64,000 nucleotides of DNA from Methanoregulaceae archaeon (GCA_020850325.1 JADZEW010000035.1:1-64000); one strand, 5' to 3'. Shown: positions 1 through 64,000, numbered from the stretch's first letter. Notes: generated by a model not told the origin, from the sequence alone. Program-made: numbers and translations.

Positions 1-1
1 C

Positions 2-199
2 ACCCAGAACGCACGCGTCGAATCTTTCTTCAAGACCTTCAAACTCGAAGAAGCGGGGTGCGACCTTTACGCCGATCTTGAAGAAGCCCGCGAAGCCTTC
101 GCGGACTACTTCAAACTCTACAACTCACTGCGTCTTCACTCGTCTCTTGGGATGAAGACCCCAGACCAGTTCTCGAAGGAACATGCAATCCTTCAATGA
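2..199 (+). CDS. IS3-family transposase OrfB, C-terminal end (partial)
   Basis: The frame is open from the window edge and encodes the last 65 residues of an rve-type integrase core. It begins TQNARVESFFKTFKLEEAG and contains YNSLRLHSSLG and TPDQF, the usual closing motifs of IS3 OrfB. The glutamate of ARVESFF fits the last residue of the DDE catalytic triad. The rest of the element lies outside the window, so whether it is intact is unknown. TGTCTACGAAAAAGG at 208-222, just after the stop, could belong to the right inverted repeat, but the left end is not available for comparison. Confidence 0.85.
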   Translation, partial: TQNARVESFFKTFKLEEAGCDLYADLEEAREAFADYFKLYNSLRLHSSLGMKTPDQFSKEHAILQ

Positions 200-232
200 C
201 CAAGAGGTGTCTACGAAAAAGGGCTCACTCCA

Positions 233-270
233 CCCCAGCCCCCTCCCCGCCAGCGGAGAGGGGAGTTCGG
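233..270. repeat. Palindromic repeat family A, copy 1
   Basis: Two arms, CCCCTCCCCGC (240-250) and GCGGAGAGGGG (253-263), pair with one mismatch. A second copy with the same flanking CCCCAGCCCC and a longer loop lies at 57321-57374. The copy sits between the IS3 fragment and the helicase gene. It would be translated if the helicase were wrongly started at 196, which is one reason to start that gene at 301. Confidence 0.7.
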
Positions 271-300
271 AGCCCCGAACCCGACCCGTGCGCTAGACTG

Positions 301-2355
301 ATGTCTGTGTCCTCCGGGCGTGATCTCATCGAAGCTGCATTCGCCGAGCTGCGCCGGCGGCCGGGATTCGTCGATCGCCCCGATCAGCTTCACCTTGCCC
401 ACCTCCTGGGAGATTGCATCAGCGGCAAGTCGAGCGGCGCGTTCGAAGCCCCCACCGGACTCGGAAAGTCCCTGGCCGCGCTGATTCCCGCCATCGCCTA
501 CGCCAACGCCGAAGGCAAGCGAACGGTCATCGCCACCTACACCAACGTGCTGGCCGAGCAATATTGGCGGCACGACTGGCCCCTTGCCGTCAGCCTCTTC
601 CCTCCCGAGCCCCCGATCAACGGCGCGTTCCTCATCGGGCGCCAGCGGTACGCCTGCCTAGCTGCGATTGGCGACTACCACGCGGGCACGCTTCGCTCCT
701 TCGTCAACGAAGCTGAACTTGGCATCGAGTCGGAGTTTCGGGCGCGCGTGAATCTGGCCCCGCGAGAGATGGCCGGGCTGTGGAACTCGATCGTCACTCC
801 ACCGGTGTGCCCGGCTCGGCTGTGCCACCGCTACAACGACTGCTTCTATTACAAAGCGCGGCGCGGCGCCGAGAAGGGAAACGTCATCATCACGAACCAC
901 AGCGTCGTGATCCAGGATGCCCTGCTGAAGCGCGCCAGCACCGGCGAGCTCAGCTTGCTCGGCAACTACGACTTCTTGGTCCTCGACGAAGCCCACGACT
1001 TCCTCTCCGCGGCGGCGAACGGCCTCGAGTTCGAGCTCAGCGAGACCAAAGCCCAACAAGTCGTTGGCATTGTGCGCCGCATGCAAGTCACGCTTGACCC
1101 GATTGCGCGCGACGCGGGCCAGTCGGCGGTTTGGCAGCAGGCGTGCGATGCCTTCACCGAAGGCATCCTGACCGCGGCGAAGCGCATCGGGTTCGACATC
1201 CCTTCCGGCATTATCAAGGTCAATCCGCCCCAGCTGCTCGCGCATCCGGGGGTGAGAGCCTCTGCTCTGCCCGACCTCGAGAGCTTTGCCCAGGGGCTTT
1301 CTGCGGATATCGCCGGTATGACCGAGGGGTTCGTGAAGCTCACCGAGGCCATGTTGCGCAGTTGGGCCCAGGAGGGACACGCCAAGCAAGAAGCGCAAGA
1401 CACGGTGCGCAACTATCTCATGTTCCTCCGAGAGTTCGGAGAGAACACCCGCCACCTCTTCACCCCCGCCGACGAAAGCGACGTCGGCGTTACCTATAGC
1501 AGCTCGTCGGGCCGGGGCGAGTTCTTCTCGGCGATGCTGCGGCGCGATGTGGTGGGACTCGAGGGGCCGCTTCGGGACTTGCTCTGGGCGAAGACGCCCT
1601 TTGTCTGCATGTCGGCCACGCTGGCGGTAGACGGCAGGTTCGACTTTTTCCGTCGGCTTTCCGGCGTCGACCCGCAGTATGAGGAGGTACTTCCCTCGCC
1701 CTTCGACTTCGCCAGCCAGGCCGCGCTGTACATCCCTCCTTCGGGGCGCATCCCGGATCCCGCAACGGCACGAAAGGAAGGTATGGAGGATGCTTACTAC
1801 GCTGCGCTCGCCCTCGAAATTGGGAGCATCCTCGACGCGCTTGACGGCCGGACGCTCGTGCTCTTTCACAGCCGCAAAGAGATGGAAGCCGTCCACCAGC
1901 GGATGCCGAAACGCGAGGATCGCCCGATCTTCATTCAGCGCACCAGCGGAGCCGCCGCGACCGGCGAGAAGTTCAAGTCGAACGTGAAGTCATCGATGTT
2001 CGCGTTGCGCTCGTTCTGGACCGGATTCGACGCCCCCGGCGAGACTCTTTCGTGCGTGGTACTCGTTCGGGTGCCGTTCGAAGTACCCATCGACCCGGTG
2101 GCCGTCGCCCGCATGGCTTGGTTGAGTTCGTTGGGCCACGACCCGTTCGTTTCGTACACGCTGCCCGTCGCGAAGATGATGATGCGCCAGGGAGCGGGAC
2201 GACTTATCCGGCGCGCCGAAGATCGCGGGATTATCGCCCTGCTCGACCCTCGGCTTCGGTCGAAAGGGTACGGCGAGCAGATTATCGAGAATCTACCGGC
2301 CGGGATGCGCAGCTTCGATGACATCTGGGATGCGGTCGCGCACGTACAGCCGTGA
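301..2355 (+). CDS. ATP-dependent DNA helicase, XPD/DinG type
   Basis: The 684-residue protein is a superfamily 2 helicase. Walker A is EAPTGLGKS (about 49-57) and Walker B is VLDEAHD (about 227-233, a DEAH box). Four cysteines between them (C119, C170, C175, C181) match the 4Fe-4S cluster site of XPD and DinG. The C-terminal half has SATLA, FHSRKEM and a final GRLIRR, which are helicase motifs of this family. Such enzymes unwind DNA 5'-3' and act in repair or in removing R-loops and other structures. The frame is open from 196, but the first 35 codons read through repeat A, so ATG 301 is preferred. GTG 307 is possible, because TAGACT at 294-299 lies 7 nt before it. The gene stands alone. Confidence 0.88.
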   Translation: MSVSSGRDLIEAAFAELRRRPGFVDRPDQLHLAHLLGDCISGKSSGAFEAPTGLGKSLAALIPAIAYANAEGKRTVIATYTNVLAEQYWRHDWPLAVSLFPPEPPINGAFLIGRQRYACLAAIGDYHAGTLRSFVNEAELGIESEFRARVNLAPREMAGLWNSIVTPPVCPARLCHRYNDCFYYKARRGAEKGNVIITNHSVVIQDALLKRASTGELSLLGNYDFLVLDEAHDFLSAAANGLEFELSETKAQQVVGIVRRMQVTLDPIARDAGQSAVWQQACDAFTEGILTAAKRIGFDIPSGIIKVNPPQLLAHPGVRASALPDLESFAQGLSADIAGMTEGFVKLTEAMLRSWAQEGHAKQEAQDTVRNYLMFLREFGENTRHLFTPADESDVGVTYSSSSGRGEFFSAMLRRDVVGLEGPLRDLLWAKTPFVCMSATLAVDGRFDFFRRLSGVDPQYEEVLPSPFDFASQAALYIPPSGRIPDPATARKEGMEDAYYAALALEIGSILDALDGRTLVLFHSRKEMEAVHQRMPKREDRPIFIQRTSGAAATGEKFKSNVKSSMFALRSFWTGFDAPGETLSCVVLVRVPFEVPIDPVAVARMAWLSSLGHDPFVSYTLPVAKMMMRQGAGRLIRRAEDRGIIALLDPRLRSKGYGEQIIENLPAGMRSFDDIWDAVAHVQP

Positions 2356-2420
2356 GTCTTGCGGGGCTCTATGGGACCAGAACCCGTACAAATACTGTGT
2401 ATTTTCCGACCCTGTGCCCT

Positions 2421-2443
2421 TATACTAAGGGAGGACTCCTTAG
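2421..2443 (+). promoter_or_regulatory. -10 box overlapping an inverted repeat, upstream of a PEP-CTERM gene
   Basis: TATACT (2421-2426) fits a -10 box. No good -35 is visible 17 nt upstream. The box overlaps an inverted repeat, CTAAGG (2425-2430) and CCTTAG (2438-2443), which could be an operator or a 5' hairpin. A strong ribosome binding site, GGAGGG, follows at 2454-2459. Confidence 0.45.
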
Positions 2444-2462
2444 GGAGTGTTTTGGAGGGTTT

Positions 2463-2987
2463 ATGAGAAAGCTATTGTTGGCCTCGATGCTCGCGGGATT
2501 GTCCGTTGCGTCACAGGCGATTATCTTTGAGTTCGAATCGAACAACACGGCGGGAACCGCGAACCTGATCACGCGAGGGGCCTCGCCGTGGGCCGACGTA
2601 GGACAGCTTTCTCTGAATCCGGCGGGTGATAACGATTACTTCATGTTCACCTTGTTCGCTGGCGAGACCCTGACCGCGATCACGACCCCGATGCAGACGC
2701 AGTTCTTTGACCCGGACACGATGATGCATCTGCTCGATCCGGGCTTGGTCGAAGTCGCCTTCAACGATGACGCCAACAGCCTTGGGTCGGCGATTCGCTA
2801 CACCGCGCTAACAAGCGGCACGTACTACCTCGGCATCACCGGTTTCAACGACCGGAACTTTGTGGGCAACCACACGGAGTTCGGTGACTATGTTCTCACG
2901 ATGAGCATCGTGCCCGAGCCGGCAACGATGATCGCATTGGGTGCTGGTGCGGCAGCGCTCGTGGCGCGCCGTCGCCGACGAGCCTAA
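2463..2987 (+). CDS. PEP-CTERM secreted protein with a PPC-like domain
   Basis: The 174-residue protein starts with a classical signal peptide (MRKLLLASMLAGLSVASQA). It ends with the sorting signal VPEP, a hydrophobic stretch and a basic tail (RRRRRA). The middle part (roughly residues 30-140) has NDYFMFTLFAG and a late TYYLGITGF, resembling bacterial pre-peptidase C-terminal (PPC/DVUA0089-like) domains. It is probably exported, then cut and anchored by an exosortase that is not in this window. The start is fixed by GGAGGG 3 nt upstream of ATG. The longer frame from 2352 would put 37 non-signal residues in front. Confidence 0.85.
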   Translation: MRKLLLASMLAGLSVASQAIIFEFESNNTAGTANLITRGASPWADVGQLSLNPAGDNDYFMFTLFAGETLTAITTPMQTQFFDPDTMMHLLDPGLVEVAFNDDANSLGSAIRYTALTSGTYYLGITGFNDRNFVGNHTEFGDYVLTMSIVPEPATMIALGAGAAALVARRRRRA

Positions 2988-3010
2988 GCCAGAAGCCCTC
3001 CAGAATAACG

Positions 3011-3040
3011 AAGGCCGGACAGGATATCCTGTCCGGCCTT
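3011..3040. terminator. Bidirectional terminator, perfect 30-bp palindrome
   Basis: The two 15-nt arms (3011-3025 and 3026-3040) are exact reverse complements. Both strands therefore give a GC-rich hairpin whose 3' arm ends in CTT. It lies between two convergent genes, a PEP-CTERM gene and the superoxide dismutase, and can serve both. Confidence 0.85.
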
Positions 3041-3061
3041 GTTGCGTTTGATGCGCCTCGT

Positions 3062-3793
3062 TTAACTGACGCTGACGGCGGCACCCCGAGCGTTAACGGC
3101 ATCCCAGTCGATGCACTGCATGTAGGCGTCGATATACTTCGCTCGCGCGGTCTGGAAGTCCAGATAGTAAGCGTGCTCGTACACGTCCATCGCGAGCAAG
3201 AGCGTGTGGTTCCAGATCGGGAAGCTGTTTTGGGCATCACCGATGTAGTTGAACACGCGCTTCTCGGCGTGGTCGTAGGCCAGGTAGACCCAGCCGCGAC
3301 CCGCGATACCGGTCGCCTTGAACTCCGCCGCCCACTTCTCGAACGAACCGTAGGCCTCGTTGATCAGCTCAGCGACCTTGCCGGTCGCCGGGCCGCCTTC
3401 GCCACCCATCGTCTCAAAGTAAACGTTGTGGTTGATGTAGCCTTCGTAAGCGAAGGTGTAATCGACCTTGAGCGCTCGCATCATGCTGTAGATCTGGTTC
3501 GCCTTCGCGGGGTCGACTTCCATCTCAGCGAGCGCCTTGCGGATCTCATTGGTCTTGTTGGCATAACCCTGCCAGAGCTTCAAGTGCTCATCGTGGGTCT
3601 TACGACTGATGCCCACCCGTTCGGAGGTGTAGACCTTCTCAGGGATGGCTTGGGGAACGGTAACGAGTTTCAATTCCATGGCGGTTTCCTCGGACAACGT
3701 TGACGCGGAACTCAGGAGGCTGAACGAAGGGCCGAGAACGGCACCAGCGGCTCCCAACCTCAAGAGCTCGCGTCGAGTCATGTCTAAATCCAT
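3062..3793 (-). CDS. Superoxide dismutase (Fe/Mn type) with Tat signal
   Basis: The 243-residue protein resembles Fe/Mn superoxide dismutases, which convert superoxide to oxygen and hydrogen peroxide. The probable metal ligands are a histidine in KTHDEH (H67 or H70), H122 in YINHNVYFE, and D203 and H207 in DVYEHAYYLDF. The usual DVWEHA is DVYEHA here. The N-terminus, MTRRELLRLGAAGAVLG, is a twin-arginine signal, so the enzyme is probably exported folded with its metal. About 45 residues precede the catalytic domain. The gene is monocistronic and ends at the shared palindromic terminator. The family call is fairly safe, but activity is not proven because the protein is divergent. Confidence 0.85.
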   Translation of the reverse strand: MDLDMTRRELLRLGAAGAVLGPSFSLLSSASTLSEETAMELKLVTVPQAIPEKVYTSERVGISRKTHDEHLKLWQGYANKTNEIRKALAEMEVDPAKANQIYSMMRALKVDYTFAYEGYINHNVYFETMGGEGGPATGKVAELINEAYGSFEKWAAEFKATGIAGRGWVYLAYDHAEKRVFNYIGDAQNSFPIWNHTLLLAMDVYEHAYYLDFQTARAKYIDAYMQCIDWDAVNARGAAVSVS

Positions 3794-3874
3794 CAGCAGT
3801 TTCCTACGTCTTGCAGGTTCTACGAGGGTACCCGCCTGAGCGTTCGGGGAGCCGATAGGAAAGGGGGATCGCGG

Positions 3875-3880
3875 TATAAT
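3875..3880 (+). promoter_or_regulatory. -10 box of tRNA-Gln gene
   Basis: A perfect TATAAT lies 10 nt before the first base of tRNA-Gln, which would place transcription start a few bases before the tRNA. No convincing -35 was found. Confidence 0.6.
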
Positions 3881-3890
3881 CGACTCCAGT

Positions 3891-3964
3891 TGCCGGATCG
3901 TCTAATGGCAGGACAACGGTTTTTGGTGCCGTATGTCTAGGTTCGAGTCCTAGTCCGGCAGCCA
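3891..3964 (+). tRNA. tRNA-Gln (TTG)
   Basis: The acceptor stem pairs TGCCGGA (3891-3897) with TCCGGCA (3954-3960). The T arm contains GGTTCGAGTCC. The anticodon stem ACGGT/GCCGT encloses the loop TTTTGGT, giving anticodon TTG. The discriminator G and an encoded CCA end at 3964. Confidence 0.95.
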
Positions 3965-4062
3965 CTTTTCCCCAAAAACGGACGAAGCAGGCCTCATCCG
4001 TTCGCACGGGCCAACGCTTCTCGAATCCTCTCAACGGACGGGACCCCGCCCGGATAATAGCG

Positions 4063-4278
4063 TCAGCTCGGCGGAACCGAGAGGTCGTCCCGGGGAACGG
4101 AGCCAAACACGTCCACGCCATCAACCAGCAGCGTAGGCGTGTCGTAGCCACGCCGAACATCACTCATGGGCAGCTCCGTGAGATCCACGGCATCGAACCC
4201 CTCGGCCCCGAGGGCCTCGAGCATCAGGAGATGCATCTCCGCCGACGGCGCACAGTTCGGCTTAGTAAGAAACTCCAT
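4063..4278 (-). CDS. Glutaredoxin/thioredoxin-fold small protein
   Basis: The 71-residue protein has a glutaredoxin-like layout. After an initial beta strand (MEFLTKPNC) comes a CAPS motif in place of CxxC, then a helix, and later TPTLLVDGVDVFG with the cis-proline typical of this fold. A single active cysteine suggests a monothiol disulfide or glutathione-type role, or simple thiol binding. The frame is open to 4323, but the domain begins at ATG 4278, which has GTGAGG just before it. No partner gene is adjacent. Confidence 0.6.
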   Translation of the reverse strand: MEFLTKPNCAPSAEMHLLMLEALGAEGFDAVDLTELPMSDVRRGYDTPTLLVDGVDVFGSVPRDDLSVPPS

Positions 4279-4383
4279 CCTCACAGCTCTTTCAGTATGG
4301 GGCATCACGAGAGCCGTGTTCAAGCCACTTGGTATCGATGCCGTCGAACTGTGGCACGGATATTGCGAACCCTGATCACTATC

Positions 4384-5013
4384 ATGATTAGGTTACGCTA
4401 CGCAATCATCCTAGGGGCTCTAGCCACGGCAGGGGCGTCCCATGCGTCATCCCTCTTCACATACCATGGTCTTGTCAGCGAAATGAGCCGCTCGGTCGGA
4501 ATCAACTACGCCGGAAAGAGCATGACCGTTGGTGCCGGCCTCGCCAATGTTTCGCTCGATGGCAATCGAGTCGTTGGCGTCTGCGTTGATCTTGCCCATT
4601 GGAACACCAACGGCAGTTCTTACCAGGTCAATGTGTTGCCCATGGAAGAACGCGGAGCGACCGCCACCCGAGCCGCGTGGTTCTTTTCCAGCAACGTCGG
4701 CGTTGTTGATTCTAAAGACAAGGGCGCGGCGCTTCAGCTTGCCATCTGGGACATCCTGTACGACGGTGGCGACGGCCTTGATACGGGCACGTTCCAGAGC
4801 AGCGTCACAGGGGCAGTTCGATCGATCACAGGCACTTACCTCACCGACTCGACCGACCATCAGAGTTCGGCTGCCTATTACTTGAAAGCCATCACTCATG
4901 GCGACAATCTTGATATGAACCAAGACTACATGGTTGTCCCCGAGCCAGCAACGGTGTCGGCAATGGTCCTGGGATCCTTGGCACTGCTTCGCCGCCGCCG
5001 CAAGACTGCGTAG
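4384..5013 (+). CDS. PEP-CTERM protein with probable Cys-Gln thioester domain
   Basis: The 209-residue protein has a signal peptide (about 1-22) and a PEP-CTERM tail (VPEPATVSAMVLGSLALLRRRR). The central region has C67 in VCVDLAHW, then AAWFF near 97-101, and LQLAIWD with Q118. This Cys, then LQxAIW, spacing is the signature of thioester domains (TED). In Gram-positive adhesins, a Cys-Gln isopeptide-like thioester in TED binds host or surface amines covalently. Here the domain would sit on an exosortase-sorted surface protein. The frame is open from 4231, but the upstream part lacks a signal and overlaps the divergent gene, so ATG 4384 is chosen. A terminator hairpin follows at 5031. Confidence 0.8.
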   Translation: MIRLRYAIILGALATAGASHASSLFTYHGLVSEMSRSVGINYAGKSMTVGAGLANVSLDGNRVVGVCVDLAHWNTNGSSYQVNVLPMEERGATATRAAWFFSSNVGVVDSKDKGAALQLAIWDILYDGGDGLDTGTFQSSVTGAVRSITGTYLTDSTDHQSSAAYYLKAITHGDNLDMNQDYMVVPEPATVSAMVLGSLALLRRRRKTA

Positions 5014-5030
5014 CTTAAAACCTGATCGTC

Positions 5031-5063
5031 GAGGGGCTGAGCCTAACCGAGGCTCAGCCTCTC
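5031..5063. terminator. Rho-independent terminator hairpin
   Basis: GGCTGAGCC (5035-5043) pairs with GGCTCAGCC (5051-5059) around a 7-nt loop. The flanks GAG and CTC extend the stem, and TTG with pyrimidines follows. It lies between the convergent PEP-CTERM and fibre genes. Confidence 0.7.
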
Positions 5064-5168
5064 TTGTCGTATCTTGCTTGGCTTTGCTGAGCCGCGGTCG
5101 GCGTCGATGGAACCCGGCGCGATACCCACCTCTACGTGATGCTTCGAGACGAGTATCGCGCCCGCTGA

Positions 5169-7049
5169 TCAGCGCTTTTGGGACCCCAGCTTGCGCTCCT
5201 TGCCCAGCCCGTAGAGTTCCGGGTGCTGATAGGATCCCTTTTCGCCATCCGGCTTGTCGATCTCGGTCGGTGCGCCGTAGGTCTTCACAAACCGATCGTT
5301 GCGCTGGGCCTGAACCTGCCAACACACCTCGACATTGGGCTTGCTGGTGCGGATCTGGAACTTGCCGTTGGCGTAACGCTTTGATACTTTCGCCATGACG
5401 AAGTCATCCGACGTGTCCACCACCGTCAGCTGATAAAGCGGCTCTGAGTTGACTTCATCGAAGTAGTCAGGCAGCAGGACCGTGGCGTAGCCTCGCTCGT
5501 CGGTGACGACCTTTCCCGTGTAGAGGTTCATCGGTTTCGGCGACTCCGCGGAGTAGTGAATCAGGTAGCGGTTCTCTGGGTCGAGAGGATGGTCGATTCG
5601 GAACGACTTGGTACCCGAGGCTCCAAATCTTCCAAGGCTGAACACTCCATATCCATCCGTAAGGCTGAACGTCTCCCCTCGGACACCAACGGTGATTCCG
5701 GAGGCAGCCCCTGCAAGTCCATAGGATCCCACATTTGGTCCGAAGCTGTAGGATCCATAACCATCAGCCGAGGCGGTTGTAAAGGTGCCGCCGACGCCGC
5801 TGCCCGTGGTTGCCGCCGCTTCACCATAGGCGGCTGTGCCCTGGGTGCTCAAGACCTTGAAGTAGCCTGCATAGGTTTGACCGGTGGTCGCGGTCGAGGT
5901 GCCCTCTACCGCCCGCCCCTGCGTGCTCGGATTCTGAAAGAATCCTCCGCGGGAGAGACCAGACACGTTCTGCACACCCCCAAAGACCGCGACACCCGAA
6001 GGACTAGATACCTGGAAGAAACCACCGTAAGTCGACCCAGAAGACGCGGAGGATACTCCGCGCGCTCCGATGCCCTGAACGCTATCCACTAGGAAGTCAC
6101 CGCCGATCGTCTGCCCGATTGCCGAGCGAGACCAACCCGTAACTGCCCGACTGTCTGGCCCGTTCGCCTCAAACAACCCACCCGACGCGCCGCCGGACAC
6201 ATTCAAGGCTCTGCCCCGGACGGCGACACCCGACGATCCCCAAACCGCGAAATCGCCGCCGTAACCCGAGGTACTCGCCAATCCAAACACGCCAACTCCA
6301 TTTGGACTGGCGGCGGAACCTCTCACGCCGATCGTGGCTCCTGAGGATGCGTTAGCGATACCCGAAACGCCGACGCCCGAACTGCTCGCCACCTGGAACA
6401 GCCCTCCGTACGTCGAGCCTGAGCCATGATTGGATACACCCTGCACTCCGATGCCTGACTGGCTCGAAGCGGCGAACGAGCCCCCGATCGACGTTCCAGC
6501 GGAAGCGAGTGATTCACCGATGACGCCTGCGCCGCCCGCTCCCGAGCTGTAGAATCGCCCTCCGACGCCCGGCCCATTCAGCGAAGGCGCCGAACCCTGC
6601 ACGGCGGTGCCGTTCCCGCTCAACGAAATGAAGTCACCCGCGATGGTCGAGCCATTGTTGGCCGCCGCCGTGGCATACACTGCGCGCCCGGAGGTGCTGC
6701 TCGTCGAGAAGAACCCACCGTAGTGGCTACCCGACGTGGCCGTGGCATAGCCATAAACAGCACGGCCGCTGGGGCTCCGGCTCAGGAAGAAACCGCCGTA
6801 GCTCACGCCGCTCGGAGCCGACGCGTAGCCGTACACCGCGCGTCCTGTGTTTAGCGCCGTTGTTGCTGAGAAGTTGCCCGCAAGAAACGTCCCGGTGATG
6901 TTTCCATGCCCCGTCTGAGGCACCCCGGGCGTCACGGCCTGAAGGTTGATCGGGGGATCGACCAGAAACGGCGCGGGCTCACGGTACATGGGCAGATTGG
7001 CGAGCGCGGTCATGGCGGCGGCGTAGGCGAACAGCGTGTAACGGTTCAT
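5169..7049 (-). CDS. Secreted 26-residue-repeat fibre protein, paralog 1
   Basis: The 626-residue protein starts with a signal-like N-terminus and the family motif DPPINLQAVTPG (31-42). From about residue 69 to 450 it is built of units 26 residues long, with consensus GxAVxGxAxxxSGxxxGGxF followed by about six residues. Examples are GRAVYGYASAPSGVSYGGFF and GIGARGVSSASSGSTYGGFF. The last 148 residues (479-626) form a separate module opening with GTKSFRIDHPLDPEN and ending YQHPELYG. Two paralogs lie at 9286 and 11208. The layout resembles tail-fibre or adhesin proteins built from beta repeats, but no function is known to me. A good promoter (TTGCCA, 17 nt, TACGAT) precedes it, and AGAGGA sits before ATG. 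Confidence 0.85.
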   Translation of the reverse strand: MNRYTLFAYAAAMTALANLPMYREPAPFLVDPPINLQAVTPGVPQTGHGNITGTFLAGNFSATTALNTGRAVYGYASAPSGVSYGGFFLSRSPSGRAVYGYATATSGSHYGGFFSTSSTSGRAVYATAAANNGSTIAGDFISLSGNGTAVQGSAPSLNGPGVGGRFYSSGAGGAGVIGESLASAGTSIGGSFAASSQSGIGVQGVSNHGSGSTYGGLFQVASSSGVGVSGIANASSGATIGVRGSAASPNGVGVFGLASTSGYGGDFAVWGSSGVAVRGRALNVSGGASGGLFEANGPDSRAVTGWSRSAIGQTIGGDFLVDSVQGIGARGVSSASSGSTYGGFFQVSSPSGVAVFGGVQNVSGLSRGGFFQNPSTQGRAVEGTSTATTGQTYAGYFKVLSTQGTAAYGEAAATTGSGVGGTFTTASADGYGSYSFGPNVGSYGLAGAASGITVGVRGETFSLTDGYGVFSLGRFGASGTKSFRIDHPLDPENRYLIHYSAESPKPMNLYTGKVVTDERGYATVLLPDYFDEVNSEPLYQLTVVDTSDDFVMAKVSKRYANGKFQIRTSKPNVEVCWQVQAQRNDRFVKTYGAPTEIDKPDGEKGSYQHPELYGLGKERKLGSQKR

Positions 7050-7055
7050 TCCTCT

Positions 7056-7084
7056 ATCGTAAGGTATTTATTGCCAAATGGCAA
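7056..7084 (-). promoter_or_regulatory. Promoter of fibre gene 1, with palindrome over the -35
   Basis: On the minus strand, TTGCCA (7079-7084), a 17-nt spacer and TACGAT (7056-7061) form a sigma-70-like promoter. Its start point would fall at or next to the ATG (7047-7049). The -35 lies inside the perfect palindrome TTGCCAAATGGCAA (7071-7084), a possible operator. Confidence 0.65.
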
Positions 7085-7108
7085 GCAGAATCTCGGTCTT
7101 TTGCTGGC

Positions 7109-7137
7109 TTGGCATTTCGCGGAGTCGTCGCTATAAT
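7109..7137 (+). promoter_or_regulatory. Sigma-70-type promoter of the subtilisin gene
   Basis: TTGGCA (7109-7114), 17 nt, then a perfect TATAAT (7132-7137). Transcription would start near 7144, giving a leader of about 70 nt before the GTG start at 7213. It diverges from the fibre gene promoter only 25 bp away. Confidence 0.8.
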
Positions 7138-7148
7138 GCAATGCACCC

Positions 7149-7212
7149 GGAGCGCAATGGAGCGCTCCCTTCATTTCGATTGCCCTGGAGAGGGCAGAGG
7201 ATGGTGTCTTAG
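7149..7212 (+). promoter_or_regulatory. Structured 5' leader of the subtilisin gene with a 3-codon ORF
   Basis: Two hairpins are visible. One is GGAGCGC (7149-7155) with GCGCTCC (7162-7168). The other is TGCCCT (7181-7186) with AGGGCA (7191-7196). After the second comes AGAGG, then ATG GTG TCT TAG (7201-7212). This three-codon frame ends exactly where the gene's GTG start begins at 7213. It may be coincidence or a coupled leader peptide. Confidence 0.4.
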
Positions 7213-8835
7213 GTGCAGAAGTTCGTTTATGCCGCCACGATGATCGGAATCGCCGCCGTGGCTGTCGCTCAGGCTCCGGCAGATTTCGTCGATGGCGAGG
7301 TTCTCGTCAAGTTCCGCGCGGGGGCACAGATGGCCGCTCCCATCGACCACGCACGCATTGGCGCGCGACCGGTCGAGACGCTCCGTCGGCTCGATGTCCA
7401 ACGCGTCGCCCTGCCGAAGTCGGTCAAGATCGAGCAGGCGTTGGCCCACTATCGCAGTCTGCCGTCCGTCGAGTTCGCGGAGCCGAACTATATAGCGCGC
7501 CACTTCCAGGTGACGCCCAATGACCCGAGCTATGGCAGCCAGTGGGCGCTTCCGAAGATCAGTGCGCCAGCCGGGTGGTCCATCACCACGGGTAGCGCCA
7601 GCGTTACCATTGCGATCATCGACACCGGCGTGGACAAGAACCACTCTGACCTCGTCGGCAAACTGGTCGCCGGGTACGACTTCGTCAATAACGACAGCGA
7701 TGCCGATGACGACAACGGTCACGGCACGCACTGCGCGGGCATCGCGGCCGCACTGACGAACAACGGCATCGGCGTTGCGGGCGTGGATTGGAATGCCCGC
7801 ATCATGCCGGTCAAGGTCCTCAATGCCAGTGGGTCCGGCTCATACACTGCCATCGTCAATGGCATCACTTGGGCCGCTGATAACGGTGCCAAAGTCATCT
7901 CGATGTCGCTTGGTGGCAGCTCCGGCTCCAGCGCACTCGAGAGTGCCGTCAACTACGCCGCCAGCAAAGGAGTGGTGATCGTCGCCGCAGCGGGCAATAG
8001 CAATACGACGGCACCCAGCTATCCGGGCTACTACGCCGCGTGCATCGCCGTGGGTTCTACGACCAGCACCGATGCCCGGTCGAGCTTCAGCAACTACGGC
8101 GCGAGTTGGGTCGACGTTGCCGCACCCGGTTCGAGCATCTACTCGACCTATGACGGCAACACCTATGCAACCCTGAGCGGAACTTCGATGTCGACCCCCC
8201 ATGTGGCGGGACTGGCTGGCCTCTTGTGGGCCAAGCACGGCACGGGCGTCTCCGCCTCGACAATCCGCAACGCAATCGAGCAGAACTGCGACAACGTCGG
8301 TACCTGGGTCGCCTACGGACGGATCAACGTCGCAAAGGCGCTCGGCGCGACTGGGGGTGGAGGTGGCGGCGGTACGACCACCACGAACTACACCCCGGGT
8401 GCGGTCCAAGTGTTCGCTGGGACGGTCATTGGAGGCTCGGCAAGCAGCTTAACCACGAGCGACAACGTTCGCTTCGATCTGCGCAGCGCGGCGTCGGGCA
8501 ACAACCGGATCGTCGACTACGATGCGATCCTTACCGGCATCAACCGCGGAAATGGGGTCACGCAAATCGCGCTTACCGTCGAGAATCAGATGACGATCAG
8601 CGGCTCGCTCTCGGTCTATCTGTACAACTACGCTACTGGGGCGTACGTGCAGATCGGTTCCCAAAGCGTCGGATCGACCGACACGACGACGACCTACACG
8701 ATCACCTCGGGTGCGGCCAACTACGTGTCGAGCTCCGGAGACTGCATCGTCGGGTTCTATCGCACGCGGCGGAACAAGACCTACTACAACCTGCGCTCGG
8801 ACCTGGTCCGAGTTGCGGTAACGACCAACAACTAG
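7213..8835 (+). CDS. Secreted subtilisin-like serine protease (S8)
   Basis: The 540-residue protease has a signal peptide (about 1-20) and an inhibitor-like propeptide (about 25-95, with VEFAEPNY near its end). The S8 catalytic domain carries D137 (IIDTGVD), H170 (NGHGTHCAG), oxyanion N262 (AAGNS) and S325 (SGTSMSTPH). A run of seven glycines (381-387) links to a C-terminal domain of about 150 residues, rich in Thr, Ser and Asn, probably a beta domain for substrate or surface binding. The start is GTG 7213, since the first ATG lies inside the signal peptide. It likely digests extracellular protein or processes surface proteins. The gene has its own promoter and terminator. Confidence 0.93.
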   Translation: MQKFVYAATMIGIAAVAVAQAPADFVDGEVLVKFRAGAQMAAPIDHARIGARPVETLRRLDVQRVALPKSVKIEQALAHYRSLPSVEFAEPNYIARHFQVTPNDPSYGSQWALPKISAPAGWSITTGSASVTIAIIDTGVDKNHSDLVGKLVAGYDFVNNDSDADDDNGHGTHCAGIAAALTNNGIGVAGVDWNARIMPVKVLNASGSGSYTAIVNGITWAADNGAKVISMSLGGSSGSSALESAVNYAASKGVVIVAAAGNSNTTAPSYPGYYAACIAVGSTTSTDARSSFSNYGASWVDVAAPGSSIYSTYDGNTYATLSGTSMSTPHVAGLAGLLWAKHGTGVSASTIRNAIEQNCDNVGTWVAYGRINVAKALGATGGGGGGGTTTTNYTPGAVQVFAGTVIGGSASSLTTSDNVRFDLRSAASGNNRIVDYDAILTGINRGNGVTQIALTVENQMTISGSLSVYLYNYATGAYVQIGSQSVGSTDTTTTYTITSGAANYVSSSGDCIVGFYRTRRNKTYYNLRSDLVRVAVTTNN

Positions 8836-8847
8836 ACCGACTGATCG

Positions 8848-8877
8848 AGCCCGCCTTCGCACTCACGAGGGCGGGCT
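8848..8877 (+). terminator. Rho-independent terminator after the subtilisin gene
   Basis: AGCCCGCC (8848-8855) pairs with GGCGGGCT (8870-8877), followed by TCTTCAT. It begins 12 nt after the stop codon. Confidence 0.8.
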
Positions 8878-8924
8878 TCTTCATGTCTGAATCGAATTCG
8901 CTCCCATCATGCCTCTTCTAAGGC

Positions 8925-9278
8925 ATGAACGCAGCCAACCCATCCGTCATCGAACTTAAGACTGATGCCTTTAAGGCGGAGGTCATTGACAATGGCACAC
9001 CCATCCTGATCGACTTCTGGGCCCCTTGGTGTGGCCCCTGCCGCATGATGAAGCCCCACTTAGACGAGACCGCCAAGCAACTCGCGGGAGTCGTCCGCGT
9101 CTCCCAGGTCAACGTCGATGAAGAGCCGAAGCTCGCCGATGCGTTCGGCATTCAAAGCATCCCGACGCTCGTCCTGATGCAGGACGGCAAAGTGATCGAT
9201 GCCATGCAGGGCGTGGTGCCTTCAGGAGCCTTGGTTGCTCGCATTCGCGAGCGAATCGCCCAGCCTGCCGCCAACTAG
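8925..9278 (+). CDS. trxA: Thioredoxin
   Basis: The 117-residue protein has the thioredoxin active site WAPWCGPCRMM (CGPC) and the cis-proline segment SIPTLVLMQDGK. No signal peptide is present, so it should act in the cytoplasm as a general disulfide reductase. It converges on fibre gene 2, with 7 bp between the stop codons. It sits between the subtilisin and the second fibre gene, but nothing shows co-transcription with either. Confidence 0.95.
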   Translation: MNAANPSVIELKTDAFKAEVIDNGTPILIDFWAPWCGPCRMMKPHLDETAKQLAGVVRVSQVNVDEEPKLADAFGIQSIPTLVLMQDGKVIDAMQGVVPSGALVARIRERIAQPAAN

Positions 9279-9285
9279 CTGAAGC

Positions 9286-11148
9286 TCATCGGCGTTTCTG
9301 TGAGAGCGGAACACGATCTGGCCGCGGCGCCTCTCGATCGTCTTTGATCGGGGGGCCATAAAGCTCAGGGTGCTGGTAGGTCTTGCGCTCAAGACCCAGC
9401 TTCATTTCCTCCACAGGTGCGCCGTAGCGTCGAACCCAGAGGTCGTTCCGTACGGCTTTAACCTCCCAACTGACCTTAACGTTCCCCTCGCTCGTACGGA
9501 TCTTGAACCGATTCTCGCGGATTTCGCGAGCGATCTTCGCCTGGACAAACCTGTCCGAGTCCGTATCATCGACGACGGTCAGCGTGTAGCGGAAGTCCTT
9601 GTTGATCTCCCCGAAGTAGTCGGGAAGCTGCACCCAAGCCTCGCCCTTTGCGTCGGTGCGCACGACTCCATTGTAAAAGTTCTGTGGCTCCGGACTTTCA
9701 GAAGAGTAATGTAAGAGATACTTGTTCTGGGGATCAAACGGATGATCGATCCGGAAAGACTTGGTGCCCGACCCGCCGGTTCGGCCGTTGGCATACACGC
9801 CATAGCCGGAAGGTGAAATGTGCCTGCCGTAGACTCCATAAGTGGCCCCGGCGCCGTTACCCACATAACCGTACACACCGCGGCCATTGTCGCTATCAGC
9901 CACTCCAAAAGCTCCGTATGTGAAGCCGGTCGGTGACGAGACGTAGGCGTAGAGACCGCGTGAGTCTGGGCTCATGCTCTCGAACCAACCTCCGTAGTTG
10001 ATTCCAGATTGCGATGTGGCGCGACCCTTGACTCCGATTCCCCGATGGGAGTTGCTCCCCGCTAGGCTGAACGAGGCAACTCCGTCGGGCCCGTCATTAA
10101 ATGCGTAGAGACCGTAAGTGTTTCCCTGCGCGTAGTGTGCCCAAGCCATGACACCATACTGGGAGCCGAAGCCGCCCACTCCCGTCTTACCGTCGCCTCG
10201 AACGCCGGTTCCTACGGTGTTGACTCCCATAACGCCCAGGCCGTCGAGCGACACGGCGGAACCATAGACGCCGATACCGCTGCCGCTGCTGGAACTATTC
10301 TTGCCAATGATTCCCGTCCCGTAGGGCCCGGCTGTCACACCTTCGATAGCGACGTTGGAGTTGCTCACGGCCGTGCTCGAGTTCGCGACCTTAAATGCCG
10401 TGTTGGTGGTGTCGGCGGCCCCGGTGTAGGGTAGAGCCAGGCCGTCCGGTTGCCAGGTTGCAAGCCCGTTCGCATCGCTCATCAGGACTTTGCCGGCTGC
10501 CGCTCCGGTGGGAATCGTGAGCCCCGCGGCGAACGTGTTGGCACCCAAGAACGTTTGAGGTGCGTCTAGTTTCGCCACATTGGAGCTCAGCCGTAAGTCG
10601 GACAGCGTGCCAGATCCAATGTTCGATGCATTCAGCGCCCCCAACCCAGACCCGTTGCCGGAGAAGATGCCTGTCGAATGAACGTTGCCCTCGAAGTATC
10701 CGCCGAATCCGGTCGGGCTCACACTCTTTCCAAAGACGCCCACTCCCGTGCCCGACGCAGCCCCGGCTATGCCAAAGACACCTCGCCCCGCGGTGCTGTT
10801 TGTGGAGAAGAAACCGCCGTAGTTGGGTCCGCTCGTCGCCAAGGCATAGCCGTACACACCGCGACCGCTGACGCTACGATTCAGGAAGAACCCTCCGTAG
10901 CTGACGCCGCTGGTCGCAGCTGCATAGCCGTACACGGCTTGTCCGGTCAAGCTGTTTGACGTGGCGGATAGCCCACCCGCTATGAACTGACCTGTGATGT
11001 TCCCGTGGCCCAGCTGGGCCGTACCCGGCGTCAGCGCCTGAAGGTTGATGGGTGGGTCGACGAACGGAGCAGGCCCAGCCTCGACCCAAGACGAGTTACC
11101 GGTTACCGAAACAGCGGCGACGAGTGCGATAAGCGCGAAGCGGTTCAT
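9286..11148 (-). CDS. Secreted repeat fibre protein, paralog 2
   Basis: The 620-residue protein has a signal peptide and the family N-terminus (PPINLQALTPGTAQLGHGN). A few 26-residue GxAVYGYA units follow, then a segment with GNGSGL, LNASNIGSGTLSDLRL and GKVLMSDANGLATWQ, motifs common in phage tail fibres and trimeric adhesins. More repeats and the C-terminal module (GTKSFRIDHPFDPQNK to YQHPELYG) close it. TATAAT lies 5 nt before ATG 11148 (plus-strand 11154-11159), suggesting a leaderless mRNA. GTG 11151 is an alternative start. Its first part is very close to paralog 3 and less so to paralog 1. Confidence 0.85.
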   Translation of the reverse strand: MNRFALIALVAAVSVTGNSSWVEAGPAPFVDPPINLQALTPGTAQLGHGNITGQFIAGGLSATSNSLTGQAVYGYAAATSGVSYGGFFLNRSVSGRGVYGYALATSGPNYGGFFSTNSTAGRGVFGIAGAASGTGVGVFGKSVSPTGFGGYFEGNVHSTGIFSGNGSGLGALNASNIGSGTLSDLRLSSNVAKLDAPQTFLGANTFAAGLTIPTGAAAGKVLMSDANGLATWQPDGLALPYTGAADTTNTAFKVANSSTAVSNSNVAIEGVTAGPYGTGIIGKNSSSSGSGIGVYGSAVSLDGLGVMGVNTVGTGVRGDGKTGVGGFGSQYGVMAWAHYAQGNTYGLYAFNDGPDGVASFSLAGSNSHRGIGVKGRATSQSGINYGGWFESMSPDSRGLYAYVSSPTGFTYGAFGVADSDNGRGVYGYVGNGAGATYGVYGRHISPSGYGVYANGRTGGSGTKSFRIDHPFDPQNKYLLHYSSESPEPQNFYNGVVRTDAKGEAWVQLPDYFGEINKDFRYTLTVVDDTDSDRFVQAKIAREIRENRFKIRTSEGNVKVSWEVKAVRNDLWVRRYGAPVEEMKLGLERKTYQHPELYGPPIKDDREAPRPDRVPLSQKRR

Positions 11149-11207
11149 CACCCATTATAGGGGGCTACCGCTAGACGCGAGACGACATCTTCGAAATCTG
11201 CCCAACT

Positions 11208-12782
11208 TTAGTTCGGCGTCTCGGGGCTTGCTTGACGGCGGGTTCCTTGAGCCATCGCGCGCTCATCGCCGTAGCCATATGCCTGAGGCACCAGATACTT
11301 GCCCCGCTCGTGGGGAAGTTTGTCTCGCTCGATGCGCATGGGTGAGCGAAGTGACGTCGGATCATGACGTCGCCCCGTGACCTGCCAGTTGACTTCGACG
11401 CCACCTGCGGAGGTCCGAATTCTGAATGACCCGGATGCGAGCTTCTGCACGACCTTCGCTGCCACAAAGTCCGCCGAGTCGCTGGTGTCGATTACCGTGA
11501 GTTGGTATTGAATGTCTGTGTTCAGCGCCGAAAACCACTGCGGAACCGACAGCGTCGCGTATCCACGAGCATCGGTCTTGACGACGCCCCGATAGATGTT
11601 CATCCGCTCGTCACTCTCGACGCTCGAATGCTCAAGCACCTTGTTCTCGGGATCGAGCGGGTGGTCGATCACGAAGGACTTGATGCCGGCGGTCGCCGTT
11701 TGAGCGTAGATGGTGCCGTTGAACCAGCCTGCGTAGTTCGCGCCACCCCCGCTGGCCAACGTGTACAGAGCGTAGTTCGTCAGCGGGGTCGTGCCGATCG
11801 CGTAAGCCTCGACACCAAACCCGGCGCCAGTCGTGTTGTTCGCAACGCTTAAAACGCCGACCGCAGGACCAAGTCCAGAGGCCTCACTCTGGATACCACG
11901 CTTGACAGGTGAGAACCCGGCAGCGTCTCCGTTGTACACGATCACGGCGCTTCTGGAACTGCCCTGAGGTTCTTGAACAAAGAGGCGTGTGCCGGGGCGG
12001 CCCGATGTTAATCCGATCCCCAGACCGCCATCTTCGGTAAAGACGAAGCGGCTTCCACCGACTGACAACAGCAAGTCACTGTAGGGGAGTTGTGACGCAA
12101 TGGAGAACTTGGCACGCTCGACGTCGTCGATGAACGAAAGGCCCGATGTGGTTTCCAGAAGGGAAAAGCGGTTCGTGTCAAAGAAACTGTTTGGCGTCGA
12201 TCTCCGAGGAATGTCGGAGGACAATCGCTCGTCGGAAAGGGTGCCCGAAGTCAGGTTCCCCGCATTGAGGCTTGTCAATCCCGATCCACTGCCCGAGAAC
12301 ACCCCCGTGGAATGAACGTTGCCCTCGAAGTAGCCGCCAAATCCGTTGGGGCTAACGCTCTTGCCGTAGACTCCGACGCCGGTGCCTGTCGCGGCCCCCG
12401 AGATGCCAAACACGCCACGACCCGTGGTGCTGTTCGACGAGAAGAAGCCACCGTAGTTCGGGCCGGTGAAGGCTGTCGCGTAGCCATACACTGCCCGTCC
12501 GCTGACGCTGCGGTTCAGGAAGAACCCTCCATAAGTCGTCCCCGTCGCCGCACTGGCGTATCCATAGACCGCTTGGCCACTTACGCTACTACTCACCGCC
12601 GAGAGTCCGCCGGCAAGAAATCGTCCCGTGATGTTGCCGTTGCCGAGTTGCGCCGTACCGGGCGTCAGCGCCTGAAGGTTGATCGGCGGGTCGATGAGCG
12701 GCGGAGGCCCCTCCGCAATCCAAGGAAAGCTAGCAGCAACGGTAAGTGCCGATGCGAAAGTGAGGAGCCCAAAGCGGTTCAT
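11208..12782 (-). CDS. Secreted repeat fibre protein, paralog 3 (shorter)
   Basis: The 524-residue protein shares its first 180 or so residues closely with paralog 2. This includes the signal peptide, PPINLQALTPGTAQLGNGN, three GxAVYGYA-type units and SGSGLTSLNAGNLTSGTL. The middle then differs: repeats are few and there is unique sequence around SIASQLPYSDLLLSVGG. The IDHPLDPENK module at the C-terminus is present but more diverged (ending YLVPQAYGYG). A -10-like CATAAT lies 5 nt before ATG 12782. It probably arose by duplication of its neighbour, with the middle replaced or decayed. Confidence 0.83.
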   Translation of the reverse strand: MNRFGLLTFASALTVAASFPWIAEGPPPLIDPPINLQALTPGTAQLGNGNITGRFLAGGLSAVSSSVSGQAVYGYASAATGTTYGGFFLNRSVSGRAVYGYATAFTGPNYGGFFSSNSTTGRGVFGISGAATGTGVGVYGKSVSPNGFGGYFEGNVHSTGVFSGSGSGLTSLNAGNLTSGTLSDERLSSDIPRRSTPNSFFDTNRFSLLETTSGLSFIDDVERAKFSIASQLPYSDLLLSVGGSRFVFTEDGGLGIGLTSGRPGTRLFVQEPQGSSRSAVIVYNGDAAGFSPVKRGIQSEASGLGPAVGVLSVANNTTGAGFGVEAYAIGTTPLTNYALYTLASGGGANYAGWFNGTIYAQTATAGIKSFVIDHPLDPENKVLEHSSVESDERMNIYRGVVKTDARGYATLSVPQWFSALNTDIQYQLTVIDTSDSADFVAAKVVQKLASGSFRIRTSAGGVEVNWQVTGRRHDPTSLRSPMRIERDKLPHERGKYLVPQAYGYGDERAMAQGTRRQASPETPN

Positions 12783-12831
12783 CACCCATTATGGGGGGCA
12801 CATTCATAACGTTCACCCCAAAAATGGAAAA

Positions 12832-13230
12832 TCAGTACCGCTTGGTCATGTAGTGGATCGCGTGATCCAGTACGACCTGCCAGGAGGTATCGGTCTCGTC
12901 GTTCCAATGCGGATCGATCTCAGAGGCGGTCTGCAAGAGCGATTCGCGCCACAGATCATAGAGTTCGTACTTGATATCGAGGTGGTGGCGGTCGTGCGAT
13001 TCGGCGCGCTTCGCAAGATGCCGCAACGCCGCCGGATCGCCCGTCACCGCCGCTCCCAGTACGCGCAGCGAGCGGGCGAGCCGCCGCTCCTGATCGTCGA
13101 AGTTCGTCATCGCGAACTTGTGACGCACCTCATCAGACGCCGAGAGGAAACGCTGATAGAACTCCGGGATGAAGCGAGGTTCTTCCAGACACCGATCTAG
13201 GCTGGCAGTGAACGCGGCAACTTCCGTCAT
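12832..13230 (-). CDS. Single-domain globin
   Basis: The 132-residue protein fits the bacterial globin fold. The segment FYQRFLSASDEVRHKF matches helices A to C, FDDQERRLARSL matches helix E with a distal glutamine, and LAKRAESHDRHH places H79 as the probable proximal haem ligand. It ends with SWQVVLDHAIHYM in helix H. Globins of this kind bind oxygen or nitric oxide or sense them. The frame is open to 13296, but ATG 13230 has AAGGGAAG before it and starts the domain. No partner signalling domain is attached. Confidence 0.75.
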   Translation of the reverse strand: MTEVAAFTASLDRCLEEPRFIPEFYQRFLSASDEVRHKFAMTNFDDQERRLARSLRVLGAAVTGDPAALRHLAKRAESHDRHHLDIKYELYDLWRESLLQTASEIDPHWNDETDTSWQVVLDHAIHYMTKRY

Positions 13231-13376
13231 TGTCTTCCCTTCGGACGTCTGATCAAACGCGAGACGCTGGCCAAACCCGGGCCTAAAGCATTTCAAAACC
13301 CATCATACATGATCTCCTGCTGATCGCGAAGCTGAGGTCGGGCTCGAAGGCGCGGTCTTAAGTACAATCTGGGTCT

Positions 13377-14126
13377 ATGTCCCCCCGGCTCGCGTTCGCC
13401 CTCGATGCCGCCGTCGAAGCCGGCAGACTAACCCTCGCCTGGTTTCAAGGGGCGAGCGGCTTCGAACTTAAGGAGGACGCATCCCCCGTCACCGCTGCCG
13501 ATCGCGCTGCCGAACGACGCTTGCGCGACCGCATTGAGTCGGCGTACCCGCACGAGCCCATCCTGGGCGAAGAGGAGGGAGGCATCGCCGCCCGAAACCA
13601 GTGGGTGATCGATCCCATCGACGGCACCAAGAGCTTCGTCTGCGGGGTCCCGTTGTATGCCGTGTTGCTGTCTTACGAGGATTCGGAAGGGCCGCTTGTG
13701 GGCGTCTCCTACTTCCCCGCCCTCGACTGGCTGGTCTATGCAGAACGCGGCCAAGGTGCCTTTGCCAACGGGCGTGTGATCCGAGTCGCGCCGCAATCGG
13801 ACTTGAACGAAGTCGTGGTTTGTGCGGGCGGGCATCGATCCATGGAGAAGCACGGGCGGCAATCCGGCTTTCAGCAAATCGCTCGCGAGGTCATGGCGAC
13901 GCGAACTTGGGGCGATGCCTACGGGCACTGCATGGTCGCCGCGGGCCGCGCCCACGCGATGATCGACCCTGTGGTCTCCAAGTGGGACCTTTCGGCCGTG
14001 AACTTGATCGTCGAAGAAGCGGGCGGACAGTTCACGGACTTTGCCGGCGGGCGGTTGCCCCAATCCGAGGCCATCAGTTCAAACGGCGTCCTTCACGACT
14101 GGTTGCTGGAGCAGTTTCGCGGATGA
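13377..14126 (+). CDS. hisN: Histidinol-phosphatase / inositol monophosphatase family
   Basis: The 249-residue protein carries the family's metal sites: GEEEGG (E in 63-68), WVIDPIDGTKSF (DPIDGT) and SKWDLSAVNLIVEEAGG near the end. WGDAYGHCMVAAGRAHAMIDP is typical of the HisN subgroup, which removes phosphate from histidinol phosphate. Inositol-1-phosphatase activity cannot be excluded. It leads an overlapping operon: its TGA overlaps the ATG of ruvX. TACAAT at 13363-13368 lies 8 nt before the ATG, a leaderless-type promoter. Confidence 0.82.
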   Translation: MSPRLAFALDAAVEAGRLTLAWFQGASGFELKEDASPVTAADRAAERRLRDRIESAYPHEPILGEEEGGIAARNQWVIDPIDGTKSFVCGVPLYAVLLSYEDSEGPLVGVSYFPALDWLVYAERGQGAFANGRVIRVAPQSDLNEVVVCAGGHRSMEKHGRQSGFQQIAREVMATRTWGDAYGHCMVAAGRAHAMIDPVVSKWDLSAVNLIVEEAGGQFTDFAGGRLPQSEAISSNGVLHDWLLEQFRG

Positions 14127-14533
14127 GAGTCTTAGCGGTCGACTTCGGCGGCAAGCGGATCGGGGTCGCCGTCGGCGAAACGGCATTCGACATCATCACT
14201 CCTCGCCCGGCGCTGACCGCCACGGGAACCCTGAAAGGCGATGCGGCGTTGATCTCGCAGACTGCGCGCAACGAAGCGGCCGAGCGGATCATCCTCGGAA
14301 TTCCGGTCAATGAAGAGGATTCGCGAATGGAGCGGATCTGCCGAAAATTGGGAGAGTTGATTGCCGAACAGGGTTGGGCGGTGGATTTGGTGGACGAGGC
14401 GTTCACGAGCGAGGAGGCCGACGTCGAACTGAGAACCTACGGTCTCAAGGCAAGCGAGCGGAGAAAGCAACGCGACGGCGAGGCGGCACGACTGATCTAT
14501 CAACGGTGGATGTTTGAGCAAACGAACGCGTAA
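14123..14533 (+). CDS. ruvX: Pre-16S rRNA nuclease / Holliday junction resolvase-like YqgF
   Basis: The 136-residue RNase H-fold protein begins MRVLAVDFGGKRIGVAVG, with the catalytic Asp in VDFG. Later come IILGIPVNEED and VDEAFTSEEA, the other acidic sites. YqgF proteins trim the 5' end of 16S rRNA, and Holliday junction cleavage has also been reported. ATG 14123 overlaps the hisN stop (ATGA). The longer open frame upstream is only a read-through of hisN in another frame. Confidence 0.93.
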   Translation: MRVLAVDFGGKRIGVAVGETAFDIITPRPALTATGTLKGDAALISQTARNEAAERIILGIPVNEEDSRMERICRKLGELIAEQGWAVDLVDEAFTSEEADVELRTYGLKASERRKQRDGEAARLIYQRWMFEQTNA

Positions 14534-15512
14534 CGTCATCCTGATCGGTCTCGGCTTGGTACTTGGCTGTGCCATCGGCGCGGTCATGTTCGTGAAGAAC
14601 GGCATCGAGCCGCTTGCCCCGGGCGAGCCGTACTACGTTCGATATGACTCGACCACCAAGCTGAGCCAGATAGCCGACGAACTTGCAGGCAAGGTCGTTC
14701 GCCACCCCAACGCATTTCTGATCTACGCGCGCTACCGCAAGAACACGCTTCCCGTAAGCATGGGCACCTACCAGATTCGATCCGGCATGACAGCCGACGA
14801 GCTACTGGCGGCTCTCCGCAAACCGATCCAGCAGATGGTGCGCATCCCCGAGACGAACTTCTCCTTCCGCACGGCCCGCCTTCTCGAACAGAAGGAAGTG
14901 ACGACCGAGCAGGAGTACCTCGAGTGGATGAAGAAGCCCGAAGAGTTTGCGCAGGAGGTCGACTTCCCCCTACCGGATGGCAATCTTGAAGGGTTTCTCT
15001 TTCCCGACACGTACGACCTGCCTCCGTTGCTTGGGGCAAAGGCCGTGATCCGCCGGCAGCTGCAGGCGTTTGAGAAGAAGATCCTACCGCTTCTGCCCAA
15101 TGAGAAGACGCGAATGCGCACCCTGATCATTGCCTCGATGGTCGAGTTGGAGGCGGGCGTCGATGACGAGCGCGCGGTGATCGCCGGAGTTATCGAGAAT
15201 CGGGTGAGCAAGAAGATGCGTCTCCAGATTGATGCGACGGTGCTTTACGGGATGCGCGAGTGGCGGCGACTCTTCAACAAGGATTATCGCCATGACTCGC
15301 CCTACAACACCTACCGCATCGATGGGCTGCCCCCGGGCCCCATTTGCTCACCCAGCGTGGCAAGCGTCAAGGCCGCCCTCAAGCCGGCCAAACATGAGTG
15401 GCTCTACTACGTGGCGCTACCCAATCGCCGGCATCTCTTTGCGAAGACCTACGAGGACCACTTGAGGAACGTCGCCCGCGCGAGGAAGCTGCGGGATGGA
15501 GTCAGCCCATGA
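14514..15512 (+). CDS. mltG: Endolytic murein transglycosylase MltG
   Basis: The 332-residue protein has one N-terminal membrane helix (about 8-28) and a LysM-like part. The YceG/MltG catalytic domain includes IIASMVELEAG (catalytic Glu), VIAGVIENR, LQIDATVLYG and SPYNTYRIDGLPPGPICSP. It cuts nascent glycan strands and sets their length. The start is TTG 14514, overlapping the end of ruvX by 20 nt; this is the only start that keeps the positively charged end before the membrane helix. It is followed by an ATGA overlap with the HAD/GtrA gene. Confidence 0.94.
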   Translation: MSKRTRNVILIGLGLVLGCAIGAVMFVKNGIEPLAPGEPYYVRYDSTTKLSQIADELAGKVVRHPNAFLIYARYRKNTLPVSMGTYQIRSGMTADELLAALRKPIQQMVRIPETNFSFRTARLLEQKEVTTEQEYLEWMKKPEEFAQEVDFPLPDGNLEGFLFPDTYDLPPLLGAKAVIRRQLQAFEKKILPLLPNEKTRMRTLIIASMVELEAGVDDERAVIAGVIENRVSKKMRLQIDATVLYGMREWRRLFNKDYRHDSPYNTYRIDGLPPGPICSPSVASVKAALKPAKHEWLYYVALPNRRHLFAKTYEDHLRNVARARKLRDGVSP

Positions 15513-16639
15513 GCGGATTTCGTACCGGCCAGTTCAATCGTGAGAAGATCAGCCCGTTCTTAAGGCGATTCTGCCCGAAGCAAGCCGTGACCTCGATCCT
15601 CGAAATCCACGCAAGTGATATGGTCGAGGGCGGCAAAAAGCTGGTCATGCTCGACGTCGATAACACCCTCCTTGTATGGCGCAGCGAGGATATTCCGGAG
15701 TCCACCCTCAAGTGGATTGAGTCGATGCGCGCGGCGGGCATGCAGTTGTGCATTCTCAGCAACACCCGGAATCCTGGGCGGTTGGACCGGCTCGCCAAGG
15801 CGATGGGCATCCCCTACTACCTCGGCAAGTTCAAGCCCTCGACCGAGATGTACGAGCGCGCGCTCAAGGAGTTTGGAGTCACGGCGGAACAGGCGATCAT
15901 GATCGGCGATCAGGTGTTCACGGACATCCTCGGCGCTAACCGCACGGGAATCGATGCGATTTGGGTCAAGCAAATGGCCCCGGTCGACTTCATCGGCACC
16001 AAAGTCAGCCGCCTTGGCGAACGCATGCTGAGGCGAAAGCTCTACCGAGCGATCATGGAAGAACCGGTGGACGGCGAAGACGCTGATTTGCCAGTCGGTG
16101 GCACCGCGGCATTTGCGATGCTCTCGAATCCAACCGTGCGCCAGTTCATCAAGTTCTGCATCATCGGCGGCACGAGCATGGTGGTCGATCTCGGCATCTT
16201 CTACTTACTCATGTTCGTTATGCCGATGGGGGATGCGCTCATGAGCGAGCGACTAGGGGCTTGGCTCGTCGAGCAGTCGAACTTCTTTGTCGGGTTGGCG
16301 ACCCGTGAAAACGTGTTCGATCCGAAGCTCGCTTGCGTGCCGTTCTTCAAACCGATCTCGGCGGGCGTCGCGATCCTCAACAGCTTCCTTTGGAACCGTC
16401 GCTGGACATTCCGGATTCGCGGCCGCGAGCACCGCTCCGTGCAGTTGCGTAAGTTCTTCGCCGTGGCGCTCATCGGCTTAATCCTGAATACCGTGATCAC
16501 GACGGGTCTTGGCAACGTCATCCCGGGGCATCCGAAGCGCAGCCTCTTCGCGGGGCAGTTGATTGCAACCGTGGTGGTGGCGTTCTGGAACTTCTTTGGA
16601 CAGAAGCTGTGGACGTTCCGCGGGGCAAAAACACATTGA
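15509..16639 (+). CDS. Fusion of YqeG-type HAD phosphatase and GtrA-like membrane domain
   Basis: Residues 1-175 of this 376-residue protein match the YqeG/PgpP branch of HAD phosphatases. They include LDVDNTLLVW (D49, D51), ILSNTRN, KFKPS and MIGDQVFTDILGANRTG. That branch dephosphorylates phosphatidylglycerophosphate in some organisms. Residues about 208-376 match GtrA: four membrane helices, with RQFIKFCIIGG, LNSFLWNRRWTFR and a final FWNFFGQKLWTFRG. GtrA proteins help flip lipid-linked sugars. The two are normally separate. The frame runs through both without a break, so it is a true fusion unless the assembly is wrong. ATG 15509 overlaps the mltG stop. Confidence 0.85.
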   Translation: MSGFRTGQFNREKISPFLRRFCPKQAVTSILEIHASDMVEGGKKLVMLDVDNTLLVWRSEDIPESTLKWIESMRAAGMQLCILSNTRNPGRLDRLAKAMGIPYYLGKFKPSTEMYERALKEFGVTAEQAIMIGDQVFTDILGANRTGIDAIWVKQMAPVDFIGTKVSRLGERMLRRKLYRAIMEEPVDGEDADLPVGGTAAFAMLSNPTVRQFIKFCIIGGTSMVVDLGIFYLLMFVMPMGDALMSERLGAWLVEQSNFFVGLATRENVFDPKLACVPFFKPISAGVAILNSFLWNRRWTFRIRGREHRSVQLRKFFAVALIGLILNTVITTGLGNVIPGHPKRSLFAGQLIATVVVAFWNFFGQKLWTFRGAKTH

Positions 16640-17388
16640 AGTTCGCGGTCCTAGGAGACCCCGTTTCTCACTCCCTCTCCCCGGCAATGCATGCCGCGGC
16701 TTACGACGCCCTCGGACTTGATCACACCTACGATGCCGCGCGTGTGCAAGCTGGCACGCTGGGTACGCGCCTGAAGGATCTACGGCACAAGGGCTATCGC
16801 GGTGTGAACATCACCGTTCCGCTCAAAGAAGAAGCGCTCGGGGCCTGCAACGCCGATGCGTTCGCCCTGCGCTGCGGAGCGGTCAACACGATCGATCTTT
16901 CGACGGGCGCCGGCATCAATACGGATGGGCCGGGCTTTGTCGAGGTTGTTCGAGGCATCCAAGGGCGACAGGTTCTGCTCCTCGGCGCGGGCGGATCGGC
17001 CCGTGCATTGGCGGTCGCGTTGATCGAATCCGGCTATGGCTTGACGCTTTGGAATCGGACTCCCGAAAGAGCTTCTTCGCTCGCCGCTTCTTTGGGCGTG
17101 GATTGGAGCGAGAGTATCCCGATGGATGGATACGACATCGCGGTCAATGCGACGTCATCGTCCCTGCAGGGTGAGGGGCTCGATATGACTTATCTGTCCA
17201 GCAAAACCTATGTCGACCTCTACTATTCCGCAGAGGGCGACACCCGCTTCGTTGCCGCCGCACGCGCCGCAGGCGCGACGGCCATAGATGGACGGGAACT
17301 CCTCGTCGCCCAAGGCGCACTCAGCTTCGAGTTTTGGCTAGGGATTCCCGCTCCGCGTCAAGCGATGCGGCGGGCCGTTGGGTTATAG
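16636..17388 (+). CDS. aroE: Shikimate dehydrogenase
   Basis: The 250-residue enzyme reduces 3-dehydroshikimate to shikimate with NADPH. It opens LKFAVLGDPVSHSLSPAMH (substrate-binding SxS) and has the catalytic lysine in NITVPLKEEA. The cofactor loop is LLLGAGGSARALAVAL, followed by NRTPERA, and it closes with LVAQGALSFEFWLG. TTG 16636 overlaps the previous stop (TTGA) and starts right at the domain. ATG 16609 would add nine residues that fit poorly. It is part of the hisN operon. Confidence 0.93.
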   Translation: MKFAVLGDPVSHSLSPAMHAAAYDALGLDHTYDAARVQAGTLGTRLKDLRHKGYRGVNITVPLKEEALGACNADAFALRCGAVNTIDLSTGAGINTDGPGFVEVVRGIQGRQVLLLGAGGSARALAVALIESGYGLTLWNRTPERASSLAASLGVDWSESIPMDGYDIAVNATSSSLQGEGLDMTYLSSKTYVDLYYSAEGDTRFVAAARAAGATAIDGRELLVAQGALSFEFWLGIPAPRQAMRRAVGL

Positions 17389-17395
17389 TTCGGTT

Positions 17396-18355
17396 ATGCG
17401 GTCCGACTCAGACGACGATGTCGTCATCAGTCCCCCCACCCCGTTGAATTTACAGATCGCCGCCGACGCGCTGTTGCGCGGCGAGCTCGTCTGTATGCCC
17501 ACTGAAACGGTCTACGGCATCGCCGCCGACGCGACAAACCCAGAGGCGGTGAGGCAAATCTTCGCGGCCAAAGACCGGCCCGCCGACAACCCACTGATCG
17601 TGCATATCTCCGACTTCGTCCAACTCGAAGATGTGGTCTCCGAATGGACGGACGCGGCCGATGTGCTCGCCAACCGGTTCTGGCCCGGGCCCCTCACGCT
17701 GGTTCTCAAGAAAAGCGAGATGATCCCGAATGAGGTCACCGGTGGCCTGGAGACCGTTGCCGTCCGAATGCCTGACCACCCCGTCGCTCTAGAGTTGATC
17801 GAGCTCGCCGGGATCCCTTTGGCTGCGCCCAGCGCGAATCGATTCATGCATCTTTCTCCAACAAGAGCTGAACATGTTGATCCTCGAATCGCCGAGCGGG
17901 TGGCGATGGTCCTCGACGGGGGCCCCTGCCGAATCGGCCTCGAGTCCACGGTCGTTGACGTCAGCGTCGATCCGCCCCGTATTCTGCGCCCAGGTGGGAT
18001 CTCGCGGGGCCAGATCCAGGCCGCTCTCGGCCGCCCGCTAGGCCAACTCCCGCCGTCGGATGTCCGGCGATCTCCGGGAATGTACTTGCGGCACTACGCA
18101 CCCAAGGCTCCGCTCGAGTTCGTGGAAGCCCTCGAACCCGACGCGGTCGGATTGGGTTTCGGCACCCCCCGCAATGACCGCCAGATTCGAATGCCCGACG
18201 ACCCCAACGCTTACGCTGCCGGACTCTATGCGGCCCTCCACCGGCTGGACGCCGGGAACCCAGCAGTGATTTACGTTGAGCATCCTCCTGAAGAGCCGGA
18301 GTGGGAAGCCGTCCACGATCGCCTACGCAAGGCTGCCGAACCCAGCAAGGACTAA
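17396..18355 (+). CDS. tsaC: L-threonylcarbamoyladenylate synthase, Sua5 type
   Basis: The 319-residue protein makes threonylcarbamoyl-AMP for the t6A37 modification of tRNAs. The N-terminal YrdC domain has MPTETVYGIAADA, KDRPADNPLIVH, FWPGPLTLVL and PLAAPSANR. The extra C-terminal Sua5 domain begins after SPGMYLRHYAPKAPLEF. Although it lies in the operon, TATAGT (17384-17389) is 6 nt before ATG 17396, so it may also be made from a leaderless message. A strong bidirectional terminator follows. Confidence 0.93.
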   Translation: MRSDSDDDVVISPPTPLNLQIAADALLRGELVCMPTETVYGIAADATNPEAVRQIFAAKDRPADNPLIVHISDFVQLEDVVSEWTDAADVLANRFWPGPLTLVLKKSEMIPNEVTGGLETVAVRMPDHPVALELIELAGIPLAAPSANRFMHLSPTRAEHVDPRIAERVAMVLDGGPCRIGLESTVVDVSVDPPRILRPGGISRGQIQAALGRPLGQLPPSDVRRSPGMYLRHYAPKAPLEFVEALEPDAVGLGFGTPRNDRQIRMPDDPNAYAAGLYAALHRLDAGNPAVIYVEHPPEEPEWEAVHDRLRKAAEPSKD

Positions 18356-18366
18356 GACCAAAGAAG

Positions 18367-18394
18367 ACGCCCCCACCCGAAGGCGGGGGCGTCA
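18367..18394. terminator. Bidirectional terminator after tsaC
   Basis: GACGCCCCC (18367-18375) pairs perfectly with GGGGGCGTC (18386-18394) around a 10-nt loop. It lies between tsaC and the convergent LTxxQ gene. Confidence 0.8.
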
Positions 18395-18415
18395 GGGGTC
18401 CGACGAACCGGGGGC

Positions 18416-19495
18416 TTAGAGGCCGCCGCCTCCACCGCCACGTCCACCGCGGCCGCCTTGGCCTCCGGGGCCACCGGGTCCACCAGGACCTCCCGGGCCA
18501 CCAAAGCCGGGCTGCGCGAACTTGAACGGCGTGCCGAGCATCTGGTTCCAGGTGTTGCGCTGGTTAGAAGTCAGCACGGCCAGGAGCTTCTTGTTGAGTT
18601 CCTCGCGACGAGCTTCCATCTGCTTGCGCATGTCCTCGAAGTTGCCCTGGCCGAATCCGCCTTGGCCCTGTCCTTGGCCGCCACGCTGGCCTCCGCCGAC
18701 TCCACCTTGGCCCTGACCACCCTGACCACGCTGGCCTCCGCCAACGCCGCCTTGGCCCTGTCCGCCACGCTGGCCGCCGGGACCGCCAGGTCCACCAGGC
18801 CCGCCGAACTGCGGCCGGTTCTCCTGCATGATCTTGCGCATCTGCTCGATCTGATCATTGCTCAGACCTAGCTTCTCCGAGACCTTCGGGTCGAGCATCG
18901 CCGGGGCGCCTTGCTGTTGGAGGGCAAGCTGCTCGAAGCGTTGGTACTGGGCGTCGCTCAGGATCGCCTTGACTTCCTTCTCGAATCGTGCGCGCTCTTC
19001 CGGCGGCATTCCAAAGCCACCGGGGCCACCAGGTCCGCCTTGTCCTCGCTGTCCGCCACCAAAGCCACCCTGGCCCTGGCCACCTTGACCGCGCTGTCCG
19101 CCGCCTTGACCTTGGCCTTGGCCGCCTTGGCCACGCTGGCCTCCGCCGGCTCCGCCTTGACCTTGGCCGCCACGCTGGCCGCCGCCAAATCCACCCTGAC
19201 CAGGACCACCCTGTCCAGGACCACCGGGACCCGCCGGAACAAGCTTTTGTAGCTGATTCTTCTGCGTCTCCGTGATCTTCAGCTCAGCCTGCACGTCGGC
19301 CTGCATCAGCAGTCCGAACGGTGCGGGCAGCCGTGCGCCCATTCGAGGGCCGGCCTGTCCCGGGCCGCCTTGTCCGCGCTGGCCGCCGCCAAATCCGCCA
19401 CCCTGTCCAGGTCCACCCTGGCCGGGGCCTCCCTGGGCAAACACGCTCGCCACCAGGATCGTCGCCAACATCGTCATAGTCACTCGCCGTTTCAT
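18416..19495 (-). CDS. Glycine/glutamine-rich LTxxQ (Spy/CpxP-like) secreted protein
   Basis: The 359-residue protein has a signal peptide (about 1-21). It alternates GGQRGQGG-type low-complexity stretches with four helical islands, at about 66-86, 164-196, 205-228 and 286-325. Each island carries one LTxxQ-like motif: ITETQ (74-78), LSDAQ (180-184), LSNDQ (211-215) and LTSNQ (308-312). In Spy and CpxP, two LTxxQ motifs mark a periplasmic chaperone or stress-sensor fold. Here there appear to be two such units with glycine-rich linkers, and a glycine-rich tail. It lies just downstream of a sensor kinase on the same strand, so it may be its periplasmic partner or target. The function is inferred. 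Confidence 0.75.
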   Translation of the reverse strand: MKRRVTMTMLATILVASVFAQGGPGQGGPGQGGGFGGGQRGQGGPGQAGPRMGARLPAPFGLLMQADVQAELKITETQKNQLQKLVPAGPGGPGQGGPGQGGFGGGQRGGQGQGGAGGGQRGQGGQGQGQGGGQRGQGGQGQGGFGGGQRGQGGPGGPGGFGMPPEERARFEKEVKAILSDAQYQRFEQLALQQQGAPAMLDPKVSEKLGLSNDQIEQMRKIMQENRPQFGGPGGPGGPGGQRGGQGQGGVGGGQRGQGGQGQGGVGGGQRGGQGQGQGGFGQGNFEDMRKQMEARREELNKKLLAVLTSNQRNTWNQMLGTPFKFAQPGFGGPGGPGGPGGPGGQGGRGGRGGGGGGL

Positions 19496-19569
19496 GGTTG
19501 ATTGTCTCCTTAGAACTCCGAGCTCTGCGCCCGCTTCTGATTAGTTATAGCGATCCTCTGGTGAGGAAT

Positions 19570-21042
19570 CTATGAGGGTTCGCTCATTTGTTGCGGAACT
19601 GGTAGCGAGACTTCGACCGTCGTACCCACCCCCACCTTGCTCTCGATCGTCACCTCCCCTCCATGTAGCCGAACGAGCTCGCGCACAATCGCTAAGCCTA
19701 ACCCCGTCCCACCCGTTGCCTCGGTTCGTGACGAGTCCACCCGGTAGAACCGATCAAAGACATGGGGCAGGTCCGCCTCGGGAATGCCCTCGCCCGTATC
19801 AGAGACTCGCAACCGCCGATCCATCGTCACCTCGATGGAAATCCGCCCATCGGCCAGCGTGTGGCGACGGGCATTCTCGACGATGTTGGCGAGAATCCGA
19901 CCCATTAATGCCGGGTCGATCGCGACCATCACGGCCGCGTCGGGCGCGGTCAGTTCAATCTTGGGGACGCCGTGGTCGGCCGCCAGCCAGTCCGCGACCC
20001 ACGCGCGAAGATCCTGCGGTTCGAGACGAAGCTTCAGTTCGCCTGCATCGGCACGCGCAAGATCGAGCAGCTGTCGCGCGAGCAACGCCAGTCCCTGCGT
20101 GCTGTCGTGGATCATCCGAAGCGCTTCCTTCCGCTCGGAGTCTGAGTCCTCCATCGCGTTGGCGGCTAGCAACTGGATGCGCGTGAGCGGGGTGCGCAAC
20201 TCGTGCGACGCGTCCGCCACAAAGCGGCGCTGCTGCTCATAGCTCTGGGTTAGTGCGGCGTAAGAGTCGGCTTGAGCGGCAAAAGACTGATCGACCCGGT
20301 CCGCCATGAGGTTGTATTGCCGCGTCAGATCGGCGAACTCATCGTTGCCCTGCACCGTGATCCGCCGGCTGCGATCGCCTTCGGTGAACTGCGCAATGGC
20401 CTCTCGAAGCGCGGCAATCGGGCGCAGAGCGGAGCGAGACAACAGCACCCCCGCCCCCGCCGCTCCGAGAAGCGCCAGCGGCAGCAAGAACAAGAGCGCC
20501 ATGGTCTGTACCCGCCGAAGCTCATGGTAATCCCTCAGCTCTCGAGCAGACTGCACGATCCGATACTCGCCGTCAGGGCCTTCGAACTGCATCGTGTAGA
20601 CCCGGACAAGTTCTCCTTCATAGGTCACTTCGGTGTAGACAGGTTCAGCGCGGGAGAGCGGAATCGCTTTGGGGTCAAAGGCGACGTCACTCTCGGGCCC
20701 GGCGGGTTCACCCGCTTCGGTGAGGATGCGCGGACGCCGAATCTGGCCGATAGGGTCGTTGAACGGATTCCTCGGTCCGCCTTGCGGACGATCCGGGCCT
20801 CGCTGTCCGAATCCGCCTCCTCCCGGGCCTCCTCCGAAACCGCCCCCGCCGAATCCACCCCCGCCCCCGGGTCCCGGGCCGCGAACTCGCGTGGCCGAGC
20901 GCGCACGATCGGCGAGTTCCCGATCGATCGACGCCGACATCCGCGATAGGTTTAGCCACGCCAACGCGCCCCCCACGATCAGCGACATGAGCGCGATCAC
21001 GATCGTGTTCGACAAGATCAGCCGCGTGCGGAAGGACTTCAC
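19570..21042 (-). CDS. Sensor histidine kinase with a glycine-rich outer domain
   Basis: The 490-residue kinase has TM1 (about 10-32), an outer domain (33-180), TM2 (181-203), HAMP (204-256), HisKA with H280 in DASHELRTPL, and an ATPase domain with NIVENARRH, DTGEGIP and GGTGLGLAIV. The outer domain opens with a glycine run at 55-81 (GPGPGGGGGFGG and similar). A more ordered part with a YTEVTYEGELVRVYTMQF strand pattern follows. GTG 21042 overlaps the regulator's TGA (GTGA), so the two are translationally coupled. The upstream open frame belongs to the regulator's DNA in another frame. Confidence 0.92.
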   Translation of the reverse strand: MKSFRTRLILSNTIVIALMSLIVGGALAWLNLSRMSASIDRELADRARSATRVRGPGPGGGGGFGGGGFGGGPGGGGFGQRGPDRPQGGPRNPFNDPIGQIRRPRILTEAGEPAGPESDVAFDPKAIPLSRAEPVYTEVTYEGELVRVYTMQFEGPDGEYRIVQSARELRDYHELRRVQTMALLFLLPLALLGAAGAGVLLSRSALRPIAALREAIAQFTEGDRSRRITVQGNDEFADLTRQYNLMADRVDQSFAAQADSYAALTQSYEQQRRFVADASHELRTPLTRIQLLAANAMEDSDSERKEALRMIHDSTQGLALLARQLLDLARADAGELKLRLEPQDLRAWVADWLAADHGVPKIELTAPDAAVMVAIDPALMGRILANIVENARRHTLADGRISIEVTMDRRLRVSDTGEGIPEADLPHVFDRFYRVDSSRTEATGGTGLGLAIVRELVRLHGGEVTIESKVGVGTTVEVSLPVPQQMSEPS

Positions 21043-21710
21043 TCCGTCACCTTCAGCACGTAGCCGATTCCATGGACGGTGTGGATAAGCTTCCGAGCGT
21101 GGTCCTGATCGACCTTTCGCCGCAGCGAAACGACGTGGAAGTTGACCGTATTCGGCTGCGATTCCTCGTTCTCCCACACCCGCTCGAGGATCGCCTCTCG
21201 GGTCAGTGTACGGCCCTCGTTGCGAGCCAGGGCTTCGAGCAACGTGTACTCACGCCGGGTCAGTTGCAAGACCTGTCCGGCTCGCTTGACCACATGGCCC
21301 ACTGTGTCGATTTCAAGATCGTCGATGGCGATCGTGCCCGAGCGATTGACCTTATCGCGCCGCTGCAGGGCGCGGATTCGCGCCATCAGTTCTCGCAGAT
21401 CAAAGGGCTTGGGAAGGTAATCGTCAGCGCCGGCATCGAGCCCCCGAACGCGATCATCCACGTCATCCCGGGCGGTCAACATAAGGATCGGCGTCCGGAT
21501 CTTCGAGCGGCGGAGGTTCTCGCAGACCGTCCATCCGTCGCGCTCGGGGAGCATGATGTCGAGGACGATGAGGCCATAGTTCTCGGAGCGCGCCTGGTGC
21601 TCGCCCGAGACCCCATCGCGCACGACATCGACTTGGTAGCGCTCACGCTCCAAGGCCTTCGCGAGTTGGGATGCGATGACCATGTCGTCTTCGACGACGA
21701 GAATCCTCAT
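21039..21710 (-). CDS. OmpR-family response regulator
   Basis: The 223-residue regulator has a receiver domain (acidic pocket ED at 7-8, phospho-acceptor D51 in VLDIMLPE, K in LPKPFDL). Its winged-helix output domain has LTRREYTLLEAL and ending HTVHGIGYVLK. It is coupled to the downstream kinase gene. CATAAT lies 6 nt before the ATG on the minus strand (21717-21722), a leaderless-type promoter. Its targets are unknown; the LTxxQ gene downstream is the obvious candidate. The frame extends to 21818, but the receiver domain begins at MRILVVEDD. Confidence 0.94.
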   Translation of the reverse strand: MRILVVEDDMVIASQLAKALERERYQVDVVRDGVSGEHQARSENYGLIVLDIMLPERDGWTVCENLRRSKIRTPILMLTARDDVDDRVRGLDAGADDYLPKPFDLRELMARIRALQRRDKVNRSGTIAIDDLEIDTVGHVVKRAGQVLQLTRREYTLLEALARNEGRTLTREAILERVWENEESQPNTVNFHVVSLRRKVDQDHARKLIHTVHGIGYVLKVTE

Positions 21711-22114
21711 GCTGCGATTATGCGCAGGAGTTATGAGGATTGAGTGAGGAGTGGGGGCCGAGGTGCGACAGCTGGGATCTCGGCACGACGCATCCGCGCG
21801 CCTCTCGTGGTGCATCAATGCATGGTGGACCTATCTTGATTCGAAGCGCCAACGGCGCGCAAGATCACAGCCCAGGGCAACGCCCTGGGAAGACGCGTGG
21901 CATCCGGAGCCCTGTAGGGGCGACATGTCCGCAGCACCGGTCAGATTCAGATGAGGGACCTCAAGTGAGACTCCGTACTCCTTCCGGCCATATGGCACTA
22001 GGCAGAGTGTCCACTTCAGTGCGTGTACGGCTGGACGGGCGGAGGATGCCCGTCAAAGCGCTATTTTGTGCAGTACTATGTAGCTGAGCTGGATGAGCCT
22101 CGACAGGAACAGTT
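21711..22114. repeat. Gene-free stretch with palindromic repeats (families D and E)
   Basis: No gene is supported in these 404 bp. At 21846-21926 there are three nested hairpins: GCGCCAACGGCGC, CCCAGGGCAACGCCCTGGG, and CCCTGTAGGGG in a GAGC...CGACA context. They match, in the same order, the repeat at 56392-56487. GGCACGACGCATCCGCGCGC (21782-21801) recurs in slightly changed form at 31215-31241. The rest, to 22114, shows nothing clear. Confidence 0.65.
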
Positions 22115-23136
22115 ATGAGCGACAAAGGCAAGAACGAGACAATTGCCATACTCCGGCGCGAGGTTGGCTTTGGATGCCCAGTATGCAGGAGCCCATTTCT
22201 TACGTGGCACCACTTCGATCCTCCGGTCAAAGGGCCTCTGCGGTTCAGGGCAACACTGGCGGCCTGATGGAATCATCGCGTTGTGCCCCAATTGTCATGC
22301 TGATGCAGATGAAAAGGGCGGTTCCTCCGGAGCCTATTCGGTAAACGAACTGCGACAGATGAAGAACACTTCCCGATCAGCAGAGGACGTCAAGGGGCAC
22401 TTTCCAGCATGGCAAGACAAGGAGGCGCTGCTAGTACGGATGGGGGGGCTGCTATGCTGACACCTTCTCTCCGTTGTTTAGTATTAACGAGGCACCGCAG
22501 ATCGAAGTAAAAAGGAGCGAGACAGGCCTTCTTAATCTATCCTTTGTTCTTCGAGATCGGAATGATGCGATTCTGCTGGAAATGAGAGACAACTGGCTCA
22601 CTGGTGTCCCAGAGAACATCCACGACATGATCGTGACGCCAAAAACAAAGGAGATAAAGATATGGCTCGGTGGTGAAGATGTGGGATTAGAGATCTCGTT
22701 CCGGCGGATCTCATTTACGGATCTAGACAACTTGCTAGCGCGGGACCGGAAACATGCAGACCGTCAGATGCAGGCACACATTGCACAGATGCCCCCTGAG
22801 CAACGGGTACTTCTTAGAGAGGCAGTTCGAGATGGAGACGGTAGCTTACCTACGAGTATACGGGGGATTCCAGAGTATCTTCGAGATGCCATGCGGTCGT
22901 CCGATCTGGTTGGGACCTTCATAAAGGGATGGGTGAAACAACACTGTGTTATGGATGATGGCCTCATACCATTGTTGAATATTGAGCAGATGTCCATCTA
23001 TCATCACGGGGAGAGGTTTGTTATCAAGGATGGTGTTGCGGGCTTTCTGCACTACTGTGCAGCCTTCGGCAATCGGAAGAGCGCGATAAACATCTCCTGT
23101 ACATGCGCAGCCTGTTCTCAACAAATGGCGACATAG
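22115..23136 (+). pseudogene. HNH-nuclease-like gene broken by two frameshifts
   Basis: Three frames read in order give one protein. The first, from ATG 22115, has REVGFGCPVCRSP and WHHFDPP. It shifts by +1 around 22210-22250 into a frame with RPDGIIALCPNCHADAD and YSVNELRQMK. It shifts by +1 again at a run of seven G (22442-22448) into a frame with FSINEAPQIEV, LRDRND and RDNWLTGVPENIHD, which stays open to 23136. The pieces match the CPxC, HHFDPP, ALCxxCH layout of a known HNH protein family and its C-terminal beta domain. About 120 further residues follow (from LDNLLARDRKH). GC is nearer 50%, lower than neighbours, so it was probably acquired by transfer. Sequencing error at the G run is possible. 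Confidence 0.65.
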
Positions 23137-23409
23137 TCAAGAAGCGCCGGAAGACCGTGGTTTCTCTCGCAATCCGATCGAGGTTGGGACTACTGGCGAG
23201 CTTTGAACTGTAGCCGGAGATCGCCTGGCGGGCACGATTTCACGAGAGACTCCGTCTCCCTTACCGCCAACATACAGCGACGCTGGCGTCAAGGGTGAGA
23301 GTGGCCTGCCGCCCGGCAAGCGAATCCCGAGCTAACCCGAGCCATCCCAGGCTGGCCGAATAACCCCACTTCGGGGAACCCCAAGGGCCTACCTGGACGT
23401 CCACTCAGC
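23137..23409. other. Intergenic, no gene seen
   Basis: These 273 bp hold no convincing reading frame. CCCCACTTCGGGG at 23363-23375 forms a short hairpin. The stretch CCCGAGCTAACCCGAGCC near 23327-23344 resembles the degenerate TCGG decamers seen at 31091 and 57370. Confidence 0.4.
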
Positions 23410-23934
23410 ATGAAGCGACTTCTGGTTCCCGGTTTGCTGCTCGCCGCAGGTGCGGCTCAGGCTGATGTGACGCCCTTTTCGATCAGCGTGAACTATGCCT
23501 GGTCCAACTCGTTCACGAAGCTGAACGGCTCAAGCGGGCGGCTCGAGGGCATCGAGCTGGGCGTTTCTCAGTCCGTGGCCAAGCTGCCGTTCTTGGGCGA
23601 AGCTCGCGTCGGCGTCAGTGCTTTGTTGGGTGGCGTGCTCCGCAAGGGCGGCGATACCGATGGCACGATCTACCGCGTGTTCGCTTGGTACAAAACTCCA
23701 ATGGCCGGCCCAAGCGGCGTCTACGGGCTGGGGGGCTTCAGCTACGCCAGTGCTCAGTCCCGGGGAGGCGCACTTAACAACGTCAGCGGCTTTGGTGCGG
23801 ATTTCGGCGTGGGCTTCCCTCTGAAGACAGCTTCCGTTCCCGGCGTGCCGACACCGGCGCTCGAAGTGATGTGGCACCAGGGCTCCCACGCGCAAACCCG
23901 CGGGTTCTCGGTGGGAATCAACATCAAGTTCTAG
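23410..23934 (+). CDS. Secreted protein, probable outer-membrane beta-barrel
   Basis: The 174-residue protein has a signal peptide (MKRLLVPGLLLAAGAAQA). Alternating hydrophobic and polar strands rich in Gly, Ser and Tyr follow, such as FSISVNYAWS, GIELGVSQSV, EARVGVSALLGGV and YRVFAWYKT. It ends in GFSVGINIKF. A final phenylalanine preceded by alternating residues is the usual outer-membrane targeting signal. It is too short for a TonB receptor or porin of standard size, and no specific family is recognised. A hairpin follows the stop. The fold is inferred from sequence pattern only. Confidence 0.7.
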   Translation: MKRLLVPGLLLAAGAAQADVTPFSISVNYAWSNSFTKLNGSSGRLEGIELGVSQSVAKLPFLGEARVGVSALLGGVLRKGGDTDGTIYRVFAWYKTPMAGPSGVYGLGGFSYASAQSRGGALNNVSGFGADFGVGFPLKTASVPGVPTPALEVMWHQGSHAQTRGFSVGINIKF

Positions 23935-23945
23935 CGACGTTGTAG

Positions 23946-23969
23946 GCGAGGGATGTGTTGTGCCCTCGC
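23946..23969 (+). terminator. Hairpin after the beta-barrel gene
   Basis: GCGAGGG (23946-23952) pairs with CCCTCGC (23963-23969). No T-run follows, so terminator function is only likely. Confidence 0.5.
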
Positions 23970-23976
23970 TGCAAGC

Positions 23977-24008
23977 GCCGGCACGAGCCCACCGGCGACC
24001 TCAGGGGT
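23977..24008 (-). repeat. Dispersed repeat family C, copy 1 (inverted)
   Basis: On the minus strand this reads CCCCTGAGGTCGCCGGTGGG and then CTCGTGCCGGCG. Close copies lie at 56308-56340 and 57272-57303 on the plus strand. All three are intergenic. Confidence 0.7.
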
Positions 24009-24037
24009 TCTCAGGCTCCAGCGAGAGGAGAAATGGG

Positions 24038-24113
24038 TGGTGCCGCAGGCCGGACTTGAACCGGCGACCCTAGCATTTTCAGTGCTATGCTCTACCAACT
24101 GAGCTACCGCGGC
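24038..24113 (-). tRNA. tRNA-Phe (GAA)
   Basis: On the minus strand the acceptor stem pairs GCCGCGG with CTGCGGC (one G-T pair). The anticodon stem TAGCA/TGCTA encloses CTGAAAA, giving GAA, and the T arm has GGTTCAAGTCC. Discriminator A and CCA are encoded (24038-24040). It lies 6 bp from tRNA-Asp on the same strand and is probably co-transcribed. Confidence 0.95.
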
Positions 24114-24119
24114 ACGAAA

Positions 24120-24195
<76 letters not shown>

Positions 24196-24240
24196 GCGTG
24201 GACTAGAAGTATGACACGCCGGCGGGCGATTTGCAAGGGC

Positions 24241-25050
24241 CTAACTTGCCTGCCGGTACTGGAAGCCGAACGCGGAGCGGAGCTTGTCCGCCAAAGTCAG
24301 CTTCACCGGCTCGAAATCGACCCCAAGCAGGCTAGCCGCCACCGCGCACACGTCCTGCGACGCCGGGGAACCCGGATCGGCAAGCGAGAATGGCTTGCGC
24401 TTTCGAATCCACTCCACCGCCTTCGGATCGTGCCGGACATATCCGCCGAAGAGTAGCGACTTGCCCAGAAACTGTTCGGTGATCGAACGAAGCTTGGCGA
24501 ACACCGCCTTGGCATGGGCATCGTCGATGACCATGTTTAGAACCACCCGGATCACCGCATCGGGTCGGCGCGCCCAGAGCGACTTGGCCGTTGCGTAGGC
24601 GTCAGTCATCGAGGCAGGATCGGGGGTGCAGATGAGCAGCGTTTCGTCGGCGGCCTGCAGAAACGTCATGACGTTTGAGTCAATGCCTGCACCGGTGTCG
24701 AAAATAAGGATGTCGGTTGTGCGCTCAAGCTCGGCGAGCTCGCTGAGGAATCGCTCGAGCTGAGGTCCGCTCAGATTGATCAGGGCCTCGACACCCGAGC
24801 CGCCGGCAATGAAGCGCATGCCCGCCGGCCCCTCCGACACGATCTGGGAAAGCGTCTTCTCGCCCGTAAGAATGTGCTGGAGCGTGAACTGAGCCGGGGT
24901 TCCAAGCACGACATCCAGGTTAGCCAAGCCTAAGTCGGCGTCAAAGACGACGACCCGACGAGCGCGCCTCGCCATCTGGATACCGATGTTGGCGGAGATG
25001 TTCGTCTTGCCGACGCCGCCTTTGCCGCTGGTGATTGCAATCGTTCTCAT
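24241..25050 (-). CDS. MinD/FlhG-like ParA-family ATPase
   Basis: The 269-residue protein has the deviant Walker A of MinD/ParA ATPases (SGKGGVGKTN, residues 8-17). FDADLGLANLDVVLG follows, and IFDTGAGID is Walker B. This pattern is closest to FlhG/YlxH-type MinD proteins, which position flagella or pili at the cell surface. No flagellar gene is nearby. It follows the MshEN-pseudokinase gene by 5 nt, so both are probably one operon and act together, perhaps in placing or controlling a type IV pilus or secretion machine. That role is inferred. Confidence 0.87.
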   Translation of the reverse strand: MRTIAITSGKGGVGKTNISANIGIQMARRARRVVVFDADLGLANLDVVLGTPAQFTLQHILTGEKTLSQIVSEGPAGMRFIAGGSGVEALINLSGPQLERFLSELAELERTTDILIFDTGAGIDSNVMTFLQAADETLLICTPDPASMTDAYATAKSLWARRPDAVIRVVLNMVIDDAHAKAVFAKLRSITEQFLGKSLLFGGYVRHDPKAVEWIRKRKPFSLADPGSPASQDVCAVAASLLGVDFEPVKLTLADKLRSAFGFQYRQAS

Positions 25051-25055
25051 GAGAT

Positions 25056-26384
25056 TTAAGCTGCTTGCCGTCCGAAGAGCCAGCTCCAGAAGCCACGGCG
25101 AGTTGGCTCTTCCTCGCCCTGACTGATAACCGAAAGAAGTTGTTCACGATCCACGGCTTGATGAACCTGCTTGGCGGACTGTGAAGCGAGCACCGCGGCC
25201 CAGTTATAGGCGCGCAGGGTGTTTGCGAGCAGCACGGCGGAGCCGTAGCGGTCGTCGGGATCCTTCGCCAAGGCATGAGTAAGAACTTCAACCAAGGCCG
25301 GAGGCGTCTGAACATCCATCTTGAGCGGATCTGCCCAAGCTAAGCGCTGGCCAGTGCGAACGGCTTCGGCAAGGTGTGGATTCTCACCGGAGTAACACTC
25401 CCAAAGCAACGTACCAAGTGCAAAAACGTCCGAAGCCGGTAGTCCCGCAGAACCCATTTCGAGTTCAGGTGAGCGATACTCGAAAGCTGGCTCAACAAAC
25501 GGGGTCAGAAGGACGCCCTGCGGGCGCACGAGAATATTCTCCGGACAGACAAGGCCGCAGTGGCCGCCACTCTGGTGCAGGTGATCCACGCCTTCGGCAA
25601 TCTGGGCCACGAGCTCGGCAGCCTGGGTCAAGGTACGGGAGCCGCGAGTGCGCAAGACGTGGGCGAGCGATTCGCCCTCCAGGCGCTCAAACACGGCCCA
25701 GCAGTTGCCCTCATACTCGAACCAATCGTAGATCGCGGAAACCCAAGGGGAGGGGACCCGCGCGGCTGCCTGAATCAACCAACGTTGCTTCCGCTCCGCA
25801 TCCGTTCCGGCTGCAACCGCGGTCAGGCTGACTTTGCGGTCGAGCTGGTGGTCCACCGCATCGAACAACAGCACCGAGCCCACTTTGCGGCGGGGTCGGA
25901 GACTGCCATAGCGAGCCGGCAGCGGAAATCCCTCAATCACCTCTTCGAGTTGCTCTTCAAGTCCGTATAGTTCGCGAATCTTCGCGAGCAACCGAGTTTG
26001 GGGCGCGATCTTTAGGGAGACGCGTTTCTTAGTCGCGTTCTGCACGACGTCGGTCGCAATCACGTCCAACGGGTCGGCCATCACGCATTCGAGAACGTCG
26101 CCTACCACGCGCAATGGAAGCACCGCATGCTCTATCGCGATGTCTGCCTTGAGCAAGCTGACCGCATTACCCTGGGGTCTCACCCCGTCGATGTCGGCAA
26201 GCTCATAGCCGTATTGGGCCGCAAGGCACTCCGCAATCTGTTCCTCGGTGGCGAAGCCCCTTTCGACCAAGATCTCACCAAGACGTCGACTAGACGTCTG
26301 CTGGGCCGCAAGAGCGATAGAGAGCTGCAAATTTGTAATCAGCCCCTCCGCCACCAGGAGATCTCCAAGTTTCCGATTCGTCAT
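25056..26384 (-). CDS. MshEN (GspE N-terminal) domain fused to a pseudokinase
   Basis: The 442-residue protein starts with an MshEN/GspE-N region (1-150): LGDLLVAEGLIT, LGEILVERGFATEEQIAECLA and LPLRVVGDVLECVMADPLD. These domains bind c-di-GMP in several pilus and secretion ATPases. Residues about 165-420 have a Ser/Thr kinase outline, but key residues are gone. The catalytic loop reads HCGLVCPEN (275-283) instead of HRDLKPxN, the beta-3 lysine is absent, and no DFG is seen. The SPE of the APE motif and DVFALGTLLWECYSG are kept. It is therefore probably a signal-binding pseudokinase. The GspE ATPase core is missing. GAGGGA precedes ATG 26384. Confidence 0.82.
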   Translation of the reverse strand: MTNRKLGDLLVAEGLITNLQLSIALAAQQTSSRRLGEILVERGFATEEQIAECLAAQYGYELADIDGVRPQGNAVSLLKADIAIEHAVLPLRVVGDVLECVMADPLDVIATDVVQNATKKRVSLKIAPQTRLLAKIRELYGLEEQLEEVIEGFPLPARYGSLRPRRKVGSVLLFDAVDHQLDRKVSLTAVAAGTDAERKQRWLIQAAARVPSPWVSAIYDWFEYEGNCWAVFERLEGESLAHVLRTRGSRTLTQAAELVAQIAEGVDHLHQSGGHCGLVCPENILVRPQGVLLTPFVEPAFEYRSPELEMGSAGLPASDVFALGTLLWECYSGENPHLAEAVRTGQRLAWADPLKMDVQTPPALVEVLTHALAKDPDDRYGSAVLLANTLRAYNWAAVLASQSAKQVHQAVDREQLLSVISQGEEEPTRRGFWSWLFGRQAA

Positions 26385-26462
26385 TCGATCCCTCGTTCTT
26401 AGGTATCGGCATCCCAAGTGCATAAAACCACCCCAATCCTCGCAGAGTGTCAAAATCCGATC

Positions 26463-27668
26463 GTGACCCCTTCGCTCACCCAAGTTCGCACGCAGTTCCC
26501 CGCCCTTGACCAAGACTGCGTCTTTCTCGAGAACGCCGGCGGCTCTCAGGTTCCGGGCGTGGTGGCCGATGCCATTCATCGCTATCTGACCCAAACCTAT
26601 GTGCAGCTGGGTGCTCCCTACGAGATCGCACGACGGAGCACGGCCGTGGTCGACGAGGCCCATGCGTTCGCCAACCAGTTGATGAATGGCAAGGGCCGCG
26701 GCACGACCATCCTCGGCCCCTCGACCACTCAACTCGTGACGATGCTCGCCGAGTGTTACTCGCGTTTGCTGCAACCCGGCGATGAGATCATCATCTGCGA
26801 GACCGCTCACGAGGCCAATGCCGGGCCCTGGGCGAAACTGGAGCGGTTTGGCATGGTCGTCAGGCTGTGGCGCATGGACCCCGAGACCTTTCAGTGTTCC
26901 TTGGACGATCTCCGATCGCTGCTGACGCCTCGAACGAAGATCGTCGCCTTCCCCCACGTCTCGAATCTGCTCGGGGAGGTCGTCGATGTGACCGCCATCA
27001 CGCGGATCGTTCACGAAGCAGGGGCGAGAGTCGTGGTCGACGGCGTTGCTTATGCCCCGCACCGGGCGATCGACGTCGCCGCTTGGAATGTCGACTTCTA
27101 TGTGTACTCGGCGTACAAGGTGCTCGGGCCCCACATGGCCGCGCTTTATGCTCGCCAGGATGCGCTGGAAGAACTCGAGGGCCCCAACCACTTCTTCTTG
27201 CCAAACGGCGACGCTTACAAGTTCGAGCTCGGAGGAGCAAACCACGAGAGTTGCGCGGGCCTGCTCGCCCTCGGCGACTACCTGTCCTTCCTCGCGGGCG
27301 GGGGCGACGGCCGTTCGCGCGCTGGTATCGAGCGGGCCTTCACAACCATGGAAGTTCTCGAACTCCCGCTACAGGCTCAACTACTCGAAGCCCTCAACGC
27401 CAATCCGCGAGTCCGGGTTATTGGGCCGAAGACGAGCGGTCGAGAGCGGGTTTGTACGATCAGCTTCCTGCACGAGAACCTCTCGCCCCCCGAGATCACG
27501 GCCCGCACCGACGCCGCCGGCATCGGCATCCGCTACGGGCACATGTACGCCTACCGGATGTGTGTCGCATTGGGAATCGGCACGGAGACCGGAGTGACGC
27601 GCGTCAGCATGGCGCACTACAACACGCCCCAGGAGATCGAACGGCTGCTGAGCGTGATGGATCTCTAG
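26463..27668 (+). CDS. Class V aminotransferase, cysteine desulfurase-like (VC1184 type)
   Basis: The protein (401 residues from GTG 26463) is a fold-type I PLP enzyme. VFLENAGGSQVP at the start, RSTAVVDEAHAFANQLMNG, and YVYSAYKVLGPHMAALYAR with the PLP-binding lysine match the cysteine desulfurase-like subgroup often named after VC1184. Substrate is unknown, and a true desulfurase role is not shown. GTG 26418 is an alternative start giving 15 more residues. It diverges from the pseudokinase gene and converges on the GT2 gene through a shared CTAG stop. Confidence 0.85.
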   Translation: MTPSLTQVRTQFPALDQDCVFLENAGGSQVPGVVADAIHRYLTQTYVQLGAPYEIARRSTAVVDEAHAFANQLMNGKGRGTTILGPSTTQLVTMLAECYSRLLQPGDEIIICETAHEANAGPWAKLERFGMVVRLWRMDPETFQCSLDDLRSLLTPRTKIVAFPHVSNLLGEVVDVTAITRIVHEAGARVVVDGVAYAPHRAIDVAAWNVDFYVYSAYKVLGPHMAALYARQDALEELEGPNHFFLPNGDAYKFELGGANHESCAGLLALGDYLSFLAGGGDGRSRAGIERAFTTMEVLELPLQAQLLEALNANPRVRVIGPKTSGRERVCTISFLHENLSPPEITARTDAAGIGIRYGHMYAYRMCVALGIGTETGVTRVSMAHYNTPQEIERLLSVMDL

Positions 27669-28444
27669 AAGCTCCGAAGTCGCTGCAGGAGCTGGTACGG
27701 GATCCGCAACAAGCGAACCAACGCAATAGCCCAAGACGGCTCACCGAGGCGCCGTAACATGATGTCTTGAGCCTGGTAGTACACCTTCTTGCGGTCGCTT
27801 GAACGGGCGATGCTCTTCCCGCCAAGGTGCGTCACCGCGGCATCCAAACACCGTTGCACGCCCAGTCCCCGCCCGCGAATTGCGTGACACAGCACCACGT
27901 CTTCGTAGTACATGAAGATCTCGGAGTCAAACCCTCCGACGGCAAGGAAGTCCTCGCGCCGCATGAGCATGGCGCAGCCCGACACCCAGTCAGGCGTAAG
28001 CGACGTATCATGCGCCGCAGACTTGCGGGTGATCAACCCCCAAACGGTCGGGAAGGGTCCTTGGGCGTCTGGCTGGAGCGTCTTGCCATCCGCCAGATAG
28101 ACGGCGGGGGCGAGGATTCCCGGACGATCGAGCGTGGTCCAGTAGGCAAGTAGCTTGCCCAGACAGCCAGCATGCAGGAGGGCATCGCTGTTCAGCAGAA
28201 AGACGAACTCTTGACAGGCCCTTTCGACGCCAAGGTTGTTCGCTCGGCCAAAGCCGATGTTTTCCGAAGATTCGATCAGGATGACTCGGCCGCCCAGCGC
28301 TTTTAGCCGAGAGACACTATCGTCGCCCGAAGCATTGTCGACAACGATCACCTCGACCGCCTCGGACTGAGCGAGCGCAGACTCAACCGCCGCCATCGTC
28401 AGCTCCGGAGTCCGGTAGTTGACGATGACGACGGAAACGGCCAT
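27665..28444 (-). CDS. Family 2 glycosyltransferase, rhamnosyltransferase-like
   Basis: The 259-residue protein is a GT-A enzyme. VSVVIVNYRTPE opens the Rossmann-like fold, and VIVVDNASGDDS and FLLNSDALL provide the DxD-like site. GGFDSEIFMYYEDVVLCHAIRGRG matches the GT2 acceptor region. It likely adds a sugar from a nucleotide donor to a surface glycan. It lies 6 nt after the Gfo/Idh/MocA gene and is probably co-transcribed. Its stop shares CTAG with the aminotransferase. Confidence 0.9.
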   Translation of the reverse strand: MAVSVVIVNYRTPELTMAAVESALAQSEAVEVIVVDNASGDDSVSRLKALGGRVILIESSENIGFGRANNLGVERACQEFVFLLNSDALLHAGCLGKLLAYWTTLDRPGILAPAVYLADGKTLQPDAQGPFPTVWGLITRKSAAHDTSLTPDWVSGCAMLMRREDFLAVGGFDSEIFMYYEDVVLCHAIRGRGLGVQRCLDAAVTHLGGKSIARSSDRKKVYYQAQDIMLRRLGEPSWAIALVRLLRIPYQLLQRLRSF

Positions 28445-28450
28445 GTGAGG

Positions 28451-29524
28451 TTAGAAGGAGACGTCGACCGCTTCTTCGCGACCCGTCTCCGAACTCTTAT
28501 AGAGCGCGTCGAAGATCGCATTGAGAATCAGTCCGTTCTCGCCCGGAACCGGCGACGGCTTACCCTCTCGGACGGCACCTACGAACGCCTTGATCTCATC
28601 CACGTACGAGCTTTCGACGTTCGGTAGGTTCTCTGGCTTGAGGTTGAAGTACTGCCGGTCGAGTTCCTTAAAGATCTGGACGCTCTCCGTCTCGTAGGGA
28701 CGCACGATCGCTCCCGCCTTCGTTCCAAAGAGCTGAGTCTCGAAAGGATCGCCCTCAAGGTTCGCCATGAACGAACTCTCGAGAGTCACCATCGCGCCGT
28801 TATCGAACCTAATGAGTCCGACGGCGAAGTCCTCGACCGTGAACTTGGTTCGGTCGAACTCGCCCCAGAAGTTGGCGTTGCTGCTGTCCTTGGCGAGCGT
28901 GTCCCACGTCTTGCCCGACGCGGCGGTCGGCTTCGGATACCCCATGAGGAACAGCGTGAGATCGAGCACGTGGACGCCGATGTCGATCAGCGGACCGCCA
29001 CCCTGCTTCTCCTTGTCGGTAAACACGCCCCAGTTCGGCACGCCTCGTCGGCGTAGGGCCTTTGCGCGGGCGTAGTAGACGTCGCCCATGTTGCCGTTGT
29101 CGATGAACTGCTTGACGAAGCGAGCTGGGCCGCCAAAGCGGGTCTGAAGGCCGACCTGCAGGATCTTGCCGTTATCGCGGGCGGCTCGACACATCGCCTT
29201 GGCCTGGTCGGCGTTCATGGCGAGGGGCTTCTCGCAGATGACGTGCTTCCCCGCCTGGAGGGCGAGGATCGTCGGCTCCATGTGGACGGCATTCGGGGTC
29301 GCGACCGACACGATGTCGATCTCAGGATCGTCGATCACCTCACGGTAATCGGGAGTCGTGCGGGTCACGCCGTACATCTCCGAGGCCTTCTTTGCCGTGT
29401 CGGGGTTGATGTCGCATACGACGACCATCTCGCATTGGTCGGGAATCGCAGCGTATCCCTTCATGTGCGCCGCCTGCGCGATGAAGCCGCTACCGATGAT
29501 GCCTACTTTTAGCTTTTCCGCCAT
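28451..29524 (-). CDS. Gfo/Idh/MocA-family NAD(P)-dependent sugar oxidoreductase
   Basis: The 357-residue protein has an N-terminal Rossmann fold (GIIGSGFIAQAAHMKGY), the ISVAT-type strand IVSVATPN, and the catalytic EKPLAMN. A C-terminal beta-sheet domain has VEDFAVGLIRFDNGAMVTLESSF. Members oxidise or reduce sugars and inositols. Linked to the glycosyltransferase, it may prepare a nucleotide sugar, but the substrate cannot be read from sequence. ATG 29524 (MAEKLKVGIIG) is preferred; the frame extends to 29578. Confidence 0.9.
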   Translation of the reverse strand: MAEKLKVGIIGSGFIAQAAHMKGYAAIPDQCEMVVVCDINPDTAKKASEMYGVTRTTPDYREVIDDPEIDIVSVATPNAVHMEPTILALQAGKHVICEKPLAMNADQAKAMCRAARDNGKILQVGLQTRFGGPARFVKQFIDNGNMGDVYYARAKALRRRGVPNWGVFTDKEKQGGGPLIDIGVHVLDLTLFLMGYPKPTAASGKTWDTLAKDSSNANFWGEFDRTKFTVEDFAVGLIRFDNGAMVTLESSFMANLEGDPFETQLFGTKAGAIVRPYETESVQIFKELDRQYFNLKPENLPNVESSYVDEIKAFVGAVREGKPSPVPGENGLILNAIFDALYKSSETGREEAVDVSF

Positions 29525-29590
29525 ATCGGCGGCGAGCATACCTACGGAACCACTATTCCCGATGGACTTGGACGTCACCGGGGACGCGGA

Positions 29591-30406
29591 TCAGTTTGCG
29601 GTGTGCTCGCTCTTCTCGACCACCGCGTCCACTCCAGCAGGCTCGGCCAAGGCCTCGGCCCGTGCCTCGACCGTCTTGGGATGCCGCATGGCGTACCACG
29701 TCCCGATAATCACAATCGAAGCGAGCACGCTCCAGAAAATGTAGCCGTTCAGCTGCGAGATCATGAATCCAGGCTCGGCAACGACCGTGTAGTTGTGAGC
29801 CGACATGAACGCCAGCTTGACGCCCACCCAGCCCACGATGACGTAGGCGACGTGGTCGAAGACCGGGTACTTCGAAAGGAACGAGAGCAACATGCCCGCG
29901 GCGAGGCGCAGCAGAATGATGCCCACAACTGCGCCCACGTACACGACCCAGATCTTCGGGTGGATCAACAAGCCCGCTGCTTTCTCGGCCGCAGTCAGCG
30001 GCTTGAGCATCGCCACGCCCGCGAGCACGCTGTCGATCGCGAAGGCGATGTCCGCAATCTCGACCGCCGCGACCGTGCCCCAAAAACTCCGGCCTGCCGT
30101 CTTGATCTTCTTGTCATGGTCGCCGTGGGGCATGAAGTGCTTGACGGGCAACCACAGCAGGTAGAGCGCGCCAATCGCCTGGAGCCACCAGAACTTGATG
30201 ATGCTCGCGGCCAGGATGATCGCGATGAGGCGGAACACAAACGCGCCCCCGAGGCCGTAAAGCAGAGCCTTCTTCTGCAGCTGCAATGGCAGATGCCGAA
30301 CCATGATCGCGAGAACGAGGGCGTTATCAGCCGACAGAACCGCTTCGAGCAGAACCAATACCGCCACGACGCCGAGGTCGCCAACTTGGAAGGTCTGCCC
30401 CCACAT
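29591..30406 (-). CDS. TerC-family integral membrane protein
   Basis: The 271-residue protein has about seven to eight membrane helices and the TerC signatures EAVLSADNALVLAIMV and EIADIAFAIDSVLAG, whose acidic residues line a metal path. TerC proteins such as Bacillus YkoY and YceF are linked to manganese export and metalation of exported proteins, and to tellurite resistance. That link would fit the exported metal enzyme (SOD) in this window, though the genes are far apart. It may share a message with nothing; 66 bp separate it from the oxidoreductase. Confidence 0.9.
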   Translation of the reverse strand: MWGQTFQVGDLGVVAVLVLLEAVLSADNALVLAIMVRHLPLQLQKKALLYGLGGAFVFRLIAIILAASIIKFWWLQAIGALYLLWLPVKHFMPHGDHDKKIKTAGRSFWGTVAAVEIADIAFAIDSVLAGVAMLKPLTAAEKAAGLLIHPKIWVVYVGAVVGIILLRLAAGMLLSFLSKYPVFDHVAYVIVGWVGVKLAFMSAHNYTVVAEPGFMISQLNGYIFWSVLASIVIIGTWYAMRHPKTVEARAEALAEPAGVDAVVEKSEHTAN

Positions 30407-30479
30407 GAGCCTCTAGGATACCGGGATGGAAACCGGGACCGTTGACCCCGCGGGTCTCCTTCGGGTACATCTTGAGCCT

Positions 30480-30746
30480 ATGCCGACCTACGTGTACGAG
30501 TGCAAGACGTGTGAGAAGACCTTCGAAGTCGAACAGCGGATTTCGGAGGACCCTCTGAAGGATTGCAACTGCGGAGCCGCGGGCTCGCTACGCAGGCTGA
30601 TTCAGCCGACCGCCGTGATGTTTAAGGGTGGCGGATTCCATATCAACGACTACGCAGGCGCGAAGCCAGAACCGACCACTCCGGCGTGTTCAGGTGAGCC
30701 CGCAAGTTGCGCGAGCTGCGCGCCGACCCCTGCCGCAGACGCATAG
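30480..30746 (+). CDS. FmdB-family zinc ribbon protein
   Basis: The 88-residue protein begins MPTYVYECKTCEKTFE, the standard FmdB opening, with CxxC. A second cysteine pair is in DCNCG, followed by LRRLIQPTAVMFKGGGF. These small proteins bind zinc; a regulatory role was proposed from the fmd cluster. The C-terminal tail has further cysteines (ACSGEPASCASCAP). The frame is open from 30426, but MPTY is the conserved start. The next gene starts 2 nt after its stop. Confidence 0.9.
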   Translation: MPTYVYECKTCEKTFEVEQRISEDPLKDCNCGAAGSLRRLIQPTAVMFKGGGFHINDYAGAKPEPTTPACSGEPASCASCAPTPAADA

Positions 30747-30748
30747 CC

Positions 30749-31090
30749 ATGGCCATTACCGCCGAGTATCGGGCGCATGTCGAGGAACGCCTCGGCGTGG
30801 TGGCTCCAATCACCACGAAGTCCATGTTCGGCGGACTTGGCATTTACTCGAACGGGCTATTCTTCGCACTCGCTGACGACGGACACCTCTACTTTAAGGT
30901 CGACGACACCAACCGCGGTGACTTTGAAGCCGCGGGCACCGGCCCCTTCTTCCCGTGGGACGGGGCGAAACCGATGGGCTATTACGAGCTTCCCGACGGG
31001 CTCTTAGACCATCCGACCGATCTTGCAGTTTGGATCGATAAGGCACTCGGCGTCGCCGAGCGTGCCGCTCTTGAGAAGAAGCGGCGCTAA
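30749..31090 (+). CDS. TfoX N-terminal domain protein
   Basis: The 113-residue protein matches TfoX_N: a helix (VEERLGVV), then TTKSMFGGLGIYSNGLFFALADDGHLYFKVD and a later PMGYYELPDGLLD. In Haemophilus and Vibrio, TfoX promotes natural competence, but lone TfoX_N proteins are widespread and unproven. It is probably co-transcribed with the FmdB gene, 2 nt upstream. No C-terminal TfoX domain is present. Confidence 0.87.
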   Translation: MAITAEYRAHVEERLGVVAPITTKSMFGGLGIYSNGLFFALADDGHLYFKVDDTNRGDFEAAGTGPFFPWDGAKPMGYYELPDGLLDHPTDLAVWIDKALGVAERAALEKKRR

Positions 31091-31130
31091 GGTTCGGGGT
31101 GGTTCGGGGTGGTTCGGGGTGGTTCGGGCT
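31091..31130. repeat. Tandem 10-bp repeat GGTTCGGGGT
   Basis: Four head-to-tail copies (31091, 31101, 31111, 31121), the last varied to GGTTCGGGCT. Degenerate TCGG-rich decamers continue to about 31150 and recur at 31335-31378. It starts directly after the TfoX stop codon. Confidence 0.9.
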
Positions 31131-31405
31131 TGCTCGGGTCCGCTCGGTCAGATTCGATTGTAGGCGCAGGTTTCGAGTCACGAAGTGACGAGGCCCTGCG
31201 CAGCAGCCAAGCGCGGTACGACGCACCCGCGCGCCTCGTGGGTTTCCTTATCCCGAGCCAATCCGAGCAAGGCCCAACGGTAAGGTTTCGGGTCACGAAG
31301 TGACGAGGCCCTGGGCGGGCATCCAGGCCGGTATAAATCTGCCCGGGTTGGCTCGGATTCGCCCGGATTGGCCCGGAAGCCCTTTGCTGCATCTAAAATA
31401 GTCTT
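31131..31405. repeat. Gene-free stretch with repeat family B (two copies) and E
   Basis: Family B copy 1 is at 31164-31201: GCGCAGG and CCCTGCGC flank an inner palindrome GTCACGAAGTGAC. Copy 2 is at 31283-31315, with CGGGTCACGAAGTGACGAGG. A third copy lies at 56261-56297. Family E, GGTACGACGCACCCGCGCGCC, begins at 31214. TAAAAT at 31394-31399 lies 6 nt before the next start codon and is its probable -10. Confidence 0.75.
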
Positions 31406-31945
31406 GTGTCAAGAAAAACTGAAAACTCATCAGAACTGGCTCTACGCGAAGCCCAGGAACAGTTCATCCTCGAGTGGGGGCGCATGAGTTCGAGTTGGGG
31501 CATCAACCGCACGATGGCGCAGATCCTCGCGCTGCTTTTCTCGTCCTCCGTGCCCCTGACCGTAGATGAGATCATGGAGCGGTTGCGGATCAGTCGAGGC
31601 AATGCCAGCATGAGTCTGCGGGATCTCATGGACTGGGGCATAGTCCGGCGATTTCGGCGCCCGGGCGAGCGCCGCGACACCTACGTGAGCGACAGCGACC
31701 CCTGGGTCATGTTCGCCAAAGTCGTCCGTGAGCGAAAGCGACGTGAGGTCGACCCGACGGTAAGTGCCATCCGCGATTGCCTGGCCCGCGTGCCCGAGTC
31801 GGAAGAGACCGAAACCAAAGCCCTTCGCGAACGACTCTCAGGCTTGCTGGAGGTCTTCGGCCTACTCGATGCCGCTTATCAGCAAGTTTTCGCAACCGAC
31901 CAGGGATTTCGCAACACAATGCGGCTGTTCCGAAGCGACAGTTGA
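31406..31945 (+). CDS. GbsR/MarR-type transcriptional regulator
   Basis: The 179-residue protein has a winged helix-turn-helix (about 35-90) with LTVDEIMERLRISRGNASMSL as recognition region and WGIVRRFRRPGERR as the wing. The helical C-terminal part fits GbsR-type regulators, which often control osmoprotectant or transport genes. No such target is adjacent. GTG 31406 is the only start upstream of the domain, and a -10 box 6 nt before it suggests a leaderless message. Confidence 0.85.
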   Translation: MSRKTENSSELALREAQEQFILEWGRMSSSWGINRTMAQILALLFSSSVPLTVDEIMERLRISRGNASMSLRDLMDWGIVRRFRRPGERRDTYVSDSDPWVMFAKVVRERKRREVDPTVSAIRDCLARVPESEETETKALRERLSGLLEVFGLLDAAYQQVFATDQGFRNTMRLFRSDS

Positions 31946-31950
31946 GGCCC

Positions 31951-33000
31951 CTAAGCCATCGACCGCACACTTATCTCCGCGGCCAATCGGCCGGCGATCG
32001 CGCGGAACTCCAGTCCGTAGCCTGAATCCGGATACGCCACCAGAGCCGGCTCGCCCTGGTCCGACGACTGCGAGATCTCGGGGTCGAGGGGTATCGAGCC
32101 GAGGAAAGGCATGCCGTACTGCTTGGCGAGTTCTTCGCCGGTCATGCCCGAGAACACCCTCGTCACCGTTCCGCAGTTTGGGCACCGGTAGCCGGCCATG
32201 TTCTCGACCACTCCGAGCAACGGCGTATTGAGGCGTTGGAACAGCTGGATCGACTTTCCGGCGATGTTCGCGGCAACGTGATGTGGCGTCGTCACCAAGA
32301 CCACGCCGGTTAGCGGCACCAACTGGGCCAGCGACATCGGCGCATCGCCCGTTCCGGGCGGCAGGTCGACCAACAGGTAGTCGAGCTCATCCCACAGCAC
32401 GTCCTCGAGGAGTTGCTTGACCGTGCCCGCGACCATCGGGCCGCGCCAGAGAACCGCCTGCCCCTCTTGGAGCAGGAAACCGAGCGACATCAGGGCCACG
32501 CCGTGGCGTTGGATCGGCAGAATCTTGTTGTTCGCGGTGAGCGGCTGTTCGCCTTGAACACCCATCATCAGCGGGATGCTCGGGCCGTACACGTCGGCAT
32601 CCATCAGCCCGACGCGAGCTCCGGTCTGTGCGAGCGCAAGGGCGAGATTCACGCTGACCGTGCTCTTGCCGACGCCGCCTTTGCCCGAAGCGATGGCGAT
32701 GCAATGCTTGACTCCCGGGATGAGCGGTGTCTGCTCTCGGTCCGTCGTGCGGACCCGAGCCGTCATTTCGATGTCGACCTGAGTAGCGCCAATGGCCAGC
32801 ACGACGCCTTCGGCTTCGGCCTTGAGCAGATCCTTCACCGGGCAAGCCGGGGTGGTCAGCTCGATCGTGAACGACACCTTCGTGCCGTCGATCCGTACAT
32901 CCTTGACGAACCCTAAAGCGACAATGTCGCGGTGAAGATCAGGGTCGTTGACTTGGCGCAAGGCATCGAGAACGGCGGCTTCAGAAAGCATGGGGTTCAT
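31951..33000 (-). CDS. mrp: Mrp/ApbC-type P-loop ATPase, iron-sulfur cluster carrier
   Basis: The 349-residue protein has an N-terminal MIP18/DUF59 domain (about 4-85, with TTPACPVKDLLKAE). The Mrp ATPase domain carries IASGKGGVGKSTVSVNLA (Walker A), LMDADVYGPSIPLMMG and VDLPPGTGD. The CxxC motif that holds the bridging Fe-S cluster is YRCPNCG. It carries 4Fe-4S clusters to target enzymes. The next gene, divergent, is LeuC, itself a 4Fe-4S enzyme. Start ATG 33000 is chosen, and ATG 32991 also fits. Confidence 0.93.
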   Translation of the reverse strand: MNPMLSEAAVLDALRQVNDPDLHRDIVALGFVKDVRIDGTKVSFTIELTTPACPVKDLLKAEAEGVVLAIGATQVDIEMTARVRTTDREQTPLIPGVKHCIAIASGKGGVGKSTVSVNLALALAQTGARVGLMDADVYGPSIPLMMGVQGEQPLTANNKILPIQRHGVALMSLGFLLQEGQAVLWRGPMVAGTVKQLLEDVLWDELDYLLVDLPPGTGDAPMSLAQLVPLTGVVLVTTPHHVAANIAGKSIQLFQRLNTPLLGVVENMAGYRCPNCGTVTRVFSGMTGEELAKQYGMPFLGSIPLDPEISQSSDQGEPALVAYPDSGYGLEFRAIAGRLAAEISVRSMA

Positions 33001-33024
33001 GGATGGTACCCAGCGCGCCTCGGA

Positions 33025-33030
33025 TAGAAT
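33025..33030 (+). promoter_or_regulatory. -10 box of leuC, leaderless arrangement
   Basis: TAGAAT ends 6 nt before ATG 33037, so transcription should start at or beside the start codon. This is the clearest of several such cases in the window. Confidence 0.55.
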
Positions 33031-33036
33031 AAGGCC

Positions 33037-34428
33037 ATGCCCTCCACCCTCTTCGACAAGGTCTGGGACGCGCACGTCGTCGCCCCGCTGACCGGCGGCG
33101 GCAATCTGCTTTACATTGATCGGCACCTCGTTCACGAAGTCACCTCGCCGCAGGCGTTCGACGGTCTTCGCGAACTGGGCCGCAAGGTTCGACGGCCCGA
33201 TCTGACCTTTGCGACGGTGGACCACAACGTGCCGACCGATGGCCGCCCGATTGACGAGAGCACGCTCAGCGGTATGCAACTGGCGGCGTTAGCGCGGAAC
33301 TGCCGTGAGTTCGGCGTGCCGCTCTACGGTTACCAGGAAGCGCGCCAGGGCATCGTCCACGTGATTGGCCCGCAGTTGGGCATCACGCTCCCCGGATTGA
33401 CCATCGTTTGCGGGGACAGCCACACTTCGACCCATGGTGCGTTCGGTGCCCTAGCGTTTGGTATCGGCACCACCGAGGTCGAGCATGTTCTCGCCACTCA
33501 AACGCTGCGGGCGCCAGCGAAACCCAAGCGCCTTGGCGTGCAGGTCGAGGGCATGCTGGGGAAGGGCCTGACCGCGAAGGATGTGATTCTGGCGGTGATC
33601 CGCAAGATCGGAGCCGGGGGAGGCACGGGGCACGTCGCCGAGTACTACGGCTCCACGATCCGTGCCCTTAACATGAGCGGGCGCATGACGATCTGCAACA
33701 TGAGCATCGAGATGGGTGCGCGTGCGGGCATGATCGCCCCCGATGAGGTCACGTTCGCCTACATCGCGGAGGGCAACCGCCCGTTTGCTCCGCACGGGGC
33801 CGCTTACGATGAGCAGGTCGCGCATTGGCGAACCCTGCGCACCGATGAGGGAGCAACCTACGAGAAGCACGTCCGTCTGGACGTCGATGACCTCGCCCCT
33901 CAGGTGAGTTGGGGCACGACTCCGGCGATGACGGTGAACGTGGATGAGCCGATTCCCGAGCCGACGGATCGATCGGAAGAGCGGGCATTGATGTACATGG
34001 GCCTGAAGGCAGGGCAGGTCATGAGCGAGGTTCCGGTCAGCACCGTTTTCATCGGCTCCTGTACCAACTCACGGATCGAAGATTTGCGAGAAGCGGCCCT
34101 GGTCGTCCGTGGGCGACGGGTGGCGGACGGGGTTCGCGCGATGGTCGTCCCTGGCAGTGAAGCAGTAAAGGCCCTCGCCGAGCAAGAGGGGCTGGACGAG
34201 ATCTTTCGGGCGGCGGGATTTGAGTGGCACTTCGCGGGTTGCTCGATGTGCCTCGGCATGAATGGGGACATTCTTCGACCGCAGCAGCGTAGCGCCTCGA
34301 CGAGTAATCGGCCCTACGAGGGTCGACAGGGGCCTGGTTCGCGCACACACCTCGTGTCGCCGATTACCGCCGCCGCGACGGCGATCGTGGGCAAGTTCGC
34401 CGACCCGCGGCAGTTCCTCGACGAATAG
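33037..34428 (+). CDS. leuC: 3-isopropylmalate dehydratase large subunit
   Basis: The 463-residue protein is a bacterial-type LeuC of full length. It has [39 protein letters not shown], and the 4Fe-4S ligands in [13 protein letters not shown] and [10 protein letters not shown]. With the small subunit LeuD it isomerises 2- to 3-isopropylmalate in leucine synthesis. LeuD, which usually follows directly, is not here; the next gene is anmK, 3 nt downstream. The small subunit must be elsewhere. Confidence 0.95.
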
Positions 34429-34431
34429 CCC

Positions 34432-35478
34432 ATGCCTAGCATCAGGCGGATCGTCGGAGCCATGTCGGGCACGAGTCTCGACGCGCTGGATGTCGCCCTT
34501 ATCGAGGTGGCGGGGACGGGCATGGCCATGGACGTCCGGTTTGTTGCCGGGCACTCGGTGCCCTTGGGTTCGGTCGGTGACTTCCTGCGCTCGTTCGCTC
34601 AGGGTCACCCGGCAACCGCGGAAGAAATCGCGGAGGCCACCCACGAGTTCTCCAACCTGCATCTTCAAGCCGTCCGAGAGCTTCTTGGGGGTGCCGCGGC
34701 TGATCTGATCTCGATCCACGGCCAGACGGTCTACCATCGGCCGCCGGTTTCTTGGCAGCTGCTCCAGCCCACGCCGATCGCCCACGCGCTGGGCATCCCG
34801 GTCGTTTACGACTTGCGCCAGGCCGACTTGGCTATGGGAGGGCAAGGCGCCCCACTCACCCCGATCGCGGACGCCATGCTTCTCCGGGGCCGGGCGCATC
34901 CGTGGGCGGTGGTCAATCTCGGCGGCTTCGTAAACATCACCCGCGGACCGGACATCTCTGCTCATGACGTGTGCCCCGGGAATCTATGGCTTGATGCACT
35001 CGCCGAGCAGTTGCTCGATCGTCCCTTCGACGCCGATGGGCAGGTCGCAGCGTCGGGCCGAGTCGATGAGGCATGGCTTCGCGAACTGAGAGGGCGCCAA
35101 GCACAACTGGCCGCCGAACGCCGAAGTTTGGGCACGGGCGACGAAGCCCTTCCTACGCTGCCCGGATTGTCGGCACCCGACACCCTTCGCACGGCGGTTG
35201 AGGCGATCGCCCTCGCCATCCGTGATGCGAGCAAGGACGCTGAAGAAATCCTGCTCGCGGGAGGGGGACGGAAGAACGCCGCGCTCTGCTCGGCCATCGC
35301 CGCTGCCGTCGCTCCCGCCCAGGTGCTGGACTTCGACGTCACGGGCATTCCCGGCGACTACCGAGAAGCGGCCGCATGGGCGATCCTTGGGGCACTATCC
35401 CAGGATCAGGAGTCGATCTCGCTGCCGGCGGTCACCGGCGGAGAGACGCCGATTGCCGGCACATGGATCTACCCCTAG
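34432..35478 (+). CDS. anmK: Anhydro-N-acetylmuramic acid kinase
   Basis: The 348-residue kinase phosphorylates and opens 1,6-anhydro-MurNAc released in cell-wall recycling. It has VGAMSGTSLDALDVAL (phosphate site), ISIHGQTVYHRP, VNLGGFVNIT and LLAGGGRKNAAL, all typical. It starts 3 nt after leuC and is probably in the same transcript, although the pathways are unrelated. Its TAG stop and that of prfC share one CTAG. Confidence 0.93.
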   Translation: MPSIRRIVGAMSGTSLDALDVALIEVAGTGMAMDVRFVAGHSVPLGSVGDFLRSFAQGHPATAEEIAEATHEFSNLHLQAVRELLGGAAADLISIHGQTVYHRPPVSWQLLQPTPIAHALGIPVVYDLRQADLAMGGQGAPLTPIADAMLLRGRAHPWAVVNLGGFVNITRGPDISAHDVCPGNLWLDALAEQLLDRPFDADGQVAASGRVDEAWLRELRGRQAQLAAERRSLGTGDEALPTLPGLSAPDTLRTAVEAIALAIRDASKDAEEILLAGGGRKNAALCSAIAAAVAPAQVLDFDVTGIPGDYREAAAWAILGALSQDQESISLPAVTGGETPIAGTWIYP

Positions 35479-37073
35479 ACCGCAACTCGTGCCAATCGAT
35501 GGGTGGAGAACGTCACCTTCGCGTGCTCGTCGATGAGCCGTTGCATCGCCCAGGCACTGGAGAACAGCACGACCAGGTTGCCGTAGGCGTCTTCGGCGGG
35601 ACGAGCGTAGTCGCCCCAGTAGATCGCGCGGATGACTTCTTGCGGGCCGTCGATCCATCGGACGAACTCGAAGGGAAGAGGCTCTAGTAGGGTCGGCACC
35701 CCGTATTCGATGCCCAGTCGATGTTGGACTACCTCGAACTGCAGCCGGCCCACCGCGCCGAGCATCGGCTCGCGTCGCGCCGCTCGGGTGTCCCAGAAAA
35801 GGTCGACGAGACCCTCCTCGCACAGCTGAGTGATGCCCTTCTCGAAGTGCTTCAGCCGGCCCGCGTCCTTGTTGCGGATCATGGCAAAGGTCTCGGGAGG
35901 GAATGCGGGAACCTCGTCGAATGCGATTTTCTCACCCGCCGAAAGCGTGTCGCCGAGCTGGAATGCACCTACGTTCGTGAGGCCGATGATGTCGCCCGGA
36001 TAACCCTCTTCCACCGTCTCGCGGTCTTGGGCGAAGAGCCGTTGGGGCCGTGTCAGGCGCAGCCGCTTGCCGGTGCGCGTGTGCATCGCCTCCATGTCCT
36101 TCTCGAACCGTCCGCTGACGACCCGCAGGAAAGCGATGCGGTCACGGTGGTTCGGGTCCATGTTCGCCTGAATCTTGAACACGAAGCCGCTGAAGGGTTG
36201 TTCGGAGGTGATCGGTACCCCGCTCGCAAGGCGCGGCTGAGGCGTCGGAGCGACCGCCAGAAATCGCTGGAGGAAGAGCTCGACGCCGAAGTTGGTGATG
36301 GCCGAGCCGAAGAACACCGGGGTGAGCTCGCCTTTGAGCACTCGCTCAATGTCAAACGAGTCGCCCGCGATCTCGAGTAGTTCGAGATCTTCGACCAGTT
36401 GATCGTAGGCAGCCTTACCCATCCGACCAGGCAACGATGGGTCGTCGATCGAAACGCGCTCCACGGTTGCTCGACTCGCTCCGTGCGCGGTCTTCTCGAA
36501 CAGATGCATCGTGCGCGTCTCTCGGTCAAACACGCCCTGGAAATCTTGTCCGTCACCCACTGGCCAGTTCATCGGCACGCTTCGGATCCCGAGGACGTCC
36601 TCGATCTCGGTGAGCAGAGCTAACGGGCCCAAGCCGGGATAATCCATCTTGTTGACAAACGTGAAGATGGGAATCCCGCGCTGGCGGCAGACGGCGAACA
36701 GCTTCTTCGTTTGGGCTTCGACGCCCTTCGCATTATCGATGAGCATGACCGCGCTGTCGGCGGCGGTCAAGGTGCGGTACGTATCGGCGCTGAAGTCGCT
36801 GTGCCCGGGGGTGTCGAGCAAGTTCAGAACGTGGTCTTGGTACTCGAACTGGAGCACGGTCGAGGTGATCGAGATGCCGCGCTCCTTCTCCATCTCCATC
36901 CAGTCCGAGGTGGCTTTGCGCTGATTCTTGCGCGCCTTGACCGAGCCGGCGAGTTGGATCGCACCGCCATAGAGCAAGAGCTTCTCGGTGAGGGTGGTTT
37001 TTCCCGCATCGGGGTGCGAGATGATCGCAAACGTGCGGCGGCGCTGGGTCTCGGTCAGAATCGGGTCACTCAT
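35475..37073 (-). CDS. prfC: Peptide chain release factor 3
   Basis: The 532-residue GTPase has FAIISHPDAGKTTLTEKLL (G1), the family-specific GSVKARK, ERGISITS (G2), LLDTPGHSDFSADTYRTL (G3) and FVNKMD (G4). Length fits RF3 (about 530) rather than EF-G (about 700). RF3 removes RF1 and RF2 from the ribosome after termination. It is monocistronic and converges on anmK. Confidence 0.95.
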   Translation of the reverse strand: MSDPILTETQRRRTFAIISHPDAGKTTLTEKLLLYGGAIQLAGSVKARKNQRKATSDWMEMEKERGISITSTVLQFEYQDHVLNLLDTPGHSDFSADTYRTLTAADSAVMLIDNAKGVEAQTKKLFAVCRQRGIPIFTFVNKMDYPGLGPLALLTEIEDVLGIRSVPMNWPVGDGQDFQGVFDRETRTMHLFEKTAHGASRATVERVSIDDPSLPGRMGKAAYDQLVEDLELLEIAGDSFDIERVLKGELTPVFFGSAITNFGVELFLQRFLAVAPTPQPRLASGVPITSEQPFSGFVFKIQANMDPNHRDRIAFLRVVSGRFEKDMEAMHTRTGKRLRLTRPQRLFAQDRETVEEGYPGDIIGLTNVGAFQLGDTLSAGEKIAFDEVPAFPPETFAMIRNKDAGRLKHFEKGITQLCEEGLVDLFWDTRAARREPMLGAVGRLQFEVVQHRLGIEYGVPTLLEPLPFEFVRWIDGPQEVIRAIYWGDYARPAEDAYGNLVVLFSSAWAMQRLIDEHAKVTFSTHRLARVAV

Positions 37074-37163
37074 GGGCGGGCCGCCACGTTTTGTGGTGGG
37101 GGAAGCTCAATTATGGCATCCCGCCAAAGGCCGGGGTTGCTTCAAACGAGTTAAACTATGCCT

Positions 37164-39716
37164 ATGCTCGCGAGCATCGTCGCCGGGATATCGATCGCGG
37201 CGATCCCCCCGGCGATGGAGTACGACGTGCGCTCAGGCACGGGCATGACTCTGCGTATGAGTGGGGTGCCGGTCGTTCGGGGAAGCTGGTTTCAATACTA
37301 CGAGCCGGATTGGTCGCGGGGCCACTACAGTTCGCAGAACAACCAGCAGCAGTTCGAGACCCTGCCCGACGGCTACCGAGTCTCCTTTCGCAGCGGCGAC
37401 GGTCGCGCGTTTGGATCGACGCGATACACCCGGCTAGCGAACCGCCTTCGCGTACAGTATGAGTTCAACTGGAACGGCGATCGACCGGTACGGGTGGAAG
37501 TCGCGGCGGGGCTGCTGTGGGCCCGCGGATTCCAGAACGGGTCGCTACTGCTCGATCAACGGCCCTCGCGTCCGCTGATACCCTACACGTATCCCCAAGA
37601 TACGCTGGACGCGCGCAAGTATGGCAGCGGGTTCGCTGAAGCGCTCTTTAACAGTCCCATCGGGCGGGTGCGAGTTCGCAGCGCCTCGCCGACATTGACC
37701 CTTTATGACGCCCGCGGCTATGCACAGCGGTGGGCCGAGGGCCGAGAGTTGCTGTGGATCGGGCATCCCGGCATGGAAGTTCGCCGCGGAACGCCGGCCA
37801 AGCTCGACGTCGAATATGAACTCGAGCCCGCGGCCGCGGTGGGCCGCAAGGTCACCAAGACGGTGCGCGGCGCCCCCATGCCTGTCGCTCGATTTGTGCA
37901 CGACGTTGACGAGCCCATCGTCCCCAAGCCGAAGCAACACCTCTTCAATCGCGACGAGCCCTTCTTGATCGGCGACGAGTTGCGCCTCGATGTTCCTGAG
38001 TCCATCAGCTCGGCGAAGCAGGAGTTCCTGCGGGCCATCCAGCGAAACTGGATCGTGCCCGACTTGCAGGTCATCCGCTCGACGGACCCGAACATCTACT
38101 GTAGGGTCGAGAACATCGGTTTACCGGCGGAAGGGTTCGAGATTCGGGCCAACAAGAAGAACATCATCGTCTGGGGCCAAGACTTGACCGGCCTGCGCCA
38201 CGCCCTGCGGGTGCTGGCCTCTCAGGCTTTCGCCAAGGATGGGAAGCTGTGGTTCCCCAGCGGGACGCTCCGCGATTGGCCGTCGGTGGGTTGGCGAGGT
38301 GTTCATGTGTTTGGCGGTCCTGAGATGCGCGACTATCAATCGCGTCTGGCCGAGCGCGTTGTCGGTCCGCTTCGGTTCAACCACGTCGTTATCCAATGTG
38401 AACGCACCCAGTGGCAATCGCAGCCCAAGATTCACGGGCCGCTCTGGAACTCCCGCGAGGACGTCAAGGCGGTGTTCGACATGTACCGGCGAATGGGCAT
38501 CGAGCCGATCCCGCTCATCCAAAGCCTTGGCCACATGGAGTGGTTCTTCAATAACGGACAGAACCTCGATCTGGCGATCAACCCCGGCGTCCCCTACACC
38601 ATCGATCCCCGGAAGAAGGAAAGCGCTGAAGCGCTCAAGACGTTGTGGGACGAAGCCATTGACTTGCTCAAGCCGAAGATCGTCCACTTTGGACTGGATG
38701 AGTTTTCGAACCGTGGGATGGCCAAGAACCCCGCGTTTGCGACCGAGATCTGGGAGAAGGCGGTTCCGATCCTCAAAGAGATCTCCCAGCGGCGACGCGT
38801 GGAGTTCATGGCCTGGGGCGATCAGGGCCTCGCTCCGGGGCAGGCGATCGATGCTGCGCTCGGCGACGATCCGTACCACGCCAAGCGGCGCCGCGATGCA
38901 CTGCCGCCCGGGGCACTCATCGCCGACTGGCATTACAAGAACGACTTCCGTCCCGACCGCTTCCTTTGGTCCCTGAACCTGTGGAAGGATGAGGGATTTC
39001 GCCCAATCGGCAGCGGCTGGTTCAACCCCGACAACATCGCCGGATTTACGCAAGCGGCCTACCGGGCTGGTGCAGGCTATCTGCAGACGACGTGGGCCGG
39101 CTATGAGCACAGCGAGGAGAACATGCACCGCGAGTGGCGACAGTATGCCGCGCTGGTGCTTGCCGCCGACTATGCGTGGTCGGGCCGCCGAGAACGGCTG
39201 GACGAACTCGAGTACGACCCGAACGAGGTCCTCGCCCGGATGTTTTATCGTGAACCCAGCCCCCTGCGCCCGATGCCGGGCTCAGCGGTCGAAGGAGGGC
39301 GCACCTTGCGAATCGGCGATCTCTCCTTCCGAATCTTCTCGGAGCCGTGGGCGATGTTGAGCCTGGCGACCCCGGGCGGATCGGCTCTTCCCACGGAGTA
39401 TGAGATCGAGACTGATGGGCTGAAGGGGCAGATGCTCGCGCTGGCGGTAGACGCCCAACAGATGAGCGACGAGCGCGACCCTGTGGCCGATCTCGAGATC
39501 GAACTCGCCGACGGAACGGTCGTCAGCCGCCGTTTGCTGTACGGGGTCAACGTTCGCACGCCCTCCGATCGCCGCGAGGTGCTCTCTGGCCCTCGCGAGA
39601 ACGGCTTTGGGGCGCAGCTCATCCCGCTGGGCAATGACGCGGAAGTCAAGTCCATCCGAGTGCGGGCGCTGAGCACCTTGGCGGGACTCCGCATCCACGG
39701 CATCTCCGCCTACTGA
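37164..39716 (+). CDS. GH20-like glycoside hydrolase (beta-hexosaminidase family)
   Basis: The protein (850 residues from ATG 37164) has a signal-like start and a beta-rich N-terminal part. A hexosaminidase-type accessory domain (about 250-370) is followed by a TIM barrel. The barrel has WRGVHVFGG near its start, IPLIQSLGHMEW, and VHFGLDEFSN with the D512-E513 pair that fits the GH20 catalytic Asp-Glu. The match is distant, so specificity (GlcNAc or other) is open. TAAACT lies 6 nt before ATG 37164, favouring it over ATG 37158. The last 150 residues look like an added beta domain. Confidence 0.72.
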   Translation: MLASIVAGISIAAIPPAMEYDVRSGTGMTLRMSGVPVVRGSWFQYYEPDWSRGHYSSQNNQQQFETLPDGYRVSFRSGDGRAFGSTRYTRLANRLRVQYEFNWNGDRPVRVEVAAGLLWARGFQNGSLLLDQRPSRPLIPYTYPQDTLDARKYGSGFAEALFNSPIGRVRVRSASPTLTLYDARGYAQRWAEGRELLWIGHPGMEVRRGTPAKLDVEYELEPAAAVGRKVTKTVRGAPMPVARFVHDVDEPIVPKPKQHLFNRDEPFLIGDELRLDVPESISSAKQEFLRAIQRNWIVPDLQVIRSTDPNIYCRVENIGLPAEGFEIRANKKNIIVWGQDLTGLRHALRVLASQAFAKDGKLWFPSGTLRDWPSVGWRGVHVFGGPEMRDYQSRLAERVVGPLRFNHVVIQCERTQWQSQPKIHGPLWNSREDVKAVFDMYRRMGIEPIPLIQSLGHMEWFFNNGQNLDLAINPGVPYTIDPRKKESAEALKTLWDEAIDLLKPKIVHFGLDEFSNRGMAKNPAFATEIWEKAVPILKEISQRRRVEFMAWGDQGLAPGQAIDAALGDDPYHAKRRRDALPPGALIADWHYKNDFRPDRFLWSLNLWKDEGFRPIGSGWFNPDNIAGFTQAAYRAGAGYLQTTWAGYEHSEENMHREWRQYAALVLAADYAWSGRRERLDELEYDPNEVLARMFYREPSPLRPMPGSAVEGGRTLRIGDLSFRIFSEPWAMLSLATPGGSALPTEYEIETDGLKGQMLALAVDAQQMSDERDPVADLEIELADGTVVSRRLLYGVNVRTPSDRREVLSGPRENGFGAQLIPLGNDAEVKSIRVRALSTLAGLRIHGISAY

Positions 39717-39750
39717 ACTCGAAACTCAGCGCAGCGGGTAAACCTTTTGC

Positions 39751-40794
39751 ATGAACATCGATTTGCTTCGACGACTCACTGAAGCCCACGGCGTGCCCAG
39801 CATGGAAGACGCGATCCGCGACATCGTTCGCGAAGAACTTTCGGGCATCTGTGAGTTCTCGACGGACACGATGGGCAATCTCCACTGCGTCCGCAATCGG
39901 GGCGGGTCGAAGAAGCTGATGATCGCCGCCCACATGGATGAGATCGGCTTCATGGTGAAGTTCATCGATGACAAGGGATTCCTTCGCCTTCAGCCGCTCG
40001 GCGGATGGGACCCCAACCAGATGGCGAGTCAGCGCGTGTTCGTCCACACCAAGAACGGCGTGCTCAACGGCGTTCTGATGGCGAGCCGCAAGCCGAAGCA
40101 CATGCTGACGCCCGAGGAAGCCTCCAAGAGCGTGGCGATCGAGAACTTCTTTGTGGATGTCGGCCTCAGCGGTGACGAAGCGAGGGCGCAGGTCTCGCTC
40201 GGCGACATGGTCACCATGAATCGGACCCTGCAGACGATGGGCAAGCTCGCGACGTGCAAGTCGATGGACGACCGCGCCGCGGTGTATGTGATGATCGAGG
40301 CGATGAAGGCCGCGAGCAACCCGCAGGTCGAGGTTCATGGCATCGCGACCGTCCAGGAGGAGATCGGCCTCCGTGGGGCGACCGCCGCCGGTTGGGCGAT
40401 CAAGCCCGACATCTGCGTGGCCATCGACGTGACCCTCGCGAACGACATCCCGGGCATCCCAGAGCAGGATCACGTGACGAAGCTCGGAGAAGGCACGGCG
40501 ATCAAAATCATGGACTCCTCGCTGATCTGCCATCCGAAGGTGGTCTCCCACTTCCGAACGCTGGCGGAGCAGCACGGCATCAAGTATCAGATCGAAATCT
40601 TGCCTGCGGGCGGCACCGACGCGGGCGGGGTGCAACGGTTGCACGGCGGCATCCCGTCGTTCACGCTATCGATTCCGACGCGGTACATCCACACGGTCAA
40701 CGAAACGGTGCATATGGACGATATGGACGCCTCGGTGGCGCTGCTCGCGAAGTACATCGACGACGCCCACAACGGCGACTACACGTATCGGTAA
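39751..40794 (+). CDS. M42-family metallo-aminopeptidase
   Basis: The 347-residue peptidase matches M42 (glutamyl aminopeptidase/FrvX type). Metal and catalytic residues lie in IAAHMDEIGFMV, MDDRAAVYVM, TVQEEIGLRGA, AIDVTLAND and the closing RYIHTVNETVH. It trims peptides in the cytoplasm, usually as a large tetrahedral complex. It follows the GH20-like gene by 34 bp, and TAAACC 6 nt before ATG may give it its own start. A strong terminator follows. Confidence 0.93.
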   Translation: MNIDLLRRLTEAHGVPSMEDAIRDIVREELSGICEFSTDTMGNLHCVRNRGGSKKLMIAAHMDEIGFMVKFIDDKGFLRLQPLGGWDPNQMASQRVFVHTKNGVLNGVLMASRKPKHMLTPEEASKSVAIENFFVDVGLSGDEARAQVSLGDMVTMNRTLQTMGKLATCKSMDDRAAVYVMIEAMKAASNPQVEVHGIATVQEEIGLRGATAAGWAIKPDICVAIDVTLANDIPGIPEQDHVTKLGEGTAIKIMDSSLICHPKVVSHFRTLAEQHGIKYQIEILPAGGTDAGGVQRLHGGIPSFTLSIPTRYIHTVNETVHMDDMDASVALLAKYIDDAHNGDYTYR

Positions 40795-40797
40795 GCA

Positions 40798-40839
40798 CTA
40801 GAAAGCCCCTCCTTTCCTTGGAGAGGAGGGGCTTTCTAG
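40798..40839. terminator. Bidirectional terminator, 15-bp perfect stem
   Basis: CTAGAAAGCCCCTCC (40798-40812) pairs with GGAGGGGCTTTCTAG (40825-40839) around a 12-nt loop. It lies between the convergent M42 peptidase and PEP-CTERM genes and has an A/T-rich outer stem suitable for both. Confidence 0.88.
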
Positions 40840-40848
40840 GGAGAGAGA

Positions 40849-41469
40849 TCAGCGCGTGCGTCGTCGCAAGAGAGCCGCCACGCCCAAGCTAACCGCGGCC
40901 ATCGTCGCCGGCTCTGGCACGGCGGTCAGCTGAACGTTATCCACTCGCGTAAAGTCGCCGCCCGACGCCACATCGGCATTGATTCCGATCCGCTGCAGTC
41001 CGCCGAGAACGTTGGCAATGTCGCCCATCGTTGCGTCGCGCAGGCCGCCGTTGTCTCCGTACTTCCAACTGCCCACGGTAGTGAGATCGAAGGCGTAAGT
41101 GTGGAACTGGCCATCCGCGGGAGGAGCGACCTCCTGATAGATTGCGCCGGTACCCGAGGCAAGCACAATGAACGGATACGCAAAGGCATCGGCAAAGTCG
41201 GCTGAGTAGTTGAAGCGAATCTCCGTGGCCAGGCCATACCCGCCCGCCAAGAGCGGACTGACGTGGAACGCCCAACCGGCAAAATCGGGCCCCTCGATGT
41301 GTCCCGCCGGATTCCATGTCGCTGGGCCTACTTCGGTCAGAGTCAGGGTCGCCGGGTTGAAGTCCGCCTGCTTCCAGCCTTGATTATCCGTGTCAAAGGT
41401 GTACAGCAGATTAGCCTGAGCCACGGCGGTAACGCTCAAACCAACGAGTCCAAGGAGAAGGCGATCCAT
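40849..41469 (-). CDS. PEP-CTERM secreted protein with a laminin-B-like domain
   Basis: The 206-residue protein has a signal peptide (MDRLLLGLVGLSVTAVAQA). The body opens TFDTDNQGWKQADFNP and contains GIEGPD-like and HTYAFDL segments, resembling the jelly-roll (laminin B/carbohydrate-binding) region found in many PEP-CTERM proteins. It ends with VPEP, a hydrophobic stretch and RRRTR. ATG 41469 is preceded by TATACT at 7 nt (41477-41482), so the upstream codons of the longer frame are unlikely to be used. It is probably a surface or matrix protein. Confidence 0.83.
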   Translation of the reverse strand: MDRLLLGLVGLSVTAVAQANLLYTFDTDNQGWKQADFNPATLTLTEVGPATWNPAGHIEGPDFAGWAFHVSPLLAGGYGLATEIRFNYSADFADAFAYPFIVLASGTGAIYQEVAPPADGQFHTYAFDLTTVGSWKYGDNGGLRDATMGDIANVLGGLQRIGINADVASGGDFTRVDNVQLTAVPEPATMAAVSLGVAALLRRRTR

Positions 41470-41538
41470 CAAGATCAGTATACAAGGCGCGAGCCTCAAC
41501 TCCTTACCGCATTCCTACCAGTACTCTCTCATGGAGTC

Positions 41539-41988
41539 TCAGTGCGCGATTTCTGCACCCAGGCTATCCACCAGATACGCGACGAGCCAGTGGGTGTGAT
41601 CGTCGCCAAGGCAGTAGTACACCTCCTCGATGGTCTCTGCATGGCGTAGCCGTTCTCGAATATCGCTCAGAAGCAGGGGTTCCACTTTCTTGATAACGTG
41701 GGCAAGCTCCGGAAACTCATGAGTCGGCCGCTTGAAGATCGGATCGAGACATCGGCGCACGATGGTGCTGTAGCCGATGTAGAAGGCATCGGAGACGCGC
41801 CGCTCAAACTCGACTTCATCGAAGCCGCCTAAGTCATCCCACACGGTATCGAAGGCTTCAGCCGAGCGCCACCACAGACGAAGATCCGACCATGCGCGCT
41901 CCTTCTCAAGCTCCAGCTGCTCCAAGAATCGCGGCAGCGTGGTCTGCTGGTCGATGTACTTCTGAAACACCTTCGCCAGTCGCTTCAT
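41539..41988 (-). CDS. Uncharacterised small protein
   Basis: The 149-residue protein is mainly helical with many charged residues, for example FLEQLELEKERAWSDLRLWWRS, and it has no signal or membrane segment. The end, HTHWLVAYLVDSLGAEIAH, is its most hydrophobic part. I recognise no family. It lies between the PEP-CTERM gene and rpoC on the same strand, downstream of the rpoC terminator hairpin. ATG 41988, with AGAGAGC before it, is preferred over TTG 42009. Confidence 0.6.
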   Translation of the reverse strand: MKRLAKVFQKYIDQQTTLPRFLEQLELEKERAWSDLRLWWRSAEAFDTVWDDLGGFDEVEFERRVSDAFYIGYSTIVRRCLDPIFKRPTHEFPELAHVIKKVEPLLLSDIRERLRHAETIEEVYYCLGDDHTHWLVAYLVDSLGAEIAH

Positions 41989-42016
41989 GCTCTCTATTGC
42001 CCATTCCAAACAGAAC

Positions 42017-42045
42017 GAGGGCGGCGGCTCATGTCCACCGCCCTC
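42017..42045 (-). terminator. Terminator hairpin after rpoC
   Basis: GAGGGCGG (42017-42024) pairs with CCGCCCTC (42038-42045). On the minus strand it follows the rpoC stop by 27 nt and is followed by GTTCTGTTT. Confidence 0.7.
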
Positions 42046-42072
42046 GAGCGCACACGTCGTAGCGTCGCGTCG

Positions 42073-46782
<4,710 letters not shown>

Positions 46783-46879
46783 AATGGGTTCTGAGCCGAC
46801 CCTGATCGTTCCACGGAGCAACCGACAATAGGTTCATCGAATCTGGTTGCGGGGGAAAGGCAGGGGCGCGCGAACCTCC

Positions 46880-46909
46880 ATATTACCCTCGTCAGACGCC
46901 CGGTATCAA
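46880..46909 (-). promoter_or_regulatory. Promoter of rpoC
   Basis: On the minus strand, TTGATA (46904-46909), an 18-nt spacer and TAATAT (46880-46885). Start of transcription near 46873 would give a leader of about 90 nt before ATG 46782. Confidence 0.65.
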
Positions 46910-46936
46910 CCGTTTGCCAAGGGATTTTCGGGAATC

Positions 46937-47380
46937 TCAGGATTCGAGCGACTCGACGTCAGCTTGATCTTTGATTCGTCCTGAGGCACGCTTGTTCCGG
47001 ATCAGGTCCTTGCGTGAGATGAAGGCAACGCGAACATCTCCCAGAACTCCGATCACCCGTCGGGACCAGGCTTCCTCAAAGTTGACACCGTCAATGTGGT
47101 TCAGCACATCGATCCGCAGGGGCAATCTTCCCATCATGAGAACTTTGTGCGACCGTTGAAAGTCCTCCACAGGTGGGAGTTGCTGCCCAAATCCGAACTC
47201 AACGAGGGCACTGAACAACCGTTCTACGTTCTCGCGCCCGGCTCCCACGAAACAGTCAAGATAACCGGTCATACGCGGATGTCCGTGTAAGGCCAACGCG
47301 TGGGCACCTACGATGAGGAACTCAACGCTGTGGGAGTTCAGCAACCGTAAGAACTCGCTCCAATCGGGATGCAAATCCAT
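46937..47380 (-). CDS. Nucleotidyltransferase-fold protein, degenerate active site
   Basis: The 147-residue protein has the MNT/AbiEii-like nucleotidyltransferase pattern: FLIVGAHALALHGHPRMTG, then FGFG, LPLRIDVLNHIDGV, and KRASGRIKDQADVESL. Family members read TGDxD at the metal site. Here it is TGYLDCF (39-44), so the first catalytic Asp is Tyr (Y40) while D42 is kept. It overlaps the end of the small gene at 47322 by 59 nt, a layout seen in two-gene units of this family. It may be an inactivated or repurposed toxin-antitoxin-type component. Confidence 0.72.
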   Translation of the reverse strand: MDLHPDWSEFLRLLNSHSVEFLIVGAHALALHGHPRMTGYLDCFVGAGRENVERLFSALVEFGFGQQLPPVEDFQRSHKVLMMGRLPLRIDVLNHIDGVNFEEAWSRRVIGVLGDVRVAFISRKDLIRNKRASGRIKDQADVESLES

Positions 47381-47501
47381 AGTAGTTCTTGATCAGCGTT
47401 GCCTGAATCTCCAGCCTCTCCTGAGGCGTGAGGGAGGCATAGAACTCGCGGTCGCGCCGGTCGGCCTCTTCCGGCGTCAGGTACTCGATCACCCGCTCCA
47501 T
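47322..47501 (-). CDS. Small protein paired with the nucleotidyltransferase
   Basis: The 59-residue protein begins MERVIEYLTPEEADRRD. It contains REFYASLTPQERLEIQATL and ends LERVLTVAELPQR. The ASLTPxxRL pattern with a preceding acidic helix matches small proteins often encoded just before such nucleotidyltransferases. It lies upstream of, and overlaps, the 46937-47380 gene, so translation is probably coupled. The function is unknown; an antitoxin- or adaptor-like role is only a guess. The longer frame (to 47579) would overlap the divergent secreted-protein start region. Confidence 0.6.
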   Translation of the reverse strand: MERVIEYLTPEEADRRDREFYASLTPQERLEIQATLIKNYYGFASRLERVLTVAELPQR

Positions 47502-47593
47502 TCTCGGCGCTTCATCCAACGATCTTATCTTACCGACAACCGGTGGTCTTGCCGGGAGCATCGACTTCGCGCCCGCCAACCATCTCTATAGCG

Positions 47594-48013
47594 ATGCGGT
47601 ACTCGAGATTTCTGTTTGGCGCGGCCTTTGTCGCCGCTGTGATGGCTGGCCAAGCCGCCACGAAAAGCGTGGTCGGTGTCTGGAAGCCTGGGATCCAACA
47701 CGGCAAACTCAGTCCCAGCGAGGCCAAGACGGTCCGCGCCGCCAAAGCGCGAATCGCTACTGGCTCGCTGAAGTTGCACAAGGACAAGACCTTCGGCTCG
47801 GTCTTGCTCGGACAAGTCATGTTCGGCACCTACACCTACGATGGCAAAGTGGTGACGCTCACCGTGAAGGAAATGGTCGGCAAGACCGAGAAAGAGGTGG
47901 CCAAGATGCCCGCCTCCACCCGGATCGCCAAGCTCATGTGGAAGGGCGACAAACTCTATTCCCTCCCCCTCACGGGCAGCAAGCCACAGGTCGTCTGGAA
48001 GAAGGTCGGCTAG
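47594..48013 (+). CDS. Uncharacterised secreted protein
   Basis: The 139-residue protein has a signal peptide (MRYSRFLFGAAFVAAVMAGQAA). A small beta-rich domain follows: VVGVWKPG, GSLKLHKDKTFGSV, FGTYTYDGKVVTLTVKEM and KLMWKGDKLYSL. The strand order and the opening VGxW resemble lipocalin-like domains, but the match is weak. Its last codons overlap the convergent metallophosphoesterase through a shared CTAG. Confidence 0.7.
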   Translation: MRYSRFLFGAAFVAAVMAGQAATKSVVGVWKPGIQHGKLSPSEAKTVRAAKARIATGSLKLHKDKTFGSVLLGQVMFGTYTYDGKVVTLTVKEMVGKTEKEVAKMPASTRIAKLMWKGDKLYSLPLTGSKPQVVWKKVG

Positions 48014-48825
48014 CCCGAGACCAACCGAAGAATCGACACCTCAGGCAAGACCCCGAGTCTCGCGGGCGGGCCGGTGGTGCCGACACCCCGTGACACATAA
48101 AGCGGCGTCGGCGCATTCGGGAAGAATCCCTCGACGTACTTCTCCCCGTTACGAGTAGTCATCGGTGTCCATCCCCAGGGGAAGCGCCATTGGCCGCCGT
48201 GGCTGTGGCCGGCGATCATCAGGTCCGCTCCGGCAGGGAGCAGATCCACCGCGTCGGGTTCATGCCACAGCACCACTACCGGATCATCTTCGAGCAGCGC
48301 CTCGGACAGCGGTCCACCCGGGTTCGCTTGTTGAGCATTCAGCGAGTCGATGCCCACCCAGTTAATCCCAGCGTGGCCGTAGACCTCATTGCGCAGATAT
48401 CGAATGTTGAGTTCGTCGAGGATCGGCGCGAGTAACGACGCATCGCCCCCCCAATACTCGTGGTTGCCGGGAATGGCGATCGCCGAGCCGCCCATGAGCA
48501 GCAGCGGCTCCAGCACGGCTTCCAGCAACCACGGGGACTCTGGCAACCAATGGCCCACTAGGTCACCAGGAAGAACCACCATATCTGGATTCTCGTCCAG
48601 CGCGAGTTCGACCGCACGGCGGGCCAGCTCGACCGAGTACTCATCGCGAACGTGCAGGTCGGCAAGTACGGCGATGGTATAGCCATCGAGCCGGCGAGGC
48701 CACCTTGGAAGCCGCAAGGTGCGGCGCTCGACGGTCAGACGCTTCGCCTCGACCAACGCCCCATAGGCCAGCCATCCGATGCCGACCGCGCCCAGACCGA
48801 GCCCGAGCCCTAGGAGTTTCTTCAA
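48010..48825 (-). CDS. Membrane-anchored metallophosphoesterase (YkuE-like)
   Basis: The 271-residue protein has one N-terminal membrane helix (about 3-24). The calcineurin-type motifs are LADLHV, LPGDLVGH, PGNHEYW, WHEPD and GHSHGG, which bind two metal ions. YkuE- and LpxG-like members act on lipid or nucleotide phosphates at the membrane. ATG 48825 overlaps the stop of the upstream paralog (ATGA). It is clearly a duplicate of that gene; both keep GVGTTGP near the C-terminus. Confidence 0.9.
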   Translation of the reverse strand: MKKLLGLGLGLGAVGIGWLAYGALVEAKRLTVERRTLRLPRWPRRLDGYTIAVLADLHVRDEYSVELARRAVELALDENPDMVVLPGDLVGHWLPESPWLLEAVLEPLLLMGGSAIAIPGNHEYWGGDASLLAPILDELNIRYLRNEVYGHAGINWVGIDSLNAQQANPGGPLSEALLEDDPVVVLWHEPDAVDLLPAGADLMIAGHSHGGQWRFPWGWTPMTTRNGEKYVEGFFPNAPTPLYVSRGVGTTGPPARLGVLPEVSILRLVSG

Positions 48826-49643
48826 GCCGCCCCTCTCAGGGTTAGCACGCTTACTTCGGGAGCGCAGAACACGCGGAAGTCAGGGCCAGTCGTTCCTACG
48901 CCCCTAGTGACGAACACGGGCACCCGCGCCTTCCGATAGAAACCGGCGGTGTAGTCCCTTGCACCAAACGGAGTGTAGAGCGGGGCTCCGAATGGCAGAC
49001 AAACCTGGCCGCCATGGCTGTGCCCGGAGATCTGCAGGCTGACGTGATCGGGCATCTCGCGAACGAAATCAGGCTCGTGAAACACCGAAATGATCGATGG
49101 AGAAACCCGACCTTTCGGAAAGAAGTCCATGCGCTGCCGTCCCTCGATCGCATCGTCGATTCCGGCCAAGGTTACGCCTTCAACTTCAAACAAATCGTTG
49201 CGGAGCATGCGCACTGGGCTGCGGCTGAACTCCTCCAGCAGCGGGCGGGCGGCGCCCGACCAGTAGTCGTGATTGCCCATCACCGCCACGACTGGGCAGC
49301 GAGCCTCGCGAAACTCGGCCAGAAACGTTGCGACATTCTGCACGATGCTTGGGTGCCGAAGGTCCAGGTAGTCGCCACCCAAGATGATCACGTCGGGTTC
49401 GGCAGAAATCGCCAGCCGCGCGGCTTCGCGCGCCCGCTGCAACTTTGCCGCACTGTTCATGTGCAAATCCGATAGGAAGGCAAGTCGGAACCCATCAGCG
49501 GACCAGTTAGGCAGAGTCAGCGTCCGCGCGTTCAACTCCACATGGTGCGCGTAGCTTTTTGCGATGGAGGGAGAAGCCGAGCCCGCAATCAGGCCCGCGC
49601 CCAATGCGCGCAGCACGGATCGGCGTGAAACGGTCTTCGGCAC
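48822..49643 (-). CDS. Tat-exported metallophosphoesterase, paralog
   Basis: The 273-residue protein has a twin-arginine signal (SRRSVLRALGAGLIAGSAS). The same motif set as its neighbour follows: LSDLHM, LGGDYLD, MGNHDYW, FHEPD and GHSHGG. It should act outside the cytoplasmic membrane. It is first in a two-gene unit with 48010-48825, overlapping by 4 nt. The start is GTG 49643, with GAAGGA just before it. The two copies differ in membrane targeting (Tat versus an N-terminal anchor). Confidence 0.9.
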   Translation of the reverse strand: MPKTVSRRSVLRALGAGLIAGSASPSIAKSYAHHVELNARTLTLPNWSADGFRLAFLSDLHMNSAAKLQRAREAARLAISAEPDVIILGGDYLDLRHPSIVQNVATFLAEFREARCPVVAVMGNHDYWSGAARPLLEEFSRSPVRMLRNDLFEVEGVTLAGIDDAIEGRQRMDFFPKGRVSPSIISVFHEPDFVREMPDHVSLQISGHSHGGQVCLPFGAPLYTPFGARDYTAGFYRKARVPVFVTRGVGTTGPDFRVFCAPEVSVLTLRGAA

Positions 49644-49690
49644 TCCTTCAGGATACCGCCCTTAGGTTCACTTTCCGGTCCTTTGGCCCT

Positions 49691-51352
49691 CTATCGCGCT
49701 AGCAGATCCCGCGCATTGGCCAAGGCCGACTCGCTGACATCCTCGCCCGCCAGCATCCGCGCGATCTCTTCGACCCGCTCCGAGCCCTCTAGCCCGCGAA
49801 CGTGAGTGAGTACGCGGCCGTCGCGCTCTTGCTTCTCGATGCGAAAGTGGGTTGTCGCACGGCTCGCGATCTGCGGCAGGTGGCTGATCGCCAGAACCTG
49901 ATAGTGCTCTGCGAGAGCCTCCAGTTTCCGCGCGACGACCGCGGCTGCCCGCCCACTCAGCCCCGCATCGACCTCGTCGAAGATCAGCGTCGGCACTCCC
50001 GCTCGTCCTGCCAGAGCCGTCTTGATCGCCAGCATCACCCTTGACACTTCCCCGCCGCTGGCGATCTTCGCGAGGGGACGCTCCGGCTCGCCAGGATTGG
50101 CCGAAAAGAAGAACTCGATGGCGTCCGCCCCATCGGCATCCGCCGGGCGCTCGCCGATCCGCACTTCGAAGCGCGCCTTCTCCATCGCCAAGTCGTGCAG
50201 CTGCTCGGCCACGCGTTCGGCAAACTCACCCGAACGAGCCTGGCGAGCGGCGGTCAAGGCAGCAGCTGCCGCCCTCAGCCGCTCCTCCGCCACCAGGGCT
50301 TCCCGCTCCAGCTTTTCGATGCTCTGCTCATGATCGGTCAGCAGTTCCAGTTCGCGCTCCGCCTCCGCGAGAAACTCGAGCACGGCCGCCTCGTCCTCGC
50401 CGTACTTGCGCCGCAGTCGCCGCAGGAGATCGAGCCGCTCTGCGGTCGCCTCGAGCAAGCCCGGCTCGACCTCTAGGCGGTCGCCGTAGGCGCGGAGCGA
50501 CCGGATGGCCTCATCGAGCCCAACCCAGGCCGAGCGCACGGTCTCGGCGATCGGCTCCAGATCGGGATCAAAGCGCTGGACCGACTCCAGACTGCGCAGA
50601 CTTCCGCCAGCCAAGTCCAGCGCGCACCGCTCCTGCTCGGCCAGTTGATCCAGCGCTCCGTAAACCGCTTCCGCAAGCTTCTCGGCATGCTGCAGTCGAC
50701 TCAGCCTCGCTTCCAGCTCCTCAAACTCTCCGACAAGCGGCTCGGCCTGGCGGATTTCGTCCACTTGGAACCGCAGCATGTCGATGCGTTGCTCGCGCTC
50801 GCGTAACCCGCGCTGCAAGGCGGCCAGGTCTTGCTTCGCCTCGGACCACGCACGAAACGCGCCCGCCACCTGCTGCTTCAGCTGGGGAACCGGCTCGCCG
50901 ATCCAGCCGTCGAGGAACTCCCCGTGCCGGTCAGGATGCAGCAGGCTCTGGTGATCGTGCTGGCCGTGCAGGTCCACGAGTCGCTGCCCCAGCTTTTTCA
51001 GTGCCGATACCGGAGTCAGCTTGCCGCCGACTCGACAGTTCGAGCGCCCTTCCGCCGAGACTTCACGCTGAACGTAAAGCAACCCATCTTCGAGGTCTAG
51101 CCCTTGCTCGGCCGCAAGCGCGCGAAGATCAGCGTGATTCGAGAAATCGAACACGGCCGAAACCACCGCCCGTGCCGCACCCGAGCGCACCAAGTCCGAG
51201 TCGGCTCGCTCGCCGAGCACCAGTTCGATCGCATCGATCAGCAACGACTTGCCGGCGCCGGTCTCCCCGGTGAGCACCGTGAACCCCGGCCCGAAGCGCA
51301 GTTGAGACCGCTCGATAATGGCAACGTTCTCGACCGAAAGCTCGACAATCAT
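49691..51352 (-). CDS. recN: DNA repair protein RecN
   Basis: The 553-residue SMC-like ATPase begins MIVELSVENVAIIERSQLRF. Walker A is LTGETGAGKSLLIDAI, a long coiled coil spans about 150-370, and SGGEVSRVMLAIKTAL (ABC signature) leads to LIFDEVDAGLSGRAA (Walker B). It helps hold and repair double-strand breaks. Length is typical. The gene lies 15 bp after the AAA ATPase gene on the same strand and may be co-transcribed. Confidence 0.96.
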   Translation of the reverse strand: MIVELSVENVAIIERSQLRFGPGFTVLTGETGAGKSLLIDAIELVLGERADSDLVRSGAARAVVSAVFDFSNHADLRALAAEQGLDLEDGLLYVQREVSAEGRSNCRVGGKLTPVSALKKLGQRLVDLHGQHDHQSLLHPDRHGEFLDGWIGEPVPQLKQQVAGAFRAWSEAKQDLAALQRGLREREQRIDMLRFQVDEIRQAEPLVGEFEELEARLSRLQHAEKLAEAVYGALDQLAEQERCALDLAGGSLRSLESVQRFDPDLEPIAETVRSAWVGLDEAIRSLRAYGDRLEVEPGLLEATAERLDLLRRLRRKYGEDEAAVLEFLAEAERELELLTDHEQSIEKLEREALVAEERLRAAAAALTAARQARSGEFAERVAEQLHDLAMEKARFEVRIGERPADADGADAIEFFFSANPGEPERPLAKIASGGEVSRVMLAIKTALAGRAGVPTLIFDEVDAGLSGRAAAVVARKLEALAEHYQVLAISHLPQIASRATTHFRIEKQERDGRVLTHVRGLEGSERVEEIARMLAGEDVSESALANARDLLAR

Positions 51353-51367
51353 GGCTTGCTGCGGGCG

Positions 51368-52870
51368 CTAATCCCCCTTTCGGTCACTCGCCGGGCGAGT
51401 TCGCTGGGCCGCCCAGTGGCGCAGCTCGTCGATCTCTTCCCGCATCATCACGCTAAGCGGAACGACCGCCCTCGCTTCGCCAAGGAGATCGTCTTGCGAC
51501 AGCTCGCGGCCCGCGTCGAACGCCGGATAAAGCGCGCCGACCACAATCTGCTCGATCTCCGCTCCGCTGTAACCCTTCGTCGCCGCCGCCAGCGCCTGCA
51601 ACTCGTACGCTTTGGGGTCTCGCCCTCGCTTCTTCAGGTGGATTTCGAAGATCTGTACGCGCTCATCGGCGTCGGGAAGGTCGACGAAGAAGATCTCGTC
51701 GAAGCGTCCCTTTCTCAGCATTTCCGGCGGAAGCGCCGACACGTCGTTCGCGGTTGCTACGAGGAACACGGGCTTGGTCTTCTCCTGCATCCAGGTGAGG
51801 AACGTCGCAAAGACGCGGGCGGTCGTACCGCTGTCGCTGACACCCGAGCCGCCAACGCCAGCGAATCCCTTCTCAAGCTCATCGGCCCACAAGATACACG
51901 GCGCGACCGACTCCGCAACGCGGATCGCCTTGCGAATGTTCTCCTCGCTCTGGCCGACCAACGAGCCAAAGATGCGGCCGACGTCCAGCTTCAGCATCGG
52001 CAAGGCCCACTCGGCGGCCACCGCCTTTGCGAGGAGCGACTTTCCGCAACCCTGCACTCCGAGCAGCAAGATGCCCTTGGGCGCGGGAATTCCGAACTTC
52101 TTGGCCTTGTCGGTAAATGCGTCTGTGCGCTTCTCAAGCCAGTCTTTGAGCAGTTCCATGCCGCCCACGTCGGTCATCTTGTTTTGGGTCGGGTAGTACT
52201 CCAGCAGACCGGACTTGCGCACGATTTGCTTCTTCTCTTCGAGCACAACCTCGACGTCGAACTTCTTCTTTTCAACGAGGCTGCGCGCAAACACCGACTC
52301 AACTTCATCCAAGGTGAGCCCTTGCGCCGACTTGATTATGATCTCCTTCTCACGAGGCTTCATCTTGGTGGTGACGTTCGGGTTCTCCTTTACCGCGGTG
52401 ATGCACTTGTCGAGGGTCTCTTCAATGTCTTTCGCGGTCGGCAGCGGAAACTCGACGACGGTCACGTCCTTCTCGAGTTCGGTGGGTAAGACCAGGGTGG
52501 GGCCAAGCAGGATGAGCGTCTGAGAGCGACCGCGCAACCGCAAAGCGAGGTCGCGCATGAGGCGGATCACCCGCGGGTCCTTCATGTACGGGTGGAAATC
52601 CTTGAGGAGGAACACCGTGAACTCGGCGGCCTCGTAGATTAGGGCCAGGGCTTCGAGCTCGCCGGGGAGCGTGGTGGGCTTCGCGGGCCCACTCGTGCGA
52701 GTGACCGGCGGCTTCATGCCCTGAGTGAGCGTCCACGTGTGTAGCGTGCGGTTGAGGCCCTTGGCCAACTGCCCGAGCTGCTCCTCGACGCGCCGCTCCT
52801 CCCAGGAGACGAGGTAGAGGATCGGATACTTGGCCCGGATCAGGACATCGATTTCAGCAGCGGCGGTCAC
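51368..52870 (-). CDS. AAA+ ATPase, Ycf46-like
   Basis: The 500-residue protein has a non-catalytic N-terminal half that includes FTVFLLKDFHPYMKD and ends with LLEYYPTQ. The AAA+ domain follows: LLGVQGCGKSLLAKAVA (Walker A), ILWADELEKGFAG (Walker B), a glycine-rich loop with GVSDSGTTARVF, and ATANDVSALPPEMLRKGRFD with the arginine finger. This matches the Ycf46 family known from cyanobacteria and plastids, linked there to inorganic carbon use. The start is GTG 52870, and TACAAT 6 nt upstream (52877-52882) suggests a leaderless message. Confidence 0.88.
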   Translation of the reverse strand: MTAAAEIDVLIRAKYPILYLVSWEERRVEEQLGQLAKGLNRTLHTWTLTQGMKPPVTRTSGPAKPTTLPGELEALALIYEAAEFTVFLLKDFHPYMKDPRVIRLMRDLALRLRGRSQTLILLGPTLVLPTELEKDVTVVEFPLPTAKDIEETLDKCITAVKENPNVTTKMKPREKEIIIKSAQGLTLDEVESVFARSLVEKKKFDVEVVLEEKKQIVRKSGLLEYYPTQNKMTDVGGMELLKDWLEKRTDAFTDKAKKFGIPAPKGILLLGVQGCGKSLLAKAVAAEWALPMLKLDVGRIFGSLVGQSEENIRKAIRVAESVAPCILWADELEKGFAGVGGSGVSDSGTTARVFATFLTWMQEKTKPVFLVATANDVSALPPEMLRKGRFDEIFFVDLPDADERVQIFEIHLKKRGRDPKAYELQALAAATKGYSGAEIEQIVVGALYPAFDAGRELSQDDLLGEARAVVPLSVMMREEIDELRHWAAQRTRPASDRKGD

Positions 52871-52963
52871 GGGTGTATTGTAGCTGGTGAGCCTGCTTCG
52901 CGCGGGCGGTTTGCCCTAGAGCGTTGGGGCACGGGGATCGGGGTCGGCTAACATAGCATCGTA

Positions 52964-55900
52964 ATGGTGATGCTTCCTCTCATGCTCCTTGCTGGGCAAG
53001 CCGATTTCGATGCCGGGCCAAATCCCTTGCTGCTTCAACAGCCGACGCTCAGTGCGACTAAGATCGTTTTTAAGTTCGCGGGGGACCTCTGGTGGGTTCC
53101 GCGGTCGGGCGGTGACGCCGTCCGTTTGACTTCGTCGCCGGGCATCGAATCGGAGCCCATCTTCTCTCCCGACGGCTCGACGATCGCCTTTACTGGCCAA
53201 TACGATGGGAATACGGACATCTTCACGGTGTCGGCTGACGGCGGTATTCCGAAGCGCATCACCTATCACCCCGACCAGGACCGCGCGCTTGGCTGGACTC
53301 CCGACGGGAAGTCCATCGTCATGGCCTCGGGCAAGCTGTCCGCCATTCCCGCGCCCCGCATGTTCACGGTCAATGCGAATGGCGGCGTGCCTAAGCCGCT
53401 GCCCTTCCCCATGGGCACGATGGCGTCATTCTCGCCCGATGGACAGCAACTCGCCTACGTGGCTGGATTCAAGTGGCAAGACGCTTGGAAGCGATACCGA
53501 GGTGGCCAGGCCTACGCGATTTGGATTGCCCGAATGTCGGACTCCAAGGTCTACGAAATCCCGCGCAAGGGTTGGAACGACGAGCAGCCAATGTGGGTCG
53601 GCAACAAGGTGTTCTACTTGTCGGATCCCAAGGGGCCGGTCGGGCTATTCAGCTACGACGTGAACACCAAGAAGGTCGCCGAGGAAGTTGCCGGTAAGGG
53701 GTTCGACATCAAGTCGGCCTCTGCGGGCCCAGGCGCGATTGTCTACGAGAAACTCGGGTCGATCCACCTGTTTGACCTGAACACTCGGCAAAGCACCCGC
53801 GTAAACATCGACGTGAAGGGCGATTTCCCCGAAGTTCGGCCCGCTTTCAAAGACTTGCGGACCAGCATTACCGGAGCTGCGATCTCGCCGAGCGGACAGC
53901 GGGCGCTGGTTGCGGCCCGCGGATGGGTCATGACCGTCCCCGCCGCCAAGGGAGACGCGCGTCTCGTCGCCGAACAGCAAGGCGTCCATCGACGCGACCC
54001 GTCGTGGTCGCCCGATGGAAAGACGATCGCGTTCATCACCGATCAAGCAGGAAAGCAGCAGCTTGCCCTGACCGATGCGGCAACGGGAACGCAGAAGTTG
54101 CTCGACCTCGGCGCGTCGCCAGCCTACTACTACGGTCCCTCGTGGTCGCCCGACTCGTCGAAGGTCGCCTACACCGACAACCGGAACAAGCTTTGGTCGA
54201 TCGATATCGCGACTGGCAAGAACACCGAGATCGACCAAGCCGTCTACACCGACCCGAACGTGGACATCCGACCGCGATGGTCGCCGGATTCCAAATGGAT
54301 CACCTGGGCGAGAGACCTCGACAGCCACATGCAAGCCGTTTTCCTTTACAACCTGGAAACGGGCACGAAGACGCAGATCACGGACGGCCTTTCGAACGCG
54401 AAGAGCCCCATCTTCGATCGCGACGGAAAGCACCTGTACTTCTTCGCCAGCACGAACACCGGCCCGGCCGCGAGCTGGCTGGATATGACCAGCTTGACCA
54501 ATCCCATCGTGACCAGCAGCATGTACTGCGTCGTGTTGCGCAAGGATCTGCCGCACCCGCTTCAGCCTGAGAGCGACGAGGAAGGTGCTCCCAAGGCGGC
54601 ACCCGGTGCTGCGAAGGCCGAGCTGCCCAAGTTTGGGATCGACCTCGAAGACATCGACCACCGGATCATCGCGCTTCCGATGGGAGCCGCGGACTACCGG
54701 GGCTTAGAGCCAGGACCGGCGGGGAGCTTCTTTGCCCTCACCGCTCCGCCACGCGGCAGCGGCGGTGGAGGATTCGGACCGGGCGCCGGCCTCACCATCG
54801 TCAAGTGGACGATGGCGGAGCGCAAGTCGGGACCGTTTACGTCGGCATCCGGAATCTCCGTGAGCGCCGATGGGACGAAAGCGCTCTTGGCGTCTGCAGG
54901 CGGGTTCTCCATCGTCAGCACGATGATGCCGCCGCAACCCGGTCAGGGCGCACTCGACCTGACCGGACTCAAGGTCAAGGTCGACCCGAAGACCGAGTGG
55001 AAGTCGATCTTCAACGAGATCTGGCACAACGAGCCGATCCTGTTCTATGCCGCTAACCTGCATGGAATCGACGCAGAAGCCATGCGGAAGCGGTACGCGC
55101 CGTTCCTGGCCGGAGTCGCTTCGCGAGGCGATCTGAACTACCTGTTCACCGACATGCTCGGCGAAATCGTCATCGGCCATATGTGGGCTCGGGGTGGCGA
55201 CATCCCAGGTATCACCGGCGTTCCCGGCGGACTGCTGGGTGCCGACTACTCCTTTGAGAACGGCAAGTACAAGATCACCCGCGTCTACGATGGCGAGCGG
55301 TGGAATCCGGGCTTGACCGCGCCCCTCGCTCAGCCCGGAGTCAACGCCAAGGCTGGCGAGTACATCTTCGCGATCGACGGCAAGCCCCTCGAAGACTCCA
55401 ACGACATCTATCAAATGCTCGAAGGTAAGACCGGAAAGCAGGTCAAGGTGAAGATCGGACCCAACGCCGATGGATCCGGTGCGAGAGAAGTCGTGGTCGT
55501 CCCGATCTCGAGCGAGCGCGCTCTGCGGAATCGAGCCTGGGCGGAGGATAACCGACGATACGTCACCAAGATGACGAACGGTCGAGCCGGCTACGTTCAC
55601 GTGCCCGATACCGGCGGCGGCGGCTGGACCGCGTTCCAGCGCTACTACTACGCCCAAATCGACAAGGACGGCATGGTCGTCGATGAGCGATTCAACGGCG
55701 GCGGACTCATCAACGACTACATGGTCTATGAGATGACGAAGACGCTGGATGCCGCCTTCACGCCTCGCGATGGCAAGGATTGGCCGACCCCAGGGTCCGC
55801 GATCTACGGCCCCAAGGTGATGCTCGCGAACCAGTTCGCCGGATCAGGCGGCGATATGTTCCCGTGGCTCTTCAAGCACAAGAAGATCGGCCCGGTCATC

Positions 55901-56200
55901 GGCAAGCGAACCTGGGGCGGTCTCGTCGCCTCGTTCGGATTCCCGACGGTCGACGGTGGCAATATCAACTCTCCGAACTGCGCGTTCTACAATCCGGCCA
56001 CCGGGAAGTGGGAGATCGAGGGTTACGGTGTCGATCCGGACATCGACGTCGAGATGGATCCTTTCCTTTGGCGACAAGGCAAGGATGCCCAGCTCGAAGT
56101 CGCGATCGCCGAGATCAACAAGCGGCTGGCTAACTACAAGCGTCCGACGCTGAAGCGGCCGACCAACCCGGATAAGACCAAGAGCAGCAGCGGGTTCTGA
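52964..56200 (+). CDS. Tricorn-like protease (beta-propeller, PDZ, S41)
   Basis: The 1078-residue protein has two WD40/PD40 propellers (about 25-330 and 300-560, with repeated FSPDG, WSPDGK and WSPDSS). A tricorn C1 region, a PDZ domain (about 770-850) and the C2 S41-type domain follow. S961 in QFAGSGGDMF fits the catalytic serine, and H739 in VIGHMWARGGD fits the catalytic histidine. The residue before that histidine is Gly, whereas archaeal tricorn has Ser. A short hydrophobic N-terminus (MLPLMLLAGQ) may export it. Such enzymes degrade peptides released by larger proteases. Confidence 0.9.
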   Translation: MVMLPLMLLAGQADFDAGPNPLLLQQPTLSATKIVFKFAGDLWWVPRSGGDAVRLTSSPGIESEPIFSPDGSTIAFTGQYDGNTDIFTVSADGGIPKRITYHPDQDRALGWTPDGKSIVMASGKLSAIPAPRMFTVNANGGVPKPLPFPMGTMASFSPDGQQLAYVAGFKWQDAWKRYRGGQAYAIWIARMSDSKVYEIPRKGWNDEQPMWVGNKVFYLSDPKGPVGLFSYDVNTKKVAEEVAGKGFDIKSASAGPGAIVYEKLGSIHLFDLNTRQSTRVNIDVKGDFPEVRPAFKDLRTSITGAAISPSGQRALVAARGWVMTVPAAKGDARLVAEQQGVHRRDPSWSPDGKTIAFITDQAGKQQLALTDAATGTQKLLDLGASPAYYYGPSWSPDSSKVAYTDNRNKLWSIDIATGKNTEIDQAVYTDPNVDIRPRWSPDSKWITWARDLDSHMQAVFLYNLETGTKTQITDGLSNAKSPIFDRDGKHLYFFASTNTGPAASWLDMTSLTNPIVTSSMYCVVLRKDLPHPLQPESDEEGAPKAAPGAAKAELPKFGIDLEDIDHRIIALPMGAADYRGLEPGPAGSFFALTAPPRGSGGGGFGPGAGLTIVKWTMAERKSGPFTSASGISVSADGTKALLASAGGFSIVSTMMPPQPGQGALDLTGLKVKVDPKTEWKSIFNEIWHNEPILFYAANLHGIDAEAMRKRYAPFLAGVASRGDLNYLFTDMLGEIVIGHMWARGGDIPGITGVPGGLLGADYSFENGKYKITRVYDGERWNPGLTAPLAQPGVNAKAGEYIFAIDGKPLEDSNDIYQMLEGKTGKQVKVKIGPNADGSGAREVVVVPISSERALRNRAWAEDNRRYVTKMTNGRAGYVHVPDTGGGGWTAFQRYYYAQIDKDGMVVDERFNGGGLINDYMVYEMTKTLDAAFTPRDGKDWPTPGSAIYGPKVMLANQFAGSGGDMFPWLFKHKKIGPVIGKRTWGGLVASFGFPTVDGGNINSPNCAFYNPATGKWEIEGYGVDPDIDVEMDPFLWRQGKDAQLEVAIAEINKRLANYKRPTLKRPTNPDKTKSSSGF

Positions 56201-56492
56201 TCTTTAGCGTGCCGTTCCCGCCCTTGTGGTGAGAACGGCGAGTTATCAAATGGGTGTAGACGCAGGTTTCGAGTCACGAAGTGACGAGGCCCTGCGCGGT
56301 CAACATGTCCCTGAGGTCGCCGGTGGGTTCTTCCCGGCACCACAACGGCGGCACGAGTTCATCCGCCGGCTACGACTTTGGTGGGTATCGAGCCACAAGG
56401 CCCAACGGGCCGCGATCCGATAGCCCAGGCCGCAAGGCCTGGGTAAGCGCCAAAAAGCTCCGAGCCCTGAAGGGGCGACACGCGAAAAGCGC
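56201..56492. repeat. Gene-free stretch with repeats B, C and D in series
   Basis: Family B copy 3 is at 56261-56297, family C copy 2 at 56308-56340, and its companion GCGGCACGAGTTCATCCGCC begins at 56349. Family D copy 2 is at 56392-56487, with AGGCCCAACGGGCC, CCCAGGCCGCAAGGCCTGGG and GAGCCCTGAAGGGGCGACA. No gene is supported. This is the densest repeat cluster in the window. Confidence 0.75.
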
Positions 56493-56801
56493 CTACCGTT
56501 TGCGCCTGATTGAACCAGGAGAGAGCCAGCTCATCAGCTTTGCCACGCCACCAGGTTCCAGCTCCTCGGAAAGTCTCGGTGCAATCACGTAGGACTCACC
56601 GATGATGAGCGCATGGAGCTTCTCGGTCTCGGTCTGCCACTGCTCGCCGTTCCACCAAGAAGGTTGGGTTGGCTCCAGCATCGAGTGGCTGATCCCGTAA
56701 GAATCAAGGACCCGCGCATAGGCCTCAAGCACGATCACCGCCCCTTCTGAAAGCAGGCCGTCGCCTGCCTCGAGCACCTGTGCTAGCAATGTCGGATTCA
56801 T
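56493..56801 (-). CDS. Uncharacterised 102-residue protein
   Basis: The protein has an amphipathic helical start (MNPTLLAQVLEAGDGLLSEG), a central WWNGEQWQTETEKLHALIIG and a basic end (RRKR). It has no signal peptide or membrane segment. It lies 12 nt after the 56814-57179 gene, so the two probably form a unit. TAGAAT 9 nt before its ATG could be an extra start point. I recognise no family. Confidence 0.5.
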   Translation of the reverse strand: MNPTLLAQVLEAGDGLLSEGAVIVLEAYARVLDSYGISHSMLEPTQPSWWNGEQWQTETEKLHALIIGESYVIAPRLSEELEPGGVAKLMSWLSPGSIRRKR

Positions 56802-56813
56802 GACCCGTTCATT

Positions 56814-57179
56814 CTAGAAAAGCCAGTTTGATTCTCGATTCCATGGCCCAACCAGCGTATGGTGGGCAACCACGAGAGCCCCAACAACCGACATGACGTC
56901 CTCGACCTTCCCGCGAAAGTAAAGTCCGCTCTGGGGCATCGTGTGGGGCCAGAGCACCGGATGGTCGTCGACCAGACTCACTTCCGAAGAGCCTCCGGGG
57001 GCCACGATGTGATGACCTCGAACATCGTGACCGCGAACGCTCAGTGGAGTCGACTTACCGGCGTCATTGACTTCGAAATAGAGCGTCAGGTCTCGGTCGT
57101 CGGCTACTGCCCCGAGCAAGCGCACGAACCCATCCTCCTCAAAGGAAAGCGTGTCGGTCAACTGCCTAAATCGCGGCAA
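56814..57179 (-). CDS. Uncharacterised 121-residue protein
   Basis: The protein looks beta-rich. LSFEEDGFVRLLGAVADD leads to DLTLYFEVND, then PLSVRGHDVRGHHIV and LVDDHPVLWPH. The last third, with VGALVVAHHTLVG, ends in NWLF. No signal is seen. The start is TTG 57179, and TTG 57161 is an alternative. It sits between two repeat clusters with its partner at 56493, and the pair could be an inserted accessory unit. Confidence 0.5.
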   Translation of the reverse strand: MPRFRQLTDTLSFEEDGFVRLLGAVADDRDLTLYFEVNDAGKSTPLSVRGHDVRGHHIVAPGGSSEVSLVDDHPVLWPHTMPQSGLYFRGKVEDVMSVVGALVVAHHTLVGPWNRESNWLF

Positions 57180-57230
57180 TATGGATGCAATGTTACAGCG
57201 ATTTGCCTGTGACTGCGCCCGACTCGAGCG

Positions 57231-57396
57231 GCGGCACGATACATCCGCCGGCTACGACGATGAAACCTCTCCCCTGAGGTCGCCGGTGGGTTCGTCCCGG
57301 CGCGAAACTCGGGTTATCCCCACCCCCCAGCCCCCTCCCCGCGAGACGATCACTCGCGGAGAGGGGGAGTCCGAACCAACCCGAGCAAATCCGAAC
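57231..57396. repeat. Intergenic repeats of families C and A
   Basis: The companion of family C (GCGGCACGATACATCCGCC) begins at 57231. Family C copy 3 is at 57272-57303, and family A copy 2 at 57321-57374, with arms CCCCTCCCCGCGA and TCGCGGAGAGGGG. TCGG-type decamers follow at 57371-57395. Confidence 0.7.
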
Positions 57397-58347
57397 TCAC
57401 GCGGAATGCTTCTTCACCCAATCCACTAACTCGTCGATCTGCGCGAAAGCCACACACGTGACCGTGTCCGCGCCGCCATAGTAGATCGCCAAGCGACCCG
57501 TCGCTTCGTCGTGGAGCGCCGCGCAGGGGAACACCACGTTCGGAACGTCCCCCGCCTGCTCATACAGCCGCTGGGGCGACATCAGATACGGTCGCCCGCG
57601 GGCGATCACCTTCCACGGCTGCTCCAAGTCGAGCAACGCCGCGCCCCAGTGGTACACGTAGCCCGAACAGCTCGTGAGGACGCCGTGATAGATCAGCAGC
57701 CAGCCCTCGGGCGTCTCGATGGGCACCGGCCCCGCGCCGATCTTGGTCGACTCCCAAGGCTCGACCGGGTTCATCACGAACCGATGGCGGCCCCAGTGGA
57801 TCAGGTCTTCGCTCTGTGAGAGGAAGATGTCGCCGAACGGCGTGTGCCCGCGGTCGCTCGGGCGGCTGAGCATCAGATAGCGGCCGTCGACCCGGCGCGG
57901 GAAGAGCACGCCATTGCGGTTGTAGGGCAACAGCGCGTTCTCGACCATCGTGAACTCCTTAAAGTCGTGGGTGTAGCCGAGCCCGATGGTGGGACCGTGG
58001 AACCCGTTGCACCACGTCACGTAGTAGCGATCCTCGATCCACACCACGCGGGGGTCATAGCCGTACTCGGGGGCTTCGACTTCTGCGTCCGGGATGTTCC
58101 AGACGATGGGTTCAGGCTCGATGGTCCAGTTCAAGCCATCCGGACTGAAGCCGGCGTGGAGCCGCATCTCGCGGTGCGTGTTGTCACACCGGAACACGCC
58201 CGCGTAGCCGTCGCCAAACTTGACCGCTGCCGAGTTGAAGATCGAGTTGCTCGTCGGCAACGCATCGCGCAGGATGATCGGGTTCGCGGAGTAGCGCCAC
58301 ACCGGCGCACTCACATTCGTGGGTCGAGGTTCCCAGGGGAAAGGCAT
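57397..58347 (-). CDS. GH130-type glycosidase/phosphorylase
   Basis: The 316-residue protein is a five-bladed beta-propeller enzyme of the GH130 type. Blades show NPIILRDALPTSN, FGDGYAGVFRCDN, EYGYDPRVVWIEDRYYVTWCNG and IGAGPVPIETPEGWLLIYHG, with acidic residues at the usual sites. GH130 members act on beta-mannosides, either as phosphorylases or hydrolases, and the choice cannot be made by eye. ATG 58347 is preferred because the frame upstream (to 58467) runs through a low-complexity repeat giving NKQTRQQANTP. It neighbours exopolysaccharide genes. Confidence 0.85.
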   Translation of the reverse strand: MPFPWEPRPTNVSAPVWRYSANPIILRDALPTSNSIFNSAAVKFGDGYAGVFRCDNTHREMRLHAGFSPDGLNWTIEPEPIVWNIPDAEVEAPEYGYDPRVVWIEDRYYVTWCNGFHGPTIGLGYTHDFKEFTMVENALLPYNRNGVLFPRRVDGRYLMLSRPSDRGHTPFGDIFLSQSEDLIHWGRHRFVMNPVEPWESTKIGAGPVPIETPEGWLLIYHGVLTSCSGYVYHWGAALLDLEQPWKVIARGRPYLMSPQRLYEQAGDVPNVVFPCAALHDEATGRLAIYYGGADTVTCVAFAQIDELVDWVKKHSA

Positions 58348-58348
58348 G

Positions 58349-58523
58349 GGAGAAATGTTGGCAGGTTGGTGTATTGGAGTGTTGGCTTGCTGGCGCGTTT
58401 GCTTGTTGGTGAGTTTGCGGGTTGGTGTGTTGGAGTCCGGAGGGAATGACACGGCCCATGGCCTCACCCTAAGGATCGCTAACCCGCCAACAAGCTAACA
58501 CACCAACAAGCCGACAAGCCCAA
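58349..58523. repeat. Low-complexity inverted stretches around a short spacer
   Basis: 58360-58440 is rich in TTGGTGTGTTGG and TTGCTTGTTGG on the plus strand. 58480-58523 is rich in the complementary CCAACAAGCTAACACACCAAC. The two could fold back on each other. They flank the start region of the GH130 gene and the end of the acyltransferase gene. Confidence 0.6.
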
Positions 58524-59642
58524 CTACGTCCTCGACGTATACGGCTTCCTCGCCAGCGACGGCTTCTCCACCAGCCACCACGACAGCCACGCTACGAACA
58601 GCGTCGCCACCAGCGTCACCGTCACGATCAGCGTCTTAGGAATCGTGTCCTTGAGTCCGAGGTACAGCATGATGTTGATGATCACCATGTGCCACACGTA
58701 CACGCCGTAGCTCAGGTCTCCGAGCTTTGACAAATCGCGCAGCTTCGCCGGGCCGTTGTAGCCGAACCAGACCGTCGCGTAGCCAAGCGGGAGTCCGTAC
58801 AAGATGTGCCGCACCGGGCCGAGTGCGTGCATGGCTTCGAAGAACACGAAGCTCAGCAACGCATAGGCAACCAAGCTGGCGAAGAACAGGCCGATGCTCT
58901 TCGGCATGCGCTCCCAATACTTGTAGAACATCACACCCAAGGCAAACCAGAACAACCAGGGAGCGAGCGAAGCGACGAACACTTTGAACCAAAGGGGTTC
59001 GTTCGCGCCCTTTTGGAACCACTCGGGATGCGCATAGAACGTCCACCAATGGAAAGCGGTGGCTCCGATCACCGCCAGCGACGTCAGCACCCACATCAGC
59101 CGCTCCTTCCCCTTCACCCAGAGCCACGCGAGGAACGGGACACAGAGATAAAACGTGACCTCGACCGGGATCGTCCACAGACTCCCGTTGAGCACGCCGA
59201 CCCCGATGTCGCGGTGCGCCTCAGGAAAGTAGAGCGGATACAGCAGTAAGTTGCCCGCGAACCAGAGCAAATAGCCCTTGCTGGCGACCTGCGAGACCGT
59301 AATCGCACCAAGAATGAGCAGCACAAGCGTCGCCACGAGCGCGTACATGTAGATCGCGGGAGCCACGCGCAGGAAGCGGTTCGCGAAGAAGCTCTTGAGC
59401 GGGCGTCCTGTCTGCAAGCACCGCAGGCCCGACTGGAACACCAACATGCCGCTGAGGATGAAGAACACCCGCACGCCTTCAACGCCCTCGTGAAGCACGT
59501 TCGTCCCCGCCGGGATGAACAGCCACGGGGCTTCGAAGTGTCGGACTCCATGGGCGATGACCACGCTAACCGCGGCAATCAACCGGATGAAGTCGAAGCA
59601 GTTATCGGAGGTGCGCACCTTCGGCTTCACGGTCTCGGCCAT
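58524..59642 (-). CDS. Acyltransferase family 3 (OafA-like) membrane protein
   Basis: The 372-residue protein has about ten membrane helices. It opens with the family motif FDFIRLIAAVSVVIAHG, whose histidine is catalytic, and has GVRVFFILSGMLVF and NRFLRVAPAIYMY. It ends LSYGVYVWHMVIINIM and WWLVEKP. Members put acetyl or other acyl groups on surface sugars or lipids, which fits the exopolysaccharide genes beside it. ATG 59642 lies 7 nt after TATAAT (59650-59655). ATG 59651 falls inside that box and cannot be used if it is the promoter. Confidence 0.9.
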   Translation of the reverse strand: MAETVKPKVRTSDNCFDFIRLIAAVSVVIAHGVRHFEAPWLFIPAGTNVLHEGVEGVRVFFILSGMLVFQSGLRCLQTGRPLKSFFANRFLRVAPAIYMYALVATLVLLILGAITVSQVASKGYLLWFAGNLLLYPLYFPEAHRDIGVGVLNGSLWTIPVEVTFYLCVPFLAWLWVKGKERLMWVLTSLAVIGATAFHWWTFYAHPEWFQKGANEPLWFKVFVASLAPWLFWFALGVMFYKYWERMPKSIGLFFASLVAYALLSFVFFEAMHALGPVRHILYGLPLGYATVWFGYNGPAKLRDLSKLGDLSYGVYVWHMVIINIMLYLGLKDTIPKTLIVTVTLVATLFVAWLSWWLVEKPSLARKPYTSRT

Positions 59643-59649
59643 GGGCGGC

Positions 59650-59655
59650 ATTATA
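59650..59655 (-). promoter_or_regulatory. -10 box of the acyltransferase gene, leaderless arrangement
   Basis: A perfect TATAAT on the minus strand ends 7 nt before ATG 59642, so the transcript should start at about the A of ATG. No clear -35 was seen. Confidence 0.6.
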
Positions 59656-59731
59656 CTGGCCGGACAGGTAATATCTCTTTCCTTAGAGCTTGTGGGGAGG
59701 ACCAGCCCGTACAAGTTCTGCCCGCAGTCTC

Positions 59732-60985
59732 ATGCAGACCCACGAGCTCGATTTGTCGGAGTACGGATCCTCCGTACGCCGCGCACGACCAGCGATCTTC
59801 GCGATTGGTGTGGTGTTTGCCGTCATCGCCGTCGGCCTCACCGCCTACATGAAGCCGCTGTACCAGGCCGAAGCTTCGCTCCTCATGGCCACGCAAAGCC
59901 AATCGGTGAACCCCTTGTCCTCGTTTCTAGGCAAGGCCGACGCGAACCCACTGAACGTGCTGAAGGGCATCGTGAAGTCGCGGACCGCCTTGGAGCGCAT
60001 CTCCGAAAAAACGCTGGTCGAGGTGAAGGACCTCGAGAAAGCGATCGGAGTGACGACCAACGCCGATGAGAACCAAATGGTGATCTCGGTGGCGTGGAAG
60101 ACGGACAAGGAAAAAGCGAAACAGATCGCGTCGGCAACGATCGAGACGCTCGAGAGCATGAATCAAGAGATCGGATTCTCGGTCGCCAGCCGCCAAAGCC
60201 AACTCCTCGAAAAACAGATTGCAGAAAAGCAAGAAGAACTTGCGGCCGCTGAGCGGTCCGTGAAAAACTTCCAGAAGATCATGAAGGCGCCCGTCGATCC
60301 GACCTCACCCGCCAGCCTCGCCGAGCTGATGAAGCAACGCAAGCAGTTGGAGGGAGACCTCGAGGCGCTCAAGATTCAGATCAGCGAGGCGAAGAAGCAG
60401 GCCCAGCGCGTCGCGGGCAGCTCGGCCGATCTTCCCACCGGATTGCCGAACGCTGAAGAGTGGCGGGGCCGCGTGGTCAAAGCTGAATACGATCTTCGGA
60501 TTGCCGAAGTTAAGCTCGGCCCCGAAGCACCCGAAGTCGTCCGACTGCAGCGCGAACTCCAAATCACCCGCGACCGGCTTCAAACCGAGATTTCGAACTA
60601 CCTGAAGTCCGTGTCCTCGAACGTCGATGCGAACATTGTCCAGCTCGAAGCCCAGCGCATCGTGCTCGAGTGGCGGGTGGCGTCGGTGCGAGAGATGGCG
60701 ATCGCCGCGCCGGATGAAGCGACCGAGTTGCAGCGACGTCTGCGCGAGGTCGCCGCCCTGACCACGGTGCTCTCGTCGCTGCGTCAACAATACGAACTGA
60801 AGAAAGTCGACGAGGTGGGCGACGTCAGCTGGAGTGTTCTCGAACCTCCGTTCTTCCCGGATGAGGAGCCCATCAACAAGAACTTCGTCCGCAACGGCGT
60901 CGTCGGCTTCTTTCTCGGCGCATTCCTCAGCATCGGGATGACGATCATCCGCCAGCGGGGTCGTTCCGCGCGATCAGGGGCGTAA
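59732..60985 (+). CDS. Wzz-like polysaccharide chain-length/co-polymerase protein
   Basis: The 417-residue protein has TM1 (about 19-41) and a long periplasmic part with coiled coil (about 150-370, for example RQSQLLEKQIAEKQEELAAA). It is followed by the PPFFPDEEPINK proline-rich motif and TM2 (about 388-407). This is the PCP/Wzz layout, which sets polysaccharide chain length or helps export. No C-terminal tyrosine-kinase domain is fused. It heads an operon with the Wzy- and Wzx-like genes (2-nt gap, then an overlap). Confidence 0.85.
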   Translation: MQTHELDLSEYGSSVRRARPAIFAIGVVFAVIAVGLTAYMKPLYQAEASLLMATQSQSVNPLSSFLGKADANPLNVLKGIVKSRTALERISEKTLVEVKDLEKAIGVTTNADENQMVISVAWKTDKEKAKQIASATIETLESMNQEIGFSVASRQSQLLEKQIAEKQEELAAAERSVKNFQKIMKAPVDPTSPASLAELMKQRKQLEGDLEALKIQISEAKKQAQRVAGSSADLPTGLPNAEEWRGRVVKAEYDLRIAEVKLGPEAPEVVRLQRELQITRDRLQTEISNYLKSVSSNVDANIVQLEAQRIVLEWRVASVREMAIAAPDEATELQRRLREVAALTTVLSSLRQQYELKKVDEVGDVSWSVLEPPFFPDEEPINKNFVRNGVVGFFLGAFLSIGMTIIRQRGRSARSGA

Positions 60986-60987
60986 CC

Positions 60988-62247
60988 GTGCTGACCCAAC
61001 TCCGGCCCGATCAGCTGTACCGCTGGGGCGTGTGGTTGGCGGTTGTCAATGCGTTTCTCAGCCCGATTCTCCAGGACTTCAAACTCCTGCAGATTTCGCC
61101 CTGGATTCCCGCCGCGCTCTTCTACGTGGGCCTGCCGTTCATCACGATTTGCTTCGCCGGGTCGCTTTATCTGCGGAAGGACCTCAACGTCTGGAAACTC
61201 GACCCCGTCGAACTGGTCCTCTTCACGGCGATGATTTGGGCGTGGGTTCAGGTCCCGATGTACGGAGGCTCGGTCGGCGACATCGGCGGCAACTTCCTGC
61301 GCGTGCTGTTTGCGCTCTGCGCCTATAAGGCGACTCGACTCTACGGAGCCGACGTCCTCATGCGCGACATCGTGCCCCGGTTGGCGCGGTGGGGCTTCTG
61401 GGGCGTGCTTTGGGCGCTCTTCGGACTGTACGCGCTCGGCGTGTTCGGCCCCATGTACGTCTATCTCAGCTTAAACTCGGAGGAAATCTTCGTCGCGTTC
61501 GCCATGGCGTTGACGCTGGTGGATGCCCGACGGATTCCCTACTCCACTCTCGTCTTCATGCTGATCGTGATGGGTGGCCGGCGAGGAGCGATCCTTGCCG
61601 CGCTAGCGATGATCTTGCTCAAATACGCAATGAACTGGAGTCTTGGCGAGGGTGCAAAGTGGAAGCGCACGATGCTCATCAGCATTGGCTTGGGCGTCGT
61701 CATCGGCCTCGTCGGGTTCGTGAAGTGGGCCCAAAACAACATTGAGGTGTTCCAGGGCCTTCCCGTGGGTGCCCAAGCCCGCATCGTGCCGCTCCTGCTC
61801 GCCACCGAGGACAACGACACCACGACCCTCACCGGCAAGCGAAACGTGGAAGTCGAGGCGGTCTTCAAGCAGTGGGCCGACGACCCCGTCCAGATGTTTA
61901 CCGGTCAGGGCTACGGCGCCACGTGGATCAACGAGGAAGGCGAGCCCGACTCCACCGTGCACTTCTCGCCCGTCGCGGTCTCGCTGATCTACGGCGTCCC
62001 CTATGCGATCCTGATCTACATCGCGATGCTGTGGCTGCCCTTGGTGAGCCTGGTGCGCGCGATGATCAGCCACGGCGATCGCGAAGAGCAGATCTGGGGC
62101 CTCGTCACGTTCGGCCTCATCGTGCTCTCCCTGACCGGATTCAGCATCTTCCAGAACTACGTGCTGTGGATCGGCCTGGGAATGCTGCGATGCCTGACCC
62201 TCCGCAATCGTCAGGAGGTCCGGGCCATGCAGCCCGCTTACGCATGA
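60988..62247 (+). CDS. O-antigen/exopolysaccharide polymerase-like membrane protein
   Basis: The 419-residue protein has about ten to eleven membrane helices. A large outer loop near residues 260-330 includes TGKRNVEVEAVFKQWADDP and GQGYGATW, which is where Wzy/WaaL ligase-type proteins keep their active loop. SLNSEEIFVAFAMAL and GGRRGAILAALAMILL are in the middle. It probably links repeat units outside the membrane. The start is GTG 60988, 2 nt after the Wzz-like stop. Its stop overlaps the next gene (ATGA). Confidence 0.82.
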   Translation: MLTQLRPDQLYRWGVWLAVVNAFLSPILQDFKLLQISPWIPAALFYVGLPFITICFAGSLYLRKDLNVWKLDPVELVLFTAMIWAWVQVPMYGGSVGDIGGNFLRVLFALCAYKATRLYGADVLMRDIVPRLARWGFWGVLWALFGLYALGVFGPMYVYLSLNSEEIFVAFAMALTLVDARRIPYSTLVFMLIVMGGRRGAILAALAMILLKYAMNWSLGEGAKWKRTMLISIGLGVVIGLVGFVKWAQNNIEVFQGLPVGAQARIVPLLLATEDNDTTTLTGKRNVEVEAVFKQWADDPVQMFTGQGYGATWINEEGEPDSTVHFSPVAVSLIYGVPYAILIYIAMLWLPLVSLVRAMISHGDREEQIWGLVTFGLIVLSLTGFSIFQNYVLWIGLGMLRCLTLRNRQEVRAMQPAYA

Positions 62248-63626
62248 GAGCCTCCGGCGCCAAGTGGAATCAGGGCCTCCTCCTGCTGACGACGGGCGGT
62301 CCCGCTCTCATCAGCCTGCTCAGCAGCTTTGTCGCGATCCGTTATCTCGGGATCGCCGACTTTGGCCAGTGGCTGTCGTGGCGGAGCCTGTTTCTTCTCC
62401 TCGCGATCCCCACGCCGGGATTCAACATCGCGCAGCAGGTGTTGGTCGCGGAGGCAAATGCCGCCGGAGACACGTCCCGGGCGTACCGCGTGCAACGCTA
62501 CTGCGACACGCGCTCGCTGGCCTGGGTGGGCGTCACGAGCGTGATGATCCTCGCCGTATACGTGGCTCTTGGCGCGAGTTGGGACCGCAGTTTCGCCGTC
62601 GTGTTGCTTTACTCCGGACTCTTCTGGGGTGCCTACACCACGTCGCTCATCATCGGCAACAAGGACGCGGTCCGCACCGTCCGCGGCAGCTACGCCGACG
62701 TCGGCGGGGGATTGGCCACGATCGCCGCCGCCCTCACCGGCTCGCTCGAACTGTATGTCGCCACGATGGGCCTGCGTTACTGGATCAAGGGTGCCCTGCA
62801 ATACGCCCCAATCCCTGAGAAGGGGCTGCGTCTCGACGCCCCAACGACCCAACAAATCAACCACGACACCCGCCGCGTCGGTGTGCCGCTGATGCTGCGC
62901 GCCTTCGTACGCGACGCTTCGCAATACGGCGACAAGCCGATCCTGTCCGGGCTGTTCAGCAACGCGATCGCGGGAATCGCCGGCGTCGGTTCGATCCTCG
63001 CCACCGTTGCCGTCATGTTCGCGAACACGGCGACGTCGTATCTGCTGCCCGTGCTCATCGAGGCGGACCCCAAAGAGCACGGCCGACTCAGCCGCTCGGC
63101 GTTCAACAAAGTGCTCCACGCGATGATCCTGTTCGCCGCGTTCATTCCCGCCAGCGTGTACGTGAAGAAGGACGACATCTCCGGCCAGCTGGACGTGGTG
63201 GGGCTGACCTACTTCGTCATCGCCGCCTTGAGTCTGCTTTCGCCGGTGGTGGTCCCTTGGACAGCCCGCGGGCAGATATGGAAGGGCACGATCTTTACCG
63301 GCGTGGTGATCTCGGTGGTCACCCTGATCCTCGTCGGTTGTGGGCTTGCCAAGCTCCCAGTCGAGATCCCTCTTGCCGGAGCGCTGGTGTTTGTAGCGGC
63401 CAGCGTGGGCTGGGTGCTCCAAGACACCGGGGTCATTCCCTACTCGCGCCCGGTAGCGGTTGCGGGAACGGTCGGGTTCAGCGGGCTGGCGATCGCCTAC
63501 TCGTTCGCCGTCGACCGATTCGCCTCGACCGGTATGACGATCTCCATGGCCGTGGTGGGATGCGTGTACGGTTTGTGGGCGGTTCGAGGGCCTTTGGGCC
63601 GTCGACTATCGCGCGGTAAGGGCTAG
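62244..63626 (+). CDS. Wzx-like polysaccharide flippase
   Basis: The 460-residue protein has about twelve membrane helices and begins with LLLTTGGPALISLLSSFVAIRYLGIADFGQWLSW, the usual opening of MATE/Wzx-type exporters. It moves lipid-linked sugar units across the membrane. It is the third gene of the Wzz/Wzy/Wzx unit; ATG 62244 overlaps the preceding TGA. The long open frame from 61872 is a shadow of the previous gene. Its TAG shares CTAG with the convergent gene. Confidence 0.85.
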   Translation: MRASGAKWNQGLLLLTTGGPALISLLSSFVAIRYLGIADFGQWLSWRSLFLLLAIPTPGFNIAQQVLVAEANAAGDTSRAYRVQRYCDTRSLAWVGVTSVMILAVYVALGASWDRSFAVVLLYSGLFWGAYTTSLIIGNKDAVRTVRGSYADVGGGLATIAAALTGSLELYVATMGLRYWIKGALQYAPIPEKGLRLDAPTTQQINHDTRRVGVPLMLRAFVRDASQYGDKPILSGLFSNAIAGIAGVGSILATVAVMFANTATSYLLPVLIEADPKEHGRLSRSAFNKVLHAMILFAAFIPASVYVKKDDISGQLDVVGLTYFVIAALSLLSPVVVPWTARGQIWKGTIFTGVVISVVTLILVGCGLAKLPVEIPLAGALVFVAASVGWVLQDTGVIPYSRPVAVAGTVGFSGLAIAYSFAVDRFASTGMTISMAVVGCVYGLWAVRGPLGRRLSRGKG

Positions 63627-64000
63627 TCGAGGAATCCCTTCTCGCGCATCCAGGAATCGAGCAGGAACTTCGACATGTAGTTCCGGATCGAGTCCGCCAG
63701 CACCACCATGATGCGGCTGCCCGCCGGGGCGGACTTGGCGACTTCCATCGCCGACCACATCACCGCGCCCGAAGAGCCACCCACCAGCAGCCCTTCCTCG
63801 CGAATCAGTCGACGCGCCGTCAAAAACGACTCCTTGTCCGCGGTCTTCACCACCTGATCCACCAGTTGGGGGTCATAGGTGTCGGGAATGAAGTCGTAGC
63901 CGATCCCTTCCACGAGATACGGAGCTTGGATGTCCCCACCGCCCATGATCGATCCGATCGGGTCCACGGCGACGATCTTGCAGAGCGGCACTGCCTCGCG
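63623..64000 (-). CDS. Cysteine synthase / cystathionine beta-synthase family, C-terminal part (partial)
   Basis: The frame is open through the right edge of the window, and about 126 C-terminal residues are visible. They include KIVAVDPIGSI, YLVEGIGYDFIP, GGSSGAVMWSAMEVAK and LADSIRNYMSKFL, the fold-type II PLP pattern of CBS- and CysK-like enzymes (the PLP-phosphate loop GGSSG is shared). The DSIRNYMxKF motif favours the CBS-like branch. No regulatory CBS domain pair follows, as the protein ends with WMREKGFLD. The N-terminal PLP lysine lies outside the window. Confidence 0.88.
   Translation of the reverse strand, partial: REAVPLCKIVAVDPIGSIMGGGDIQAPYLVEGIGYDFIPDTYDPQLVDQVVKTADKESFLTARRLIREEGLLVGGSSGAVMWSAMEVAKSAPAGSRIMVVLADSIRNYMSKFLLDSWMREKGFLD

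Follow-up and report, generated by a model that had tools for sequence, protein, structure and literature searches.

A chromosomal family of mosaic, putatively exported fibre-like proteins ending in a phage-tail-type module

In S74 tail fibres, which contain segments of the GNGSGL and VGIGT types, the variable fibre is followed by a C-terminal domain that is constant. The foot of the R-pyocin fibre has been described as a jellyroll trimer whose loops form a lectin-like network (PMC6363177). The closest described cellular system is the mosaic adhesive trimer (MAT) superfamily of Bdellovibrio bacteriovorus: its members, recently described fibres for prey recognition displayed on the surface of the predator, have an N-domain that stays constant, a trimeric beta fibre and C-terminal domains that vary (Caulton et al. 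2024, PMC10769870); the conserved beta-rich N-domain, ~130 aa long and located after a signal peptide, is described by the NCBIfam model NF053851. Here we describe three genes from a stretch of 64,000 nucleotides (the window) that belong to a chromosomal multigene family, and we read the encoded proteins, with rather more confidence than doubt, as exported MAT-like fibres that have been diversified by segment exchange and gene turnover.

The likeness to MAT lies in the presence of many paralogous, phage-tail-affine fibres with a constant leader end, a fibre predicted to be beta-rich and a mosaic build. As in MAT, there are many mosaic paralogs with one conserved end: the family has 15 copies, with leaders that cluster by genus and orthologs that are mosaic. 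There are also clear differences. MAT fibres terminate in S74 or other beta-rich C-terminal ends, whereas the window family has one constant module; its shaft, unlike that of MAT, consists of 26-residue GVYG units; there is no sign of predation here; and surface display, a property of the MAT proteins, is putative for the window proteins. NF053851 had no match in the three proteins (E up to 1) or in the genome, and the control genomes also gave none. Because the window proteins lack the MAT N-domain we do not file them as MAT members, although they look to be built on the same plan. With phage fibres and tailspikes (Pam1, the R-pyocin foot, AP22 gp53 and T4 gp9) they share a predicted C-terminal beta-sandwich on an elongated protein, but the window family is chromosomal and multicopy, has a signal-like leader and is without phage neighbours. 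The family resembles S74 fibres in its GNGSGL-type segments and in a constant C-terminus that follows a variable fibre; however, this C-terminus is the IDHPLDP module, Peptidase_S74 has no Pfam match in the three proteins at E up to 1, and there is no sign of a protease.

The three paralogous ORFs proposed in an earlier note on this DNA are indeed present, all on the minus strand (5169-7049, 9286-11151 and 11208-12785; w1, w2 and w3 in Table 1). Their close spacing, also remarked on there, applies to the adjacent genes w2 and w3 but not to w1, which is separated from w2 by a subtilase and a thioredoxin. The annotated neighbours in the window are of the ordinary chromosomal kind (helicase, SOD, thioredoxin, globin, inositol monophosphatase and YceG), with no phage gene among them. 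A TATAAT hexamer at 11154-11159 ends five bases before the ATG of w2, and a CATAAT ends five bases before that of w3; this placement suggests that these ATGs are the starts and that transcription is leaderless, with the caveat that the hexamers are consensus resemblances only. The first thirds of w2 and w3 are not almost identical, as had been thought, since they share ~80% protein identity over residues 31-165 and their synonymous sites are saturated (pS 0.68). The GNGSGL-type motifs reported for these two proteins are there, and within the trio they are found only there.

Table 1. Family genes, their parts and the genes between them (positions in the window)
Feature	Position	Strand	Remarks
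w1 (paralog 1), 626 aa	5169..7049	-	signal-like leader, ~15 units of 26 residues, C-terminal module
w1 repeat shaft	5646..6845	-	units begin between residues 69 and 443, mostly 26 apart
w1 C-terminal IDHPLDP module, from residue 479, and basic tail	5169..5615	-	
Subtilase (PF00082) with prodomain	7213..8835	+	non-family neighbour between w1 and w2
Thioredoxin	8925..9278	+	non-family neighbour between w1 and w2
w2 (paralog 2), 620 aa, ATG at 11148	9286..11148	-	
w2 leader, residues 1-163 up to GNGSGL	10660..11148	-	signal-like segment, LQALTPGTAQ motif, three repeat units
w2 C-terminal module	9286..9768	-	
w3 (paralog 3), 524 aa, ATG at 12782	11208..12782	-	
w3 leader, residues 1-163 up to GSGSGL motif	12294..12782	-	
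w3 C-terminal module	11208..11687	-	most divergent of the window copies, 50-52% to w1

Repeats of 26 residues had been ascribed to all three proteins, and they are strong in w1, where an HMM of the unit detects 15 at a spacing of mostly 26, but few in w2 (7, scattered) and w3 (about 5). The autocorrelation of identity at lag 26 is 0.315 in w1, compared with a maximum of 0.172 in 300 shuffles, and 0.188 in w2, for which the shuffle maximum is 0.158; in w3 it is 0.148 against a shuffle value of 0.160, so that the period alone is not above chance. The same HMM detects 8-15 units in each of the remaining intact paralogs of the genome, and gave one hit at i-E < 1 in shuffled control sequences. The family consensus of the unit, GRGVYGxAxAxSGxTYGVxGQSxSPx, comprises two half-units of ~12 and ~14 residues, and all genome-wide matches to the repeat lie within the 15 family genes. 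At the DNA level Tandem Repeats Finder reported nothing in the interval, so the repetition exists at the protein level only and the units have diverged. In a monomer model of full-length w1, which was built from 15 aligned sequences and is too weak for a structural search, the shaft has two strands per unit at a mean pLDDT of 46 (about 35-55). Comparison of orthologs does not bear out repeat number as the variable, as far as three pairs go: in these the lengths are 512/512, 575/577 and 547/548 aa, from which it follows that the number of repeats is nearly unchanged.

All three window proteins close with a common module of ~135 residues that begins (T/I)KSF.IDHP(L/F)DP, within the 130-150 residues first estimated. 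When w1-w3 were searched against Pfam and NCBIfam (E up to 1), no model covered the module, and among 45 relatives scanned there was no common Pfam or NCBIfam model that names it. PHROGs returned nothing or weak matches only for the three proteins, neither w1 nor the profile of the module had a real match among PDB sequences, and in the literature we found no paper on the motif IDHPLDP and nothing specific on Fimbriimonadaceae surface proteins or secreted tail-fibre-like bacterial proteins. In profile comparison the module aligns with modules of IMG/VR viral contigs at E 2e-47 (hhalign), and one of the viral-contig ORFs that carry it matches baseplate families, while the gene beside it matches tape-measure families. 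Matches were also obtained to gp19 of the Arthrobacter phages Sonali and Mufasa8 (E 2e-6 and 5e-4), the latter annotated as a 'minor tail protein' and located behind the tapemeasure and other minor tail genes; these proteins have the same module, with ~35% identity over ~90% of its length, but gp19 is a virion protein in a tail operon. In relatives, PHROG 6616 'tail protein' matches over the module. These matches make the module a homologue of the C-terminal region of phage tail proteins, in line with the tail-fibre affinity suggested earlier.

AlphaFold2 confidently predicts the module to be a beta-sandwich (pLDDT about 95-98 for residues 61-130 of a 178-residue construct, and about 98 in the core) that resembles the C-terminal domains of the Pam1 tailspike and R-pyocin fibres. 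Its best structural neighbours are tip domains: that of the Pam1 tailspike (Z 8.8, 64 residues, 1.5 Å, 23% identity) comes first, and those of the R2 pyocin fibre (foot; Z 7.3), of AP22 gp53 (Z 7.0) and of further tailspikes follow; these matches cover part of the module only, and Z values in this range can reflect a common arrangement. Among viral predicted structures, the module matches the Mufasa8 minor tail protein (E 3e-10) and a tail-fibre-like protein of P-SSM2 (E 1e-8). H-type lectins (Helix agglutinin) and SLL-2 stand lower among the structural matches, with Z values of 5.6-5.8 that are too weak for a claim. The module is conserved both between paralogs and between phyla, which suits a structural cap more than a receptor-binding tip that varies.

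The source genome is that of a bacterium of the Fimbriimonadaceae, a 3.5-Mb assembly in 41 contigs that is 98% complete; of the named genomes in the collection, a MAG of this family is the closest to it. Of its 15 copies of the C-terminal module, eight are on C22, three on C8, three in the window and one on C1. Those on C22 form a single head-to-tail array of eight genes, two of which are interrupted, one by a frameshift and one by an in-frame TAA. Within Fimbriimonadaceae the family is both patchy and expanded, with a match in 12 of 85 genomes, mostly with 2-29 copies each, and none in the others. Ten intact paralogs from outside the window have a mean pairwise identity of 0.83 in the leader, 0.39 in the middle and 0.67 in the module, which agrees with the proposal of constant ends around a variable middle. 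The module occurs in at least nine phyla; a search of other phyla is what the earlier note had proposed. Scanning GTDB genomes gave 327 confirmed relatives, of which the best 79 loci belong to Armatimonadota, Planctomycetota, Bacteroidota, Acidobacteriota, Pseudomonadota, Zixibacteria, Ignavibacteriota, Gemmatimonadota, Actinomycetota and WOR-3 (phyla as given in the record titles). In Aureispira anguillae a plasmid carries it. The module of the relatives always lies close to the C-terminal end, and the median number of residues behind it is 21.

The two ends of the proteins have different histories. Trees of leaders and of modules were made for 30 proteins from several genera, and the changes of genome label that each tree needs were counted and compared with shuffled labels. 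The leader tree needs 7 changes (the least possible is 5, and the shuffled mean 14.2), whereas the module tree needs 13 (shuffled mean 14.3), and a wider module tree likewise scatters the 15 genome copies. Leaders, then, cluster by genus and modules do not. Breakpoints can be seen in individual genes. Between G001_L140, from the sister species (G001), and its ortholog c8c, third-position identity is ~0.4 over codons 1-155 and ~0.9 beyond; between the orthologs G001_a8 and a8, it switches near codon 285. G000_a5 has the local leader, and from about residue 210 its sequence follows a gene of another genus, mostly at 60-95% identity; its identity to its own paralog a2 is 40-50% over most of the middle. 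Whole genes also come and go. Three family genes of the source genome correspond to a single one at a syntenic locus of the sister species, and both w1 and a neighbouring PEP-CTERM gene are absent from the sister species, in which the conserved flanks lie 182 bp apart. The w2/w3 locus coincides with a contig break in the sister-species assembly. The family thus varies through the exchange of segments, through the number of gene copies and through which genes are present; the discordance of leaders and modules and the mosaic orthologs support recombination as a source of variation, as had been anticipated.

Several observations bear on the form and location of the proteins. In other bacteria the module is found joined to collagen (E 1e-17; L094 and L111) or, in some relatives, to phage-fibre shafts, and in L102 it forms the C-terminus after a YadA-head repeat. 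NF053851, the MAT N-domain model, matches 10 of 45 module relatives at E values down to 1.5e-11, with the relatives examined singly falling below its curated cut-off of 60 bits. Because the module of relatives sits with collagen, a YadA-head repeat or a MAT-related N-domain, a trimeric fibre is likely by analogy. The fibre-like architecture first proposed is supported. The N-termini of w1-w3 have a short basic segment and then a modestly hydrophobic stretch (15-residue mean hydropathy 1.4-2.0, w1 lowest). A hydrophobic N-terminal stretch of at least 1.6 is present in 61 of 72 cellular relatives, whereas viral module proteins appear to start without one and do not look exported. Export of the window proteins is likely, judging from these N-termini. 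They are, from their composition, not lipoproteins, because w2 and w3 have no cysteine and the only one in w1 is far from the N-terminus. Pfam gave no match to a YadA anchor barrel in w1-w3, and PEP-CTERM, which two neighbouring proteins do match, is not matched in the three.

These data can be read in other ways. The proteins might be components of an extracellular sheath or matrix, in which the module would be a folding or trimerizing cap only, comparable to S74 or to the KP32 gp38 LEC domain, without a specific receptor. The strong conservation of the module, which is unlike that of a receptor-binding tip, and the low-complexity Gly/Ser/Ala/Tyr repeats speak for this, as does the precedent of KP32 gp38, whose LEC domain is reported to be essential for trimerization, with capsule binding ascribed mainly to another module (PMC13082707). 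We nevertheless regard it as a doubtful reading, as the diverse middles, the many mosaic paralogs and the patchy spread over 12 of 85 genomes better suit recognition proteins. The same conserved, cap-like appearance of the module counts against secreted tail-fibre mimics that would cover surface glycans and compete with phage adsorption, a role that the C-terminal homology to phage tail proteins and the many variable paralogs would allow but that we consider very improbable.

That homology would also be expected if the genes encoded the tail fibres, whole or as remnants, of a tailocin or prophage. Yet the annotated window neighbours, none of them phage genes, led us to reject a prophage origin; the 15 copies lie at four places, and the hydrophobic N-terminal stretch of most cellular relatives appears to be missing from the viral versions, so that this is the least credible of the alternatives. 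It is also unlikely that a real but non-recombining family only seems to vary between genomes, largely because repetitive genes were misassembled in metagenome bins. G001 is fragmented, with some contigs ending at family genes, and the frameshift and stop in the C22 array would be in keeping with such errors; the G001 junction at w1 and the locus with one versus three genes, however, are inside contigs with conserved flanks, the leader/module discordance recurs across several genera, and the leaders joined at the G001_L140 breakpoint are saturated at synonymous sites, which argues against a mix-up of near-identical copies.

If the proteins are exported MAT-like fibres, as we favour, their cell-proximal end would consist of the signal-like leader, which is short, together with an N-terminal segment specific to the genus, LQxxTPGxxQxGxxNxSG. 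Outward of this would follow a beta-rich shaft of 26-residue units, often broken by a GNGSGL hinge and unique segments, and the fibre would end in the IDHPLDP module, whose phage-tail-type beta-sandwich may act as a trimerizing cap or as a tip. The middle, where most of the variation lies, would probably also determine most of what the fibres bind, be it glycans or neighbouring cells, giving them a putative adhesive function. New variants would arise when recombination places the genus-specific leader onto other middle-plus-module segments, and further ones when whole genes are gained or lost in tandem clusters. More tentatively, the family could be a cassette system for surface diversity, in which a leader proper to each genus docks to a surface partner, the middle and module are exchanged together within and between genera, each gene has its own promoter, and the IDHPLDP module is the constant cap that makes the segments interchangeable. 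Were the fibre reading correct, MAT-like mosaic fibres would extend from the predatory Bdellovibrio to the little-studied Armatimonadota, and phage-type fibre caps would serve bacterial fibres in many phyla. It would also offer a structural hypothesis for a widespread domain that lacks a Pfam or NCBIfam description, and open the testable idea that a constant cap permits the exchange of fibre segments. A second variant, VPDPTDP...EGPEAAMY, retrieved the known family only when sought in the source genome; in neighbouring genera it occurs as a distant relative of the module (hhalign E 1.5e-8, 27% identity).

A conserved stretch of ~60 bp lies upstream of most of the family genes outside the window (at loci L016 and L018, which bear family genes), and within it a hexamer, TAAGAT, TATCAT or TATGAT, is found about 45 bases ahead of the start; together, the stretch and its hexamer suggest that each family gene may have its own promoter. 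For w2 and w3, two of the three paralogs in the window, the position of the hexamers TATAAT and CATAAT and their resemblance to the consensus make it possible that the mRNAs are leaderless. Immediately upstream of the eight-gene array is a gene for a XerC/D-type tyrosine recombinase, which may be either a housekeeping gene or of relevance to the array.

Sequence features near family genes
Feature	Location	Remarks
TATAAT	window 11154-11159	ends five bases ahead of w2 ATG
CATAAT	window 12788-12793	ends five bases ahead of w3 ATG
XerC/D-type tyrosine recombinase gene	L016:2921-3778 (G000:C22)	strand opposite to array; PF00589, E 2e-43

Near the w1-w3 cluster are two PEP-CTERM proteins (window 4231-5013 and 2352-2987), the former scoring slightly below the Pfam cut-off; its gene and w1 are absent together from the sister species.

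The last residue is R in 13 of the 15 family proteins of G000, the genome containing the window, and K in one more; a Pro/Gln-rich tail comes first, and the sequence that follows it is often RKR, RNR or RSR. This basic end could be a sorting feature.

Neighbouring genera have a second C-terminal module, VPDPTDPxKDIVYACxEGPEAAMYxRGTG (loci L133, L135, L136 and L137), a distant relative of the IDHPLDP module that is preceded by the same kind of leader and whose genes in places adjoin IDHPLDP genes. A plasmid gene of Aureispira anguillae (L191; NZ_AP026868.1 12749-14650) encodes a module that is 51% identical, and adjoins genes for a T9SS-sorted protein and a recombinase; as this organism is cultured, the module is testable there.
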